Origin: an uncultured Glaciecola sp.
GTDB taxonomy: Bacteria > Pseudomonadota > Gammaproteobacteria > Enterobacterales > Alteromonadaceae
Reading direction: 5' to 3'
Length of the DNA stretch: 64,000 nt
Assembly: GCA_905479945.1 (NCBI GenBank)
Contig: CAJQOP010000048.1
Location: 1-64,000, forward strand
Position 1 is the first letter of the stretch. Each line of letters opens with the position of its first letter. Below the pieces are notes generated by a model. That model ran no database searches. It was not told the DNA's origin and was given only the letters and a program-made list of their open reading frames with translations. Position numbers and translations under genes: made by a program. Of the stretch, positions 1 through 64,000 are shown piece after piece.

Positions 1-167
1 AATCAGGTAGTTCAGGACCAATGTCGGCAAATGGCAAAAGCGCCACTTGACTGAAAAGCTCTGGCAGTCGGGTATGAGCGAGAAGCAGACATAGCACCCC
101 TCATAAATCAGTCATAATTTTTTAAGCGAAACATTGTACTTTCACAGTTTGTCACCCACCTTGAAGA

Positions 168-1505
168 TTATACGTCCTCCCCCAAGTACAAGCGATGAGC
201 TTTACCAACTTCGGCCACAAGTTCATCCATACCACCAAAGGCAACCAACCCAGATTGTTTCGCGTAATGCGACCAATTTGAAATCACTTTAACAACAGCG
301 TTCACCATCTTCTTAGCCTTCGCATTCCCAATATCAGCAAAACGCGCCACAGCTAATAGATCGTCTAACTGAATATCCCGTGTTTTGCCATTAATGGTCA
401 TTTGATGCTTACTAGTCCACCCAGCGCCATTGCTGTAAGTGATGTCGTAAGCTGGCGACAGTTGCCAAACACCAGACTGATCCATTAAAAACGAAATGTT
501 CTTTGTATGATCATCTTGGTTAACAGACACTACGTTGAGAACCATGCGTAGATAGAATTGCTCAATTTCTTTGGCCGATAAACCCAGCTGACGCATAACC
601 CCTATCGCCTGCTCATAGGAATAACCACCAGAAACATTAAAGTCATAATGAGCCATACCACACAGCGATTGCATATGAATCTTGTCACCACTATTAAGCC
701 TATCAAAGCGCTTAGTCATAAAGTGAGAGCGCCCGTTTTCTTCAAACAAACGACATTCATTCATTTCAACGCCAGCATCTAAGGCCATTAAGTAATACGC
801 GTATTCAAGCAAACCAAAGCCTTTCGGATCTGAAAGCAACTCTTTGTCTTTATTACCATCTACACCGTCAAACTTTAGCAAGTAGTAATCGAAACCTTCA
901 CCAGCTGGAGCCTGGCCAGTTTTAATAACATTGATTTCTTTATTCCACGCAATAACCGCTTTTGCTCGCGCACCACCAGCTGATGTACCAACCAAAATGA
1001 TTTGCTCAACGGTTTCGCGTCTCACATCCTGACTTTCATGATCAAACGTCGCGTCTAATTCTGTCTTTTCTTGAAGAGCCTTGTTGGCCAAGTCAACAAG
1101 ATCACTCAATTGAATCTCTGATACACGTTCTTTGATCTCGCCAACAGTCGGCCTAAACTCTAAACCACCCATACCACGAGAGCCGATATAACAAAGACGC
1201 TCTATCGGACTGAATGATTCTGGATCGCGAGAATTACGCTCTAACCACTGGTCAATCAATCGATTACCAAACTTGTCCGGCAAACTATCAGCCAACATTC
1301 CTGGTAACCCCTTAAAGGTTTCTACTGATAAATCACCAAACGAATAAGACTTACCGCTTAACGGCATCTTAATAGGCGATAACTCAATCCCCGAACGCTG
1401 AAAGTGCTTTGAATATTCAAAGAACCCCAAACTCCTTTGCCAAGTTACTGAACCAATCAATGTATCCCACAGGTATACATCAGCCTTTTCGATCACTTCT
1501 GCCAT
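168..1505 (-). CDS. hipA: HipA-like serine/threonine kinase toxin
   Basis: 445 aa ORF with VGTSAGGARAKA loop, NQDDHTKNISF and PAYDITYSN motifs typical of HipA kinases; follows an XRE gene with a TAATG overlap. Confidence 0.9.
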   Translation of the reverse strand: MAEVIEKADVYLWDTLIGSVTWQRSLGFFEYSKHFQRSGIELSPIKMPLSGKSYSFGDLSVETFKGLPGMLADSLPDKFGNRLIDQWLERNSRDPESFSPIERLCYIGSRGMGGLEFRPTVGEIKERVSEIQLSDLVDLANKALQEKTELDATFDHESQDVRRETVEQIILVGTSAGGARAKAVIAWNKEINVIKTGQAPAGEGFDYYLLKFDGVDGNKDKELLSDPKGFGLLEYAYYLMALDAGVEMNECRLFEENGRSHFMTKRFDRLNSGDKIHMQSLCGMAHYDFNVSGGYSYEQAIGVMRQLGLSAKEIEQFYLRMVLNVVSVNQDDHTKNISFLMDQSGVWQLSPAYDITYSNGAGWTSKHQMTINGKTRDIQLDDLLAVARFADIGNAKAKKMVNAVVKVISNWSHYAKQSGLVAFGGMDELVAEVGKAHRLYLGEDV

Positions 1506-1882
1506 TACTTGTCCTTGCCTCCATGTAATTGTTGAATCGTTTTATTCCACTCAAAACCCGTTGATTGCTTTTTTTCCCCCTTAGGTTTCGATACGCGCTT
1601 ACGCTTTTCATTTCTTGCTGTTAACAAAGACGCTGACTTAATTGGCGGCTCCGGCATAAAGTTATCTATCTCATGTAACTTGCCTAAGGCACGCATTACA
1701 GCCAACACCTTTGACATACCGACGCTTCGTTTACCGCCCTCCAAACTCTGAACAGTTGAAACATTTACGCCAGATTTGTCGGCCAACTCTTGTTGCTCTA
1801 ACCCTTCATTAAGACGCGCCTGCAAGAATCGGTTACCAATCATTTCCAAGATAGCTGCATTACTTTTTCTATCGAGTTCCAT
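1505..1882 (-). CDS. hipB: HipB-like XRE-family antitoxin / repressor
   Basis: 125 aa, HTH_XRE (RLNEGLEQQELADKSGVNVSTVQSLEGGKRSVGMSKVLAVMRALG), directly upstream of hipA. Confidence 0.85.
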   Translation of the reverse strand: MELDRKSNAAILEMIGNRFLQARLNEGLEQQELADKSGVNVSTVQSLEGGKRSVGMSKVLAVMRALGKLHEIDNFMPEPPIKSASLLTARNEKRKRVSKPKGEKKQSTGFEWNKTIQQLHGGKDK

Positions 1883-2021
1883 AATAGTGTTAATTTTCTA
1901 TATAATGTCTGATTATTGATATTATAGCGCATAAAAGCACTATTAATCAAACCCTTTAATAGTGTAAAAAAGAATTGTTATGTGGCTGAAACCGACAGTA
2001 GAATGCTTATTTTCACTATTA
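1882..2021. promoter_or_regulatory. Putative HipB operator array (TAATAGTG/CACTATTA motifs)
   Basis: TAATAGTG at 1882-1889; perfect inverted repeat CACTATTAA (1938-1946) / TTAATAGTG (1956-1964); CACTATTA at 2014-2021. Confidence 0.6.
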
Positions 2022-2387
2022 TGAATTTACACTTATAGGAACCTTAGCGCCTGCCTACGCATTAAGACACAGAACCTAACTTCCCTTGCTAGCCCATTTT
2101 TAAAGGCTTTGCATTTTCGATATAGAAATTCAGTGCAAGATGGGAATTTTGAGAACAACAATAGACCATCACAAAATCATATAATAGTAAGGGTTACTGA
2201 TGGGCCGAGTTTGGCACATTCTTTCCGTACAATTTTGAACGGCGTACGGCTGGTTTTGCCGTTTACTTGCCATTGCCAAACTGAACGCATTACCTCTTGT
2301 GAGCATTAAAAGTAATTCTTTTGTTACAACTTTCTTTCCACTATTTTGCTATTTTTCTAATTTGGAAAATCTTATCAATAAAAAACA

Positions 2388-2412
2388 AAACCCGCTCAAA
2401 AGCGGGTTTATC
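2388..2412. terminator. Rho-independent terminator-like hairpin
   Basis: AACCCGCT-caaa-AGCGGGTT stem with flanking A/T runs. Confidence 0.6.
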
Positions 2413-2442
2413 ATAAACGGGTCAGCTCCAAACTTTAATTAC

Positions 2443-2637
2443 TCAGTTCCAAACATTAATTAGATCTGACATATATGACGTGTTGAGCGATTCTTTAACC
2501 ATAAGTGGGTCATCAAATAAAGGATGCAGCACCTGACCTTCTAATCGTTCCCTAACATCTTCAAAGGAAGGTGGACTTTTATCCAACATTTCAATGAGTC
2601 GTGACCGGCTTACCTTCAATTTTAACGCAAGAAGCAT
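2443..2637 (-). CDS. Hypothetical small ORF
   Basis: 64 aa ORF overlapping the 3' end of the next gene on the same strand, ahead of a terminator; no recognised family. Confidence 0.25.
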   Translation of the reverse strand: MLLALKLKVSRSRLIEMLDKSPPSFEDVRERLEGQVLHPLFDDPLMVKESLNTSYMSDLINVWN

Positions 2638-3073
2638 GTGTAACGTGCACTACAGATGAACCTGAAGAAGACGACGTAAGCCCGTTTTGTGAACTACCTG
2701 AAGTTGACCCATTCACACAGGGATATGGTACCGGAATTGGTGCTGCTATGCGTTCATTACTATTGGAGGTATTCAAGTTTGCATTAAGCTGCTTCTTCGT
2801 TTCACGCCAGTTCGGTTCTGGAAGAACCAAAGCCCCTGCATTAATTTTTTTACGTACTTCTGCGACCTGTGCTTTGGTAATTATATTATCGGACCCTGTT
2901 AGACCACCAATACAATGATAGTCTGGATTATTAGCAGCGAAAACCATACACACTTCCCAGCCCATTTCGCCATAACTGCCGGTGGTCCAGTTCACGAGTA
3001 ATGCGGCATTGGCAGGAATAGAGGTAATTGTTGCAGATAGCAAAGCTAGTCCTAATATTGTTTTCTTCATCAT
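2591..3073 (-). CDS. Hypothetical secreted Ser-rich protein
   Basis: 160 aa with a clear N-terminal signal peptide (MMKKTILGLALLSATITSIPANA). Confidence 0.65.
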   Translation of the reverse strand: MMKKTILGLALLSATITSIPANAALLVNWTTGSYGEMGWEVCMVFAANNPDYHCIGGLTGSDNIITKAQVAEVRKKINAGALVLPEPNWRETKKQLNANLNTSNSNERIAAPIPVPYPCVNGSTSGSSQNGLTSSSSGSSVVHVTHASCVKIEGKPVTTH

Positions 3074-3360
3074 TTCTCTCTTTGTGCTTAAATCCGAGCC
3101 CGAGTGGCACGTTTGTATTTTTTCTTGTATCTGAAAATTAAACTAAAAAACATACATAAGCAACAAGGACCATGGGGTAAGACTAGTTAGGCGACGAAGT
3201 TTTTTATCCACTAATTATCATTTTAAAGGCGGATATTACTATTTGATTAGGTGTATTGACGGTCAGCAACGAGCGGATAGCGGATAGTCGACAGTGTTAC
3301 CGTGACGATTTACTTGCCGGCAATTGCGGCCGTTGAAAAAATAAAGTAACTAAACGCAAA

Positions 3361-3382
3361 AACGCGCCATTGAGGCGCGTTT
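3361..3382. terminator. Terminator hairpin at end of bufferin-like operon
   Basis: AACGCGCC-attga-GGCGCGTT, just past the DoxX stop codon. Confidence 0.65.
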
Positions 3383-3402
3383 GAAAGTAAAAGTAGTAGC
3401 GC

Positions 3403-3834
3403 TTATTTAATTTTCATTAAATTATCAAGAGAGAGCTTGCCAGCGCCCCATACTGCAACTAATACCATTAAAGCTCCCCACAAAATATGCTCGTTCAATG
3501 CAGCTGCTGGCATATCTTCGAAACTAACCACAGCAATATAGTTAACGATGAAAAGACCAATTGCAGCTTTTCTGCCCAACAAACCTATTACCAGCAAAAT
3601 CGGCAGTACTATTTCTCCAAAGGTAGCCAGGTAAGCCGCAACTTCGAAATTCAGCACCGGAACAGCATATTCATATTCAAACAATAATAAGGTTGATTCC
3701 CAATCACGCAGCTTAGTCAAACCCGCTTTAAAAAATACCCACGCCACATAGAACCGAGCAGCAAGCAGAAGTAGAGGTTGAAGAAGGTCTAGTTTGCCTA
3801 AAATAGCGTTATAAAAATTTATTAGCTTAGTCAT
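3403..3834 (-). CDS. DoxX family membrane protein
   Basis: 143 aa, multi-TM, DoxX-like N-terminus (ARFYVAWVFFKAGLTKL); last gene of the cassette. Confidence 0.85.
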   Translation of the reverse strand: MTKLINFYNAILGKLDLLQPLLLLAARFYVAWVFFKAGLTKLRDWESTLLLFEYEYAVPVLNFEVAAYLATFGEIVLPILLVIGLLGRKAAIGLFIVNYIAVVSFEDMPAAALNEHILWGALMVLVAVWGAGKLSLDNLMKIK

Positions 3835-3883
3835 ATGTATCTCTCTTTTGTTGATTGTGTGCAGGCTTTTTTTAGGTACTTTT

Positions 3884-4681
3884 TTAAACTACTGCAAAAA
3901 TTAATTTATTTGATATCGCTTTCGTTAACCATTCACTTAAGTCAATATTTTGCGAACTTATCGTCTCAATGACCGTGTTTACAGACGCTTTTTCACTTAG
4001 CTTTTGAATTACTAATGCTTCAGCTTCTGATACAAATTCAAATTGTGCTTTGTACTCTGCACGCCACAAAACAAGAGACCGAGGAGATTCAGTATTTATT
4101 GCATTATTTATTGATTTTGTGATGATTTTTAATAATTCTTGCCGAGCTCCTGCTCCCTCAGCGGTCTGAAGATGAGGATCATGTATTAATTGGTACAAAT
4201 CGACAATAGGAAACCAAGAGTCAAGCACTTGCAAGCCCGGAGCTGAATCAAAGATAAGTGTCGACGTGTCACCTGTTTCCATTAATGCAAATGACGCAGC
4301 TTCGAAGGCTTTGTCTTTTTCACGTTGACTGCAATGAATAGCCCAATCCAATTCAGCTACTTCACTCAAAAATGGAAATGCTTCTAATTCTTCTTGGTCT
4401 TCAATAAACTCAGGGAGAGACTGTCCGTACTCAGCCCAATCAAAACTGACTTTAGACTCATGCTGCAGCAGCTTTCTGGATAGCACTCGAAAAGTGTCTA
4501 TGCCGATAAATCCTTCAACCGTAGGGTAAGTGATGGATAGCGCTCTTATGCCGTTTTCTATGAAGTTGTTTGAATAAATATTAAGCGCTGTTCGAGTTGC
4601 CTGATCATGCGTTTCTTCAGGCGCAACTTTGCCAAATATAGACTTAACTAGTTGCGCTTGATATCGCTGGTTATAGTTCAC
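3884..4681 (-). CDS. DUF2063 family putative DNA-binding-domain protein (BufC-like RiPP partner)
   Basis: 265 aa; NIYSNNFIENGIRALSITYPTVEGFIG is typical of DUF2063; 4-nt overlap with the DUF692 gene. Confidence 0.85.
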   Translation of the reverse strand: MNYNQRYQAQLVKSIFGKVAPEETHDQATRTALNIYSNNFIENGIRALSITYPTVEGFIGIDTFRVLSRKLLQHESKVSFDWAEYGQSLPEFIEDQEELEAFPFLSEVAELDWAIHCSQREKDKAFEAASFALMETGDTSTLIFDSAPGLQVLDSWFPIVDLYQLIHDPHLQTAEGAGARQELLKIITKSINNAINTESPRSLVLWRAEYKAQFEFVSEAEALVIQKLSEKASVNTVIETISSQNIDLSEWLTKAISNKLIFAVV

Positions 4682-5628
4682 AATTTTGCGTTCAATGATA
4701 TGCGGCGAGCCTTATCGGCTTCAGCCAGTAAAACAGACCATTCTGGAATTTGTGTATCCCACTCAACCAGTGTGGGTGTATTGGGAAATTTGTGTAATGC
4801 AAATTGATATAAATCCCAACACTGATCAGACACGGGTGCACCATGATCATCGATAATAAAGCTGGGCTGACCTAAGGATGAATTATCACTTTGATCTGTA
4901 TAACCCGCTAAGTGAATTTCACCTACTGCGCTAGCTGGCAACGTGCTTATGCGCTGTTTTACCGCTTCAAATGAAATGGCCCCAAGCGGAATGGTCCCAG
5001 GCGGATCATAAACGCTTTTATTCAACTCATTAATAATCAAATTATTCAAATCGAGCAATAGTCCACATCCCGATTGTTTGCACATGGCAACTAAAAACTC
5101 AAACTCAGTCATTTGATCCTGGTTTTCCGCCGCCAGTTGACTGGGCGATATATAAGCTGACAGATTTTCAATTAATAGCGGACGCTGAATACTGTCTTGC
5201 ACATGTTGAATATGCGCAACAATATTGTTCAATGAATCCAAATTATAAGGAATTGGTAATAAGTCGCCGCTGTGAAGGATATTTCCATCCACTTCTGCGC
5301 GATTGAAACAAAGATGCTCTGAAACTAAAATGGGTTGTGTACTTTTTACTAGCTCGGTAAATTGTTGCAGAACATTCTTAGGTGTTGCCAAGACAGAGCC
5401 CAATCCCAGTGAAGTGCCGTGCACACTTAATGGATAAGCTTCTGCAATCTCGTGAATGAGAGAGCGACTTGCGCCACCAGAAGCAAAGAAATTTTCGGCG
5501 TGAACTTCGACAAAATCAACATTTTGTTTTGCACCACCTAATACTTCTGCATAGTGGGAATGACGAAGCCCAACACCTATTAAGGTATTGGGCTTCGTAT
5601 TGGCTGTGTTATTTAGTGAATGGTTCAC
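4678..5628 (-). CDS. DUF692 family MNIO (multinuclear non-haem iron oxidase), BufB-like
   Basis: 316 aa; GVGLRHSHYAEVL, VDFVEVHAENFF, VHGTSLGLGS, SEHLCF, LLLDLNN, EIHLAGY are DUF692 signatures; GTG start. Confidence 0.92.
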   Translation of the reverse strand: MNHSLNNTANTKPNTLIGVGLRHSHYAEVLGGAKQNVDFVEVHAENFFASGGASRSLIHEIAEAYPLSVHGTSLGLGSVLATPKNVLQQFTELVKSTQPILVSEHLCFNRAEVDGNILHSGDLLPIPYNLDSLNNIVAHIQHVQDSIQRPLLIENLSAYISPSQLAAENQDQMTEFEFLVAMCKQSGCGLLLDLNNLIINELNKSVYDPPGTIPLGAISFEAVKQRISTLPASAVGEIHLAGYTDQSDNSSLGQPSFIIDDHGAPVSDQCWDLYQFALHKFPNTPTLVEWDTQIPEWSVLLAEADKARRISLNAKL

Positions 5629-5630
5629 TA

Positions 5631-5930
5631 CTAGCCGTTTTTCTTAGCCTTCATAGCTTTAAACATTTTCTTTGCTTCTTTACGATCAAAACCACCAAGA
5701 TCTGAGCATGTACCACCTGGTACTAAACGCCATTCACCGATATCATTATCAACCGTCGATTGACCAGCACAGCTATGTGTACCTGCTAAGTTTGCGCAGT
5801 CATTTGCGCCAGCTGCTGAAATGCCATAGCACTTCTCTTTTTTCTTCTTATCTCCAGCTTCTGCTGTATCGATAACACCGGTAGTCATAATTGTTGCGAG
5901 TGCTGCGGCAATTGCTAAGTTAGTTTTCAT
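5631..5930 (-). CDS. DUF2282 family bufferin-like RiPP precursor (BufA-like)
   Basis: Start at internal ATG (MKTNLAIAAALATIMTTG...) gives about 99 aa: signal peptide, four core cysteines (KCYG, NDCAN, HSCAG, GTCSD), Lys-rich tail. The track ORF extends to 6011. Confidence 0.85.
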   Translation of the reverse strand: MKTNLAIAAALATIMTTGVIDTAEAGDKKKKEKCYGISAAGANDCANLAGTHSCAGQSTVDNDIGEWRLVPGGTCSDLGGFDRKEAKKMFKAMKAKKNG

Positions 5931-6080
5931 AAATGAATCCTTATTGTTTAAAAAATTGTCTGCATATGCAGGATAAATAGTTAAACCGTGAAATGGAACT
6001 AAAAATTTCAATCGGCTGTGCTTTTTTTCATTAATACTTGTTGACCATGTAGACTGAATCTCGTTAAGAGATTGAAAAAA

Positions 6081-6581
6081 TTATAAATCTGACGCTGCTT
6101 TGTCGGCAATTTGTATCCAAATATCATTCGCTGTGACAATCAATTCTTCTTTCTCGCCAACCCATCTACTTTGTACTTTTTTATTCAAATTCAAATAAAG
6201 TTTGTCATCCACTACCGCCCAAGCTTCAGGGTCAATATCAAATTTATATTCTTTTGAAACACCATACGCACAATAACCACCATACTGTGGCGCATATTTA
6301 TCAGGGTTACCTTTGAATAACGACTCATTTTCAGAAGAACTGAAGTAGTACGTTGCACCTAAATGCTCAGCATTGAATTGCGAACTGCCTTTAACAGGTT
6401 TTGCTTCAGTGAAATAAGCAACTGGGTCGAATCCTTTGATAGCCAGACGACTCTCATCAACATTGACCGCATTAATTGACGACGCTACTTGCGTTGGAAT
6501 AAGACCACAAGAGGTCACTGTAAAAGCAATGACTAAAGCCGCTGCGGTAAGTAATTTCGAACCTGAAAGTTTGCCGAACAT
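6081..6581 (-). CDS. YHS-domain lipoprotein
   Basis: 166 aa, lipobox-like VTSCG, YHS-type core (IKGFDPVAYFTEAKPVKGSSQF...YAPQYGGYCAYGVS). Confidence 0.85.
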   Translation of the reverse strand: MFGKLSGSKLLTAAALVIAFTVTSCGLIPTQVASSINAVNVDESRLAIKGFDPVAYFTEAKPVKGSSQFNAEHLGATYYFSSSENESLFKGNPDKYAPQYGGYCAYGVSKEYKFDIDPEAWAVVDDKLYLNLNKKVQSRWVGEKEELIVTANDIWIQIADKAASDL

Positions 6582-6815
6582 TGTTAGCTCCTAATTTATA
6601 TATTTCGTTTAATTAAAGCACGTCACCATGCTTATTTTGTATATGGGGTTTGCATAACCAGTGATATTAACTAGCGCTATGTTAGTTTTGGCTCAGAAGT
6701 TAGCAAACTCGAATATAAGACCCATGGAGTTTTCAATTACTTTCAAAAATTTTTCAAAAAATATAAATAAATTGTTGTTATTCAGTACAAAGAAACATAA
6801 AACACTCGGCAGCCC

Positions 6816-7163
6816 TTAATATTTAAGCCCAAAAAGTAATTCTCCCAAATCGGGATGCCATTGAAATTCTGATAGCTTTACACGATTGTTTAGCACAACA
6901 ACGTCGTCTTCTTGTAATAACCCTGTTTGCAGCAAGGCTTGTTCGCTGCCTTTAGGGAAGGCTAACTGGCCGCTTGAGCGCAGCACTTTATGCCAAGCCA
7001 CTTTGCGACCTTTTGGCACATGCCCTAAGCTTTTCCCTACCAACCTCGCTCGCCCCGGCAGGCCCGCTAAGTCAGCAATTTGGCCATAACTAGCCACTTT
7101 ACCTTTAGGAATAAGGTCGACTGTAGCCCAAATTTTTTTGTAAGCAACAAGTGTTTGACTCAA
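6816..7163 (-). CDS. Alkyltransferase-like protein (MGMT family, ATL type)
   Basis: 115 aa MGMT-like; the PCHR active-site region reads AWHK, so the Cys is replaced by Trp. Confidence 0.85.
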   Translation of the reverse strand: MSQTLVAYKKIWATVDLIPKGKVASYGQIADLAGLPGRARLVGKSLGHVPKGRKVAWHKVLRSSGQLAFPKGSEQALLQTGLLQEDDVVVLNNRVKLSEFQWHPDLGELLFGLKY

Positions 7164-8461
7164 GTGACCGCCTGTTTTCGGTTAAACTCAGCTTGTTTGT
7201 ATTTTTCAGACAGCATAATTGCGCTTAGCTTTTCAACGCTAACAAAAAGCTGATGAAAACTCAAAAACGTCGGCGAAAAGCCAAAGCGAATAATGTCGGG
7301 GGCTCGAAAGTCGGCAACCACTCCCTCAGAAATCAGAGCCTGACACAAGGCATATGCGGCGGGATGCTTGTAAGCAAGTTGAGAACCGCGATTTTCTGAG
7401 CTTAGTGGTGATGCCAGTGTTAGGCCACAAAGCACATCGGTTTGTGCGACTAAGCGCTGAAAAAAACAAGTCATAGCAACTGATTTTTCGCGCACTTGTT
7501 CCATATTCACTTGCTCAAAAACATCTAGTGCGGCATTTAAGACCGACATTGAAATAACACTTGGCGTGCCGCTCAAAAACTTTTTAATCCCTGCATCAGC
7601 TTTATATCCGGGTTCAAACGTAAATGGGTTCGCATGCCCCATCCAACCCGTAAGCGGCTGCTTTAATGATGTAATATGTTTATTTGCAGCATAAATAAAT
7701 GCCGGTGCACCTGGCCCACCGTTCAAATACTTATAGCCACAGCCAACTGCAAAGTCTACTTGGCATTCATCAAGTTCAACATGCACAGCACCCGCACTAT
7801 GAGCAAGATCCCAGATCACTAACACACCTTGCTTATGGGCCAACTGCGTTAGTTTTTGCATATCGTGTATTTCGCCTGAACGAAAATTAACATGGGTAAG
7901 CATAAGTACAGATATCTCATGACCTTGCTGCTCTAGTACTGACTCTATTTGGTCTGCACTGCAGGTTAGTAGGCTGCACTTATGTGAACCAAACATTTGT
8001 TCTAGCCCCTCAACCATGTACAAATCAGTTGGGAAATTATCCTGCTGCGACAGCACTTTATGGCGAGTAGGCCCATTCATTTGCAGCGCACTAGCTAAAA
8101 CCTTAAACAGATTGACGGAAATAGAGTCACAGCAAATAACTTGTCCATGTTTTGCGCCAATTAGTGGGGCTATCTTATTGCCAACCGTGATGGGGAGATC
8201 TATCCACGCATGTTTGTTCCAACTTGTTATAAGATCTTGGCCCCATTGTCTTTCAACAACATCAATAGCCATCTTTTTTGCAGAAATCGGAAGAGGTCCT
8301 AAGGAGTTCCCATCGAGATAGACAACGCCTTGAGGAATATCAAATAAGGCTATTGCATGCGCTATCGGGTCTTCTTTGTCTAATTCAATAGCATGACCTT
8401 CTTGTAATTTTGGGTCATTTGACAATGTATAATGAGATTGAGTGCTATCTTTTATCAGCAT
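7160..8461 (-). CDS. kynU: Kynureninase
   Basis: 433 aa; YLDGNSLGPLP, WDLAHSAGA, GCGYKYLNGGPGAPAF, GWMGH motifs. Confidence 0.95.
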   Translation of the reverse strand: MLIKDSTQSHYTLSNDPKLQEGHAIELDKEDPIAHAIALFDIPQGVVYLDGNSLGPLPISAKKMAIDVVERQWGQDLITSWNKHAWIDLPITVGNKIAPLIGAKHGQVICCDSISVNLFKVLASALQMNGPTRHKVLSQQDNFPTDLYMVEGLEQMFGSHKCSLLTCSADQIESVLEQQGHEISVLMLTHVNFRSGEIHDMQKLTQLAHKQGVLVIWDLAHSAGAVHVELDECQVDFAVGCGYKYLNGGPGAPAFIYAANKHITSLKQPLTGWMGHANPFTFEPGYKADAGIKKFLSGTPSVISMSVLNAALDVFEQVNMEQVREKSVAMTCFFQRLVAQTDVLCGLTLASPLSSENRGSQLAYKHPAAYALCQALISEGVVADFRAPDIIRFGFSPTFLSFHQLFVSVEKLSAIMLSEKYKQAEFNRKQAVT

Positions 8462-8570
8462 TAATTTTCCACTTTTTGATTAGGCGACGAGTTAAGATAT
8501 TTACTATCGTTTTCGTTATAAGGTTTAGGTTCATTTAAATATTAAATTTTTCAGCTACTGCCAAAGCCTT

Positions 8571-8642
8571 GATAAGAACTGAGTTAATAGCTCGGTTAAT
8601 AGCTGGACTAGGAGCTGGGTTAAGAGCTGGGATAAGAACTTA
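8571..8642. repeat. Degenerate 12-bp tandem repeat (6 units)
   Basis: GATAAGAACTGA/GTTAATAGCTCG/GTTAATAGCTGG/ACTAGGAGCTGG/GTTAAGAGCTGG/GATAAGAACTTA; overlaps the 3' end of the next gene. Confidence 0.85.
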
Positions 8643-9648
8643 AGCTAAGAAGCAGTTGTTGAAACGCATCACTTCCAGGATGGATCCAATCAAAGTGTCC
8701 AGCCTTGTCCAATTTTACTGTTATTGCATTTTGATGACTTGCTTGCTCTGGTGCAACAATCTCATCAGCATTTCCTTGAAATAATTCGAATTGGTTCAAC
8801 AGTTCGCTTGTTGCAGCAAAGTTTTGCGGATTAGCTAAATAATAAGCAATAGGTTGTTGTGCAGGCATTCCCCGCATAAAGCTGGGCGTGGCCGACTCAC
8901 AAGTATTGTCACCGCGAGCATAATCGTCAATATCCATGATTGCCGCAAGGCCAATGATATTTGCTTTCTTTATCGCAGGCGGCAACACATCATCAAGCTG
9001 AATAGCAAGCATCGCCGCCAGATGTCCACCGGCGCTGTGACCCAGAATGTTAATTTTCGAAAGATCGACCCCAAACTCACTCAGCCTGCTTATATGTTTT
9101 AGACCTAGCACTACATCGTCTAGCGCGACAGGCCACTCTCCGCCATTTCCTGCGCGGCGGTATTCGATTGACCAAACATGAAAACCCGCTTGCGCCAATC
9201 CAGTCGAAAAAGCATAAGAATGCGACATATCAAACTCATTTAGCCAGCATCCTCCATGGATGAAAGCGACAACACCGTTCACCTTTTTATCTGGGTGATT
9301 TGCTGGCCAGTAAGCAGCATATTGATCCTGATGTTCGTGCGCATATGGGAATATTGAAGGAGGCGCTTGATAAGGAAGCTCAGCTACTAACTTGTAAGGG
9401 GTATTGTGTGGCGCTGCAGGAAAGACAATTTGTGTTAAAGCTTCTGAATGCTTACCTTGTATCTGCATTTCTAACTTTGTAGCATGAGTATCTTCAGCAT
9501 AAGCGCTGACTGAAAAAACGAAGGCTAAAACCGCAGATAATTTGAAGATGCAAACCGATTGATTACCAATACACCACAATTTAACGATAACTCCTTGCAC
9601 AGGGAATCGACAAAAACTCACCCAGTGTAAATTAGCTAAGTGCCGCAT
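8620..9648 (-). CDS. Alpha/beta hydrolase, possible kynurenine formamidase-like esterase
   Basis: HGGCWLNEFDMSHSYAFS oxyanion motif and GHSAGGHLAAML nucleophile elbow; next to kynU. The N-terminal start is uncertain. Confidence 0.75.
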   Translation of the reverse strand: MRHLANLHWVSFCRFPVQGVIVKLWCIGNQSVCIFKLSAVLAFVFSVSAYAEDTHATKLEMQIQGKHSEALTQIVFPAAPHNTPYKLVAELPYQAPPSIFPYAHEHQDQYAAYWPANHPDKKVNGVVAFIHGGCWLNEFDMSHSYAFSTGLAQAGFHVWSIEYRRAGNGGEWPVALDDVVLGLKHISRLSEFGVDLSKINILGHSAGGHLAAMLAIQLDDVLPPAIKKANIIGLAAIMDIDDYARGDNTCESATPSFMRGMPAQQPIAYYLANPQNFAATSELLNQFELFQGNADEIVAPEQASHQNAITVKLDKAGHFDWIHPGSDAFQQLLLSLSSYPSS

Positions 9649-9850
9649 TAAGAAAGTCCTCTTTTATTTTTGTTGTTATTTTTTAAGATTAATCTTTGCT
9701 GAACTAATGCATGAGCAGTTGTTTAACTAGATTTTTTACCGCCATTCCAGTCCAATTACAAACGTCTTGGTAAATTTAGCACGCTTCTTTGCCATAGCAG
9801 ATGAAATTTTTGCTTGCTTTGCACTTTTAACTTAACATCATTACAAATGT

Positions 9851-9899
9851 TACGCATTAATCAACAGCTATGCATTAGTCAGGCGCTATGCATTAATCA
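9851..9899. repeat. 18-bp-period tandem repeat (3 units)
   Basis: TACGCATTAATCA (9851), TATGCATTAGTCA (9869), TATGCATTAATCA (9887). Confidence 0.8.
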
Positions 9900-9913
9900 A
9901 AAAGTCTGAGCAC

Positions 9914-12835
9914 TTGGCTAAAGGATCAACATTGGAAGAGCAACTCAAGCAACTTAGAGAAGAGTTAGAAACAGTGCGTGATCAATTCACGCTAAAAACG
10001 ATGCTACTGGCCAGAAAGATAGACGCCTTAGAGCGTGAATTGGTAGCAGCAAAGTTTAAACCTCCCCAACTGAACGCTGAAGAAGCTAACAACATTGCAG
10101 TTGAATCCGTCGCTGCTGAAGTTGCCGACATGCATATTGATGAACCTAGTCAGCACAGTAAGCAAAAACCATTGTCTGCCCCCCCAGAACAAAAAAAGCC
10201 ATACAAAATTAACGTTATTGATGTGCTTTTTGCACAACTGATGTCACTTATTTTTGAGTGGTTCAGCCCAGTAACTAAAATATACGAAAGCTACAAAGCA
10301 CGCGGCATGTTAGGTATTTTCTTTTTAACCATTGCTGGCGCAGGTTTAGTCTTAGCAGGCTTTGGCTACTTAATGCAGTTACTAATTGATGAAATGGGAG
10401 CCGGAAGCAAATCTTTACTTATGTCAGCAACCGCCATTGCCGTAATTGGTGGTGGTATATTACTGAAGGTAAAGACCAAGTTCGGCGAATTTGCCAGTGC
10501 CATTGTCGCCTTAGGCCTACTACTTTGTTTTAGCACTATTTATTTTGTAGGTAGCGTTTACCAACTCATTCCAGGGCTTGCTGTGCTAGCTTTGTACGCC
10601 ATTAGTGCAATGACCTGTCATTATCTTGCTCTTTGGTTAGATACAAAAGTAATTGCCGTATTGGGCATCGTTGGCATCACGGTCATGCCTTTATTAACAG
10701 GCTCAACGATTATAGAACCTGCATACTATGTGCTGGCGCTGTTGTTTGTAAGTGCCAGTAGTCTGTATTTGGCCTATAAACATATTGGTCATTGGCTTGC
10801 CGACTTAACCTTTGCATTCGCATTTATTGCCTTAGGGTGGGTAAGCTCCGCTAATTCTATATTTATTTCACCGTGGATGATTAACGCATTTTACTTGCTG
10901 TTCACAGGCTATTTATGTTTTAGTTTATTCCATCACAAACCACAAACTAAACGCTTTTTAATCCTGCTGGCTGCAGTTGTTGGCGGCAGTTTACTGTTGC
11001 TGCTGCAGGGCACGAATTACTCAGTATCTGAGCTAAACGTCCAATTAATGATAAATGCGATTGTAGGCTTAGCCACCGCACTGTTGTTCTATAAGGTAAA
11101 GCACGAGCATTTAAGTGTTTTAGTGCTTATTACCGCAACATGGATTGTTTTAAGTATTGTTGGCATTCTAGCAGCTACTTATTGGGGCATCGCTTGGGCG
11201 GTAGAAGCATTATTACTAATATTTATGAGTCGTTACTACAAACTCCCTAGCTTAATCCATCAAGGCCAGGGGCTTGCGGCAATTGCTATTGTTTACTGCT
11301 TGTTTGCCGTCATTCCCTACTTCCCACTGCCCGCACTCGTAAATACCGATGGTTGGGTCATTGTGATTATGATTGCCTTAATTGTGTCGGTTTGGCAGCG
11401 TTTAATTAAACCTTCGATAACATCAAAATCTGATGGCGTCACGTATAGCCCATATGTGCAGCGGCAAGTTTACCCTATTCTAGTATTTTTAGAATCAGCT
11501 TGGCTTAGTGTTGTTTTATTGGCTTGCGCCTATATTTGGTTTGGTGAATGGGCAGGCTTAAGCGCTATTTTCATTCAACTTGCTTTGCTTTTCAGAGCCA
11601 AAACGGTGAACTCATCACAATCCAATAAAACCAGCCTTGAAGTGCTCGCGGTTATTCTTATTCTTTTTCCAATTGCCTATGTTTACATTGGCAGCGATGC
11701 CGTCAACTCTTTACGCTTTTCTCAGTTGCCGATATTCGCAAAAGCCTCTTTGATCGCGGCTTTCGTACAATTATGGCTTTGGTCTGCATTTTATCGAAGG
11801 TTCAACCCTGAGAGCAGACTAAGAAATATCGCTGAAACTACCCGAATCTTATTCTATTTATTGTTACCCATTTGTTGGCTTAATTCGGCCTATAGACGCT
11901 TAGATGAAGATGTAATCATGGTTTTATGGCTGTCACCAATCATTGCCATACTTTTGGCTCACTTTACTAAAGCCAAAGCACTTTTAATTGAAAGCAAAAT
12001 ATTGTTTGCAGCACTCAGCTTAGTCTCACTTGGCTTAATGCTCGACAACAGCATAATATCCTCAATGATAGGCTTGGCAGGTTATGCCCTTGTTGTTTGC
12101 CTCGCATACTTCTTAAACAAAACCGAACAAAGTAACAAGGTATTCACATTCGTTTTAAACTGGGCCATTAATGCATTTGGATTCATGATTGCTATTATTT
12201 GCGCTACGCAATTCGACAGCTTAACCTTGCTAACTATCATAATTAGCCTTTACTCCCTGATCGTAATTAGCTTAAACCAACGTTACTCCATATGTGACGA
12301 TAACAAGCGTTTCCACCTGAGCTATTTAGCACTTGTCTCGATTTTTTCATGGGCATTAATGTTCATCTTTACCGCATTTGGTTACGGTAATGCGATTGCA
12401 TATGCTATCGCTCCAATAATGATATTGTTAGTGGTGTTCTTGCTCAAGAAACGCAATATGCTGCCGCTCAACGCCAAGTTTTCAGTAAATACCGTTCCGG
12501 TTGAACTCTATATGCATAGCTATTTGTTGATTACCTATGTGCTGGGTTGCCTTGCTTTGAACGAATTTGCTTTTGACTTAGCAATAGCGCCACTACTGGC
12601 TATTCACGGTACTATTATTTTGTTTGTGAAAAACAGAACCAAAGGCACCGTTCGTTATAGCTTTGCATTGATCCTACTAGGTATTGCCAAACTAGCACTG
12701 ATAGACACGGCAAATGCCGTGCTGTGGCAAAAAGTAATGCTATTTATTGGTATAGGCGTGTTTATTCTGCTTGCAAGCTTTTGGTATCAAAAGCTTGTAT
12801 CGAAGGACGCTGAAGCACTAGTGGCTGAGGGGTAA
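9914..12835 (+). CDS. DUF2339 family multi-pass membrane protein
   Basis: 973 aa; N-terminal coiled coil followed by more than 20 hydrophobic segments, typical of DUF2339. Confidence 0.85.
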   Translation: MAKGSTLEEQLKQLREELETVRDQFTLKTMLLARKIDALERELVAAKFKPPQLNAEEANNIAVESVAAEVADMHIDEPSQHSKQKPLSAPPEQKKPYKINVIDVLFAQLMSLIFEWFSPVTKIYESYKARGMLGIFFLTIAGAGLVLAGFGYLMQLLIDEMGAGSKSLLMSATAIAVIGGGILLKVKTKFGEFASAIVALGLLLCFSTIYFVGSVYQLIPGLAVLALYAISAMTCHYLALWLDTKVIAVLGIVGITVMPLLTGSTIIEPAYYVLALLFVSASSLYLAYKHIGHWLADLTFAFAFIALGWVSSANSIFISPWMINAFYLLFTGYLCFSLFHHKPQTKRFLILLAAVVGGSLLLLLQGTNYSVSELNVQLMINAIVGLATALLFYKVKHEHLSVLVLITATWIVLSIVGILAATYWGIAWAVEALLLIFMSRYYKLPSLIHQGQGLAAIAIVYCLFAVIPYFPLPALVNTDGWVIVIMIALIVSVWQRLIKPSITSKSDGVTYSPYVQRQVYPILVFLESAWLSVVLLACAYIWFGEWAGLSAIFIQLALLFRAKTVNSSQSNKTSLEVLAVILILFPIAYVYIGSDAVNSLRFSQLPIFAKASLIAAFVQLWLWSAFYRRFNPESRLRNIAETTRILFYLLLPICWLNSAYRRLDEDVIMVLWLSPIIAILLAHFTKAKALLIESKILFAALSLVSLGLMLDNSIISSMIGLAGYALVVCLAYFLNKTEQSNKVFTFVLNWAINAFGFMIAIICATQFDSLTLLTIIISLYSLIVISLNQRYSICDDNKRFHLSYLALVSIFSWALMFIFTAFGYGNAIAYAIAPIMILLVVFLLKKRNMLPLNAKFSVNTVPVELYMHSYLLITYVLGCLALNEFAFDLAIAPLLAIHGTIILFVKNRTKGTVRYSFALILLGIAKLALIDTANAVLWQKVMLFIGIGVFILLASFWYQKLVSKDAEALVAEG

Positions 12836-12887
12836 GAGGCATTGCGTATTTTTAATTCCACCTACATATCTAGTTAATAATATGTCG

Positions 12888-13463
12888 TTATTTCAAAGTA
12901 TCGACTATCTGAGATAATCGTTGTTCAACCGAACCTGTAAGCATGGTGTAGTGAATGCCTCGTTTATTCAGTTCGTTGGTAATGAACACTTGAAATTCGG
13001 TATGTTTAACGTCACCAGAGCGCTCCCACGTATCTTCAAATGGAATATCATCATCGCATAAGAATACGTGCTGATATCGTTGCTGGCTTTTATCTGCTAA
13101 CTCACATAGCTCAGCTAAGGCAGACTCATGGTAATCCAAAGCAAAATGCCACGTAGTTAAGGCATTGGTATCAACAAATAAGTACTTATTTGCATTCAAT
13201 ATTGTGCGGTCTTCAATGGCAATGTGCTCTTGCGCAATGAATAGCAACTGTTCAGGCGTTAAACGTCGGTCTGTTTGGTTTTGCTCCCAATAAGTTCGAC
13301 CAAATTCATCAACATGAACTGTATTAAAGTGCTTTGCTGCGGCTTTACAAATAGTGGATTTACCTGTTGAAGGCGCACCCATAAAAACTACCTTTTGAAT
13401 AGTTTCACTTGGTAAGAGTGCCGGCTTGATTGTTTGCAAGTGCGCAGGATCTGGGTTATTCAT
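12888..13463 (-). CDS. NadR-like ATPase / ribosylnicotinamide kinase domain protein
   Basis: P-loop GAPSTGKST, DEFGRTYWE; adjacent to pnuC. Confidence 0.85.
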   Translation of the reverse strand: MNNPDPAHLQTIKPALLPSETIQKVVFMGAPSTGKSTICKAAAKHFNTVHVDEFGRTYWEQNQTDRRLTPEQLLFIAQEHIAIEDRTILNANKYLFVDTNALTTWHFALDYHESALAELCELADKSQQRYQHVFLCDDDIPFEDTWERSGDVKHTEFQVFITNELNKRGIHYTMLTGSVEQRLSQIVDTLK

Positions 13464-13537
13464 TTGGCTGGTTTCATTTAAGTGCTTTAAGGTAACTTTT
13501 AATTATGTTCAAAATTGAATCGCTATCAAAGAAAACG

Positions 13538-14146
13538 CTAGGACGTAGCGCTTTGTATTTTATACTGTTTTGACCAAGAATAAAGGCCAATTAATGCCAT
13601 AATTAAAAAACAGCCATAAAGGATCGTAGTTGGATACAAGCCTTTTTGGAAATAGACAAAAATAGCGACGATATCGACCACAATCCAAAACAGCCAATTA
13701 ATGATGTATCTGCGAGTCATTAACACAAACGCAACCAAGCTGGCGCAGGTAGTAAATGCATCGGCGTAAGCAAAACTTGCATCGGTATATCGCTGCATTA
13801 TCGCGCCTAAAGTAAGCGCACTTAGCATGGCAATAGCGATCCAAACACTCAATGATTTATATGGCATATAGAGTACTTGAACTGTTAACGGTGCAGATAA
13901 GTTTTTAGACCAATTCCACCAGCCGTAAATTTGCAAGGCCATATAGACAATATGCAACCCAGCGTCAGAATACAGTTTTGCGGTATAAAAGACATAAACG
14001 TAAAGTGTGACTTGTACAAAGCCAAAAGCAAAATTCCAAATATTGCCTTTGATAAGCAAAAACACACAGATAAAGCCAGACAAAGCTGCGCTTATTTCAA
14101 GGGTGTTAGTGCCTAAGAAACCATTAATAAATTCAGAAAATGTCAT
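13538..14146 (-). CDS. pnuC: PnuC-type nicotinamide riboside transporter
   Basis: GNIWNFAFGFVQ and QIYGWWNW motifs; adjacent NadR-like kinase. Confidence 0.9.
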   Translation of the reverse strand: MTFSEFINGFLGTNTLEISAALSGFICVFLLIKGNIWNFAFGFVQVTLYVYVFYTAKLYSDAGLHIVYMALQIYGWWNWSKNLSAPLTVQVLYMPYKSLSVWIAIAMLSALTLGAIMQRYTDASFAYADAFTTCASLVAFVLMTRRYIINWLFWIVVDIVAIFVYFQKGLYPTTILYGCFLIMALIGLYSWSKQYKIQSATS

Positions 14147-14165
14147 ACGTCAATAATACCTAGGG

Positions 14166-14813
14166 TTACTCTATTAGAACGCGCTGATACTTAGGTTTTT
14201 CTATCCCATCGACAGGCATGAATTCAAGCATAAACAAGTCTCCATAGTCATCCTCGCCTAATACCGTTTCAGGACCACCAAGCAGCTTCAACAGCTCTGG
14301 CGTTGTATTGCTATGGCCAACAACCAACGTGTTGCCCAAGTTTGTGGCGGGCATTTTTAATAGCGTGCTTGCAAATTCGCCTAGTTTACGCGGGTTATAC
14401 TCGCTTATCACAATGCCAAAATGCGCGGCAGTGGGTTTAGCTGTTTGCATTGTGCGCTGATAATTAGTAGAAAATACAGCTGTAATATTCTTATCTGCTA
14501 AATAACTCGCTAATGCTAACGCACGCTTTTGGCCTTCGTCGGTTAAATTAGGGTCTTTTTTATGACCAGCTGACGCCTTGTCAATTTGTGAGTGATGAGA
14601 ACTAATTTCTTTTTCGAAATGCCGTGTTAAAAAAATAGTCTTAGCTTGATTGTTACTTTTATCCTCAATGCTTAAAAGTGCTACATCGTTGGCATTCTCT
14701 ATTTCGTGAGCCTCAGCATTGGTCACATTAGCATAAAGAAAAACAACAGAAATAACGCATAAAAGGCGATACAGAAAAAATTTATCAATCAGATTTTGCA
14801 TAATTTTGCTCAT
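14166..14813 (-). CDS. Secreted histidine phosphatase family protein
   Basis: IFLTRHFEKE (RHG-like) and VVGHSNTTPELL, with N-terminal hydrophobic segment. Confidence 0.8.
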   Translation of the reverse strand: MSKIMQNLIDKFFLYRLLCVISVVFLYANVTNAEAHEIENANDVALLSIEDKSNNQAKTIFLTRHFEKEISSHHSQIDKASAGHKKDPNLTDEGQKRALALASYLADKNITAVFSTNYQRTMQTAKPTAAHFGIVISEYNPRKLGEFASTLLKMPATNLGNTLVVGHSNTTPELLKLLGGPETVLGEDDYGDLFMLEFMPVDGIEKPKYQRVLIE

Positions 14814-14862
14814 TCAAATGTTAAAAACACTTACGAAGCTTAAGTCTACTAGCTTTAAAACA

Positions 14863-14895
14863 AAAAGACGCATTTAACAGGTAAATGCGTCTTTT
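14863..14895. terminator. Strong bidirectional terminator hairpin
   Basis: AAAAGACGCATTTA-acagg-TAAATGCGTCTTTT, perfect 14-bp stem. Confidence 0.85.
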
Positions 14896-14958
14896 GATCA
14901 AGTCATGTCTTGTTGTTGTCGATACACCATGAGTATAGCGCACCGCAACAAAACTAAT

Positions 14959-15507
14959 TTAGATAAAACTACCAAGACTATCAGTAAATAATTTCTTAGC
15001 TTCTTGACCTAGAGGTGTGTCCAGATAAACTTGTGCCTGAGTTACAAAGCCAGTGATCATTTCTGGTGACAAACCCAAAGCTTCAAATTGCTGTTTAACT
15101 GCGTTTAAGCTTTTCAACTCATCGCTGTATTCAGAAGCTTTGCTCAGTAGAGCTGATATGCCGCCTTCCCCACTAAGGTCTTTTACTTCTGGAACAGCAC
15201 TGAGCACTTGGTCAATACCAGGGAGTGAAGATGATAACGCAGCAAACTTGTCGCTACTTACATTGCCTTTCACATAATTCATCAATGAACCCAAGCCACC
15301 TTCGGCTTGCTCTGAAGTCACACCTAGGTTTTCAGTTAAGGCTCCGATCATGCCAGTCATACTAGGAGCTGCTTCTGCTACTGCTACTTCAGCGCTTTCG
15401 CCAAAACCTAACATACCCTTTAATGAATCAAACCAACCGCCCTCTGCTTGTGATGCAGCTGAAAAGGTCAGTGTTGATATAAGTATCAAAGATGCAAATT
15501 TCTTCAT
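14959..15507 (-). CDS. DUF2780-like secreted protein
   Basis: 182 aa with signal peptide; Gly-rich GALTENLGVTSEQAEGGLGSL motif as in DUF2780. Confidence 0.7.
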   Translation of the reverse strand: MKKFASLILISTLTFSAASQAEGGWFDSLKGMLGFGESAEVAVAEAAPSMTGMIGALTENLGVTSEQAEGGLGSLMNYVKGNVSSDKFAALSSSLPGIDQVLSAVPEVKDLSGEGGISALLSKASEYSDELKSLNAVKQQFEALGLSPEMITGFVTQAQVYLDTPLGQEAKKLFTDSLGSFI

Positions 15508-15711
15508 GGTGATTCCTTTATAATTATTTATTTTGTAGCAATCAAACGAGATCGCTTACTTCCTTTCTGAGCATATTATAAGGCAAATATTTGACTGACG
15601 GTATGCTTAATTATCATAGGGCTAAATAATTAGTAGTATTTACGACCCTCGATAATCAATTTGTCTTTTATGTTAGGAGTGAACTCGGCATACTATCCAT
15701 TCTGAATTAAC

Positions 15712-17445
15712 GTGAAGCTTTACGAAGGAATCATTATCAAAGTACCAAAAACTTTTTTATCTATGCAGCCTAGAGTCAAGCCAATAGTCATTTTTTTCTT
15801 GTTCTCGCTTCACTCCTTTAGCTTGCAGGCTCAAACTGACAACGAGATGGAATCAAAGGTCACATCATCACAGTCGTCTCCAAAGCTGCACCAGGCAGTA
15901 GAGCTTTCAAATGACTCACACAAAGACAAGCAAGTAGGCTTTTCAAGACTTCCTCGCATCGAAACTAAGCTTTGCGCTTTTGTTGAAAAATACAACAAAT
16001 ACCAAGCTGAATGCGGCACGCTTTATGTCCAAGAAAATCCAGACGTCGTCAATACGCCTGAAGCGCCTGCGCGAGCAACAAGCATCCCTATTATGATATT
16101 TCAACCACAAGGTGAGGTAAGCAGCGCCCCATTAGTGATTACCGGAGGTGGTGGTCCTGGCAGCGCGGTTTATATAATGGATGGGTTCGACGGTAATCCT
16201 GATTTATTTTACAACGGTGTTGAAGCCAGCACACTGCAGAATGGTCGCCAGCTCATTGTCATGGAAATGCGCGGTTCAGGTGAGTCATTAGCCAACTTAG
16301 ACTGTCCAGCGATCACCAACCTTGAGATAGACTTCCTCACTACATATCCTTACAAATGGGACGAGCAAAGAGTAATTGAGGTACTCACTGAATGCGCCAA
16401 AACTAAAAGATTGCTGGGCGTCGATGCCAACTTTTACAACACTGACTTCGCTATTCGAGACATTGATGCATTGCGCGTCCTACTAGGTATTGAAAAATGG
16501 CATTTATTAGGTATTTCTCATGGTACTAGAATTTCATTACAATACGCTAAAACATATCCTGAGCACACAGCATCGCTGGTATTAGACAGTATTTATCCTT
16601 TTGAAGTAGATGCTTACACAGATATGCCTTTCTATGCCGAACAAATATTTACACAGCCATTTAAGTTATGTGACGCTAATCCTAGCTGTCGCTTAAGTAA
16701 TGGTAATGCCTCCATTTCGTTGTTTGAAACATTTATGCAGCAACTAAAAACAAAACCAGTCGAGCTAAAGGTGGAATACTTTGATGAAAATTGGGGGACT
16801 GGGCCTAAAAACATCAAAGTATCACCTGAACTAATTGCTTACGCTTTGTATAGCAACAGTTATGAAGTTGAAGCTATTTTAGCATTCCCAAATATTGTTA
16901 AGGATGCACTCAACAAAGACTACAAAAAGTTAATAAAATTCATTAGTGAAACTATTGATCTGCAAAATTACACTTGGTTCTCAGAAGGAGCTTATGCCAG
17001 CTATGCTTGTTATGAAGAGATCCCCTTTTCAGATTTTTCACTAGCGACCGCTAATGCTAAAAAATATAAGACTGCATATTGGAGCGAAGAAAGCCTGATT
17101 AATCTTGATCAGCAGATTTGTAAGATTTGGAATATCAAAGCTGCAACAAATCAAATAAAAAAATATGACCACAGCATTCTGTCTATGCCTGTGTTAATTC
17201 TATCAGGCGACCTCGACCCGTTTACGCCTGTAAAATGGGCTGTTGATTTTCACCAAAAGCTACCTTTCAAAAATCAAACTCAACATTTAAGAATATGGCC
17301 GCTAAAAGCACACAATTTGGTGTATGACGACGCTTGCGTTGAGTCGGTCCTTACCTCGTTTTTGAATGAGCCTCGAAATACCATCGAGAACGATTGTGCT
17401 TTAAAAGATGTGGCAGAAGTGAATAAAAAGATTCAGCAAATGTAA
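15712..17445 (+). CDS. Alpha/beta hydrolase, tripeptidyl aminopeptidase-like, secreted
   Basis: GGGGPGSAVYI, MEMRGSGES, LLGISHGTRISLQYAKTYPEH, C-terminal SGDLDPFTPVKWA. Confidence 0.85.
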   Translation: MKLYEGIIIKVPKTFLSMQPRVKPIVIFFLFSLHSFSLQAQTDNEMESKVTSSQSSPKLHQAVELSNDSHKDKQVGFSRLPRIETKLCAFVEKYNKYQAECGTLYVQENPDVVNTPEAPARATSIPIMIFQPQGEVSSAPLVITGGGGPGSAVYIMDGFDGNPDLFYNGVEASTLQNGRQLIVMEMRGSGESLANLDCPAITNLEIDFLTTYPYKWDEQRVIEVLTECAKTKRLLGVDANFYNTDFAIRDIDALRVLLGIEKWHLLGISHGTRISLQYAKTYPEHTASLVLDSIYPFEVDAYTDMPFYAEQIFTQPFKLCDANPSCRLSNGNASISLFETFMQQLKTKPVELKVEYFDENWGTGPKNIKVSPELIAYALYSNSYEVEAILAFPNIVKDALNKDYKKLIKFISETIDLQNYTWFSEGAYASYACYEEIPFSDFSLATANAKKYKTAYWSEESLINLDQQICKIWNIKAATNQIKKYDHSILSMPVLILSGDLDPFTPVKWAVDFHQKLPFKNQTQHLRIWPLKAHNLVYDDACVESVLTSFLNEPRNTIENDCALKDVAEVNKKIQQM

Positions 17446-17626
17446 TTTTTAAAACGATATAAAGATAGATTGCTCAATCGATTTATTTACGGTGTAAATA
17501 AAATATTTTACACGCTATTCCTGTCGCTAATATAGTACACTTTGCGCATTAGGCTTTTGAAACTACGTTTTTTAGTAAAAATTTTTTACTAAGCTCATCT
17601 AATTTGCATTTATAAAAGGACTCCAA

Positions 17627-19549
17627 ATGGCATATGATTTCGGCTCACAAACCCTAGGGATTAAAAATCCATTTAAAAAGGAAGGTTTGTTTAAAGCAGT
17701 AGCTGGCGTAGCAGTCGCGCTTCTCGGTATATACACACTCATACAAGTGGCGGAGACGCTTAAAACAGACAAAATCGTAGGCTGGTCATACGCTATCATT
17801 GGGTTTTACTTATTGATCAGTGGTGCAAGGCACACAGGCGTTGGTTTCTTTCAGTTATTTCGTTATTTTGTGGGCCGCTCAGTGCCTACATCCTTAGCCT
17901 ACAACCAGTCGAAGTCCGAGCAAGACGTTGCTAAATTAGAACTTAGCGCGTTGCTTTACGATGATAAAATACTGCATTCTATGATGATGGGCCGCAAGAA
18001 CAATACCTTCATTGAGCCCGTTGGTTTCTTAGGTCGATTTGTTCATAGTATCTTTCCTAAGTTAACCTTTTTACCTTATCCATTGAGAAAAATGGCGCAA
18101 GAAATTGCAGGTATGACGATCAACTATCTAACCGGTATATTGTCTTTTCTTATCGTATTTTTTGTCGTCACAAGTGGGCTTGCGGGTGAAACAGCCGAAC
18201 TATTTGCCATGCCAATAATGGGGACTTTACTATTACTATATTTGGTAATTTCATGGTCATCCGCGGCTAGAGCCATTCAACGAAATAGTGAAACTGTGCT
18301 AAAAAGCAGCGGTGGAGCTTCCTTTGGTGGCATCATTGCCTTATCTATTCTAGTGCCTATTATTGCGGGCGTTTATTTAGATGAGTTGGTAGTAGTAACG
18401 GATCAAACAAAGCAAATATTCGCAGAAGCGTCAGGCGTTTTCAGTGCTTGGGCAAATTTAGGCCTACTCACTATTTCTACTATTGTTGTGCTCGCAGCTG
18501 TTTTACCTCTATTATTTGCGCGGATGGCTAAAGCCGCACCACAAACAGAAGTAAGTGAGTACCGCGAAAATATGCAAGAGTCAGTGCATCCAAACGAGAT
18601 TTTTATCAACATAGAGAATATCGTTTTGGCTAACCGCCGATATAAAGAAATGCCAAACCGCATATACAGAGAGTTCGACCCTAAACTTATCGAACAATCT
18701 GATGGTAAAGGCAGCTTTAATGGTGAATTGCTAATTGAAACACAACCAGCGTTGGCTGAAGAAGAAAATAGTACAGACCAAGATGCAAAGAAAACTATAT
18801 TGACGCTGGTTAGTCAAGTGACATTTTTCGTCAGTGCTCTCACCTTTTATTTTTTTGGCCAAAATGTAATTGAAAGTATTGCTGCTTTTGAAACTTGGAA
18901 AAATGTAGGCAATGATGCAAATTTCACATTGCTATTACAAACAACTAGCGCTGCATTATTTACCTTTTTTGCATGGTTAACCTTTAAAAGTGCAGCTAAG
19001 ATACTAGATGCAGCTTCGCACTTATTTTGGGGTGAAATGCACTTTACTTCGTTGTTGATGTACTTGAAAACCGAAGGTACTTACACTGAATCAAAGCTAT
19101 CAACCGGTATGTCGATTCATGACAGTACTCGCTCTGAAAATACAGTAGTGCGATCCAGTATTACTCCTTGGGTAATTACCTCACGAATTAAAACGTCTAT
19201 TTTTGCCACAAGCGGAGCCAAAAACTTGGAACAACCGCGTTTTATTATGTCAATGGCGAAAAATGAACAGGAAATGAGTGGGATTGTTGATGAAATTAAA
19301 AACTTCTTAAAAGAAAGAGAAGCTATTGCCGCCATTACTAATGAACGTGATCTATCCAATGCAAGTCAAATACACCAGATCAATCAACAGTCACGAGCCT
19401 TTGACCCAAATTCGAATATTGATGGAAAGCTTGGCTTAAAGGAAGATGAAGAAGCAGCGGGTTATCTTCGCAACGAAGAAGCTGCTCAGGACTCATTAGA
19501 AAGTAAACCTGATACTGCAAATCAGCCGCAGGATGATTCAAAAAACTAA
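17627..19549 (+). CDS. Hypothetical multi-pass membrane protein
   Basis: 640 aa, several TM segments; no family recognised. Confidence 0.7.
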   Translation: MAYDFGSQTLGIKNPFKKEGLFKAVAGVAVALLGIYTLIQVAETLKTDKIVGWSYAIIGFYLLISGARHTGVGFFQLFRYFVGRSVPTSLAYNQSKSEQDVAKLELSALLYDDKILHSMMMGRKNNTFIEPVGFLGRFVHSIFPKLTFLPYPLRKMAQEIAGMTINYLTGILSFLIVFFVVTSGLAGETAELFAMPIMGTLLLLYLVISWSSAARAIQRNSETVLKSSGGASFGGIIALSILVPIIAGVYLDELVVVTDQTKQIFAEASGVFSAWANLGLLTISTIVVLAAVLPLLFARMAKAAPQTEVSEYRENMQESVHPNEIFINIENIVLANRRYKEMPNRIYREFDPKLIEQSDGKGSFNGELLIETQPALAEEENSTDQDAKKTILTLVSQVTFFVSALTFYFFGQNVIESIAAFETWKNVGNDANFTLLLQTTSAALFTFFAWLTFKSAAKILDAASHLFWGEMHFTSLLMYLKTEGTYTESKLSTGMSIHDSTRSENTVVRSSITPWVITSRIKTSIFATSGAKNLEQPRFIMSMAKNEQEMSGIVDEIKNFLKEREAIAAITNERDLSNASQIHQINQQSRAFDPNSNIDGKLGLKEDEEAAGYLRNEEAAQDSLESKPDTANQPQDDSKN

Positions 19550-19575
19550 ATTGAAGGTTGCTCTTCGAATACTCA

Positions 19576-19600
19576 GGGCTGTTTAACACAGCCCTTTTTT
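19576..19600 (+). terminator. Rho-independent terminator
   Basis: GGGCTGT-ttaac-ACAGCCC followed by TTTTTT. Confidence 0.85.
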
Positions 19601-19944
19601 ATTGACAGATCTTGTTGAAATTGATGCATATGTAGTGCACGAAAATTTTGACCAAGGTAGTGACAATAGTTTCAATATAAACCGCTCAGCGATCAAACAG
19701 CCAATGGGTGGTTCGTATATTTGCGCTCAGCTTAAAAAAGCTAATACTGCGTATTAATAGTTCGCCTAAAAATCGAGTATCGCCTAATTCATAAATACTG
19801 AACTCAATAGTGGATGAGCCCCCTTCTATAGAAGACTTATGCAAGCCTCAAGGTATATTGAATACTGTCTGATTTCTTTACACATGTAGAATAAATCAAA
19901 TATAAAAAATCACAAGCCATTGATATAAATGCATTTTAAATTTA

Positions 19945-19960
19945 GGAATCAATATTGCTT
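19945..19960 (+). promoter_or_regulatory. Candidate sigma-54 -24/-12 element upstream of lectin/PEP-CTERM-like gene
   Basis: GG (19945-6)-N10-GC (19957-8), TAGGAATCAATATTGCTT; weak match at the -24 block. Confidence 0.35.
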
Positions 19961-19994
19961 GAATAGATTTAAATCAAATATATTCAAGCAATAT
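19952..19994. promoter_or_regulatory. 14-bp perfect inverted repeat upstream of start codon
   Basis: ATATTGCTTGAATA (19952-19965) / TATTCAAGCAATAT (19981-19994). Confidence 0.8.
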
Positions 19995-20016
19995 AACAAT
20001 AAAAAGGAAACACATA

Positions 20017-20829
20017 ATGAAGAAAATTTTAGCTATTGTGACTTTACTAACAACAAGCGCATTTAGTAGTGCTGCAGTTGTAGAGTTTGGCGACTTCAGT
20101 GATGTAAGCAACTTACAATTGAACGGAAGTGCGACGACAACAGGTAACGATTTAACACTCACAAACGGCCTGAGTCAAAGTGGTAGTGCGTTTCTACAAA
20201 ATAGCGTAATGCTTAACCCCCAGTCCTCATTTAGCGCTTTTTTTGAGTTTAGAATCTCAAATCCAAGTGGTGTCAGCGATCCTGATGGCCAAGGTGCTGA
20301 CGGCTTGGTTTTTGTTGTGCAAACATTAAATAATACTGCAGGCGGCAGTGGCGGTGGCATCGGCTATCAAGGCATCATGAACAGTGTTGGTGTAGAATTT
20401 GATACTTGGAACAATGGTGGTATCGATGGAAGCAATGGTAACCACGTAGGTATAAACTTAGGTGGAGACATCAACTCTGCGGTTAGATTTAACGAGCCGA
20501 CACGCTTTAATAACGGCGGCGTTTGGTCTGTTTGGATTGACTACAATGGCGTAACTGATTTGATGAGCGTGAGATATACTATGGGTGGAAGCCGTCCATT
20601 ATTGTCTCAACTTGATCTAACCGTTGATTTGACAGCGCAACTTGGACAGCAAAATGCCTTCTTTGGTTTTACCTCAGGTACTGGCGCAGCTGGCGGTAAA
20701 CATGACATCTTAAATGCTAGGTTTTCTAACGACTTTACACCATTTGATGTTAGCGAATCAGGTACGGTTGGTATTATGTTAATGGGCCTTGCATTTTTGG
20801 GTTTCAGAAAATACAAAGCGCAAAAATAA
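20017..20829 (+). CDS. Legume-lectin-like beta-sandwich secreted protein with PEP-CTERM-like C-terminus
   Basis: Signal peptide; DPDGQGADGLVFVVQ, VGVEFDTWNN, NHVGINLGG; C-terminal TM plus basic tail (SGTVGIMLMGLAFLGFRKYKAQK). Confidence 0.8.
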   Translation: MKKILAIVTLLTTSAFSSAAVVEFGDFSDVSNLQLNGSATTTGNDLTLTNGLSQSGSAFLQNSVMLNPQSSFSAFFEFRISNPSGVSDPDGQGADGLVFVVQTLNNTAGGSGGGIGYQGIMNSVGVEFDTWNNGGIDGSNGNHVGINLGGDINSAVRFNEPTRFNNGGVWSVWIDYNGVTDLMSVRYTMGGSRPLLSQLDLTVDLTAQLGQQNAFFGFTSGTGAAGGKHDILNARFSNDFTPFDVSESGTVGIMLMGLAFLGFRKYKAQK

Positions 20830-20861
20830 TCATTTAGCTTATATAAGTTAAAAATAATATG

Positions 20862-20891
20862 AAAAAGGCGAGCCATAAAGCTCGCCTTTTT
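20862..20891. terminator. Terminator hairpin
   Basis: AAAAAGGCGAGC-cataaa-GCTCGCCTTTTT. Confidence 0.85.
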
Positions 20892-20946
20892 ATTTATTAA
20901 CAAATCATGCAGAACGTATCAAATTAATGAGGCCTCTAGGTAGCCC

Positions 20947-22929
20947 TCAATCAACTTCCGGAGAATGAACACGTTTTAATCCTGCCACCCGCTCGCGTAA
21001 ATCATCCGCTGTCACATCTTTTGCCATGACCGGTTCACCCACCGACACCGATACTAAGGACCAACGCAAGCGTGGCAAACGCCACTTGGTTTTACGACTA
21101 AACATGCTGCCCCACAGCCCACCTAAATGCAGCGGAATAACTGGAACCGGAGAGCGTTCAATAATTTTCTCAATGCCACGACGAAATGTATCAATCGAAC
21201 CATCATCAGTAAGCTTCCCCTCAGGGAAAATACCAACTAACTCCCCTCTTTCCAATGCTTGGGCAACATCGTCAAAGGCCTTTTTAAAAGCCTTTGGATT
21301 CGCTTTCTCACCATCAATAGGAATAGCTTTAGCCATTTTAAACAGCCAATTCAAAGCCAGTGAATTGTAGATAGGTGCAAATACCACGAACCTTATTGGC
21401 CTTGGTGATGCTGCCAGAATAAACATCCAATCGACAAAGCTAACATGATTTCCAATAACAACGGCTGCGCCTTCTTCCGGTATATTACTCTCGCCATTGG
21501 TGCGCACCCGATACATACATATTGCTAGAATATAAATAACAAATCGAAGAAAAAACTCAGGTACTTTAGTATAAATATAGATTGAAATAAGTAAGTTAAG
21601 TCCAGCTAATAACAGCATTAGCTGAGGAATGCTCCACTCAAACACCGACAAGGTAACAATACTTAATGTTGCGCTGCCGACCATAAACAAGGCATTCAAT
21701 ACGTTGTTTGCAGCAATAACCCTAGAGCGACTCTTTTCATTGGTGCGCTGCTGAATCAAAGCATACAAAGGAACTGTATAAAACCCTGCTGCTATGCCAA
21801 TTCCCGCCATCCATACTAGGTGCCAAACCATGTCGCCAGTATTCATTACCTGACTGATCGTAAGTAACGCTTCACTTGGTACCTTATAGGCAGTAATTGC
21901 AGGTTCTTGACTCAATAAGTATAGGAAGATTGTAATGAGAATAGCGCCAAAGGGCACAATCCCTAGCTCAATTCTAGACCGCGAAAGCTTTTCACATAAA
22001 AGTGAGCCGATTGCGATACTTAGGGAAAACACGACAAGTGCACTAGTGACAACAAGCTCATCGCCGCCCATCACGTGTTTTACATAATTGGGTAAGGCAG
22101 TCAAAATAATAGCGCCGATCAACCAAAACCAGCTGATACCAATAACCGATTTACGTACCGATTCAGTTTGTGAATTAAGTGCGGCGAAAACGCTTTTTGT
22201 TGAAGAGACGATATTAAACGTGAACTTTAAGCTAGGGTCATTTGCTTCACTAATTGGGATAAATCGGCTACACACATAACCAATTGCCGCCAAACATAAT
22301 ATGGCAATGCTGATATACGTTGGCCCTGCTTCTTGAGTAATATAGTAAGTGCCAAAAACTGTGCCTAATAAAATGGCAACAAAAGTGCCAGATTCGACTA
22401 GTCCATTAGCTTTAGTGAGTTCGTTGCGAGCCACGTGTTGCGGTAAAATACTGTACTTCAATGGACCAAAAAACGTGCTTTGTAGTCCCATCAAAAAAAC
22501 AGTAACTAGCATTAACCAAGTTAACTCGGTCATAATAGATATTGCGCCAACAACCATAATCGGCATTTCACAAAGCTTAACAATACGAATGAGTTTGGAC
22601 TTTTCAGTTTTTTCAGCAAGTTGCCCTGCCATTCCTGAAAACAAGAAAAAAGGGAGAATAAACAGACCTGCGGCCAAATTGGAATAGAGTGCGCCGTCGG
22701 CAACAGAAGCGGCTTGGAAAATTAGCAGTAGCAAAACAGATTGTTTATAAACATTGTCGTTTAGTGCAGAAAAGAACTGCGTGACAAAAAGTGGTAGAAA
22801 TCGTTTACTGCTTAGTAAGCCGCCAGTGTACTTATTTGCGGCGGGTTGTTTGTTCGCTGAAGGCTCTTCACCAGCTGAAGGCTCTTTGTTCGCTAAAGGC
22901 TCTTTACTTGATGTCATATTCTCTTGCAT
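20947..22929 (-). CDS. MFS (LplT-like) transporter fused to PlsC-type acyltransferase
   Basis: N-terminal MFS (RFLPLFVTQFFSALNDNVYKQ); C-terminal NHVSFVDWMF (HX4D) and FPEGKLTDDG acyltransferase motifs; no AMP-ligase domain. Confidence 0.9.
   Translation of the reverse strand: MQENMTSSKEPLANKEPSAGEEPSANKQPAANKYTGGLLSSKRFLPLFVTQFFSALNDNVYKQSVLLLLIFQAASVADGALYSNLAAGLFILPFFLFSGMAGQLAEKTEKSKLIRIVKLCEMPIMVVGAISIMTELTWLMLVTVFLMGLQSTFFGPLKYSILPQHVARNELTKANGLVESGTFVAILLGTVFGTYYITQEAGPTYISIAILCLAAIGYVCSRFIPISEANDPSLKFTFNIVSSTKSVFAALNSQTESVRKSVIGISWFWLIGAIILTALPNYVKHVMGGDELVVTSALVVFSLSIAIGSLLCEKLSRSRIELGIVPFGAILITIFLYLLSQEPAITAYKVPSEALLTISQVMNTGDMVWHLVWMAGIGIAAGFYTVPLYALIQQRTNEKSRSRVIAANNVLNALFMVGSATLSIVTLSVFEWSIPQLMLLLAGLNLLISIYIYTKVPEFFLRFVIYILAICMYRVRTNGESNIPEEGAAVVIGNHVSFVDWMFILAASPRPIRFVVFAPIYNSLALNWLFKMAKAIPIDGEKANPKAFKKAFDDVAQALERGELVGIFPEGKLTDDGSIDTFRRGIEKIIERSPVPVIPLHLGGLWGSMFSRKTKWRLPRLRWSLVSVSVGEPVMAKDVTADDLRERVAGLKRVHSPEVD
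22851..22904. repeat. 18-bp tandem repeat (3 units) in the 5' coding region
   Basis: TGTTCGCTGAAGGCTCTT / CACCAGCTGAAGGCTCTT / TGTTCGCTAAAGGCTCTT; encodes EPSANK-like hexapeptides. Confidence 0.85.
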
Positions 22930-22991
22930 AGTATTCCGTGCTAAATGAATATCAAGAACCTAGGTTACACGCTTCATTACTGAATTACGAT

Positions 22992-23537
22992 CTAACTTTT
23001 TACCAAAGCTTTAACCGCGTTTAAGGCATCAACTGAAAATCCACGGTCATAGAAATACAAAATTTTACCATCGGAATCTAACAGCATTACCCGCGCGTTA
23101 TTGGGGTTTTGATTGCCCGTGAAACGTTGAACTTTATCGCCATCTTCATAAACGGTTACCACGCCTTTCCAAAGCTCTTTTGGAATACCCTTGCGCATGC
23201 CGCCATCAATCACGGTTTTAAACATTCTAGGTAGCATGCCTTTGATGGTAGGAATTTCATAAACACCAACCTTTGTCTGTGTCATATCAAGCCCAATTAA
23301 CCATCGGTCAATATCAAATTGCGAGTCCTGTACATAGCCAAATAGTAATAGGGTTTGTTCGCCTGCAAAGTCTTTTGGCATGATAACCATTTCACCTTCA
23401 AGGCTTTGCCCCCGGGCTTCAGGCATTGTCCCACCTAATGTCACTTGGCTTTGATACTCGTAGCTGGCACAGCCCGATAGAACAGCAAAGACAGCTAGCA
23501 TTAAACATAGGCCTGATAGGCGTTTTATTGATAACAT
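22992..23537 (-). CDS. Hypothetical lipoprotein
   Basis: 181 aa with lipobox LSGC. Confidence 0.7.
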   Translation of the reverse strand: MLSIKRLSGLCLMLAVFAVLSGCASYEYQSQVTLGGTMPEARGQSLEGEMVIMPKDFAGEQTLLLFGYVQDSQFDIDRWLIGLDMTQTKVGVYEIPTIKGMLPRMFKTVIDGGMRKGIPKELWKGVVTVYEDGDKVQRFTGNQNPNNARVMLLDSDGKILYFYDRGFSVDALNAVKALVKS

Positions 23538-23733
23538 TTTTACTTCCTTATTAACTAAATTATTTATATGGCTGAGTGTGTCCTGAACATTAGTATAACG
23601 ACTTAGCGCTCAGGTATATGCACTATTTAGTATATAAATTTGCGAAAAATTTATTCATCTATGTATTTCAATTTGATCCAATTTTGACTACCTTAGCGTT
23701 AATGTCAGTCAAAAAAACAGGTATAACAATAAA

Positions 23734-24666
23734 ATGGCAAAAGGCACACATCATTACGAAGACGATCCTAGAAATCAAACCATCTTAATTAGTATCAATG
23801 GTGAACTATTTCCGCGTAGCGAGGCAAAAATATCAGTATTCGATAGCGGTTTCATCTTGGGAGATGGTGTGTGGGAAGGTATTCGACTGCACCAGGGCTA
23901 TTTAGCTTTCATTGAGCAACATATGCGCCGCTTATACGATGGAGCAAAAGCATTAGACATGGATATTGGTATCACCAAAGAAGCATTGGTGAAGCGAATT
24001 TATGACACATGTGCGGCAAACGATATGCACGATGGCGTGCATATTCGTTTAATGGTTACTCGGGGAATAAAGGCCACACCTTATCAAGATCCAAGAGTGA
24101 CTATATCGCCTGCAACTATTGTTATTATTGCTGAATATAAAAAAGCACTTGGCCTCGCACAAGGAGATGGCGTGAGGCTTTTTACCTCCCATGTTCGCCG
24201 CGGCTACCCTGATGTGCAAGATCCTAAACTGAATACGCATTCAAAACTCAACTGTATTTTTGCATGTATTCAAGCGGCAAAAGCCCAAGTTGATGAAGCA
24301 CTAATGTTAGATCCGCATGGCTTTGTGGCAACCTGTAATTCAACCCATTTTTTTATTGTTAGAGACGGTGAAGTTTGGACCTCAAGCGGTGACTTTTGTT
24401 TAGACGGTATTACCAGAAGAAATGTGATTAATGTATGCAAAAATAATGGCATACCTGTTTTTGAACGAAACTTTACCTTGGCTGATGTATATGCCGCTGA
24501 CGAAGCCTTTATTACAGGCACATTTGCAGGCTTAACCCCGGTATCAGAGGTAGATGGCCGCGCTATTGGTGAAATAAGTGACAATGCTAGTCAGTCATTG
24601 ACCAAAAAACTTGAAAGAATGTATGTCGCGTTAATCGAGCAGGACCATACAAAGCAAAGTTGTTAG
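23734..24666 (+). CDS. Aminotransferase class IV (BCAT/D-amino-acid aminotransferase-like)
   Basis: SVFDSGFILGDGVWEGIR, KLNCI, TGTFAGLTPVSEVDGR signatures of fold-type IV aminotransferases. Confidence 0.9.
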   Translation: MAKGTHHYEDDPRNQTILISINGELFPRSEAKISVFDSGFILGDGVWEGIRLHQGYLAFIEQHMRRLYDGAKALDMDIGITKEALVKRIYDTCAANDMHDGVHIRLMVTRGIKATPYQDPRVTISPATIVIIAEYKKALGLAQGDGVRLFTSHVRRGYPDVQDPKLNTHSKLNCIFACIQAAKAQVDEALMLDPHGFVATCNSTHFFIVRDGEVWTSSGDFCLDGITRRNVINVCKNNGIPVFERNFTLADVYAADEAFITGTFAGLTPVSEVDGRAIGEISDNASQSLTKKLERMYVALIEQDHTKQSC

Positions 24667-24675
24667 GAGAAAATT

Positions 24676-25449
24676 ATGACAACAAAAATTGCGATGTGGT
24701 CTGGTCCAAGAAATATATCAACAGCTATGATGCGCAGTTGGGAAAACCGTCCTGACTGTGAGGTCGTTGACGAACCTTTTTACGCCTACTTCCTTGATCA
24801 AACAAAACATGCTCACCCTATGTTTGATGATGTTATTGCTTCGCAGGACATAAGCTACGATAAGGTAGCTAAAGATATGAGTAGTGGCCCTTGTGATGGC
24901 CCTCGTGATAGCTCTTTCAATGGCTCTTTCAATGCACCTTTGCAGTATCAAAAGCATATGACGCAGCACATGCTTGCAGGTTGTGACTTAAGTTGGACCA
25001 AGGGTTTGCAGCACTGCATGTTAATTCGCGACCCTGCTTATGTTGTAAATTCCTACACTAATAGTCGTGGTGAATGCTCTGCCGAGGATATTGGTATTCA
25101 GCGTCAATTTGAGTTATATGAAGCAATCAGTAAATTGACTGGGCAAGATATTCCGGTGGTCGATTCAGTATCCGTATTAAACGACCCGCAAAGAATAATA
25201 CCTGCAATGTGCGAAGCACTGGTCGTGGAATGCGGCAATGAAACTCTCAATGCAATGCTAAATTGGCCAACTGGCAGAAGAGATAGCGATGGAGTTTGGG
25301 CAAGCCATTGGTATCACAGTGTCGAAAAGTCGACAGGGTTTGGAACATCAAAAGCTACTGAATTGAACTTGAATGCGTCACAAAAAGCCGTGGTTGATGA
25401 AGTCATGCCTTTTTATGAAAAAATGAAAGCTAAGGCCTTGAGAGCCTAA
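24676..25449 (+). CDS. Sulfotransferase-like P-loop protein
   Basis: MWSGPRNISTAMMRSWENR and LIRDPAYVVNSY motifs; 9 bp downstream of the aminotransferase. Confidence 0.75.
   Translation: MTTKIAMWSGPRNISTAMMRSWENRPDCEVVDEPFYAYFLDQTKHAHPMFDDVIASQDISYDKVAKDMSSGPCDGPRDSSFNGSFNAPLQYQKHMTQHMLAGCDLSWTKGLQHCMLIRDPAYVVNSYTNSRGECSAEDIGIQRQFELYEAISKLTGQDIPVVDSVSVLNDPQRIIPAMCEALVVECGNETLNAMLNWPTGRRDSDGVWASHWYHSVEKSTGFGTSKATELNLNASQKAVVDEVMPFYEKMKAKALRA
24883..24942. repeat. 12-bp degenerate tandem repeat inside coding sequence
   Basis: AGTGGCCCTTGT/GATGGCCCTCGT/GATAGCTCTTTC/AATGGCTCTTTC/AATGCACCTTTG. Confidence 0.75.
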
Positions 25450-25545
25450 ATCATGCTGTATTAAGGCTCCCCAAAGCAAATATTTACGCAAAGTCATCAG
25501 CATATGATTTGCCGAAACATGTTAAATAGCCTTAAAAAAATCGTT

Positions 25546-27672
25546 CTATTGTGCTGTTTTAGCGAGTTTTGTAAGTGTATTAAAAACGTCTTTATCAGCC
25601 AGCAGCGCGATTTTCTCTCTATTACTCATCCACTCTAGCGCTTCATCCTGATGATGCGCGTCATTTATTTTGTATGCTAAGCTCATTTTATCAACCGGTG
25701 GTTCACCGCGAGCTTGTATCGATACTTTATCCGCGGCATTAAAGTGCACATCACGTAGTTTTTGACTAGAAATGAGTGCTTTGATATCAATCGTTTTAAG
25801 TTGCTTAGAGAGCTTTTGAGAAAATTTGTCTCTATCTTTTATCATTAGGATATCAGTCACTTCTTCGGGAATATTTAAGATACCGAGATATCTTAGTATC
25901 TTAGCTAAACTTCTACTGCCACTTAAGGCTGATAACGGAATTGAGAACATGAGCCCTACTAAGGTGGGAGAAAGCCAAATTAGCAGCATAGGCGAGTAAC
26001 GAGACAGCACTGCTGCCATCACTAATCCAATGACAGTATGCCAGAAATGTCGTCGACACAAAGCCAACCATGGTGTTCCAGTGTATTGACGTTGTTGGGT
26101 ATTCCAACCTGAATCGCGCCCTCTAAAAATGTCAATGATGTGCTTGACGTGTATCAACATGAAAATTGGCGCATACAGAACGGAGAAGAATGTTTCTACT
26201 AACATTCCCAGCGTCATTCTAATAATACCGAGCGGTTTTCTTAATGGAGAATGAAAAAAGGCTCGGATTAAACCAAGCACCTTTGGAACGATTAGAATTA
26301 CCATAGTAAAAATAAATAAACTCACCATTCGTTCAGAGTCAAACACCGGCCAGTTTGGGAACAAGGTCAGTTCAGTAGTAAAATATTCAACGTCAACGTA
26401 GTGGATTTGAATAGCCATTGCAATGCCGATCAATATTAATGCAAACCAAAATGGCGATGCCATATAGCCCATAACACCTGTTAGCATATGAAACCTGTTT
26501 GGCCATCGTAAACCTCTCGCTTTTAATACTGCCAAGTGCTGAATATTTCCCTGTGCCCAGCGCCGATCACGCACCGCAACATCTGACAGGCTCGGAGGGC
26601 TTTCTTCCCAAGACCCTTTTAGCGCTGGCAACATTTTGACCGACCACCCTGCTCTGCGCATCAATGCGGCTTCAACAAAGTCGTGAGATAATATGTCGCC
26701 AGAAAATGGCTTTACGCCGCCAAGTGTTGGTAAGCCAGCGGACTCGGCAAAGGCGCTTACTCTTATAATTGCGTTGTGGCCCCAATAGTTGCCGTCATTG
26801 CTTTGCCACGCTGTTATTCCTCTTGCAACAATAGGTCCATATATCGTGCCCGCGAACTGTTGCAAGCGAGCAAAAAGCGTATCGCCTCTGTATAAACAAG
26901 GTAAGGTTTGAATAATTCCGCTGTTTTCGTCACTGGCCATTTCCTGCATCAAAGTGAGTAAGGTGCTTGCAGACAACAAGCTATCAGCATCGAGCAAAAT
27001 CATGTAGTCATAACGCCCGCCCCAACGACAGACAAATTCGTGCACATTGCCTGCTTTTTTCGCAGTATTGTTAAAACGACGGCGATACCATACTTTGATA
27101 TCTGGCGATAAAGCTTCTTTTAATTTTTGAAACGCTGCGGTTTCTTTGACCCAAAGCTCGGGCTTATTGGAATCTGAAATAATGAATATGTCAAATTGTC
27201 CATTTAATCCTTTTTCAGTGAGCTCTTTACCCATGGCATAAAGCGCCCCAAATGCTTCGCTGGTATCTTCATTATAAACTGGCATCAACAGCACTGTTTT
27301 CTTTGTAGATATGTCCATAGCAGAAACGTCGCGAGATTTACCCGAAAAAATAAAACCAGCGACAGCTGCGCAAGCAGCCAAAGCAATCCACACAAACGTG
27401 ATACAAAACAATCCAACCATTATCCATTGCAATACGGTGGTGTCAGCTTGAGATATTGTCAGTATCATTTGATTGGTTGCGTAAGTCGTCAATGCAATTG
27501 CGCCACCAAACGTAATAAGCCTGGCTATAAATGGGATCCAGCCTTGCCAAAAATGCTTCACCTTCGGTTTCAATGAGAAATCCTGAGCTGGCATATCTAA
27601 AGTCATTTCGCTTGGCGTAGCTTTATTCATTGTGCTTATCGCGTCCATCTGTAAAGCCATGTCTCGCCCCAC
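25546..27672 (-). CDS. mdoH: Glucans biosynthesis glucosyltransferase MdoH (OpgH)
   Basis: ILLDADSLLSASTLL, GGVKPFSGDILSHDFVEAALMRRAGW, RDRRWAQGNIQH; downstream of mdoG. Confidence 0.95.
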   Translation of the reverse strand: MGRDMALQMDAISTMNKATPSEMTLDMPAQDFSLKPKVKHFWQGWIPFIARLITFGGAIALTTYATNQMILTISQADTTVLQWIMVGLFCITFVWIALAACAAVAGFIFSGKSRDVSAMDISTKKTVLLMPVYNEDTSEAFGALYAMGKELTEKGLNGQFDIFIISDSNKPELWVKETAAFQKLKEALSPDIKVWYRRRFNNTAKKAGNVHEFVCRWGGRYDYMILLDADSLLSASTLLTLMQEMASDENSGIIQTLPCLYRGDTLFARLQQFAGTIYGPIVARGITAWQSNDGNYWGHNAIIRVSAFAESAGLPTLGGVKPFSGDILSHDFVEAALMRRAGWSVKMLPALKGSWEESPPSLSDVAVRDRRWAQGNIQHLAVLKARGLRWPNRFHMLTGVMGYMASPFWFALILIGIAMAIQIHYVDVEYFTTELTLFPNWPVFDSERMVSLFIFTMVILIVPKVLGLIRAFFHSPLRKPLGIIRMTLGMLVETFFSVLYAPIFMLIHVKHIIDIFRGRDSGWNTQQRQYTGTPWLALCRRHFWHTVIGLVMAAVLSRYSPMLLIWLSPTLVGLMFSIPLSALSGSRSLAKILRYLGILNIPEEVTDILMIKDRDKFSQKLSKQLKTIDIKALISSQKLRDVHFNAADKVSIQARGEPPVDKMSLAYKINDAHHQDEALEWMSNREKIALLADKDVFNTLTKLAKTAQ

Positions 27673-29201
27673 TTAGTGTCATTTGCTGAGAGAGCAACAC
27701 GAAGCTCAGCGTAATCCTCTTCTGCGGCTTGGAATTTCACAACGACTCTCAGATTTCCAGTCTCGGGGACCACTTTATGTATAGTGCCGGTAATACGTCC
27801 CGTGGAACTGGTCGCACTTACTTTTAAATTCGAGGGGATCTCATCCAAAGCAAAATCAATGACAAAATCTCGCTCTGTTGCCGAACCTAATGTGCGTCCC
27901 GATGACGATGATAAAATACGCCCACTGCTCTCTTCATTGGCAAGCGATGCGCCAAACGACAGTTCATAGGCAAACTTATATTCTTCTCCGGCCTTTAAAG
28001 GCTTATCTGGCTGCCAAAAAGCGACAATATTGTCATGAATTTCTTGCTTGGTTGGTATTTCGAGTAATTCGACATGTCCGGGGCCCCAATCACCTATCGG
28101 AGTTACCCAAGCAGATGGACGCTCATGATAATGCGCTTCAATATCTTCAAAGTTTGCAAACTTACGCGCTCGTTGTAATAAACCAAAACCTTTGATCGCT
28201 GAATCTTTGAATACCGACACTTCAAGACGCTCTGGGTTGGCTAAGGGACGCCATACTCTCTCGCCATTGCCTCTCAACATTAGCAAACCATCAGAATCAT
28301 GAACTGAAGGCCTGAAATCATCAAAACGATTACGATTTAAGGAATTAAACAAGAACATTGAAGTCAGCGGCGCAATGCCAAAAGATGGAATGTTGATGCG
28401 AGGATAAAGCGTACTTTCTACTTTAATATTGGTGTTTTTGCCAGGCCAAGCGATAAAAGTAAAAGCGCCCGAAACCGACTTACTCTGCATAATTGCGTGC
28501 ACAACTAATTTTTCTGATGTTTCACTAGGCCGCTCTATCCAAAATTCAGTGAATACAGGAAATTCCTCGCCTGAAGGTTTTCCTGTATTTATGGCTAAGC
28601 CACGTGCCGATAGTCCATACCAGTTGGTTTGTCCAACAGCTCTGAAGTAAGTGCCACCTTGAAAGACCAAAAATTCATCCCACTTTTGCGCATTATTAAT
28701 AGGTGTGGTGACGCTAAAACCAGAGTACCCTTGAGCGTCAGTTTGTTTAACTTTTTCTTGTTCTTTGTCGTAAGAGAAAATTTCAGTGGTATACAAAATT
28801 CGCCTCGACACGCCAGCAACTACTAAGTTGAGTTTGACCGGCGTTTTAAATAGAAATCCAGGATGCAGAGGGTTGACTCTAAAGTTACGAGACTCTTTTG
28901 ACCAAATAGTCGCGCTTCTTCTAAATTGTATTTTTTTATAATCGTCGTAACTCATTTGGCTTAAGGGATTGTCAGCGGGAATTACAGGTAATTGGTATTC
29001 ACTTGCAGCTAACTCCTTCGCTTTGTCATTCAACCAGGCTCGGCTGAAACGATGAGTCGGACGTTCCTTCTCCTCTATATTGACCGTTTCAGTGGTTTGT
29101 TGATCTTGTCCTATTTGAACTTGCGGTTTTTGAGCGGAGCCCAAGGAAGAGAAAAATATGAGCAGTGGTATTGCACTCAAAAGAGGTAGTTTTTTCAGCA
29201 A
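27636..29201 (-). CDS. mdoG: Glucan biosynthesis protein G (MdoG/OpgG)
   Basis: SYDDYKKIQFR, GYSGFSV, FAYELSFG; paired with mdoH. Confidence 0.9.
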   Translation of the reverse strand: MLKKLPLLSAIPLLIFFSSLGSAQKPQVQIGQDQQTTETVNIEEKERPTHRFSRAWLNDKAKELAASEYQLPVIPADNPLSQMSYDDYKKIQFRRSATIWSKESRNFRVNPLHPGFLFKTPVKLNLVVAGVSRRILYTTEIFSYDKEQEKVKQTDAQGYSGFSVTTPINNAQKWDEFLVFQGGTYFRAVGQTNWYGLSARGLAINTGKPSGEEFPVFTEFWIERPSETSEKLVVHAIMQSKSVSGAFTFIAWPGKNTNIKVESTLYPRINIPSFGIAPLTSMFLFNSLNRNRFDDFRPSVHDSDGLLMLRGNGERVWRPLANPERLEVSVFKDSAIKGFGLLQRARKFANFEDIEAHYHERPSAWVTPIGDWGPGHVELLEIPTKQEIHDNIVAFWQPDKPLKAGEEYKFAYELSFGASLANEESSGRILSSSSGRTLGSATERDFVIDFALDEIPSNLKVSATSSTGRITGTIHKVVPETGNLRVVVKFQAAEEDYAELRVALSANDTKWGETWLYRWTR

Positions 29202-29717
29202 AATGGCGATCCTTATAAAATGATGTCAATTAACATTATCGTTAAACGTCACTCGAACATTGCTTCGTCGCAATTTATGTTCGTAATACAAAGACTTCTT
29301 GCATTGAAATAGCTTATCTCAAAAATGCTATAACGAATGAAGCGCACTTCTAAGTAGAAAGTTCTATTTACAATTATTTAACATATTGAAAAGCATAATA
29401 AATTAATGAAAAGTCTAACTTTCGAATTTGATGACTTCAAGGTTTAGGCGTGGTTAAAAGCATAGACATTGAGTAAATCTTCCATTTAAATTTAGAAAAC
29501 TAGGGGTTTGTTGCAAAACGAGGGTTTTAGTTGCTGTTTGGCTACACTGTTTTACAGCAAAATTGTAGATTATTTAGAAGAGCGTTGCGATTGCAGCCCG
29601 CCTAGAGTTTTCGCTAACTATAGTAATCTCTGCCAGTTCGCGAACAATCGATTTTCTTCATTTCATCAAGTTGGGTATAAAAAATTAAGCAAGAGTGGAA
29701 GGTAGTGCCTTAAGAAA

Positions 29718-30056
29718 TTAATTAACATCAGCTTTGATCTTAGCCTTTTGGCGTTCAAAAGCTACCCAGAGTAAAAACTCTTGATAGAGCACATCATTTG
29801 TAGTTTTGCTATCTTGCCATTTCTTAAATTGCTCGGATGTACAAACAACGTCTTCTTTCACTAACTTTTCTTTAGTCGTGCCTTTAAAAAGTGTCGTTAG
29901 ACTGATCTGGCCACTTTCGTCTGAAAATATACCTTCTCCATCGTTCATCTCCTCCTGCGCTTGCGCAGTTGTGACGAATGATAGAAATATAAAACTCATG
30001 AGTTTCAAACATCTAATACTGTTGGAATGCGCAGTTGAAAACATCTTTGGAGTCAT
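29718..30056 (-). CDS. Hypothetical secreted protein
   Basis: 112 aa with signal-like N-terminus (LMSFIFLSFVTTAQAQ); no family recognised. Confidence 0.5.
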   Translation of the reverse strand: MTPKMFSTAHSNSIRCLKLMSFIFLSFVTTAQAQEEMNDGEGIFSDESGQISLTTLFKGTTKEKLVKEDVVCTSEQFKKWQDSKTTNDVLYQEFLLWVAFERQKAKIKADVN

Positions 30057-30138
30057 ATTGTTAAACCCTATTATCTAGTTAATTGTGTTTCGCCGCAGAT
30101 AGAGTGAGCGAAAACTAATTCGCTCACTCTTCAATTAT

Positions 30139-31170
30139 TTAAAGTTTGACCATCCCACCAATAGCCAATGAGTTAAACGAATCTTGACCTTCAGTGTCGC
30201 CTTGAGTCGCTTGGATCCAAAATCTCACTCCTTTGGTTGGTGCGTAGTGATATGCCACAGTTGTTCGGTCATGGTCAGCACCCGCAATACCGTCCGCAGA
30301 ATTGCTTCCATATTGGCCTAAGCTAACACTCGCAGCGTGCTTGCCTTGTGTGTAACCTAGCTTCCAATTTAAGAAATCTCGTTCACTATTATTAACTAAG
30401 TCAGACTCACCGTAGGTTGCGGTAAAATTAACACCCGATCCGTGCTTATATCCCGCTAAAATGCCTCTTCCACTTTCAGCTCCAAAAAATCCTGGTGTGC
30501 CATTGCCGTCAATGTTAGCTTGCGGATCTGTATCATTATCTGCATCTCCAAAATCACTTACCCAAGCATTCGCTCGCCAACCATTCTTGGCATATTTAAC
30601 AGCAAACTCTCTACTACTGTCCTCGCCTTGCTGAGCGTAGAATTTTATGCCTCCCATGAAACTTGGCGACTCATAAGCTATGCGTTCACTAAAGATGGAT
30701 TGTGTTTGTACAAAAGGTGTTTGGCTTTGTCCCGCAGGGCCTCTTCTCGTTGAACCAAAACGTTGGCTCATACCGAGAGGATCTGACCACCATGTTCCTG
30801 ACTGATCAACATCCGAAGCAATCCAAGTTATCGACGCACCAGTTCCTAATTTTACCTTTCCATATTTGCCTGACACCCAAATTTCTTGGATTCTGTTTCG
30901 TGCATTCGAGTCTGACTGTAGAAGGTTTGAAACACCCTCGTCTAAGCCAATTTCTACTTGAGCGCCAAAAGTAAGGCCATCGTAATCAACTGAACCTTTA
31001 ATGCCGATAGTCGATTCTGCAAATTCGTGTCTACCAAAATATAAATCATCCGAGGTGTCATCGCTGACTACATTGTAGATCACGCGACCGTATGCAGTGA
31101 TATCTGCAATTGCATATGTTGGCATAATAAACGGTGTTACTAAAACAGCTGCTGTGAGTAATTTTTTCAT
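30139..31170 (-). CDS. Gram-negative porin (16-strand type)
   Basis: Signal peptide; ADITAYGRVIYNVV, FAESTIGIKGSVDYDGLTFGAQVEIG, terminal aromatic-rich beta strands. Confidence 0.85.
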   Translation of the reverse strand: MKKLLTAAVLVTPFIMPTYAIADITAYGRVIYNVVSDDTSDDLYFGRHEFAESTIGIKGSVDYDGLTFGAQVEIGLDEGVSNLLQSDSNARNRIQEIWVSGKYGKVKLGTGASITWIASDVDQSGTWWSDPLGMSQRFGSTRRGPAGQSQTPFVQTQSIFSERIAYESPSFMGGIKFYAQQGEDSSREFAVKYAKNGWRANAWVSDFGDADNDTDPQANIDGNGTPGFFGAESGRGILAGYKHGSGVNFTATYGESDLVNNSERDFLNWKLGYTQGKHAASVSLGQYGSNSADGIAGADHDRTTVAYHYAPTKGVRFWIQATQGDTEGQDSFNSLAIGGMVKL

Positions 31171-31201
31171 TATTTTTTCCCTTTTATATATTGTTGTGTT
31201 T

Positions 31202-32482
31202 TTATTTTATTATTAGGTAGTTTGGCATCAGCAGAACTAAGGCCAACACCACTATTTGTATTAAAATGAATGGAATGACACCTTTGTAAATAGTCGTTGT
31301 TTTAAGCGATTTTGGCGCTACGCCTTTTAGATAAAACAGACTAAAGCCGAAGGGCGGTGTCAAAAATGAGGTTTGTAAATTGAGTGATATTAATATTGCA
31401 AACCAAACCAGATCGATATTTAAGGCCATGGCAACTGGCGTTAAAATAGGCACAATCAAGAATGCGATTTCGATAAAATCGATAAAAAACCCAAGAATTA
31501 AAATGGCCAACATAGCGAGTAGAATGAACGTCCATTTTTCGCCTGGTAATTCCATGAAGAACTCTTCGACTAAGTACTCACTCCCCGAATAGCTAAACAC
31601 CATTGAGAATGCCGTTGCACCTATCAGCACGGCAAATATCATTGCGGTGACTTTAACTGTCTCTTTAGACACTATGTGGGTAGTTAGAAAAGACAACTTT
31701 CCGTAACATGCGGCTAAGACTAACGAGCCGATAGCTCCAATCGCAGAAGATTCTGTTGGTGTTGCGATACCGCTGAAGATAGAGCCCAGTACCACTATAA
31801 CTAAGGTTAAAGGTGGCACAATGTCTTTCATTGCCTGCACCAATAGTTCTCGCCTACTCTCTGTGACGACTAAAGGTGGACAAAACTCTGGTTTAATTTT
31901 GCCTAAAACTAAAATATAGATGGTGTAAGCGGCTATTAGTAAACAACCAGGTATGATGGCCGCTTTGAATAGATCCCCTACTGGAACACCCATTACGTCC
32001 CCTAAAATAATCAAAATAATGGATGGCGGAATAATCTGGCCCAAGGTTCCCGACGCACAAATCACTCCAGCGGCTGTTGGCTCGTGATAGTTGTTTTTCA
32101 ACATGACGGGCAATGATATAACTCCCATAGCGACGACGCTTGCACCAACAACGCCGGTAGATGCGGCCAATAAAGCACCTACTATTATGGTTGAAATGGC
32201 AACGCCACCTGAAAGTCCTCCAAATAGCTTTGCTGATGATTCTAATAACCGTTCTGCTAATCCTGTTTTTTGTAACACGATCCCCATAAAGATAAACATA
32301 GGAATGGCCATTAAGGTCGTGTTTTCCATTATGTTCATAATGCGATAAGGCATAAATGCAAATAAATCGGTTCCTAACACGATGACGCCCACGATCACTG
32401 ATATTCCCGCAAAAGTGAACGCAACCGAATAACCTAAAAATAAGCACAGCAAGGCAATTAAAAACAGAATAATACCGGTCAT
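31202..32482 (-). CDS. TRAP transporter large permease (DctM family)
   Basis: 426 aa, FIFMGIVLQKTGLAERLLE, IIPPSIILIILGD, LTPPFGFSLFYLKGVAP. Confidence 0.93.
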   Translation of the reverse strand: MTGIILFLIALLCLFLGYSVAFTFAGISVIVGVIVLGTDLFAFMPYRIMNIMENTTLMAIPMFIFMGIVLQKTGLAERLLESSAKLFGGLSGGVAISTIIVGALLAASTGVVGASVVAMGVISLPVMLKNNYHEPTAAGVICASGTLGQIIPPSIILIILGDVMGVPVGDLFKAAIIPGCLLIAAYTIYILVLGKIKPEFCPPLVVTESRRELLVQAMKDIVPPLTLVIVVLGSIFSGIATPTESSAIGAIGSLVLAACYGKLSFLTTHIVSKETVKVTAMIFAVLIGATAFSMVFSYSGSEYLVEEFFMELPGEKWTFILLAMLAILILGFFIDFIEIAFLIVPILTPVAMALNIDLVWFAILISLNLQTSFLTPPFGFSLFYLKGVAPKSLKTTTIYKGVIPFILIQIVVLALVLLMPNYLIIK

Positions 32483-32997
32483 TTTCTATTCTCCGCTGAT
32501 TTTACAACTGTGATAATTTGAATGTTTTTGAGTGTCACGTACAAAATACTAAGTAAGAGGAATATGCTTGATACCGGAATAACTGAGCGGACAATCCATC
32601 TATAAGGTAGGCCACCAGGATCAGCACTGCCCTCTCCCATGCTATAAGCATCCATTGTATAGCCCCAACTAAAATACAAAATGAGCAAAGTAAAAGGCAA
32701 AGCGAACAGTACTGAACCGCCAATGTTAATAAGAGCTTTATAGCGTTCGCTCATTTTTTCATAGAAAATATCAACTCGTACGTGACCGTCTTCTTTTAGC
32801 GTATAACCCACTCCCAACATGAACATTGCTGCAAATAAATGCCACTCTAGTTCTTGCATTGCTATGCTGACGTCATTAAATAGATACCGCATTACCACGT
32901 CATAGAAGACATTTAGAATCATCAAAATCATTAGTAGACTGCACAAGTTGCCAAGTCCATTCAGGATTTTTTCAAGAAGGTGAATTACAACTTTCAT
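32479..32997 (-). CDS. TRAP transporter small permease (DctQ family)
   Basis: Four-TM 172 aa protein, YTLKEDGHVRVDIFYEKMS; overlaps dctM. Confidence 0.88.
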   Translation of the reverse strand: MKVVIHLLEKILNGLGNLCSLLMILMILNVFYDVVMRYLFNDVSIAMQELEWHLFAAMFMLGVGYTLKEDGHVRVDIFYEKMSERYKALINIGGSVLFALPFTLLILYFSWGYTMDAYSMGEGSADPGGLPYRWIVRSVIPVSSIFLLLSILYVTLKNIQIITVVKSAENRK

Positions 32998-33079
32998 TAT
33001 TTAACTCTTAGCAACGGCACACAGACTTCGTGTGCCTTAATTGAATAAATAGATTAAATTTTTGCAGGGTCAGTCAATG

Positions 33080-34165
33080 CTATTTAGCATCAAAATTGTC
33101 AAGATAAGCCCTATCAGAGAAATTAGTCCAAGCTCTTATTTGGTCTTGATAGGTATAAATTGATTCTAGTATTTCCTTAGTTTTTGGGTCTTTATCAGCA
33201 GCTTCTTTTAGTAGTTCAGCTGTAGCAATTCTGATTTTGGCCATGACAGGTTTTGGAAAGGAGCGAATTTTCACGTTAGGGTATTCATCTTGCAACAAGG
33301 CTAAATTAACCCCACTTTCATGCATCGATTGAGCATACATATCGTAAGCTGCAGCTTTCATAGCGATGGTAAGAATTTGTTGAAGATCAGGCGGCAATGA
33401 ATCATAGGCTTTTTGATTTACCATGAATTGCAATTCAGTTGCTGGCTCATGCCAACCGGTGTAATAAAATGGCGCAATTTTGTGAAATCCCATACGCAAA
33501 TCTAATGAGGGACCAACCCACTCTAATGCATCTATGGTATTGCGTTCTAGTGCCGTATAAAGCTCACCTGAAGGAATATTGGTAGGCTTCGCACCTAACT
33601 TTGCAAGTACCTCTCCAGCAAAACCGGGGATGCGCATTTTTAAGCCTTTAAAGTCTTCAATTGAATTAATTTCTTTACGAAACCAACCTCCCATCTGATT
33701 ACCGGTATTACCGCCTGGAAATGACATTATGCCGTATTGGTCATACGTCTTTTTCATCAACTCCATGCCGCCGCCATAATAAAACCAAGCATATTGCTCT
33801 GGTGCTGTCATCCCAAATGGAAGGGTAGTAAAAAATAAAGTATTAAAGTCTTTTCCTTTCCAATAGTAAGATGCAGAGTGCCCCATTTGATATTGACCAC
33901 TTTTGACAAAGTCAAAGATACCGAGAGCTGATTTATGTTTATTAGCTGAATCGATTCTAATGGTTAGTCGACCGTTAGACATTTCGTCTACCATTTTGGC
34001 CATGTTTTTCGATGCATCACCAAAAATTGGAAAGTTTGGTCCCCATGTTTCAGCCAGTCGCCATTTATATTTTTTCTGGTCGTCCGCAATAGCAGGTTGT
34101 ACTGCAACAGACGCTAGAATTAATACGCCAGTGCACAATCGATATATTTTGTTAGCCAAGTTCAT
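33080..34165 (-). CDS. TRAP transporter substrate-binding protein (DctP family, TakP-like)
   Basis: Signal peptide; MGGWFRKEINSIEDFKGLKMRIPGFAGEVLAKLG, ALERNTIDALEWVGP. Confidence 0.9.
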   Translation of the reverse strand: MNLANKIYRLCTGVLILASVAVQPAIADDQKKYKWRLAETWGPNFPIFGDASKNMAKMVDEMSNGRLTIRIDSANKHKSALGIFDFVKSGQYQMGHSASYYWKGKDFNTLFFTTLPFGMTAPEQYAWFYYGGGMELMKKTYDQYGIMSFPGGNTGNQMGGWFRKEINSIEDFKGLKMRIPGFAGEVLAKLGAKPTNIPSGELYTALERNTIDALEWVGPSLDLRMGFHKIAPFYYTGWHEPATELQFMVNQKAYDSLPPDLQQILTIAMKAAAYDMYAQSMHESGVNLALLQDEYPNVKIRSFPKPVMAKIRIATAELLKEAADKDPKTKEILESIYTYQDQIRAWTNFSDRAYLDNFDAK

Positions 34166-34255
34166 ACTTAATGCCTCATTTTCTGCAAATGCAGTGATTA
34201 AAAATCTATGCTTTTTTTGTTAACTAGATGTTAAACACCTGAGGGAAATAAACTA

Positions 34256-34294
34256 TTCGGACGAATACCGAAGCGACCTAGGTAGAACCACCTA
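34256..34294. promoter_or_regulatory. Candidate operator in the TRAP / two-component intergenic region
   Basis: TTCGG-N7-CCGAA (34256-34272) and TAGGT-N6-ACCTA (34279-34294) inverted repeats. Confidence 0.4.
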
Positions 34295-34371
34295 CGTGTT
34301 AATAGATTGTGAATAAGGCGCTAACCTGAAATACTGTTCACTGCGAGAATATGAGATAGAGGTAGGTAAAC

Positions 34372-35769
34372 GTGAACTTTAGAATGCGACTTATGTTAAT
34401 AGCCGTTTTGCAGGTCGTATTAACATCTTTGATTACCTATTACTTTGTAACAAAAGAGTATCGCGATTTATCGAGTGAAAGTTTAATTACATTAGAGAAA
34501 TTCTTAATTGACCAAAAAAAGCAGGAGCTTAAAAATTACACGTCATTGGCAAAGTCGTCTGTTGATCATCTATATTTAGATTCATTACCTGAGAATACAG
34601 TTGTAAAAAACTTAGTTGCGCGAGTTTTTGATGGCCTTTTATACAACGGAGAAGATGGTTATTTTTTTGTTTATGATGGCAAAGGTACTAATATTGTGCA
34701 CCCAAAAGAGCCCTTCAGAATTGGCAATAATTACTGGGATCTTGAAAATGAATCTGGTGAGAAAATCATTCAAATATTATTGAGTAATGCAAAAAATGGT
34801 GGCGATTATTTCCGTTATCCTTGGTTGAAACCTTCTCTGAAAGAGCCATCTGACAAACTTGGGTATTCCATTTATTTGGAAAAGTGGGATTGGATGATTG
34901 GCACAGGTGTATACCTAGATGATGTTTATACCCAGCTTAGTCAACTTCAAAGTGAAATGGATCGCCATACAAGCAAAACCAAACAAATAATATTGATTGT
35001 TGCGATTTCATCTATTTTCATGATTTTTTTGTTTGGCTTAATTGTTAATTTGAATCAAAAGAAGAAAACTGATTTAAAAATAAATGAACTTGGACAACGG
35101 ATAATCACCTTGCAAGAAGACGAACGCAGACATTTTTCTCGTGAACTTCATGACGGGATTGTTCAGATACTTATATCCATCAAATATTCGCTAGAGGCTA
35201 CTGCCCGATATATAGAGAAAGCTAATATGGATAAGCCTGAGCAATTAACTAAAGCGGAAAATAACTTAAGCACCGCGATCCAAGAAATACGTCGTATTTC
35301 ACATCATTTACACCCTCGTATACTTGATGAATTGGGTTTATCAGCAGCGCTTGAAGCGCTTGCCAATGAGTTCACCGAGCGCAGTGCAGTCATAGTAAAG
35401 ATTGTGAAGCCTGCAGCTAGGAAGTTGCTACCAGACAATATAAACACAAGCCTTTATCGAGTAGTACAAGAGGCATTAACAAATATCGAAAAGCACGCCA
35501 AAGCAACTCAGGTTGCTATTACTTTTGAGTTTCAGAACAACTGGCTCACCCTGAGCATTTCCGACAACGGCTGCGGATTTGATCAAGAGAAGCAAGAAGC
35601 GAAGCCTCTGCATGGAATAGGGTTGAGAAACTTAGCCGAGAGAATTGAATATCATAGCGGCAGATTTACCGTCGTATCGAATCCTAGCGGCACTAGTATT
35701 GAAGTCATGATCCCTAAATCTAGCTTCGTCAATCATTTCAATCAAACAAGTTTTGAGGCCCAAAAATGA
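34372..35769 (+). CDS. Cache-domain sensor histidine kinase (NarX/HisKA_3 type)
   Basis: Extracytoplasmic sCache-like domain, EDERRHFSRELHDGIVQILISIKYSLE, HATPase. Confidence 0.9.
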   Translation: MNFRMRLMLIAVLQVVLTSLITYYFVTKEYRDLSSESLITLEKFLIDQKKQELKNYTSLAKSSVDHLYLDSLPENTVVKNLVARVFDGLLYNGEDGYFFVYDGKGTNIVHPKEPFRIGNNYWDLENESGEKIIQILLSNAKNGGDYFRYPWLKPSLKEPSDKLGYSIYLEKWDWMIGTGVYLDDVYTQLSQLQSEMDRHTSKTKQIILIVAISSIFMIFLFGLIVNLNQKKKTDLKINELGQRIITLQEDERRHFSRELHDGIVQILISIKYSLEATARYIEKANMDKPEQLTKAENNLSTAIQEIRRISHHLHPRILDELGLSAALEALANEFTERSAVIVKIVKPAARKLLPDNINTSLYRVVQEALTNIEKHAKATQVAITFEFQNNWLTLSISDNGCGFDQEKQEAKPLHGIGLRNLAERIEYHSGRFTVVSNPSGTSIEVMIPKSSFVNHFNQTSFEAQK

Positions 35770-36410
35770 CAATTGATGCAAATCAAAAGATCACCGTCTT
35801 ATTAGTCGACGATCATCCCATGGTACAAGATGGCCTAACGGCATGCCTATCATATTACGATGATATTGAAATAGTTGATGTATGCACAAATGGAAAAGAT
35901 GCATTGGACAAAGCCTTGAGCCTAAGACCCGATGTCATTTTGATGGATGTGAGCATGCCAACTATGAACGGCATAGATGCTACTGAAATTATTACCGACA
36001 AAATCCCAGGCACTAAAATACTGATCTTTAGCATGCATGAGAGTTCCGAATTCGTGACTAGTTCTATTCAGGCGGGTGCCGCTGGCTATATATCAAAAGA
36101 CACAACATCAGAAGAAGTATACTTCGCTATTAAAGCTATTGCAGAAGGTAAAACACATTTTAGTAGTTCAGTAGCAAGGGCGTTAATAGATAATCCAATA
36201 AGACCTGAAAATGAGAAACTTACTACTAGGGAGCAGGTAATTTTAACTTGGATTGCAAAAGGCTTATCCAGTAAAGAAGTAGCACGAAAGCTCAATATTA
36301 GTTACCGAACTGTTGAAGCTCATAGGCGCAATATCAGAACAAAACTAAATATTGAATCTTTTGCTGAACTAGTGCGCTATGCGGTCAATCATGGCTTGGT
36401 CGATTCTTAG
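35766..36410 (+). CDS. NarL/LuxR-family response regulator
   Basis: VLLVDDHPMVQDGL receiver, LTTREQVILTWIAKGLSSKEVARKLNISYRTVEAHR HTH; 4-nt overlap with the kinase. Confidence 0.93.
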   Translation: MTIDANQKITVLLVDDHPMVQDGLTACLSYYDDIEIVDVCTNGKDALDKALSLRPDVILMDVSMPTMNGIDATEIITDKIPGTKILIFSMHESSEFVTSSIQAGAAGYISKDTTSEEVYFAIKAIAEGKTHFSSSVARALIDNPIRPENEKLTTREQVILTWIAKGLSSKEVARKLNISYRTVEAHRRNIRTKLNIESFAELVRYAVNHGLVDS

Positions 36411-36455
36411 TTTGAGTAATCCATGAATGACTAAAAAATATAAATACTCAAATAG

Positions 36456-38321
36456 TTAACACGATGCTTTTGAACGCAAAATTTGTTCGAACGGAGCGGG
36501 TTTACTAAAGTAAAAACCTTGGATGGTATCGCAGTTAAGACTTCCTAAAATACTAGCTTGAGCTAAGGTTTCTACTCCTTCAGCAACGACCTCTAGCCCC
36601 AGGCTAGCGCCCAATGCAATAACAGCTTTGGCAATTGCTAAACTTTCCTCGTTGATGTCTATTTCATTAATAAGTATTTTATCCATTTTTAACTGACTAA
36701 CTTTAAAACGCTTAAGGTAACTTAATGATGAATGCCCCATTCCAAAGTCATCAATAGACAACTGAACGCCGGAGGCTCTTATTTGTTTTAATAAATCAGA
36801 TGAGTAACTCCCTTCTTTGACTAACACTGTTTCAGTAATTTCAAAAAAGATACTGTTATTTGGCATACTGCTTTTATCAACATAATTTAGTAACTTTTCT
36901 ATGTGATTATTTTCAAGTTGAGCGCCCGAAATATTAATTGATATATTAAACGAATCTGCTGATTTACTTAATAACTCTTCGGCATAAGCCAATGCTGTCT
37001 TAACTACCCATTCTCCAATGGGGATTATCAAGCCTGTTTTTTCAGCGACAGGTATAAAATCCATAGGGCTAACAAACATGTTTTCAGCATTTTTCCAACG
37101 AATTAAGGCTTCATATCCGGTTTCAATATGTGTCTTAGCATCTACTTTAGCTTGAAAATATAATTCGAATTCTTCATTTTCGATTGCAGAGCGCAAATCA
37201 CTTTCAATCTTGAATTCCTCTTTTGCTTTACTGCTAAACTGAGGCGCGAAATAACATATTTTCATATCATGTGTTTTTGCACGATACATAGCAGTTTCAG
37301 CATTTTTTAATAACGTTTCTGAACTTTCGCCGTCAGCAGGATAAGCTGCAATACCGATGCTGCAGTCCAACAAAATATTATAAGTCTCATGCTTAATGGG
37401 CATAGATAAAGCATCAATTGCGTTTTGCGCTAAGGCCGCAGTGTCATCAATTGTTTTTGCAATAATAACAAATTGATCTCCCCCCACCCTGGCCAACAAA
37501 TTGGCTTTCAGAATACTGACTTGTAAACGTTTACCAACTGATTTTAGTATTTGATCACCGAAACTGTGGCCAAATGTATCATTTAGTGTTTTAAACCTGT
37601 CTAAGTCGATGAAAACCAAACTAAATGAATTACCTTGCTGATTAGACTGTTCTATAGTTTGCTCAAGTTGGATAAAAAGGCTGCTGCGATTAGCCAATCC
37701 AGTTAATGGGTCTTGATAGGCCATTATTTCCAATTGTTCTTGCTGTTTTGAACGTTCTAAGATTATACCTATGATATAGCTTGATATAGCCAATAGTTCT
37801 TTTTGAAAGGAGCTCGGCTCTCTGCATTCAGAGGACGACAAGGCAAAGCTTCCTATAGAGTCTCCATCAACATTTCGCACAGGATTGGACCAGCAAGCGT
37901 TAAGCTCAAAATGTTCGAATACGTTACGAATATCTAAGCATCGACTATCAGTATGGACATTATATACAAATGTTGCCTCGTTTCGATATACGGCATAGCC
38001 GCAGCTTCCCGCAGTAGGTCCGGGTTCCACGTGGTTCAGCAGGGCTTGGTCTTCTTGTGATACTGATGGTGCAGAAATAACATCCATGTATTCTTGATTT
38101 TTTATCATCATAACTGTGGCTATTGACTTCGGCACTAAGTCTTCAGCCATTAGGCATAGTTCAGCTAAGATTTCTTGTTGCGGGCGGTTAGAAACTACCA
38201 TTTGTAATATGGAGTGTTGAATATTAAGTAAGGCTTGCTGCTCTTCCATCGTTAGCTGAATACTAGTGACTGGTTTAGCGTGTTTCGCTATAAATGGCAA
38301 CCTTTGTATCATTATGTCCAA
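36456..38321 (-). CDS. GAF-GGDEF-EAL protein (degenerate GGDQF, intact EAL)
   Basis: RVGGDQFVIIA; YEALIRWKN, DDFGMGHSSLSYL, VVAEGVET. Confidence 0.92.
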   Translation of the reverse strand: MDIMIQRLPFIAKHAKPVTSIQLTMEEQQALLNIQHSILQMVVSNRPQQEILAELCLMAEDLVPKSIATVMMIKNQEYMDVISAPSVSQEDQALLNHVEPGPTAGSCGYAVYRNEATFVYNVHTDSRCLDIRNVFEHFELNACWSNPVRNVDGDSIGSFALSSSECREPSSFQKELLAISSYIIGIILERSKQQEQLEIMAYQDPLTGLANRSSLFIQLEQTIEQSNQQGNSFSLVFIDLDRFKTLNDTFGHSFGDQILKSVGKRLQVSILKANLLARVGGDQFVIIAKTIDDTAALAQNAIDALSMPIKHETYNILLDCSIGIAAYPADGESSETLLKNAETAMYRAKTHDMKICYFAPQFSSKAKEEFKIESDLRSAIENEEFELYFQAKVDAKTHIETGYEALIRWKNAENMFVSPMDFIPVAEKTGLIIPIGEWVVKTALAYAEELLSKSADSFNISINISGAQLENNHIEKLLNYVDKSSMPNNSIFFEITETVLVKEGSYSSDLLKQIRASGVQLSIDDFGMGHSSLSYLKRFKVSQLKMDKILINEIDINEESLAIAKAVIALGASLGLEVVAEGVETLAQASILGSLNCDTIQGFYFSKPAPFEQILRSKASC

Positions 38322-38597
38322 GCCTCATAAAATCATTAGTTTTGAAAAGCTAGATAGTAAAAGCCCTCTATCGTCACTAAAACTTGTACTTTAGTTTAAC
38401 TTAGCATGCGCAGGATATAAAAAACAACTGATAGGTATTAATAAAGCCACAGTGAAATGCTGCTAACACAATAGTAAAAGGACAAATTATCTGCTCTGGA
38501 AGATCAGCTTAGCGAATTCAAAGCCAATTTGAAATAATTAGCATTATTACAATCGCTTGCGTAAGCTACAACAATAAACACATTAACAAGTCGAACC

Positions 38598-39791
38598 ATG
38601 GGCGATACTTCTAACTTAATACTCAGTTGGCGAACGGTCATGATGGCGATGGTTTGTTTGCCTATTATTATCTGTTTTGTGATTCTTTGTCGCAAAAAAG
38701 TCGAAAAGAAGTCAAGCTATGCACTCGCAGCACTTTTGCTAGCATGTGTACTTTCTGTCATGCCCCAAATCATTGGCTTTGCTGAGTTTTACCAAGTTTG
38801 GCCAGGACTCACTTTCTTTCCATTTGCCACTGAATTATGGTTAGGCCCTCTGCTATACATCCATGCACATTTATTACTGAAGAGTGAACCCTTAGCTTGG
38901 CGAATATGGACGCTTATTCCGGGTGTCGCTCAAACACTCTACTATAGCGCCGCATTTCTGCTATTAGGCGACTTTCAGAATAAGTGGGAATTTAGTCGAA
39001 ACTTCCACTCAATTTATGTATCGCCGTTTGAAGGCATATTGGCAATAGTTTTTATTTCAATTGCGCTTTACAAAATATGGCGAATGTATTTTCGTTACGA
39101 GACTTTCATTTTTAATACCGAATCAATCGCTATTGAATTTCAGCCCGTGTGGTTAAAACGAATAATTGTTGTTGTGCTCATTGCCGCCGGGCTACTTGCG
39201 TCTATTGAGATAGTTAGCCTATTTGTTGACTTGAGTTATACCGCTGCTTTCCCTATTCAAGTTCTCATAATGATGAGTATCGCGTGGTTAAGTATTGAGG
39301 CCGTGTGGCGACTTAATCAAGCATTCCCAAAATTACCAATACAAGAAATATATCCTACTATTGAGTGCATGAGCGAGCTCAAAGAAGGATTAAAAAGTGT
39401 AAATCCCTCCAACGACATTGAGGATATTGAGATTTCAGGCGCTTTTTCTAGCGATGACGTTCGCCAGCAGGCACTAAAAATAAACAACTCAGTAACAAAG
39501 GAAGAATGGTTTTTAGAGCCGCGTTTTTCGCTAAAAGAATTAGCCAAGCGCATGGCTAGCAATGAGGCTTATATTTCCAAAGCAATCAATCAAGGGCTAG
39601 ATACGTCCTTTAATAATTATATAAATGGTCTTCGCGTAAAGTGCGCCCAAGATCTCATGCAAACAACAACGCTGCCATTGCTAACAATAGCCTTAGAAAG
39701 TGGATTTAATTCAAAAGCGACATTCAACCGTGTATTTAAAGATTTCACTGAAAGTACGCCAAGCCAATATAAAAAAGGTCTCAAATCTTAA
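38598..39791 (+). CDS. Membrane-anchored AraC-family regulator
   Basis: N-terminal multi-TM region, C-terminal AraC HTH (LTIALESGFNSKATFNRVFKDFTESTPSQYK). Confidence 0.88.
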   Translation: MGDTSNLILSWRTVMMAMVCLPIIICFVILCRKKVEKKSSYALAALLLACVLSVMPQIIGFAEFYQVWPGLTFFPFATELWLGPLLYIHAHLLLKSEPLAWRIWTLIPGVAQTLYYSAAFLLLGDFQNKWEFSRNFHSIYVSPFEGILAIVFISIALYKIWRMYFRYETFIFNTESIAIEFQPVWLKRIIVVVLIAAGLLASIEIVSLFVDLSYTAAFPIQVLIMMSIAWLSIEAVWRLNQAFPKLPIQEIYPTIECMSELKEGLKSVNPSNDIEDIEISGAFSSDDVRQQALKINNSVTKEEWFLEPRFSLKELAKRMASNEAYISKAINQGLDTSFNNYINGLRVKCAQDLMQTTTLPLLTIALESGFNSKATFNRVFKDFTESTPSQYKKGLKS

Positions 39792-39903
39792 AAAATATGC
39801 CTCAACTTATCTTTTGGGGCGCTTTCACTTTTCATATATCCAATAATAAGCTCAACAAAACAAAGCTTTAAAAGCTAATAATTTGAATTATTTGGATATC
39901 CTT

Positions 39904-39951
39904 ATGAATGCCTCTATAAATGCCTCTATAAATACTTCTATAAGTGCTTTC
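39904..39951. repeat. 12-bp tandem repeat at the 5' end of the S41 peptidase ORF
   Basis: ATGAATGCCTCT/ATAAATGCCTCT/ATAAATACTTCT/ATAAGTGCTTTC. Confidence 0.8.
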
Positions 39952-41550
39952 TGTCACAACAAGCACATCAGTAATACCGTCGATGAAAATAGCGATGATC
40001 ACTCCGGTACAAAGGTGACTCTATTTTTCCTTAAGCTTAAAAAACTCGGGCATTTAATGACGTGTCTCGGTTTTCTGCTCCTGCTTACTTCGAGCGTTAG
40101 AATGGCTTTTGCCAACAACGATACTATTTTAAAAAGTAATGCTGCGGGGGAAAACATGTTGAGTGTAGAGGATATAAAATCCGATGTTGGCTTGCTCAAA
40201 AAAGCGTATAAAAGAATCCATCCGGGCTATACCCGATATACCAGTGAAGAAAAAATGACAAAAGCTTGGGACGACATAACTCAGCAAGCAGCAAACCAGA
40301 ACGGCATGCAAACTAAGCGTTTTTATATAGCTATTCAAAGTGTATTAAGCCTAATTAGATGTGATCACACTAAAGCGAATCTGCCAAAGGTCATGAAGCA
40401 ATACCGTGATATAAACCCAGTATACTTGCCTTTTCGTTGGACTTGGATCGATGGCAGAGCATTTGTTACTGTTAGCGACAATCAAGGGCTGTTGAATATC
40501 CACGATGAAATACTGAGTATTGATGGTGAGCCAATCCAAACCATGGTTGAAAAAGTGCTGCCGCTTATTCCATATGACGGCTACACAGCATGGTCTCGCA
40601 ACTCGGGTATTGCCGAGTCCCTAGAATTTAAGGGCGGTGCCTTTGATCACTTTGGCTCCTTGATGTGGGAAACTAAACCAGAAGTAATTATAAATATAAA
40701 AACAAAACAAGGCGATATTACTGCCCACACTATGCAGCGTCTGAACTATAAAGAATATACAGCGCTTGCAGGTAAAAACCCTTCGTTTGAAAATTTCAAA
40801 GACGCCATTACATTTGAGCGCATCGGAGAAAGGGTAGCTTATCTAAAAGTAGATACCTTCGTTAACTATCGTAATCCAGTCGATCCGGCAGACATGTATG
40901 ATCCTATTTTTAAGACGATTCAGCAAGAAAACCGTAATGTGCTGATCCTTGATTTACGCAACAATGGTGGCGGTTCGTCTGATGCTAGCCAAGGTTTACT
41001 TGCAAACCTCATTGCAAAGAAAATGAAGTACAAGCTTGATATGTATGTCAATACATTGGAATTTCAGGATATTCGTCCTCACTTGTGGACTTGGGATGAT
41101 CGAGCATTGGATCCAAGCTGGATTGGTTTTAGTAAAAATGACAACAACACATATTCACTGCGTTCTTGGTTCACCGATGAACTCGATGTCGTAAAACCAG
41201 CTAAATATGCATTTAATGGCAAAATTATCGCGCTAACAAGCAACAATAATTCATCTGGAAGCACAAACCTACTTTCCGTTATTCACTCAACTGGACGAGT
41301 TAAACTTATTGGAGAGAAAACAGGTGGCAGTGCTGAAGGGGCGACGGCAGGTGTGCTATTTACGTTGACCTTACCTAAGTCAAAAATTACTACACGCATT
41401 CCATTTTTTCGTTTTAAAAATAACGTAAAATCATTTACACAAGGTATGGGCTTGTTACCTGACGTTGAAGCTGCAATGACTGCAGAAGCACTATTGAATG
41501 GGCAAGACCCAGCTTTGTTTGAAGCTTTGAAATATGCCAACGATAATTAG
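39904..41550 (+). CDS. S41 family (tail-specific-protease-like) peptidase
   Basis: VLILDLRNNGGGSSDASQGL, SNNNSSGSTNLLSV, GEKTGGSAEG. Start could be 39883 (TTG) or a later ATG. Confidence 0.85.
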   Translation: MNASINASINTSISAFCHNKHISNTVDENSDDHSGTKVTLFFLKLKKLGHLMTCLGFLLLLTSSVRMAFANNDTILKSNAAGENMLSVEDIKSDVGLLKKAYKRIHPGYTRYTSEEKMTKAWDDITQQAANQNGMQTKRFYIAIQSVLSLIRCDHTKANLPKVMKQYRDINPVYLPFRWTWIDGRAFVTVSDNQGLLNIHDEILSIDGEPIQTMVEKVLPLIPYDGYTAWSRNSGIAESLEFKGGAFDHFGSLMWETKPEVIINIKTKQGDITAHTMQRLNYKEYTALAGKNPSFENFKDAITFERIGERVAYLKVDTFVNYRNPVDPADMYDPIFKTIQQENRNVLILDLRNNGGGSSDASQGLLANLIAKKMKYKLDMYVNTLEFQDIRPHLWTWDDRALDPSWIGFSKNDNNTYSLRSWFTDELDVVKPAKYAFNGKIIALTSNNNSSGSTNLLSVIHSTGRVKLIGEKTGGSAEGATAGVLFTLTLPKSKITTRIPFFRFKNNVKSFTQGMGLLPDVEAAMTAEALLNGQDPALFEALKYANDN

Positions 41551-41640
41551 CATTTGAGTGTCGAAATAACAGCCGGCTATTGCAGCATGACTTATTGGAT
41601 TGGGCCATTCTGGTAGCGTCGGCTCGTTCGAAATATAAAT

Positions 41641-41670
41641 ATGTTTTATTATGTTTTGTTATGTTTAGCT
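41641..41670. repeat. 10-bp tandem repeat (3 units)
   Basis: ATGTTTTATT/ATGTTTTGTT/ATGTTTAGCT. Confidence 0.7.
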
Positions 41671-41693
41671 ATCCAAAATATTGAATTAACCAA

Positions 41694-42998
41694 TTATTTC
41701 AATATTAAAACTGTTTGTAATATCGCAATACTACGAATCGATACAGCTTGAATTTTATCCATATCAATAGGTACCGCTACGACCTGATAAGATACCTTAT
41801 CATTTTGTATAAGGTAGTCAACGTGACCAGCCGGCTCACCGTTAATGTTCCATCCGGTCACTCTAAATTGTACTTCCAAGCCCTGAGAGTTTGAATAACT
41901 GCCCTTATGAATTTTTAATATCTTTTTATTGTCTACAATAGACTTATAGTATTTTTCAATAGCTCTCCATTTTTTCTCAAAACTCTTGAATCTGGGCACC
42001 TCTGCCGCTTCAATGTAAAAATCGAGCGTTTCACCAGTCCATCCAACCAATAGCTTAGCGCTTCCTTCTTCGATGGCTTGAAATGTAAGGTCTTCTCCTT
42101 CCGGAAAGGAGATTGAAAGATGAGACGCGAGATTGGCTCCTTGCTCGGTAAAAAGCTCGCCTATACCTGCTGTAACTCTCGCTGTGTATGTATTAATAGC
42201 ACTTTCAAACCCACTTATGAATGCATCTTGATACAACTGCATATTAGGCTCTTGGATTGCCTTATGATATTGCTCAATTTCCGCCTTATTAAACTGCTTC
42301 AGAGCGTTTAATAAGAACAGTGTGCTTTGTTCCTCCACTGCACTATTCAATTGTTTAGTAAGCTCGGGCGTCATCATGTTTGGATTACTAACAATTTCAG
42401 CAAAGGGACGATTAAGTTTTTTCACCACACTTTGTACTACAAGCATTATATTTTTTTGAGTACTAAAAATAAGGCGATTTGTATCTGCGCTTGCTAGGAT
42501 ATGTTGAACTGAAGCGTTGCGGTTAGTATCCTGCAGGAGCTGCTCTGCATTTTGCTGCATTTGTTTCAACGCTTCTTCGGAAGCGCCTGCCTGCAAAGCC
42601 AAAACAATCCTCTTACCTAATTCAGATTCGAACCAAACAAGTAAATCCGCAGCTTGTTCTTCAGATAGGGTTTCTTTTAGGACACGTCTAAATTCATCAC
42701 TAATTAGGTCCGCACTATTTATTTTTTCAACTTCATAAAATATTGCTTCAAGTTGATTATCAGTGGCATAAATACTCTCAGGGTCAACAGCTGCAAGTTG
42801 TGTAATTAGGTTTGTTGAAAACCCTTTTGTTTGAAACTCAAACCCAGACGCCTCAACCAATTTATCCATAGTTGTTTGTGTTAGCTCTGCGGCAGACGTT
42901 TTAGCCACTAAGGAAACAAATACAATACTCGTAATAACAAGCAATTTACTTAACACTTTCAAATTAAATCCTTTTATTAGTTTTGTCGGAATGTTCAT
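41694..42998 (-). CDS. Hypothetical secreted protein, DUF2059-like segment
   Basis: 434 aa, signal peptide, LKETLSEEQAADLLVWFESELGKRI-type repeats. Confidence 0.6.
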   Translation of the reverse strand: MNIPTKLIKGFNLKVLSKLLVITSIVFVSLVAKTSAAELTQTTMDKLVEASGFEFQTKGFSTNLITQLAAVDPESIYATDNQLEAIFYEVEKINSADLISDEFRRVLKETLSEEQAADLLVWFESELGKRIVLALQAGASEEALKQMQQNAEQLLQDTNRNASVQHILASADTNRLIFSTQKNIMLVVQSVVKKLNRPFAEIVSNPNMMTPELTKQLNSAVEEQSTLFLLNALKQFNKAEIEQYHKAIQEPNMQLYQDAFISGFESAINTYTARVTAGIGELFTEQGANLASHLSISFPEGEDLTFQAIEEGSAKLLVGWTGETLDFYIEAAEVPRFKSFEKKWRAIEKYYKSIVDNKKILKIHKGSYSNSQGLEVQFRVTGWNINGEPAGHVDYLIQNDKVSYQVVAVPIDMDKIQAVSIRSIAILQTVLILK

Positions 42999-43063
42999 TG
43001 CTGAAAAACAACTTATGCCAGCTTGCAGTAATTGCTTAAATCAACCTGCTTTCTAATCGCCGG

Positions 43064-43972
43064 TCAATGTCCCTTATGAAATATTTGGTTTTCTAGGGTG
43101 TGACCATTAACTAGTTGCCGGTATTGCCATCCTTGTTGATGACAGCATTTTAAGAGCTCGATATCGAAGGCGTCAGCTGATTTAACATATTCAATTACAT
43201 ATTCCTTAGACTGGCTCATATAGACGCGTTGAACCATTGGCAACTGTTGAAGATACTGCTCAACGCTGGGGTATTCTTGCGCCAACTGCAAGGTAATAAA
43301 GTGTTTTGCATCGCCCACTTGTGTTCGCGCGTTATGCTCGCTCAAAATACCTTTATCCAAGTGCAGTACTTGACCACACAAACGTTCTAGCTCACTTAAG
43401 TCATGAGAACTTAAAATGAAAGTTGTTTGCTCGCTCAATGAACTCACCAACTCCCTGACTTCGCGGGCATGAATGGGATCAAGTCCCGCTGTGGCTTCAT
43501 CAAGCATGACTATTTCCGGTTCGCCAATTAGCGCTTGTGCAATCGTTACTCTCTTGCGCATACCATGAGATAAATCTTTTGGTCGCTGATTCGCTACATC
43601 GCTTAAGCCGACAAGTTCAAGTACTCGTTCACTTTCTTGCTTGGCTTTTGTTTTAGTCAAACCTTGTAGTTGAGCATAAAAAGTCAGCTGATGGATAATG
43701 CTGAATCTCGGGTCCAACTGAGCATCTTGTGGAAGCGCAGTTAATTTACCAAATAGATCTGAACTGCCCGCAGGACTATCCAAAATTCGTAATTGGCCGG
43801 CACTAGGAAAGATGTATCCGCACAAAAGGCTGAATAAGGTGGTTTTGCCCGCTCCATTGGGGCCAACAAGCGCTACAGGGGCCCCTGTTTGTATTTCAAA
43901 GCTAACATTATTGAGCGCCACCTTAGACCCGTATTGCTTAGTTAAACCAGATGCACTTATCACTGTGCTCAT
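43064..43972 (-). CDS. ABC transporter ATP-binding protein
   Basis: GPNGAGKTTLF, LSHGMRKRVTIAQALIGEPEIVMLDEATAGLDP. Start at internal ATG (MSTVIS) overlapping the permease stop. Confidence 0.93.
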   Translation of the reverse strand: MSTVISASGLTKQYGSKVALNNVSFEIQTGAPVALVGPNGAGKTTLFSLLCGYIFPSAGQLRILDSPAGSSDLFGKLTALPQDAQLDPRFSIIHQLTFYAQLQGLTKTKAKQESERVLELVGLSDVANQRPKDLSHGMRKRVTIAQALIGEPEIVMLDEATAGLDPIHAREVRELVSSLSEQTTFILSSHDLSELERLCGQVLHLDKGILSEHNARTQVGDAKHFITLQLAQEYPSVEQYLQQLPMVQRVYMSQSKEYVIEYVKSADAFDIELLKCCHQQGWQYRQLVNGHTLENQIFHKGH

Positions 43973-44805
43973 ATTGAACTCCTTGCAAATACACGTTCTG
44001 CCAAAATTAGTAATACCAAAGCTTGCACCAGAGGAAAGCCAATACTGAGCAACACACCTGCATTTTGTCCTGCCATTTGGTCTAATTGATAGCCGGGAAA
44101 TATAACACTCAACGAATCCAAAGCGGGGATCTGCCAAGATAATAAACCTAGAATAATATTCCCTCCTGCAAAAAACAGAATAGCAAAGACAATAGCTAAT
44201 CTAGCTGAACTGGCAAAGGTGTTTAGAAAGCTCATTAAGGCAATAAAAGGCATTACCGTAACAACAAGGTAAGCGAATAATAGTGAAATACGTGATAATG
44301 CTGATGCAAAAAGCGTCGGATCACGGTACGACAGCATCGCCAGCGTCGCGAACAAAGTAAGCAACAAAAGCACAGCTAAAATGAGTACTTGGCCAAGGAA
44401 GCGCCCGAATATGATTTCGGCTCGTGTGGCTCTCAGCGTCAAAAATCGCAAAGTTCCCCGTTGCTTGTCACCCACGGTTTGATCACTGCATAAGAACAAG
44501 CAAAAACAGGGAAAACTGTAGAGAGCTATTAGCCAATAAACGGCCAACTCAGCTTCCGGCCACGTTAACAATTGACTCAAACCTGCGGCACCGAATATCG
44601 ATTCAACAAAGTCGGCTACGTTACGAGAGTCAAGTAAAGATACCGCTTGCCCCACTGGATAACGTAAAATTAAAAACCAACAAATCGCAAATGCTACTAC
44701 AGCAAGTAAACCACGCTTCGTCAAAAATAGTCTTACCAACTCAAATCGTGCAATATTTGCTAGCCGTTTGGGGTGCAATGGCGTAACTCCTAATTTTGAA
44801 TCCAA
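43969..44805 (-). CDS. ABC transporter permease
   Basis: 278 aa, about 6 TM segments, ABC-2-type; DQTVGDKQRGTLRFLTLRATRAEIIFGRF. Confidence 0.85.
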   Translation of the reverse strand: MDSKLGVTPLHPKRLANIARFELVRLFLTKRGLLAVVAFAICWFLILRYPVGQAVSLLDSRNVADFVESIFGAAGLSQLLTWPEAELAVYWLIALYSFPCFCLFLCSDQTVGDKQRGTLRFLTLRATRAEIIFGRFLGQVLILAVLLLLTLFATLAMLSYRDPTLFASALSRISLLFAYLVVTVMPFIALMSFLNTFASSARLAIVFAILFFAGGNIILGLLSWQIPALDSLSVIFPGYQLDQMAGQNAGVLLSIGFPLVQALVLLILAERVFARSSI

Positions 44806-44860
44806 AATAATGGCATTACACTAAGCGTAAACTAATGGAATTACCACAAAAAAACGGTCA

Positions 44861-45523
44861 TTAATCCGACTTTAAACCTCTACAGTTTGGCTGCTTCAGC
44901 ATGATTACTCCCAACCAGGAAAACCACACTATCTGACCTAAGCCAAAAATCTCTGTCAACACGTCGGCGGGATAAACGGTGAGAATACCTGCACCGCCGA
45001 TAAATAAACCTAGATAGTTGAGTATTTTAGGAAACTCATTTGACCTCAAGGCTGCAATACTTAATAAAGTTAGCCATAGTCCGCCAACAACTTCATTGCC
45101 ACCGCCCAAACCTTCAACTACAGCAATAATAGCCAACCATACCGTCATCGCTTGCTCAGGATCCGTAACTGAAAGTTCGACAACAGCGCCCAATCCTATG
45201 TTTGCAATCATTCCACTGGCAATGATAAGGCCGACCCAAACTATGCCAAATACTGTAGCAAGCTGCGTCACAGCTGATGCATTACCTTTAAGACGATTAT
45301 GAAGCGCCAACACCAATACAGCCAATAAAACGCCAAATATGACATAGATAATCATGTTAACAATAGACAAAATGGTTTGATTGTCAGCTAAAAAGGCGAA
45401 TTTTTGTATCGTGGCTGCGTCCGAAGGGAAGTCCCAAATTACACCAAAAAATACAAACGCCGAAATGTAAATAAGAGCTTCACAAAGTGCTGCAACACCC
45501 CCTATTTTTTGTAGGTTATTCAC
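44861..45523 (-). CDS. DUF4386-like membrane protein
   Basis: 220 aa multi-TM; architecture and LYISAFVFFGV motif. Confidence 0.7.
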   Translation of the reverse strand: MNNLQKIGGVAALCEALIYISAFVFFGVIWDFPSDAATIQKFAFLADNQTILSIVNMIIYVIFGVLLAVLVLALHNRLKGNASAVTQLATVFGIVWVGLIIASGMIANIGLGAVVELSVTDPEQAMTVWLAIIAVVEGLGGGNEVVGGLWLTLLSIAALRSNEFPKILNYLGLFIGGAGILTVYPADVLTEIFGLGQIVWFSWLGVIMLKQPNCRGLKSD

Positions 45524-45782
45524 TGCTTATTTCCTATCATTTGCAAACGACTAACGCTACCACGGAAATGTATTGCTATTGGTATTAATATGTAACAAAA
45601 CTGCTTTCGATAAGATTAATTGCTTGAAAAAACGAGATACAAAATAGATCTCAAATCGAATACTAGGTTCGCCACTATTCATAACATTATGTAATGCTTC
45701 TCTGGTATAATGCTGAAATATAAAAGCGTGATATAACGCCAACATTTTGCAAAATGTCCATTTTAAGAAAATAGAGAAACTA

Positions 45783-48113
45783 ATGCCAACGATTCAGCCA
45801 GCCTCCAGAAAAACCGAAACGCCAAGAATGAAGGCTGACCGAGGACTATTTTCCTTTCCGAAATACTGGGCGGAATGTTTTGATCCAGCGCCTTTTTTGC
45901 CAATGTCGCGCCAAGAGATGAACCAGCTAGGTTGGGATAGTTGCGATATCATTATTGTTACAGGTGACGCTTATATCGATCACCCCAGCTTTGGCATGGC
46001 TGTTATTGGACGCACACTTGAAGCACAAGGCTTTCGTGTAGGTATTATTTCTCAACCTGATTGGCATTCCAAAGACGACTTTATGCAATTAGGCGAGCCC
46101 AATTTATTTTTTGGCGTTACCTCCGGCAACATGGACTCCATGATTAATCGTTACACTGCTGAGCGAAAACTTCGCCATGATGATGCTTACACAGCGAATA
46201 ACGAAGGTGGTAAACGTCCCGACCGTGCAGTGACGGTTTACACCCAACGATGCAAAGAAGCCTATAAAAAACCTGTGGTTATTGGTGGTATTGAAGCGAG
46301 TTTGCGCCGCATAGCACATTATGATTATTGGTCGGATAAAGTGCGCCGCTCAGTTTTGTTTGATTCAAAAGCCGACATGCTGATGTTTGGCAACGCCGAA
46401 CGCCCTCTACTAGAGATGGCGCATAGGTTTGCTGCCGGCGAAACAATCGATCAAATGCAAGATATTCGAGGTACAGCAGTTATTCGCAGAGAGCCCCTTC
46501 CGGGCTGGCAAGGCGTTAATTCCACACATGTTGATAGCATCGGTAAAATTGAACCCATTATCAGTCCTTATGAAATGATTGAAGATAAATGTGCAATTCA
46601 ATCCGAGGAAGAAAAACAAGCAGCTATTGATGCTGAAAAAGCTAAGCCTATTGTCATCCAGCCGTTCACATCAAAAACCAAACGCCGTAAGCCTTGGGAA
46701 AAAACTTACGTTTTGCTGCCTCCTTACGATGTTGTAAGAGCTGAGAAGACTCACTATGCCCATACATCACGTATATTGCATCAAGAAACAAATCCTGGCT
46801 GTGCTCGTGCCTTAGCGCAACGCCATGGCGACCGAATCATTTGGATCAATCCACCTGCTTTTCCACTAGAAACTGAAGAAATGGATGCCATATTCGACTT
46901 GCCCTACGCTCGCGTTCCGCACCCTAGTTATGGCAAGGCCAAAATTCCTGCTTATGACATGATAAAAACCTCAGTAAATATTATGCGAGGCTGTTTTGGT
47001 GGCTGTACTTTCTGTTCAATAACCGAGCATGAAGGTCGGATCATTCAAAGTCGTTCAGAGGAATCGATTCTTCGAGAAATTGAAGAAATTCGCGACAAAG
47101 TACCCGGTTTTACCGGCGTTATTTCAGACCTTGGCGGCCCAACTGCAAACATGTATAAATTGCGCTGTAAGAGTCCTAAAGCAGAACAAACTTGCAGGCG
47201 TTTATCCTGTGTTTGGCCTGACGTCTGCGGGCACTTAGATACCGATCAAACTCCGACGGTTGAGCTTTACAAGAAAGCGCGGAAAGTTGAAGGCGTTAAG
47301 AAAGTATTAATTGCCTCCGGCGTTAGATATGACTTAGCCATTCTAGATCCCAATTATGTAAGAGAACTAGTGACGCATCATGTGGGTGGCTATTTAAAAA
47401 TAGCACCAGAGCATACTGAAAAAGGTCCTTTGGACAAAATGATGAAGCCAGGCATGGGAACCTATGATCGCTTCAAAGAGATGTTCGACAAATACACCAA
47501 AGAGGCCGGCAAAGAGCAGTTTTTAATTCCGTACTTCATTTCTGCTCACCCAGGAACAAAAGACGAAGACATGTTGAATTTAGCGCTTTGGTTAAAAGAA
47601 CGCGACTTCAAGCTTGATCAAGTTCAAAACTTCTATCCCTCGCCTATGGCGAATGCCACCACCATGTATCACACATACAAAAACCCGATACATAAAGTAA
47701 ATCATAAAAGTGAAATAGTTGAGGTTCCAAAAGGCGAGATCCATCGTCGTTTGCATCGCGCTATGTTGCGCTATCATGATCCAGCTAACTGGCCACTATT
47801 ACGCAAAACTCTCGTAGAAATGGGGAAAGGTCACCTTATCGGTAATGGCCCTAAATGTTTAGTTCCGTTCGAGGGCCGCAATGAATTAAAAGGTAGCGAG
47901 CAACGCGATTTTGCAAAGCGTTCATCTAACAAGGCGTTTGCCAAAGGGAAACAAGCACAAACACCTAAGCATCAAAAAGGGCTTACTCGCTTTAGTGACA
48001 ATCAGCCGCATAATGATACTGCCAGAGCAGAAAGAGCTAGAGCAGAAAGAGCTAGAGCAGAAAACGCTAGCGCTAAGAGCAGCAAGCGTAAACCGAAGTC
48101 TAAGCAGCATTAA
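45783..48113 (+). CDS. YgiQ family radical SAM protein
   Basis: [42 protein letters not shown] at 45783 preferred over the track start. Confidence 0.95.
48021..48080. repeat. 15-bp tandem repeat at the 3' end of ygiQ-like gene
   Basis: GCCAGAGCAGAAAGA/GCTAGAGCAGAAAGA/GCTAGAGCAGAAAAC/GCTAGCGCTAAGAGC. Confidence 0.85.
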
Positions 48114-48162
48114 TTAATGGCGCTTTTTACGCTATTCAATATATGCATGCGATGTAGCTATT

Positions 48163-48552
48163 ATGACGAATGAAAAATCCAACATAGGCAAAAACCCACC
48201 TGGTATAAAGCGTTTGCCGCGCGCCATTTTATGCTCATTAAAAGGCTACAAAGCGGTATGGAAGTATGAATCGGGGTTTAGGCAATACGCAGTAATATCT
48301 TTGCTTTTAAGCTCATTTAGTTTTTACATAGCGCAATCGTTAACGCATTGGTTTTTACTGATCATGTGTTTGGTTTTTTTACTATTTGCTGAAATAGTAA
48401 ACTCAGCAATAGAGGCTGTAGCAGACGCCACCATGCCTGAATATAACGAATTGATTGGCAGAGCCAAAGACTTAGGCTCTGCTGGGGTTTTCACTGCCGT
48501 ACTGCTGGCAGTTGTAGTTTGGGCTGTGTCAATTTATCAGTATTTCAGTTAA
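48163..48552 (+). CDS. dgkA: Diacylglycerol kinase
   Basis: EIVNSAIEAVADATMPEYNELIGRAKDLGSAGV. Confidence 0.93.
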   Translation: MTNEKSNIGKNPPGIKRLPRAILCSLKGYKAVWKYESGFRQYAVISLLLSSFSFYIAQSLTHWFLLIMCLVFLLFAEIVNSAIEAVADATMPEYNELIGRAKDLGSAGVFTAVLLAVVVWAVSIYQYFS

Positions 48553-48560
48553 TAAATTGA

Positions 48561-48602
48561 AAGCAACATTACGCAAGCAACATTAAGCAAGCAACATTAC
48601 GC
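48561..48602. repeat. 14-bp tandem repeat (3 units)
   Basis: AAGCAACATTACGC/AAGCAACATTAAGC/AAGCAACATTACGC. Confidence 0.9.
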
Positions 48603-48727
48603 GCGCATTTTTTGGTTTCTGATTGCCATCGAGCGCTTCACCTGTGGCACTGATCATCTCATGGCCTATTTTAACTTGAGCTTGTAGCTTTGCATGACTT
48701 AACTAAATAAAAAAGTAAATGTATGGT

Positions 48728-49165
48728 CTAACTTTCGTGCATGCGCACTGCGAGCACATCTTGTTTGACGCCGTGTAGCACCGCATTTGCAGTTGATCCA
48801 AGAAGAATTTTAATGCCGCTTCTGCCATGAGTGCCAATTACAATAAGATCAGCTTCATTTTCATTTGCTATTTGCTTTATTTCATCAGGAATATCACCGG
48901 TTTTAACATGAACATTTTTATTGTTAATGCCAAATTTGTCTGCAATTTCCTCTAATCGTTTTGTGGCAATACCTACGGCTTCAAAATCACTTATTGAATT
49001 GTATTCAGCTCCGTATAAAAATGGTTGGATATAGATTACAGGCATGGATACATAAACTAAACTGAGGTCGTCAGGTGATTGACATACCGATAGCGCCCGC
49101 TTGATCACGTTCTCATGCTCGGCATTAAAATCTATTGCGACTATAATTTTTTTGTAATAGCTCAT
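48728..49165 (-). CDS. Universal stress protein (UspA family)
   Basis: IIVAIDFNAEHENVIKRAL...ADLIVIGTHGRSGIKILLGSTANAVLH. Confidence 0.92.
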   Translation of the reverse strand: MSYYKKIIVAIDFNAEHENVIKRALSVCQSPDDLSLVYVSMPVIYIQPFLYGAEYNSISDFEAVGIATKRLEEIADKFGINNKNVHVKTGDIPDEIKQIANENEADLIVIGTHGRSGIKILLGSTANAVLHGVKQDVLAVRMHES

Positions 49166-49235
49166 GATTCACACTCCGTCATTACTTGCTTTAATTTTTT
49201 CGTGTAGTTACTTTAACAAATCAACATTTCAAGAT

Positions 49236-49251
49236 TTTGACCTAAGTCAAA
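49236..49251. promoter_or_regulatory. FNR-type box upstream of uspA-like gene
   Basis: TTTGAC-CTAA-GTCAAA, perfect 6-bp arms. Confidence 0.65.
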
Positions 49252-49278
49252 GATAGCTTAAGCCACGACTTTAAAAGA

Positions 49279-50685
49279 CTACTGAAGTAAAGAGCCCTTT
49301 ACTTTAATCTGGGGCGAATCACCGCTCTCTCGCACACCAATAGTGAAATTTTCATGCAGTACTCCTGCTTGAAACATAGTCGCGCGGTTGGCAGGCTGAA
49401 TTGAGACATACTTAGCGCTTTTTGCGGGCAGGACATCAAGCATTTTTTGCGTCACTACTACAATGCCATCGTTGCTAACTCGAAAACCTCGTTTAAGGTC
49501 TTCTCTTAGATCTACTCCTATTTTGAAGTTATCCGGAATGCAACAATCATGGTCGATGATCGCACGTTGGATAAGTGCATTATTTCCAATTGTTACGTTT
49601 GGCAATAAAATCGATTCGGTAATATACGCGTTGTTTTTGATTTTTGTATTTTCGAAAACCAAAGAGCTCCTTATTTGGCAAGGATAAATCTCACAGCCTG
49701 TTGATAACAATGAGTTTATAGTGTTGCCATTTGCATTGTATTCATCATTAACAAATTTTACCGGGGGTAAGCAACTTGGTGCGCTCCAAATTGGCCATTC
49801 AGAATCATTAAGACTTATTGGAGGTTTATTACCCAATAGCGCGACATTTGCTTTCCAATAAGCATCTATTGTTCCGACATCTCGCCAATACGGCGCATCG
49901 TTTGAATCTAGTGAACAAAAACGAAAGGCATACAACTTGTTATCTGAGATCAGTTTTGGAATGATGTCCTTGCCGAAATCATGTTCCGACTTGAGGTCTA
50001 AAGCGTCTTGTTGCAGGAGTCTAATTAGAATATCAGTATTGAACACATAATTTCCCATAGATGCTAAAACGTGGCTAGGCTTATCAATTAGGCCTTTGGG
50101 ACTAGTTGGTTTTTCTTCAAATGATATTATTTGGTCATCGCTGTTAACATTGACTACACCAAATTGCCCAGCAGCTTTATGAATTGGCACTTCAATGCAG
50201 GATACCGTCAAGTCGGCTCCACTTTGAACATGTTGCTCGAGAATATTACGATAGTCCATTTTGTAAATATGATCGCCAGAAAGAATCAAAACATATTTAG
50301 GCATCGCGGACTTTATGAACTCAATATTCTGGAATAAAGAATCAGCCGTTCCTCTATACCAATCTTTCTTAGAATGTTGGGAGGCAGGCATTATCTCGAG
50401 AAACTCGCCAAAATGTTGATTAAACTTCGCCCATCCAGTTACAAGGTGGTGAATCAAACTTTGTGCCTTATATTGCGTCAACACGCCAATTTTTTTGAAT
50501 CCAGAGTTTACGCAATTAGAGAGCGGAAAATCGATAATTCGGTAGCCACCACCAAATTCAAGAACGGGTTTTGCACGTGACTCTGTTAGCTCGTGCAAGC
50601 GACTCCCCTGACCTCCTGCTAAAAGCATAACTAGCGTGTCATTTGTGAGCCGATTTAGGTTTGTACTATTTGAAGATGTCATAGT
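49279..50685 (-). CDS. glgC: Glucose-1-phosphate adenylyltransferase
   Basis: LAGGQGSRLHELTESRAKPVLEFGGGYRIIDFPLSNCVNSG; start MTSSNST preferred (track ORF to 50730). Confidence 0.95.
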   Translation of the reverse strand, partial: TMTSSNSTNLNRLTNDTLVMLLAGGQGSRLHELTESRAKPVLEFGGGYRIIDFPLSNCVNSGFKKIGVLTQYKAQSLIHHLVTGWAKFNQHFGEFLEIMPASQHSKKDWYRGTADSLFQNIEFIKSAMPKYVLILSGDHIYKMDYRNILEQHVQSGADLTVSCIEVPIHKAAGQFGVVNVNSDDQIISFEEKPTSPKGLIDKPSHVLASMGNYVFNTDILIRLLQQDALDLKSEHDFGKDIIPKLISDNKLYAFRFCSLDSNDAPYWRDVGTIDAYWKANVALLGNKPPISLNDSEWPIWSAPSCLPPVKFVNDEYNANGNTINSLLSTGCEIYPCQIRSSLVFENTKIKNNAYITESILLPNVTIGNNALIQRAIIDHDCCIPDNFKIGVDLREDLKRGFRVSNDGIVVVTQKMLDVLPAKSAKYVSIQPANRATMFQAGVLHENFTIGVRESGDSPQIKVKGSLLQ

Positions 50686-50846
50686 GGACCCCTCTGATGT
50701 ATTTAAATAACAACTCAGACTCTGCAACAAAAAATAGATTTTTTAGCCTGTGATAAACACGTATTCGATAAATTGAATTTGCTGCTGAAAGTAGCTAATT
50801 TAAATTTGCTAGACTTACTATTAGACATGACTGACAGAATTAAAAC

Positions 50847-50860
50847 TTGATCGAGGTCAA
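50847..50860. promoter_or_regulatory. FNR-type box upstream of glgC
   Basis: TTGAT-CGAG-GTCAA. Confidence 0.55.
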
Positions 50861-50871
50861 CTAAGGCAAGA

Positions 50872-51327
50872 CTAGCAAGCAGCGCCATCTAAACAAATTC
50901 TAACCGCTAGTACATCTTGCTTTGCATTGTTAAGCACCGAACTAGCAGTCGCTCCTAAAAGAGCACTAAACCCTTTGCGCTTTTGTGTACCAATAATGAT
51001 CAGGTCAGCAGCAATATCAATCGCTAAACGATGGATTTCTTCTGCTATATTCCCAATGGGCAAGTAAAATTGGCCTAGCGGAAGCGCCATATCCGAAGCA
51101 ATTTCGCCTAGCCTTCTTTTGGCTTGACCTTGTATTTCAGCAACATAGTCGCTGCCAACACAGCTAATATAAGGCTGAAAGTAAATTTTGGGTAAGGTCA
51201 CAAAGACCAAGTGGATTTGACTTGGATTTGCAGCAATACGCAATGCCCTTTGAAGCAGAAGGTCGTATTCGGAATAAACATCTATAGCAATAAGAATGCG
51301 TTGATAATTCATAATCTCTCGCTCCAA
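50872..51327 (-). CDS. Universal stress protein (UspA family)
   Basis: ILIAIDVYSEYDLLLQRALRI...ADLIIIGTQKRKGFSALLGATASSVL. Confidence 0.9.
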   Translation of the reverse strand: MEREIMNYQRILIAIDVYSEYDLLLQRALRIAANPSQIHLVFVTLPKIYFQPYISCVGSDYVAEIQGQAKRRLGEIASDMALPLGQFYLPIGNIAEEIHRLAIDIAADLIIIGTQKRKGFSALLGATASSVLNNAKQDVLAVRICLDGAAC

Positions 51328-51444
51328 AAGGATTACACTGGATACTTAGACTTATTTAATTACTTTATTAAACCCTGAAGAGTCACTACTCACACTGTTT
51401 CACACTCTATGATTCTTAGTTAATCAAGATATTCCGAATCCGTT

Positions 51445-51458
51445 TTGACGAATATCAA
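51445..51458. promoter_or_regulatory. FNR-type box upstream of second uspA-like gene
   Basis: TTGAC-GAAT-ATCAA. Confidence 0.6.
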
Positions 51459-51507
51459 GTTTCTGTGACTTTTAGTAGAATTCACAGGAAATCTATAAAC
51501 AAATCTC

Positions 51508-52329
51508 TTAATGACAGACGGCTTCTTTTTTAGGGCTTTTCTCAATTCTCGACACATGCGAACTGAGGCCATTTGGTGCACATCTATTTAAGGTTTCAAA
51601 GTTTAGAATGGTCAAAGAGCGGTGTTTTACATCAACAATTCCCCGTTGCTGGAAATTGGATAATATTCGGCTAACTGTTTCTATAGCCATACCTAAATAG
51701 TTAGCAATCTCGGTGCGCGACATTGATAGTAAAAGATCTTTTGCGGATAAACCTCGTTCTGCAAACTGCATTGATAAATCAAGAATAAACCTCGCCAACC
51801 TTTGCTCACTTGAACACATACTTAAATACATCATCATTGACATGTCGCATACCATGGCGTGACTAATTGATTGTAATAAACAATCGCGGAAATCATCGCT
51901 GGTTTTAACTAATCCATTTATATCTGATTTTTTTAAGAAATAAACGCTACTTGTTTCTAAAAAATGTAGATTTTGAGCGTGTGAATGCGCATCAAATCCG
52001 TCGATCCCCAATAAGTCGCCGGGATAAAAGAACTTAGTTATATGCTCTTCTCCCCCAATTGTAGTAATAAATGACTTTGCTGAACCAGAACGTAATATAA
52101 AAATGCCTTCAAACGTATCTCCGACTGAATAGAGAGCTTGTTTTTTATGAAAAATACGATGAGAAGTGCGTGCTTGATATGAGTTCGTCTCTGGGATATT
52201 GTTTACACATAGATCTAGAAATTTTCTTGATGAGCTATGATTATTAAGTGGTAATGATATTGATTTCATATATGCAAGCTCCTTAATAGTGCCGATTATG
52301 GTTCGATACATTGTAAAAGTATCTATCAC
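51508..52329 (-). CDS. Crp/Fnr-family regulator, FNR-like but lacking the N-terminal Fe-S cysteine cluster
   Basis: cNMP-binding-like fold (FILRSGSAKSFITTIGGEEHITKFFYPGDLLGIDGF), HTH MSRTEIANYLGMAIETVSRILSNFQQ. Confidence 0.9.
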   Translation of the reverse strand: MIDTFTMYRTIIGTIKELAYMKSISLPLNNHSSSRKFLDLCVNNIPETNSYQARTSHRIFHKKQALYSVGDTFEGIFILRSGSAKSFITTIGGEEHITKFFYPGDLLGIDGFDAHSHAQNLHFLETSSVYFLKKSDINGLVKTSDDFRDCLLQSISHAMVCDMSMMMYLSMCSSEQRLARFILDLSMQFAERGLSAKDLLLSMSRTEIANYLGMAIETVSRILSNFQQRGIVDVKHRSLTILNFETLNRCAPNGLSSHVSRIEKSPKKEAVCH

Positions 52330-52443
52330 CTGTGATTACAACATAGAGTAAATTTTAGCTTTTAAGGTAAGCTGCCTCAATCAGAGCAATCACGTAAATC
52401 ATTGCGGAAAATACCTATAAAGCAGATGAATTAGGATGTTTAA

Positions 52444-53637
52444 ATGGATAAAAACACTACCGAAACATCAACTCAGCCAATGTCCAGCAAGGATATTAGC
52501 GATGAGGCTATAAGAGATGCTAACGCAAGATTGATCTCGATTTTGAATGCAGCCGTTGATGCTTTAGTTATTATTGATCAACACGGTAAAATCGAACTTG
52601 TAAACGCAGCGACAGAAATGATGTTTTTATATACCCGTGAGGAATTAATTGGTCAAAATGTTAATTTACTAATGCCTTCGCACTTTAAGGATAAGCATAA
52701 CCAATACATTTCATCTTACATAGCGAGCAGAAAACCAAAGGTTATTGGTAAAGGCAGAATGCTGCAAGCAACGAAATCCGATGGTTCAGAATTTCCGGTA
52801 TTTATTAGTGTTGGTGAAGTCCAAGCGTCTAGCCACACGCAGTTTGTTGGGATTATTCGTGACATATCACTAGAAGAAAAAAGTCGAATAGAAATACAAG
52901 AGATTAGAGACAAATTAGCCCACGTAAGCGGCTTAAACTCTATGGGTGAATTAGCTGCAGGGATTGCGCATGAAATAAACCAACCACTTTCTGCTATTTC
53001 AAGTTATGCGCAAGCTTCCAAGCGCATGATACTCTCACCTGAGTCTGACAATAAAGAGTTGGTCATAAGCGCCCTCGATAAAATTTGTAACCAAGCCATT
53101 CGTGCTAACGAGGTGATTAACCACCTAAGATCATTGGTTAAAAAGCGTGTGGCACAGCGTCAGAACGTACTATTAAATACTCTAATTAATGAAACCGTCA
53201 GTTTGGCGAAAGTAGATACCCGTATTTTGGACCATGACATAATTCTTGATTTAACCAGCAGCAAGCCACCGGAGTTGAATGTTGATCCTATACAAATTCA
53301 ACAGGTGCTTTTGAATTTTATCCGTAATGCAATTGACGCAATGGAAGATTCTAAAGGTATGCCTCTGACAATTAGAAGCCATTGGTTATCTGATGAGGTA
53401 GTCGAGGTCTCGGTTATCGATAGCGGACATGGAATGGATGCTAACATGAGTGACAACGTTTTTACGCCATTCTTCACGACAAAAGAAACTGGCATGGGAA
53501 TGGGCTTAGCGATAAGTCAAACTATCATACATGCCCATGGGGGGCGTATTTACTGCAAGCCGAACGTGCCAAAAGGCTCTATATTTTCATTTAGCTTAAG
53601 TATCGCCGCATCCTCACAAAAAAACAGTGAGCAATAA
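52444..53637 (+). CDS. PAS-domain sensor histidine kinase, FixL-like
   Basis: FixL-type PAS (YTREELIGQNVNLLMPSHFKDKHNQYISSYI), H-box AAGIAHEINQPLSAISSYA, HATPase GMGMGLAISQTIIHAHGG. Confidence 0.9.
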   Translation: MDKNTTETSTQPMSSKDISDEAIRDANARLISILNAAVDALVIIDQHGKIELVNAATEMMFLYTREELIGQNVNLLMPSHFKDKHNQYISSYIASRKPKVIGKGRMLQATKSDGSEFPVFISVGEVQASSHTQFVGIIRDISLEEKSRIEIQEIRDKLAHVSGLNSMGELAAGIAHEINQPLSAISSYAQASKRMILSPESDNKELVISALDKICNQAIRANEVINHLRSLVKKRVAQRQNVLLNTLINETVSLAKVDTRILDHDIILDLTSSKPPELNVDPIQIQQVLLNFIRNAIDAMEDSKGMPLTIRSHWLSDEVVEVSVIDSGHGMDANMSDNVFTPFFTTKETGMGMGLAISQTIIHAHGGRIYCKPNVPKGSIFSFSLSIAASSQKNSEQ

Positions 53638-54289
53638 CATGGAAGACAAAAGCATGGAGACCTTAAATGTTAGTCCTGTAGTGTATGTAGTGGACGACGA
53701 CGAAGCTGTTTTAGATTCAGTCGGTTTGTTGCTATCGAGCATAGGAATAGTCAATTCATGTTACATAAGTGCGCAAGCTTTTTTACAGGCTTATTCGAAA
53801 GAGGATTTTAATCGACATCATGGATGTATTTTGCTGGATATTCGGATGCCTCATATTAGTGGAATAGAATGTCAGCACCGGCTTGACGAAATGGATTGCC
53901 AACTGCCAATTATCTTTGTGACTGGTCACGCTGATGTGCCAACTGCAGTAGAAACCATGAAAAATGGTGCCTTTGACTTTATGCAAAAACCTTATAGAGA
54001 GCAGGTGCTAATAGAGTCCATTCAAAAAGCATTATTGCTTAATAAAAGAAACCAAGAGCGGCTCGCTCAAATAAATATGACCAAAGCTAAGTTGGCTAAA
54101 CTAACAACTCGAGAATCTCAAATATTACAATTAATTTTAAGAGGCAAGGCAAATAAAGTGATTGCTATAGAGCTAAGCCTCAGTCAAAGAACTATAGAAA
54201 TCCACAGAGCGCATGTGATGGAAAAAATGGAAGCTAAATCATTAGCTGAACTGATTAAAGTTGTAGTTGATACTCAGCCTTCTAATTAA
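53627..54289 (+). CDS. FixJ-family response regulator
   Basis: VVYVVDDDEAVLDSVGLLL, VTGHADVPTAVETMKNGAFDFMQKP, LuxR HTH; overlaps the kinase. Confidence 0.93.
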   Translation: MSNNMEDKSMETLNVSPVVYVVDDDEAVLDSVGLLLSSIGIVNSCYISAQAFLQAYSKEDFNRHHGCILLDIRMPHISGIECQHRLDEMDCQLPIIFVTGHADVPTAVETMKNGAFDFMQKPYREQVLIESIQKALLLNKRNQERLAQINMTKAKLAKLTTRESQILQLILRGKANKVIAIELSLSQRTIEIHRAHVMEKMEAKSLAELIKVVVDTQPSN

Positions 54290-54349
54290 TCCCCAATATT
54301 TATTTGCTAATAAGTCATTAACTTCTATCGATAAGCATTCAAACCTATT

Positions 54350-54363
54350 TTGATCTGCATCAA
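54350..54363. promoter_or_regulatory. FNR-type box upstream of cytochrome c gene
   Basis: TTGAT-CTGC-ATCAA, exact FNR consensus arms. Confidence 0.7.
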
Positions 54364-54448
54364 AGACCTGAGGCCTAAAAGTATTACTCTAATATTAGTT
54401 CGGTATCAGCCATAATTTTATCTGGCAATTAACAAGATATAAGAGGAA

Positions 54449-54913
54449 ATGCAAATGAACAAATATTATAGTTTTTTAATGATAGTTGTAATCATCTCAC
54501 TTAGCGCTTGTGATGCTGGTCGAGATTCGCCAAGAGGGTTTAGTTTGCCTAAAGGAGATGAAGTCAAAGGAAAGCAAGTTTTCATAAAGCATCAGTGTCT
54601 TTCTTGTCATCTAATAGCAGATGTCGAAGACAATGAAATTACTCGTGAATTAGAAGAGCCTATTCAGCTAGGACGAAAAACCGCAAAAGTAATTACCTAT
54701 GCCGAATTGGTTACTAGCATCATTAATCCTTCACATAAAATATCAAGAGGCTATTTGGTCAACTCAGTTGATGAGTCTGGAAATTCAATAATGCGAAATT
54801 ATAACGATGTTATGACCGTGGCTGAGCTAGTCGACCTTGTCACTTATTTGCAGCCTCATTTCAAAGTCACACCAGTTGAGTATTCTCCTTATCGGAACTA
54901 TTACGTGCATTAA
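54449..54913 (+). CDS. c-type cytochrome lipoprotein
   Basis: Lipobox LSACD, haem motif CLSCH. Confidence 0.88.
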   Translation: MQMNKYYSFLMIVVIISLSACDAGRDSPRGFSLPKGDEVKGKQVFIKHQCLSCHLIADVEDNEITRELEEPIQLGRKTAKVITYAELVTSIINPSHKISRGYLVNSVDESGNSIMRNYNDVMTVAELVDLVTYLQPHFKVTPVEYSPYRNYYVH

Positions 54914-55051
54914 TATGGTCGATGGCCGTGACAACATAATTTTGCAACAAAACGAAAGAATGGCACAGACCAATAAACAAAAAACCTAATTACCTAAAAT
55001 GGATATAGAGCCTAGTATGAATACAAAACCTAAAAACCAAGGATAATTAAT

Positions 55052-55303
55052 ATGCAATTGGAAAAACACACCTTAATAAACGATTTCCCGGATCATCAAC
55101 ATACAATTCGCCATCTAAAAATGCACGATACGCATTTTGCGAGGTTGTTTAATAACTATCATGAAGTTGAAAGCGAAGTACATCAGATTGAGGAAAACAA
55201 CTCTCCAGTTAAAGATGACTATTTGGAGTCACTCAAGAAACAACGTGTTCATCTAAAGGATGAGCTATTTAGTATGATTCAAAAAACTGAGAACGCACTT
55301 TAG
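55052..55303 (+). CDS. YdcH family (DUF465) protein
   Basis: 83 aa; HDTHFARLFNNYHEVESEVHQIEE...DDYLESLKKQRVHLKDEL. Confidence 0.85.
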   Translation: MQLEKHTLINDFPDHQHTIRHLKMHDTHFARLFNNYHEVESEVHQIEENNSPVKDDYLESLKKQRVHLKDELFSMIQKTENAL

Positions 55304-55340
55304 CCCTCAACTTTAATATCTTATAAAAGGAGCAGCACGC

Positions 55341-55817
55341 ATGAAGAAATTAATAATTTCTTTATCGAAAATAATGTTAATTGTGGCTCCTTGTATTTTA
55401 CTCATCGCTGGTTGCAGCAGTCAATTTGCCGCTTCGATGCGCAAAGTAACTTATCCACCGGATTTTGACTATGTTGAGCAAGCTAAGCTTAGATCGGATA
55501 TGGGAAGACTAGCACAGCAAATGCGCCTTTTAGACCAAGCTCTCATTAAACAATACGATCAAGATGACCATCCAACAGTTGACGCTGAAAGCCAACGTCA
55601 GAAAGTCCTATCCGCATTGCAGAGTATGGGAACCATAGCCTCTAAATTAAAAGCGGGAGATGCCGGCGCGAACCATCCGTTTATGCAAGATTATATGCAG
55701 GACTTTGTAGCCAAAATTGACAAAGCGCGTGTGGCTGCATCTTTTGAGCAACCTCGCTATTACTTTGCAGGTAAGATTTCTGGGGGCTGCACAAGTTGCC
55801 ACAAAGTAAATAGGTAA
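55341..55817 (+). CDS. Cytochrome c'-like four-helix haem protein
   Basis: Helical protein with C-terminal CTSCHKVNR haem-binding motif, lipoprotein signal. Confidence 0.75.
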   Translation: MKKLIISLSKIMLIVAPCILLIAGCSSQFAASMRKVTYPPDFDYVEQAKLRSDMGRLAQQMRLLDQALIKQYDQDDHPTVDAESQRQKVLSALQSMGTIASKLKAGDAGANHPFMQDYMQDFVAKIDKARVAASFEQPRYYFAGKISGGCTSCHKVNR

Positions 55818-55953
55818 AGCCCTAAAGTTTTTATTTTTGATAGTAAAGTAGCGAACCTTAACGATTCACTATCGGTTTAAGGTCACTTAGTGATTGCGTC
55901 TATAATTATCCAATGGTAAAAGATGTTACTCAGCATAACTAAGCTAGCCATCT

Positions 55954-56721
55954 ATGAAAAAAGAACTTAATAACGAACTAGCATTCAGGTATAGCCGGCA
56001 AATACTGTTGTCAGGATTTGACCTCGAAAAACAAGAAATTCTTATGAACAGCAAGATACTTGTTATTGGTGCGGGAGGGCTTGGATGTGCTGCATCACAA
56101 TATATAGTTGCTGCTGGTATTGGTCAGATAACCATTGTAGATGACGACGTAGTAGAAGTAAGTAATTTGCAGCGTCAGGTGCTGCATTTTGAAGAAAGTA
56201 TTGGCTGCAAAAAGGTCGATTCTGCTAAAAACACCTTAACAAAAATAAATCCGCATGTTGATATCACCACAATAGATAAAAGACTTAGTCACAAAGAGCT
56301 TGAGTCGGCGGTGACAGCGCACGATCTAGTATTAGACTGCACTGATAATTTAGAAACAAGAAATACACTAAATGACATTTGTTATGCGATGAAAAAACCC
56401 CTGGTTTCTGGTGCAGCGATAAGAATGGAAGGACAAATTTTTTGTGTAATTCCTAGTATGAAAACAGCTTGTTACCGATGTCTTAGTCATTATTTTGGTG
56501 AACAAAATTTAAGCTGTGTTGAAGCTGGCGTGATGTCACCCGTGGTAGGCATTGTTGGAGCGTCCCAAGCCAATGAAGCCATCAAAATTTTGACTAGCTT
56601 TGGTCAAATACCTATTAATAAACTGCAAGTATTTGATGCAATAGCATCGAATTGGGAAAGCTTTTTAGTCAAGCCTTTAGAGGATTGCGTAACTTGTGCC
56701 GCTGTGCAAGTAAATGAGTAA
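55954..56721 (+). CDS. HesA/MoeB/ThiF family adenylyltransferase
   Basis: VIGAGGLGCAASQYIVAAGIG, zinc-type CYRC...CVTC. Confidence 0.9.
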   Translation: MKKELNNELAFRYSRQILLSGFDLEKQEILMNSKILVIGAGGLGCAASQYIVAAGIGQITIVDDDVVEVSNLQRQVLHFEESIGCKKVDSAKNTLTKINPHVDITTIDKRLSHKELESAVTAHDLVLDCTDNLETRNTLNDICYAMKKPLVSGAAIRMEGQIFCVIPSMKTACYRCLSHYFGEQNLSCVEAGVMSPVVGIVGASQANEAIKILTSFGQIPINKLQVFDAIASNWESFLVKPLEDCVTCAAVQVNE

Positions 56722-56742
56722 AGGTTTGAGTGCGTGCATGTA

Positions 56743-56790
56743 TGAGTATGTGAGTATGTGAGTATCTGACCATCTGACTATCTGACTATC
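56743..56790. repeat. 8-bp tandem repeat (6 units)
   Basis: TGAGTATG x2, TGAGTATC, TGACCATC, TGACTATC x2. Confidence 0.9.
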
Positions 56791-56879
56791 TGATAACACT
56801 AAATTGTCTCGCACCTTTACCAAAATTTATAAGCAGTAGTAAAAGTGCGAAACAGGCATAACGATATTACAATTAACGA

Positions 56880-57668
56880 TTAACCTCTATTGAATAAGTC
56901 TTTCAACTTATCCTTGGCTTTATCCTTTAATTTATCTTTTTCTTCGTTTACCTTTTCCATCGCTTTTTTCTTCGCCTCTTCAGCTAGACGTTTCTTCGCC
57001 TCTGCTTTAGCTTGCGCAATTATGTTGTCGAGCATCTTGTTGAAGATAGCAACTCCAACTTGATCTGCCGGCAAGCCGTTTGGTTTGCCAATTGAGCCGG
57101 CGTTAAAAGTAGGAAGTTCAACTTCATAAACTTTTTGCTCTATTTGCAGGTCACCTGTATCCAGCTTTTCAAAATTAAGCATCAAACGAACTTTACTCAC
57201 AGAGACATTCTCCACAATCACTAATGGATTAGCGCCACCGGTCTGCTCTGGCTCTTGCTCATCACTTTTAGGAAGGTTCTTCATGAGATTATTTTTCAGC
57301 GCTAATAGATTGCCATCTCCTGACGCATCAACTTCATAAAGAATTTCAGGGGCATTGACGCTAACAGTTTGTACTGTATAAGGTTCACTTGTTACGTTGC
57401 CTAAGTCGAGTGTTATAGATTCGAGGCTAAATGCATTTGCCTTGCTAAAACCTTCTGGATTTTCAATATTCAAATCGTTGATAGTTAAACGACCATCTGC
57501 CAACGCTAATTCAACACTAAGCACTGACACAGGGCTCCCAATGTATTTACTGCCCTGTTGCTCTATTTGTTGTTTAATGAAGTCACCCGCACCACTAAGC
57601 ATGTACCAAGCGCCGCCCGCAATGAGCACAGCAAACAAAACAATTATAATTAAGCCTTTTTTCATCAC
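56880..57668 (-). CDS. AsmA-like membrane-anchored protein
   Basis: N-terminal TM, IGSPVSVLSVELALADGRLTINDLNIENPEGFSKANAF motif, Lys-rich C-terminus. Confidence 0.7.
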   Translation of the reverse strand: MMKKGLIIIVLFAVLIAGGAWYMLSGAGDFIKQQIEQQGSKYIGSPVSVLSVELALADGRLTINDLNIENPEGFSKANAFSLESITLDLGNVTSEPYTVQTVSVNAPEILYEVDASGDGNLLALKNNLMKNLPKSDEQEPEQTGGANPLVIVENVSVSKVRLMLNFEKLDTGDLQIEQKVYEVELPTFNAGSIGKPNGLPADQVGVAIFNKMLDNIIAQAKAEAKKRLAEEAKKKAMEKVNEEKDKLKDKAKDKLKDLFNRG

Positions 57669-57739
57669 TTTCTCCTTTTACTTTTAAATTTTCCTATAAT
57701 TTCAGGATAAGTTTGAAATTATGGGTTTGTTTAGAAAGA

Positions 57740-57931
57740 CTATTTAAGCTTGAACGCACCAAATACTATGAGAATGGCGCCGCCAATTAATCCCAGCCAT
57801 GCTTCTATTGGTGTGTCACCGCTAAACGCGCGTTCAAACGCTGCTCCAGCACTATCATATACATCGTATCCCCAAACACACAATGCGATCCCTATGATAA
57901 TTAGAATGACCCCGAGCAATTTACTATTCAT
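57740..57931 (-). CDS. DUF3185-like small membrane protein
   Basis: 63 aa, two TM segments (LLGVILIIIGIALCVWGYD...WLGLIGGAILIVFGAF). Confidence 0.65.
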   Translation of the reverse strand: MNSKLLGVILIIIGIALCVWGYDVYDSAGAAFERAFSGDTPIEAWLGLIGGAILIVFGAFKLK

Positions 57932-58104
57932 ATGTATTCCTTTCGTATTTTAAGTAATGTTAGCAGTATTAAATGCTTGTTGCACAAAGCAATGGTGCTC
58001 ACTTGAGTTTAAAGCTTGCTTGACTGCTCCCTACAAGAAATAGCTTTAAGCTAAGTTGAAGTGTCAGCTTTCTTTACAAGGCCTAAACCGCAGCGCCTGA
58101 AAAT

Positions 58105-58127
58105 TTGATTTATCCCATATAAATCAA
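58105..58127. promoter_or_regulatory. 9-bp perfect inverted repeat upstream of PEP-CTERM gene
   Basis: TTGATTTAT-cccat-ATAAATCAA. Confidence 0.7.
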
Positions 58128-58140
58128 GATGATAAAAACA

Positions 58141-58157
58141 TGGCCTGATTTATGCTT
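58141..58157 (+). promoter_or_regulatory. Candidate sigma-54 promoter of PEP-CTERM gene
   Basis: TGGCCTGATTTATGCTT; GG-N10-GC spacing. Confidence 0.5.
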
Positions 58158-58222
58158 AGTTGAAAACTGAATATGTGGAATTTAAAAATCACATGAAATT
58201 TCAATTTACGAGAGAAAAGCAA

Positions 58223-58984
58223 ATGACAATTAAAAAATTAGCCGCGGTTTTATTGGGAAGTATAGTTGCTATCTCTTCAGCGCAAGCAGCACTTATAAGT
58301 TCAAACATCGCCTACGGCGCAGCAAATGCAGCAGCAGCAGAAACTGCTTTTTTAGATGGCTCTTTGAGTTACGAAACAGAAGATTTCAGTAGTTTTGGTA
58401 TTGATATGACTTCAGTTTTAACCGGTACTCAGCAAGAAATGTATATCAGAAGCCAGCCTTCATTCTCTACCATCGCTGGAACTTTTACGGTTTTAGAAAA
58501 TGCTAGGAATGATAGCGGGGAAGTAAATCCAGATAATTTGATGATCGAAAGCATCGCAACTGGTGAGTTTGGTCGTGACATTTCAAAGGCCGCTAACGAT
58601 TTTTGGTTAGACAGCAATGACACACGCCAGGTAACTTGGGATTTAGCCGGAGTAAACGGTAGTTATGATAGCTTAGGTTTTTACCTTATTGATGCAAACG
58701 ACAATGGCGCTCGTTTAGTACTTCGTTATAGCGGTGGCACAAGTGAAGACATCGCACTAAATTACAGCTTGCCAAACGGTAACGTAGCTTACATTAGCGT
58801 TTTTGCAGACACGTCAATATCAACAGCGTCCATTGTTTTTGATAATAACGGCGACACAGATCGCAATACTAACGATGGCTGGGCAATTGACAACGTTACA
58901 GTTGCTAAAGTTCCAGAGCCAACTGCTATTGCAATATTTGCTCTTGGTCTACTAGGATTAGTTGCCGCTCGCAAGCGTCTATAA
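58223..58984 (+). CDS. PEP-CTERM sorting-domain secreted protein
   Basis: Signal peptide; C-terminal VPEPTAIAIFALGLLGLVAARKRL is a textbook PEP-CTERM tail. ATG at 58223 preferred. Confidence 0.9.
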   Translation: MTIKKLAAVLLGSIVAISSAQAALISSNIAYGAANAAAAETAFLDGSLSYETEDFSSFGIDMTSVLTGTQQEMYIRSQPSFSTIAGTFTVLENARNDSGEVNPDNLMIESIATGEFGRDISKAANDFWLDSNDTRQVTWDLAGVNGSYDSLGFYLIDANDNGARLVLRYSGGTSEDIALNYSLPNGNVAYISVFADTSISTASIVFDNNGDTDRNTNDGWAIDNVTVAKVPEPTAIAIFALGLLGLVAARKRL

Positions 58985-59008
58985 TTAATTCTAAATAGTT
59001 AAGAAATA

Positions 59009-59035
59009 AAAAAACCGGTTTTTACCGGTTTTTTT
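59009..59035 (+). terminator. Terminator hairpin
   Basis: AAACCGG-tttta-CCGGTTT plus T run. Confidence 0.8.
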
Positions 59036-59249
59036 ATGTCCGCTTATTGCTAAATGTAAGGTCTTATCTTTGTACTTTCCCTGAAAAGTACTGCTTACCG
59101 CCTGTTCTAGCATCGTTTCCACAAAAGTGTGATAGTAAAAATTTGTAATAAATTTTTACATCTTACTTTTTAAACTTAACAACCTTTCTTGATTTATGTA
59201 CGACTATAAGTATGCGACTAATCGCAATAACTTAATTCTCGGAGTCATA

Positions 59250-59627
59250 ATGAATATTTCTAAAGTAAAAGTACTACTCGTAGCCTTAGCACTTACCACT
59301 GCAAACTTAGCAAGTGCAGGCGATAGCCTAACATACGTAGCAAGTGACAATTCAATTGAAAGCAAGCTTTGTGTAGCCGCTGCAACGGCCTCAAAAACCC
59401 GCGTGAATACTATAGTCAAACAAGTATCATCGACTAAACTTACGCGTAAAAATTACACGCTAGTTGCCAATGAACTTAGCTGTAACGGGATTAACATTGC
59501 TGACTTCGCAGCGCAGGCAGGCAACATTGCAGTTGCTAACAAGTTAAAGTCATATCGTACTAAGAATGTAGAAATTCGTGATATAGCGTCTACCTTTACT
59601 GGCAGTGTAAGCGTTAGCGGCGAGTAG
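59250..59627 (+). CDS. DUF3718-like small secreted protein
   Basis: Signal peptide; YVASDNSIESKLCVAAAT. ATG at 59250 preferred. Confidence 0.55.
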   Translation: MNISKVKVLLVALALTTANLASAGDSLTYVASDNSIESKLCVAAATASKTRVNTIVKQVSSTKLTRKNYTLVANELSCNGINIADFAAQAGNIAVANKLKSYRTKNVEIRDIASTFTGSVSVSGE

Positions 59628-59823
59628 TTGAACTTAATAGGTGCTTTGATTCCCTGCTAGCAGTTTAGCTTGTAATCAAAGCCTTAGCCGGCGCTTTGGT
59701 CTTTGTATTTAGCACCTAAGTATTTTCTTGATGCCCGACAAATCGCTACCCTAACTTCAGTAGCAGCACGTAATTTGCTTAATTTAAATTGATGCCATTA
59801 CTGAGCAACTTTGACTGCACTTC

Positions 59824-61659
59824 CTATTTTGAAGATGAAAAAATAGGCTCGACGTTTTTGATCCATTCCAATGGCCATTCTAGAGTAGCAAAATGTTCCA
59901 GCTTTGACCTTGATTGTGCCGATTTTCCTGTCAGGATATCGATTTTTGCTTCCACTAAAATCAATCCAGGAATGACATAATTCACTGTCTGAAATTTTTC
60001 CATCTGTAGGGTCAGTGATTGCATCATTTTTTGATAGCCAAGCTGATTGTTTGCCTGCTGATAACAGTCAGCCATATTGGCTAGATGTGATATCCCCCAG
60101 GCTGCTACGTTAAATTTTCCGTGTAATTCAAAATCGTCTAGTAGAACCGACTCATATAATGGCATGGACGCAGAGCAATCACCTGCAAAATAATAATTCA
60201 GTGCCAAAACCAAAATGACTGACTTGTTTTTCGGCCATTTTTTAGCAGTAGACTCAAGCTCTAACAACCATTCTTCATGGGTTTCCTTTTGCATATTAAT
60301 CAGCGTTTTCAACTGTAGCTCCAAGTAACCACCGCCTCCATAAGTGGCAATTTGATTTTGCAGACTGTCAGCCTTTTCAACGTTTCCTTGCCAAAGCGCA
60401 TCCGTGGATTCAGCGGTTATCCAATAGATATTGTTATCGGCTAATTGTTTCTTTGCTGCCAGCATATGCTTTTGGACTTTTTGTGGCTGGTTGATAAAAC
60501 GATAAAAGTTGGCGATCCCCAAATGACACGCAGGATAGTCAGGAAGCAGCGCCACACAATGCTCAAATTGTTTTAATGCGTCATTGAGCTGACCCGTAAT
60601 AAATAACGAGTCTGCAACGGCAAAGTTAGTAATGGCAGACATTGGATTTCTGGCCAGGGCAATTTGAAAATGATCCAATGCTTGTTCATGTTTGTCTTGC
60701 AGCCATAACAAATAACCATAATTGTGATGGGCTAGATGTAAAGCTGGATCCAAATTGAGAGCCGTAATGAAAGCTTCTTCCGCTTCGGGAAACGCCCTAT
60801 AGTTTAAATGCAGCAGTCCTTGTGCAGTGTGTGCTAGTGCCAAAAAGGGGTCGACCTCCAATGCCCGATCTATAGCAGCTTGGGCAATGTCGCGCGCCTG
60901 GGCTGATGGGATAACTCGATACTGAAATAGCACCATGGTATTTAGTGCAATAGAGACATGTGCAAGTGCATAATCCGGTTGTAACTCAACTGCAGTTTCA
61001 AATTCTTGTATGGCCTTTTTACTATATTCAACGGTGGCTTTGGCTGCCATGGCATTTCCACGTAAATAATGCATGTAAGCATCGCCATGCTGCGGATGTA
61101 TTCGAAGTTTTCCAGCAGGAATTTGCGCGTAGTCTGGTAACAAAGAATCTACAATTGATAGACTAATATCCTGTTGTAATTTAAAAACCTCATTTTCGGT
61201 AAAATCAAATACTTTGGACCACAAATGTGTACCCGTTGTTGCCTTGATTAACTGAATGGTAACTCTTAACTGGTCTCCTGACTTCCTGATAGAGCCTTCC
61301 AAAACAAATTGGCTATTGAGTTTATTAGCAATGGTTTTGACATCCAGGCCTTTATCTCTGAATGCAAAAGAGGATGTTCGCGAAACAACAGCTAACTCAG
61401 GGATCGCAGTCAATTGATGGATGATTTCTTCTGACAAGCCATCAGCAAAGTAACTTAAATTCGGTTCTGAATCGTAAACATCAAAGGGCAAAACAGCAAT
61501 CGAAGGCTGCATAACAATTTCTGCTGAAGGAGTACTCTTTTCCTCACTCGGTTTGTTAACCCAATAAGCCATCATTGAAATAACAACAATGAAACTGATA
61601 CACACAATAGCGATAGCTTGCCATTTCAAGTTCTTGGTTCTAGTACGGAGTTCTTGCAA
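59824..61659 (-). CDS. CadC-like regulator, TM plus periplasmic TolB-like/TPR portion
   Basis: TM segment, SIAVLPFDVYDSEPNLSYFADGLSEEIIHQLTAIPELAVVSRTSSFAF, TPR repeats. TTG codon follows an in-frame TAA. Confidence 0.85.
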   Translation of the reverse strand: MQELRTRTKNLKWQAIAIVCISFIVVISMMAYWVNKPSEEKSTPSAEIVMQPSIAVLPFDVYDSEPNLSYFADGLSEEIIHQLTAIPELAVVSRTSSFAFRDKGLDVKTIANKLNSQFVLEGSIRKSGDQLRVTIQLIKATTGTHLWSKVFDFTENEVFKLQQDISLSIVDSLLPDYAQIPAGKLRIHPQHGDAYMHYLRGNAMAAKATVEYSKKAIQEFETAVELQPDYALAHVSIALNTMVLFQYRVIPSAQARDIAQAAIDRALEVDPFLALAHTAQGLLHLNYRAFPEAEEAFITALNLDPALHLAHHNYGYLLWLQDKHEQALDHFQIALARNPMSAITNFAVADSLFITGQLNDALKQFEHCVALLPDYPACHLGIANFYRFINQPQKVQKHMLAAKKQLADNNIYWITAESTDALWQGNVEKADSLQNQIATYGGGGYLELQLKTLINMQKETHEEWLLELESTAKKWPKNKSVILVLALNYYFAGDCSASMPLYESVLLDDFELHGKFNVAAWGISHLANMADCYQQANNQLGYQKMMQSLTLQMEKFQTVNYVIPGLILVEAKIDILTGKSAQSRSKLEHFATLEWPLEWIKNVEPIFSSSK

Positions 61660-61902
61660 TTACTGTACTTGTTGACCCAGTCGATATCCTTTTTTGGGTA
61701 CAGTGAGCAGATATTTGGGTTCCTGCGGGTTGTCCTCCAAAACTTTGCGCAAATTGGCAATTAAATTATAGAGGACATGATCAGCAATGATCTGATTTTT
61801 CCAGACTGCACTAAAAATGTCATCACGCGAGACCAATTGGCCATCAGCCTTAGCCAAAACTAATAATACATCCATTGCTTTGGGTTCAAGCTTTGGGTTC
61901 AA
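61660..61902 (-). CDS. OmpR/PhoB-type winged-helix DNA-binding fragment (part of the disrupted regulator)
   Basis: VSRDDIFSAVWKNQIIADHVLYNLIANLRKVLEDNPQEPKYLLTVPKKGYRLG. Confidence 0.8.
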   Translation of the reverse strand: MNPKLEPKAMDVLLVLAKADGQLVSRDDIFSAVWKNQIIADHVLYNLIANLRKVLEDNPQEPKYLLTVPKKGYRLGQQVQ

Positions 61903-61907
61903 GCTTT
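61882..61907. repeat. 13-bp perfect tandem duplication
   Basis: GGGTTCAAGCTTT x2 (+ strand). Confidence 0.97.
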
Positions 61908-62059
61908 ATCTTCTGTTTACCGTCAGATACATAACAATCATCCGGAAAACACTGCCATTTACCCATGTAGAAGTCATCTGCCATTGGAATCCTTTTCAAT
62001 TGTCGCAATGCACCTAAACATCACTATAGCATTTGTAAATTGGCTTTCCATTTGTTTAT

Positions 62060-62087
62060 CCATAGCTTTCCCATAGTTTTTCCATAG
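62060..62087. promoter_or_regulatory. Three CCATAG direct repeats at 11-bp spacing
   Basis: CCATAG at 62060, 62071 and 62082, between the regulator and the divergent PKD gene. Confidence 0.55.
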
Positions 62088-62161
62088 AACATTTGAACCA
62101 TAAAAGACTAAGGTCAAATCTGAAAAAAATTAATGGCTGCATATAACAAGGAGAAACAATC

Positions 62162-64000
62162 ATGCGACTTTTAAAAGGATGTTTTAACCCATCAGCTCAG
62201 CTCAACAATCTAGTTTTGATTACGAGACTTAGTCTATCAATCTTCATTTTACTCTTGGCATCGGGCTGCAGTTGGCTAGATGGTAAAGACAAGAGCGAGC
62301 CACCTGCGGTAATTGCAGAAATAGCGCCTCAAGCACAGTTTAGTGTGGCTGTTCAATCTGGAAAAGCCCCACTGGTCGTTGTATTTACGGATACATCTCA
62401 AGCTGGCTCATCTTCGATTACTTCTTGGCAATGGGATTTTGGCGATGGTGGAACCAGCGCATTACAAAACCCCCAATACACTTTTGAAATACACGGTACT
62501 TACACAGTTACGTTAACTGTAAGCTCGGCGGATGGAACTGACACCTCAAGCCTAGCAGAAGCTGTTGTAGTAGCTCCGGCAGATACAACAACAAAAATCA
62601 CGGTAGTTGGAGTAAGGGGATTTCCAATAACGGATGTTACTGCTAGTTCCAGTACTTTTGAAATTATTGATCAAAATAATAACGAGCTTGATCAGTTTGA
62701 AATTATTCTGACATCGAACTCCGAATCAGGTGTCATTCGAATAAGCAAGGAGGGATACATAGATGGACTCCTTCACTTACAAAACAGTGAACTAGACCAA
62801 ACCAAAGTATTAACACTGCTAGATAGATTGCCCCCAATCAAAGTAGACGCGTTAATGGGTGGTGAATATATTGGAATAGATGGCGCTACAGTAGTGCTTC
62901 CCGAAGAAGCATTTGTTAATGCCAATGGTGAAAGTGTTACTGGCACTATAGATTTGTATATCACGCCCGTTGATATTTCTGACGAGTTAAAAATTAAAGC
63001 ATTCCCTGGAAGTTTTTACGGTATGCCCGATGAAAGCACCATTCCCGCCGGTGAAGATTTGCAACAACAGTTGTTTTCCTTTGGTGTTGCAGCATTTTCA
63101 TTCTACCAAAATGACGAAAAGTTACAGTTAAAAGACGGTCTTAACGCTGAGCTGAAATTACCGATTTACGCGTCGAAGGATATTTACGATGAGGATTTAG
63201 TCATTGGCGGTGTTATTCCAATGTGGATTTTAGATGAAGAAACCGGTGTTTGGGTGCAAGAAGGCCAAGGAACAATAATAGCTAATCCGCTAGTTGCCTC
63301 AGGGTTTTCGCTAAAATCCTCAACCACTCATTTCACTTGGTTTAATACAGATATATGGGCTTACTCTCCCAGTGGTGCAGGCGGTTCCGGTTCATCCGTA
63401 GGCCCTGGCAGTTGTCGACTAACAATCACTATAATTGGCGCAGTAGAAGATGAATATTTGAGCTTTTCATTAACCAATGGTTTCGTTTCGACAGCTAGAT
63501 CTACTTTGACACAAAACATACTTTGGGATAGTTTTCCGATTGAGACTAGCATTCCCGTTGGAGCGCTTATCTCTGCTGTCGTAACACAAGGAGAGAAAAC
63601 CAAACAGCAGAACCTGTTGTGTTTTGAGGCTAATGCTTCGGTAGAAATCATATTGGAAGAAGCCGCTCCTGAATTTGTTACTTGGAACTTAGAAGCGCTG
63701 CCTGTTTTTAATAGGGAAACCCCAAATGACCCTTACACAATAATTTCAAATGACATTATTATTGGCGGTCACTTCATCAATACCAGCCAGGTTGAAGTTG
63801 AGTCTTCGCTTGTAGTCAACAGCCCATTTAGCTTGCTTAACCGACGATATAAAAGAGGAGTTGTTTTTTTAGAGACGGATCCTAGTCCTACGATCATCAG
63901 AGCTGTTTTATCGAATGATTTTGGACAAGATGAAAGAGTTACTCCAATTGAATATATTGCCGAACACTCACCTTTACTCGCGTATTTTTATGTTGTGCCA
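62162..64000 (+). CDS. PKD-domain lipoprotein (incomplete, runs off the window)
   Basis: Open frame from ATG 62162 to the window end (absent from the ORF track because no stop is reached); lipobox LASGCSW; SWQWDFGDGGTSALQNPQYTFEIHGTYTVTLTV PKD motif. Confidence 0.88.
   Translation, partial: MRLLKGCFNPSAQLNNLVLITRLSLSIFILLLASGCSWLDGKDKSEPPAVIAEIAPQAQFSVAVQSGKAPLVVVFTDTSQAGSSSITSWQWDFGDGGTSALQNPQYTFEIHGTYTVTLTVSSADGTDTSSLAEAVVVAPADTTTKITVVGVRGFPITDVTASSSTFEIIDQNNNELDQFEIILTSNSESGVIRISKEGYIDGLLHLQNSELDQTKVLTLLDRLPPIKVDALMGGEYIGIDGATVVLPEEAFVNANGESVTGTIDLYITPVDISDELKIKAFPGSFYGMPDESTIPAGEDLQQQLFSFGVAAFSFYQNDEKLQLKDGLNAELKLPIYASKDIYDEDLVIGGVIPMWILDEETGVWVQEGQGTIIANPLVASGFSLKSSTTHFTWFNTDIWAYSPSGAGGSGSSVGPGSCRLTITIIGAVEDEYLSFSLTNGFVSTARSTLTQNILWDSFPIETSIPVGALISAVVTQGEKTKQQNLLCFEANASVEIILEEAAPEFVTWNLEALPVFNRETPNDPYTIISNDIIIGGHFINTSQVEVESSLVVNSPFSLLNRRYKRGVVFLETDPSPTIIRAVLSNDFGQDERVTPIEYIAEHSPLLAYFYVVP

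Follow-up and report, generated by a model that had tools for sequence, protein, structure and literature searches.

Known FixLJ-FixK systems and related regulons

The FixLJ-FixK systems of Alphaproteobacteria (Sinorhizobium, Bradyrhizobium, and Caulobacter) consist of a haem-PAS kinase and a REC-LuxR response regulator that are linked to a Crp/FNR activator lacking the full cysteine set (PMC4999443). The activator gene is preceded by a FixJ-type element and the target genes carry FNR-type boxes; FixJ operators are described as lacking a common consensus, and the S. meliloti FixJ footprint covers -69 to -44 (as cited in PMC4999443). FixLJ-FixK has so far been known mainly from Alphaproteobacteria and Burkholderia. 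In the latter, a member of the Betaproteobacteria, FixLJ and FixK are separated, fixK-lacZ expression rises ~5-fold at low O2 through FixLJ, and the low-oxygen-activated (lxa) locus is described as encoding six universal stress proteins along with a cytochrome c, a heat-shock protein, and a flavin/nitro-compound reductase (PMC5234846 and PMC6127331).

Canonical FNR/Anr regulons use the TTGAY-N4-RTCAA box in class II geometry, with ccoN and ompW among their targets. In the Mycobacterium tuberculosis DosR regulon, haem-sensor kinases drive many Usp genes in hypoxia; DosR, itself of LuxR type, regulates its targets directly, without an FNR-type intermediate, and in this differs from the system described here. 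Ten Usp genes belong to the DosR regulon (PMC6127331), and uspA belongs to the predicted core alphaproteobacterial FNR regulon (PMC2908626).

The locus considered here occupies positions 48728-55817 of a 64,000-nucleotide stretch (the window) from an uncultured Glaciecola sp. of the Alteromonadaceae. It shares with the alphaproteobacterial systems the kinase, response regulator, and cysteine-poor activator, the FNR-type target boxes, and a candidate FixJ-type element at a similar position upstream of the activator gene. It differs from them in its gammaproteobacterial host, in an activator that is a paralogue of the family's FNR and stands well apart from Caulobacterales FixK in the tree, and in box-bearing targets that are stress, glycogen, and cytochrome genes. 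With canonical FNR/Anr it has in common the box, the class II geometry, and the ccoN and ompW targets, whereas its regulator keeps only one of the four cluster cysteines. The literature searched yielded no paper that links FixL and FixJ to Alteromonas, and titles and abstracts joining FixLJ, FixK, and Gammaproteobacteria report no such system. From the sequence evidence below we propose, with a probability of about 0.74, that in Alteromonadaceae low O2 would act through FixL and FixJ on a FixK-like activator and through it on the boxes.

FNR-type boxes and their target genes

An earlier note on this DNA described four FNR-type boxes in front of usp, glgC, usp, and cytochrome c genes around an FNR-like regulator and a FixLJ-like pair, and a motif scan with Pfam searches bears this out. 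There are four exact, intergenic matches to TTGAYNNNNRTCAA (TTGAY-N4-RTCAA), and Pfam confirms Usp, ADP-glucose pyrophosphorylase, Usp, Crp/FNR regulator, PAS histidine kinase, REC-LuxR response regulator, and c-type cytochrome. On the minus strand, uspA-1 (48728-49165; 145 aa; Pfam Usp, 2e-25) is preceded by the box TTGACTTAGGTCAA (49237-49250) and a -10 hexamer TAAAGT 21 nt after it (49210-49215). The glgC gene for glucose-1-phosphate adenylyltransferase (49279-50682, minus strand; above the NCBIfam glgC cut-off) has the box TTGACCTCGATCAA (50847-50860) and TCTAAT at 21 nt (50820-50825). A TTG further upstream, at 50730, is another possible glgC start, and the second of the two glgC copies in the genome, on contig C58, is 52% identical. 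The uspA-2 gene (50872-51312, minus strand; ~146 aa; Pfam Usp, 1e-16) has the box TTGATATTCGTCAA (51445-51458) and a weak -10 hexamer TTAACT, again at 21 nt (51418-51423). On the plus strand, the box TTGATCTGCATCAA (54350-54363) and TACTCT at 21 nt (54385-54390; alternative TAATAT at 26 nt) precede the gene for a 154-aa c-type cytochrome lipoprotein with a CLSCH motif (54449-54913; Pfam Cytochrom_C), which has a paralogue on contig C43. The gene for a small DUF465 (YdcH-like) protein downstream (55052-55303, plus strand; Pfam DUF465, 4e-16) is possibly in the same unit; it is followed by that for a lipoprotein with a C-terminal CTSCH haem motif in its sequence (55341-55817, plus strand), which has no Pfam family and no exact box of its own. 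The only further matches in the window, at 26144 and 35773, are within coding sequence and were taken as chance.

Across the whole 4.03-Mb assembly the pattern occurs at 79 sites, compared with 22 for the reversed control pattern, a 3.6-fold excess. Gene context was read for 77 of these: 32 are intergenic, in a genome with 14.6% non-coding DNA, and most intragenic matches are probably chance. A -10 hexamer lies 21-22 nt 3' of 17 of 34 intergenic boxes in this genome and 20 of 45 in relatives, against ~2-3% at other offsets; this spacing, enriched over all boxes, is that of class II (-41.5) FNR promoters. With four boxes in 5.1 kb against one per 51 kb, the island is ~40-fold denser than the genome, and random placement of 79 sites would put four inside 5.1 kb anywhere with P ~0.011; equal motif density elsewhere, which the earlier note had named as grounds for dismissing its proposal, is therefore rejected. 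The genome-wide scan that it suggested thus finds the island enriched but not unique: contig C43 holds seven boxes within 13.2 kb and contig C110 five within 13.9 kb, and the ~30 intergenic boxes genome-wide extend to ccoN, ompW, and two further stress islands. The content of Burkholderia lxa resembles that of the C43, C110, and window islands.

Comparison of the cluster among relatives supports the boxes as genuine FNR-type sites. They recur 5' of the corresponding usp, glgC, and cytochrome c orthologues in other Alteromonadaceae, whose clusters are rearranged; the reversed control gives 0 there. Cultured relatives that carry the cluster include Paraglaciecola mesophila and P. sp. 20A4. Exact boxes lie upstream of 30/49 cytochrome c, 9/10 Usp1, 4/8 Usp2, and 4/8 GlgC homologues, as against 0/11 for FixJ and 1/11 for FixL. 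For the cytochrome gene the box is present at 14 of 16 loci in genomes with the FNR-like regulator and 16 of 33 in genomes without it (Fisher p 0.012). The further claim of one local regulon does not hold, given the ~30 boxed intergenic starts, the canonical FNR encoded on contig C66, and the cytochrome homologues boxed where the regulator gene is lacking. A box excess over control is present in nearly all genomes of the family; it does not follow regulator presence cleanly from genus to genus, being clear in g1 and g24 and not in g10 or g5, and was dropped as a marker of the regulator.

The FNR-like regulator

The regulator (51508-52269, minus strand; 253 aa) has an FNR-family fold, and Pfam, alignment, tree, and NCBIfam evidence together indicate that it is a FixK-type paralogue of the family's own FNR. 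Aligned to the FNR of the same genome, it has S, R, C, and Y at the four positions of the [4Fe-4S]-ligating cysteines, so that one of four is left and it does not qualify as an FNR on this count; because three ligands are lost, the regulator itself should not sense O2. Its sensory domain could bind something else, and several cysteines are still present. It retains the E..SR recognition helix (ETVSR) that reads TTGAT half-sites, and as an FNR/FixK member lacking at least one of the four cysteines it is a FixK in the functional sense (as in PMC2908626). In a tree with only two outgroup rows it is placed with the family's FNRs, apart from the Phenylobacterium FixK-like proteins, and does not group with alphaproteobacterial FixK; NCBIfam scores are 156 bits for Fnr and 67 bits for Caulobacter FixK. 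The relatives' regulators carry all four cluster cysteines, two, or one. The ligand loss was overlooked in the earlier note, as was the FixJ-type element before the gene.

The FixL-like kinase and FixJ-like response regulator

The gene at 52444-53637 (plus strand) encodes a soluble FixL-like histidine kinase of 397 aa with the H-box AHEINQPL (Pfam, alignment, and NCBIfam). Its PAS domain gives a 103-bit alignment with B. japonicum FixL, and H85 and R105 align with H200 and R220 of that protein; R206 is not conserved. With the proximal His and the O2-contacting Arg in place, it is predicted to be a haem-PAS protein. It scores below the NCBIfam FixL equivalog cut-off, which belongs to a rhizobial model (347.6 vs 850 bits), the part before profile position 115 being absent. 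The adjoining FixJ-like gene (53639-54289, plus strand) encodes REC and LuxR/GerE domains, with FixJ and StyR as best PDB matches; it too is below the NCBIfam equivalog cut-off (215.6 vs 255 bits), with FixJ still the best family.

Of 200 family genomes, 13 have a close FixL orthologue (E<1e-100), and precisely these 13 have the regulator. Among 369 genomes sampled from the class there was no FixL orthologue at E<=1e-85 outside the genome itself, and the distribution of FixL is therefore narrow. Plasmid matches, at ~40%, were alphaproteobacterial.

A candidate FixJ operator

Read towards the regulator gene, the 25-bp element TAGGTATTTTCCGCAATGATTTACG (52393-52417, minus strand) precedes a predicted -10 TAAAAT by 35 nt (52352-52357, minus strand). 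The element is single in the genome, the next-best match having 2 mismatches, which is chance level. Each of the 13 genomes with the regulator has it 5' of that gene, with the -10 at 35-36 nt, and it stays with the regulator gene where FixLJ sits elsewhere (L161, L164, and L168). Judged from the conserved -10, it would lie near -72 to -48, close to the S. meliloti footprint. In register, it is similar to the S. meliloti FixJ site (shuffle p 0.0009), agreeing at only 11 of 16 positions. Phenylobacterium fixLJ loci gave nothing above noise, and the SELEX motifs GTACGTAG and GTAAGTAG fit the element no better than shuffles. Matches in ~35 other family genomes were considered as a second class of FixJ site and rejected as mostly fis coding sequence: in five of six loci read, the match was the conserved fis codons GINRGTLR read on the reverse strand, the exception being G079 contig C51, and the remainder were assigned by sequence similarity.

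Proposed cascade and alternative readings

On a drop in O2, the FixL-like kinase would release the ligand of its haem PAS domain and phosphorylate the FixJ-like regulator. FixJ~P would then bind the 25-bp element, whose centre lies ~60 bp before the predicted start of the regulator gene, and activate that gene. The FNR paralogue would bind TTGAY-N4-RTCAA centred at -41.5 as a class II activator and turn on the island genes for two Usp proteins, glucose-1-phosphate adenylyltransferase, and cytochrome c; it would also act at boxes elsewhere, at genes for chaperones, a CBS protein, a nitroreductase, and ccoN. Canonical FNR would use at least part of the same sites. Gene identities, box/-10 geometry, conservation of the boxes and the element, FixL-regulator co-occurrence, and cysteine loss are seen at the sequence level; from these we infer the signalling steps (O2 sensing and phosphotransfer), the binding of FixJ, activation, and how the work is shared with FNR.

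It is unlikely, though worth serious consideration, that canonical FNR is the main reader of the four boxes and the paralogue plays a minor part there. The FNR on C66, encoded beside ccoN-type genes, has CxxCx5C, a fourth Cys, and ETISR, given as the same recognition helix; it recognises the same site, so single boxes cannot be attributed to either regulator. The family-wide box excess and the exact box in half of the cytochrome homologues from genomes without the paralogue fit that reading, whereas the crowding of boxes close to the paralogue and the FixLJ genes beside it, the commoner cytochrome box where the paralogue exists, and its intact FNR-type recognition helix favour the paralogue.

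It is considerably less probable that the paralogue responds to NO, haem, or a thiol signal as a DNR-like or redox regulator and adjoins FixLJ by accident. Its FNR-type effector domain without the cluster and its remaining cysteines would suit such a role, and FNR, FixK, and DNR groups recognise near-identical sites (PMC2908626); against it stand the exact co-occurrence with FixL in 13/13 genomes, the FixJ-like candidate operator before the gene, and the four cluster ligands still present in close relatives. That the boxes are chance palindromes of AT-rich intergenic DNA can be almost wholly discounted: the reversed control does predict ~22 genome-wide matches, but the 3.6-fold excess, the enrichment between genes, the constant -10 spacing, and the conservation among relatives refute a chance origin for the class.

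Possible origin of the FixK-type regulator and significance

What is new here is the co-occurrence of FixL and the regulator in 13/200 genomes, the 25-bp element, and the relatives with four, two, or one cysteine. On balance we lean slightly towards a gammaproteobacterial FixK-type regulator of independent origin, in which a duplicated FNR with four cysteines was put under a FixJ operator and its ligands were then lost stepwise. The stages would be represented by Paraglaciecola-type genomes (four cysteines), genus g1 and G059 (two lost), and the present genome (three lost); the four-cysteine stage possibly gated O2 twice. Stepwise loss under a FixJ operator would mean that the haem kinase took over O2 sensing from the iron-sulfur cluster, with no change in the DNA target. 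The available portions of PMC5234846 and PMC6127331 report no staged cysteine loss for Burkholderia.

If the proposed cascade is true, one clade would hold orthologous regulators that share an operator and differ in their cluster ligands (four, two, or one), so that the passage from an O2-sensing FNR to a FixJ-driven FixK becomes directly testable, and a defined candidate FixJ operator is supplied. The staged ligand loss in relatives would be a natural record of how a FixK-type regulator may have arisen, and the cascade would predict a low-oxygen programme of Usp, glycogen, chaperone, and cytochrome genes in marine Alteromonadaceae.

A FixLJ-type pair and its candidate operator

The region between the genes for the FixK-type, FNR-like regulator (window 51508..52269, minus strand) and the FixL-like kinase (52444..53637, plus strand) contains a partly palindromic 25-bp element, TAGGTATTTTCCGCAATGATTTACG (orientation towards the regulator gene), which from its sequence is a candidate FixJ operator. 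The genome contains this element once; sites with two mismatches come next, in numbers no higher than for the reversed control. A profile built without the window site gives the window element 34.8 bits and the next best site 16.4 (0.45 Mb scanned). The element lies upstream of the regulator gene in 13 of 13 genomes with zero to two mismatches, even where fixLJ is elsewhere. A -10 at 35-36 nt past the element places it at a predicted -72 to -48, approximately; FixJ protection on S. meliloti fixK is cited as -69 to -44 in PMC4999443. A positive score results for the published S. meliloti site, TAAGTAATTTCCCTTA, in just two placements: in register, and at offset 7 on the opposite strand, the element being partly palindromic. 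Of shuffles, 0.09% score at least as high as this site does in register.

The single PAS domain of the FixL-like kinase is nearest to that of B. japonicum FixL (103 bits over PAS), and its H85 and R105 align with the B. japonicum His and Arg that serve as haem ligand and O2 contact, respectively. The FixJ-like regulator (53639..54289, plus strand) is a REC-LuxR protein whose best NCBIfam family is FixJ, at a score below the cut-off. Since neither protein reaches its NCBIfam equivalog cut-off, that the pair works like FixLJ is claimed more firmly than that it is FixLJ. Close FixL orthologues (E<1e-100) occur in 13 of 200 family genomes, from four genera, and the FNR-like protein (43-57% identity) occurs in exactly those 13. 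In several relatives fixJ is followed by a receiver-only protein (L230:1721-2128, L093:8959-9366, L160:11649-12026), which may inhibit FixL by feedback in the manner of FixT; none adjoins fixJ in the window cluster.

Distribution and promoter geometry of the boxes

The four TTGAY-N4-RTCAA palindromes (boxes) of the earlier note were found in the window where it had placed them. Genome-wide (4.03 Mb) there are 79 exact sites vs 22 for the reversed pattern, and 32 of the 77 with surroundings read are intergenic, compared with 14.6% non-coding DNA as estimated by a simple gene caller. The motif scan that the note had proposed shows the island, with four boxes in 5.1 kb, to be 40-fold denser than the genome rate (P about 0.011 under random placement). 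Two further clusters exist. Contig C43 (38000-57900; L001:1-19901) has seven boxes, at genes for a VTT-domain protein, a second, seemingly truncated copy of the island's cytochrome, a CBS protein, a nitroreductase, groEL and a glycine-zipper lipoprotein, and a degP-like protease gene adjoins groEL between box-bearing genes; the five on contig C110 lie at genes that include those for a CBS protein and an Hsp20-type protein. Going by names derived from sequence, boxes also precede ccoN, an OmpW-like protein gene and a second Usp gene, the last adjoining an operon for an alternative ATP synthase. The boxes thus mark a genome-wide regulon that is locally concentrated; of the note's "one local regulon", the concentration holds and the confinement to the island does not.

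Boxes before an operon for what seems to be an alternative F-type ATP synthase, beside a Usp gene, in the source genome (C40:1-7388, L003) and in relatives (L157, L163), suggest a low-oxygen ATPase. Relatives also have boxes (L161:10172, L162:5424) next to genes that on visual reading encode D-lactate dehydrogenase, which connects the regulon with fermentation.

Across 18-kb stretches from other Alteromonadaceae, the island genes are found again, rearranged and preceded by boxes. An exact box lies within 300 bp upstream of the cytochrome gene in 30/49 homologues, Usp1 in 9/10, Usp2 in 4/8 and GlgC in 4/8, and of the FNR-like gene in 3/17, FixL in 1/11 and FixJ in 0/11; the reversed motif has no exact match within 300 bp upstream of the same homologues. 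The boxes therefore accompany target genes rather than the two-component pair. The cytochrome box is present at 14/16 loci in genomes with the FNR-like gene vs 16/33 in those without (p 0.012), so that canonical FNR, judging from these counts, must also use it.

When the 60 nt past each intergenic box are read in the direction of the gene, a -10-like hexamer lies at 21-22 nt for 17/34 boxes here and 20/45 in relatives (roughly 2-3% per offset otherwise), matching class II FNR promoters, in which a 14-bp box centred at -41.5 gives this spacing. For the four island boxes, the hexamers at 21 nt are TAAAGT, TCTAAT, TTAACT (weak) and TACTCT.

Origin of the regulator

The FNR-like protein scores 116 bits to Aliivibrio FNR (presumably the A. 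fischeri protein) vs 54 bits to B. japonicum FixK2, retains the ETVSR recognition helix and has S, R, C and Y at the four cluster positions; a canonical FNR with all four cluster cysteines is encoded on contig C66. The tree places the FNR-like group (16 rows, 97/91) next to the canonical FNRs of the family, at a large distance from two FixK-like proteins of Phenylobacterium. Paraglaciecola-type members keep CEHCALSRNC and the fourth cysteine, members from genus g1 and genome G059 keep two cluster cysteines, and the window protein keeps one; some long branches and a thin outgroup limit the counting of these losses. A second FNR-like copy in G059 (L170:8619-9374) is very divergent and has all four cysteines; it lies between box-rich stress genes and counterparts of the C43 island genes and is without the FixJ-like 25-bp element. 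On L061, the canonical fnr (3778-4515) is directly followed by the gene for a tandem Usp protein (4674-5576, about 300 aa).

Proposed cascade

Most likely, low O2 would activate FixL, leading to phosphorylated FixJ, production of the regulator and activation of the boxes, the steps past the sequence features being taken from the protein families. Because its cluster is lost, the regulator probably acts without a signal of its own, by analogy with FixK2, which does not sense O2 directly (PMC2908626). The same logic is found in FixLJ-FixK of alphaproteobacteria and of Burkholderia, whose low-oxygen-activated locus encodes many Usp proteins (PMC5234846, PMC6127331). As far as the literature searched shows, what is new is a FixLJ-FixK-type cascade in Alteromonadaceae, its candidate operator, the origin of its regulator from the family's own FNR, and the loss of cysteines in stages.

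The island glgC (49279-50682) is a second copy, 52% identical to that at C58:7059-8252, so it may be a low-oxygen isozyme. Together, the targets (Usp proteins, glycogen precursor synthesis, chaperones, cytochrome c and ccoN) suggest a role in low-O2 survival and respiration.
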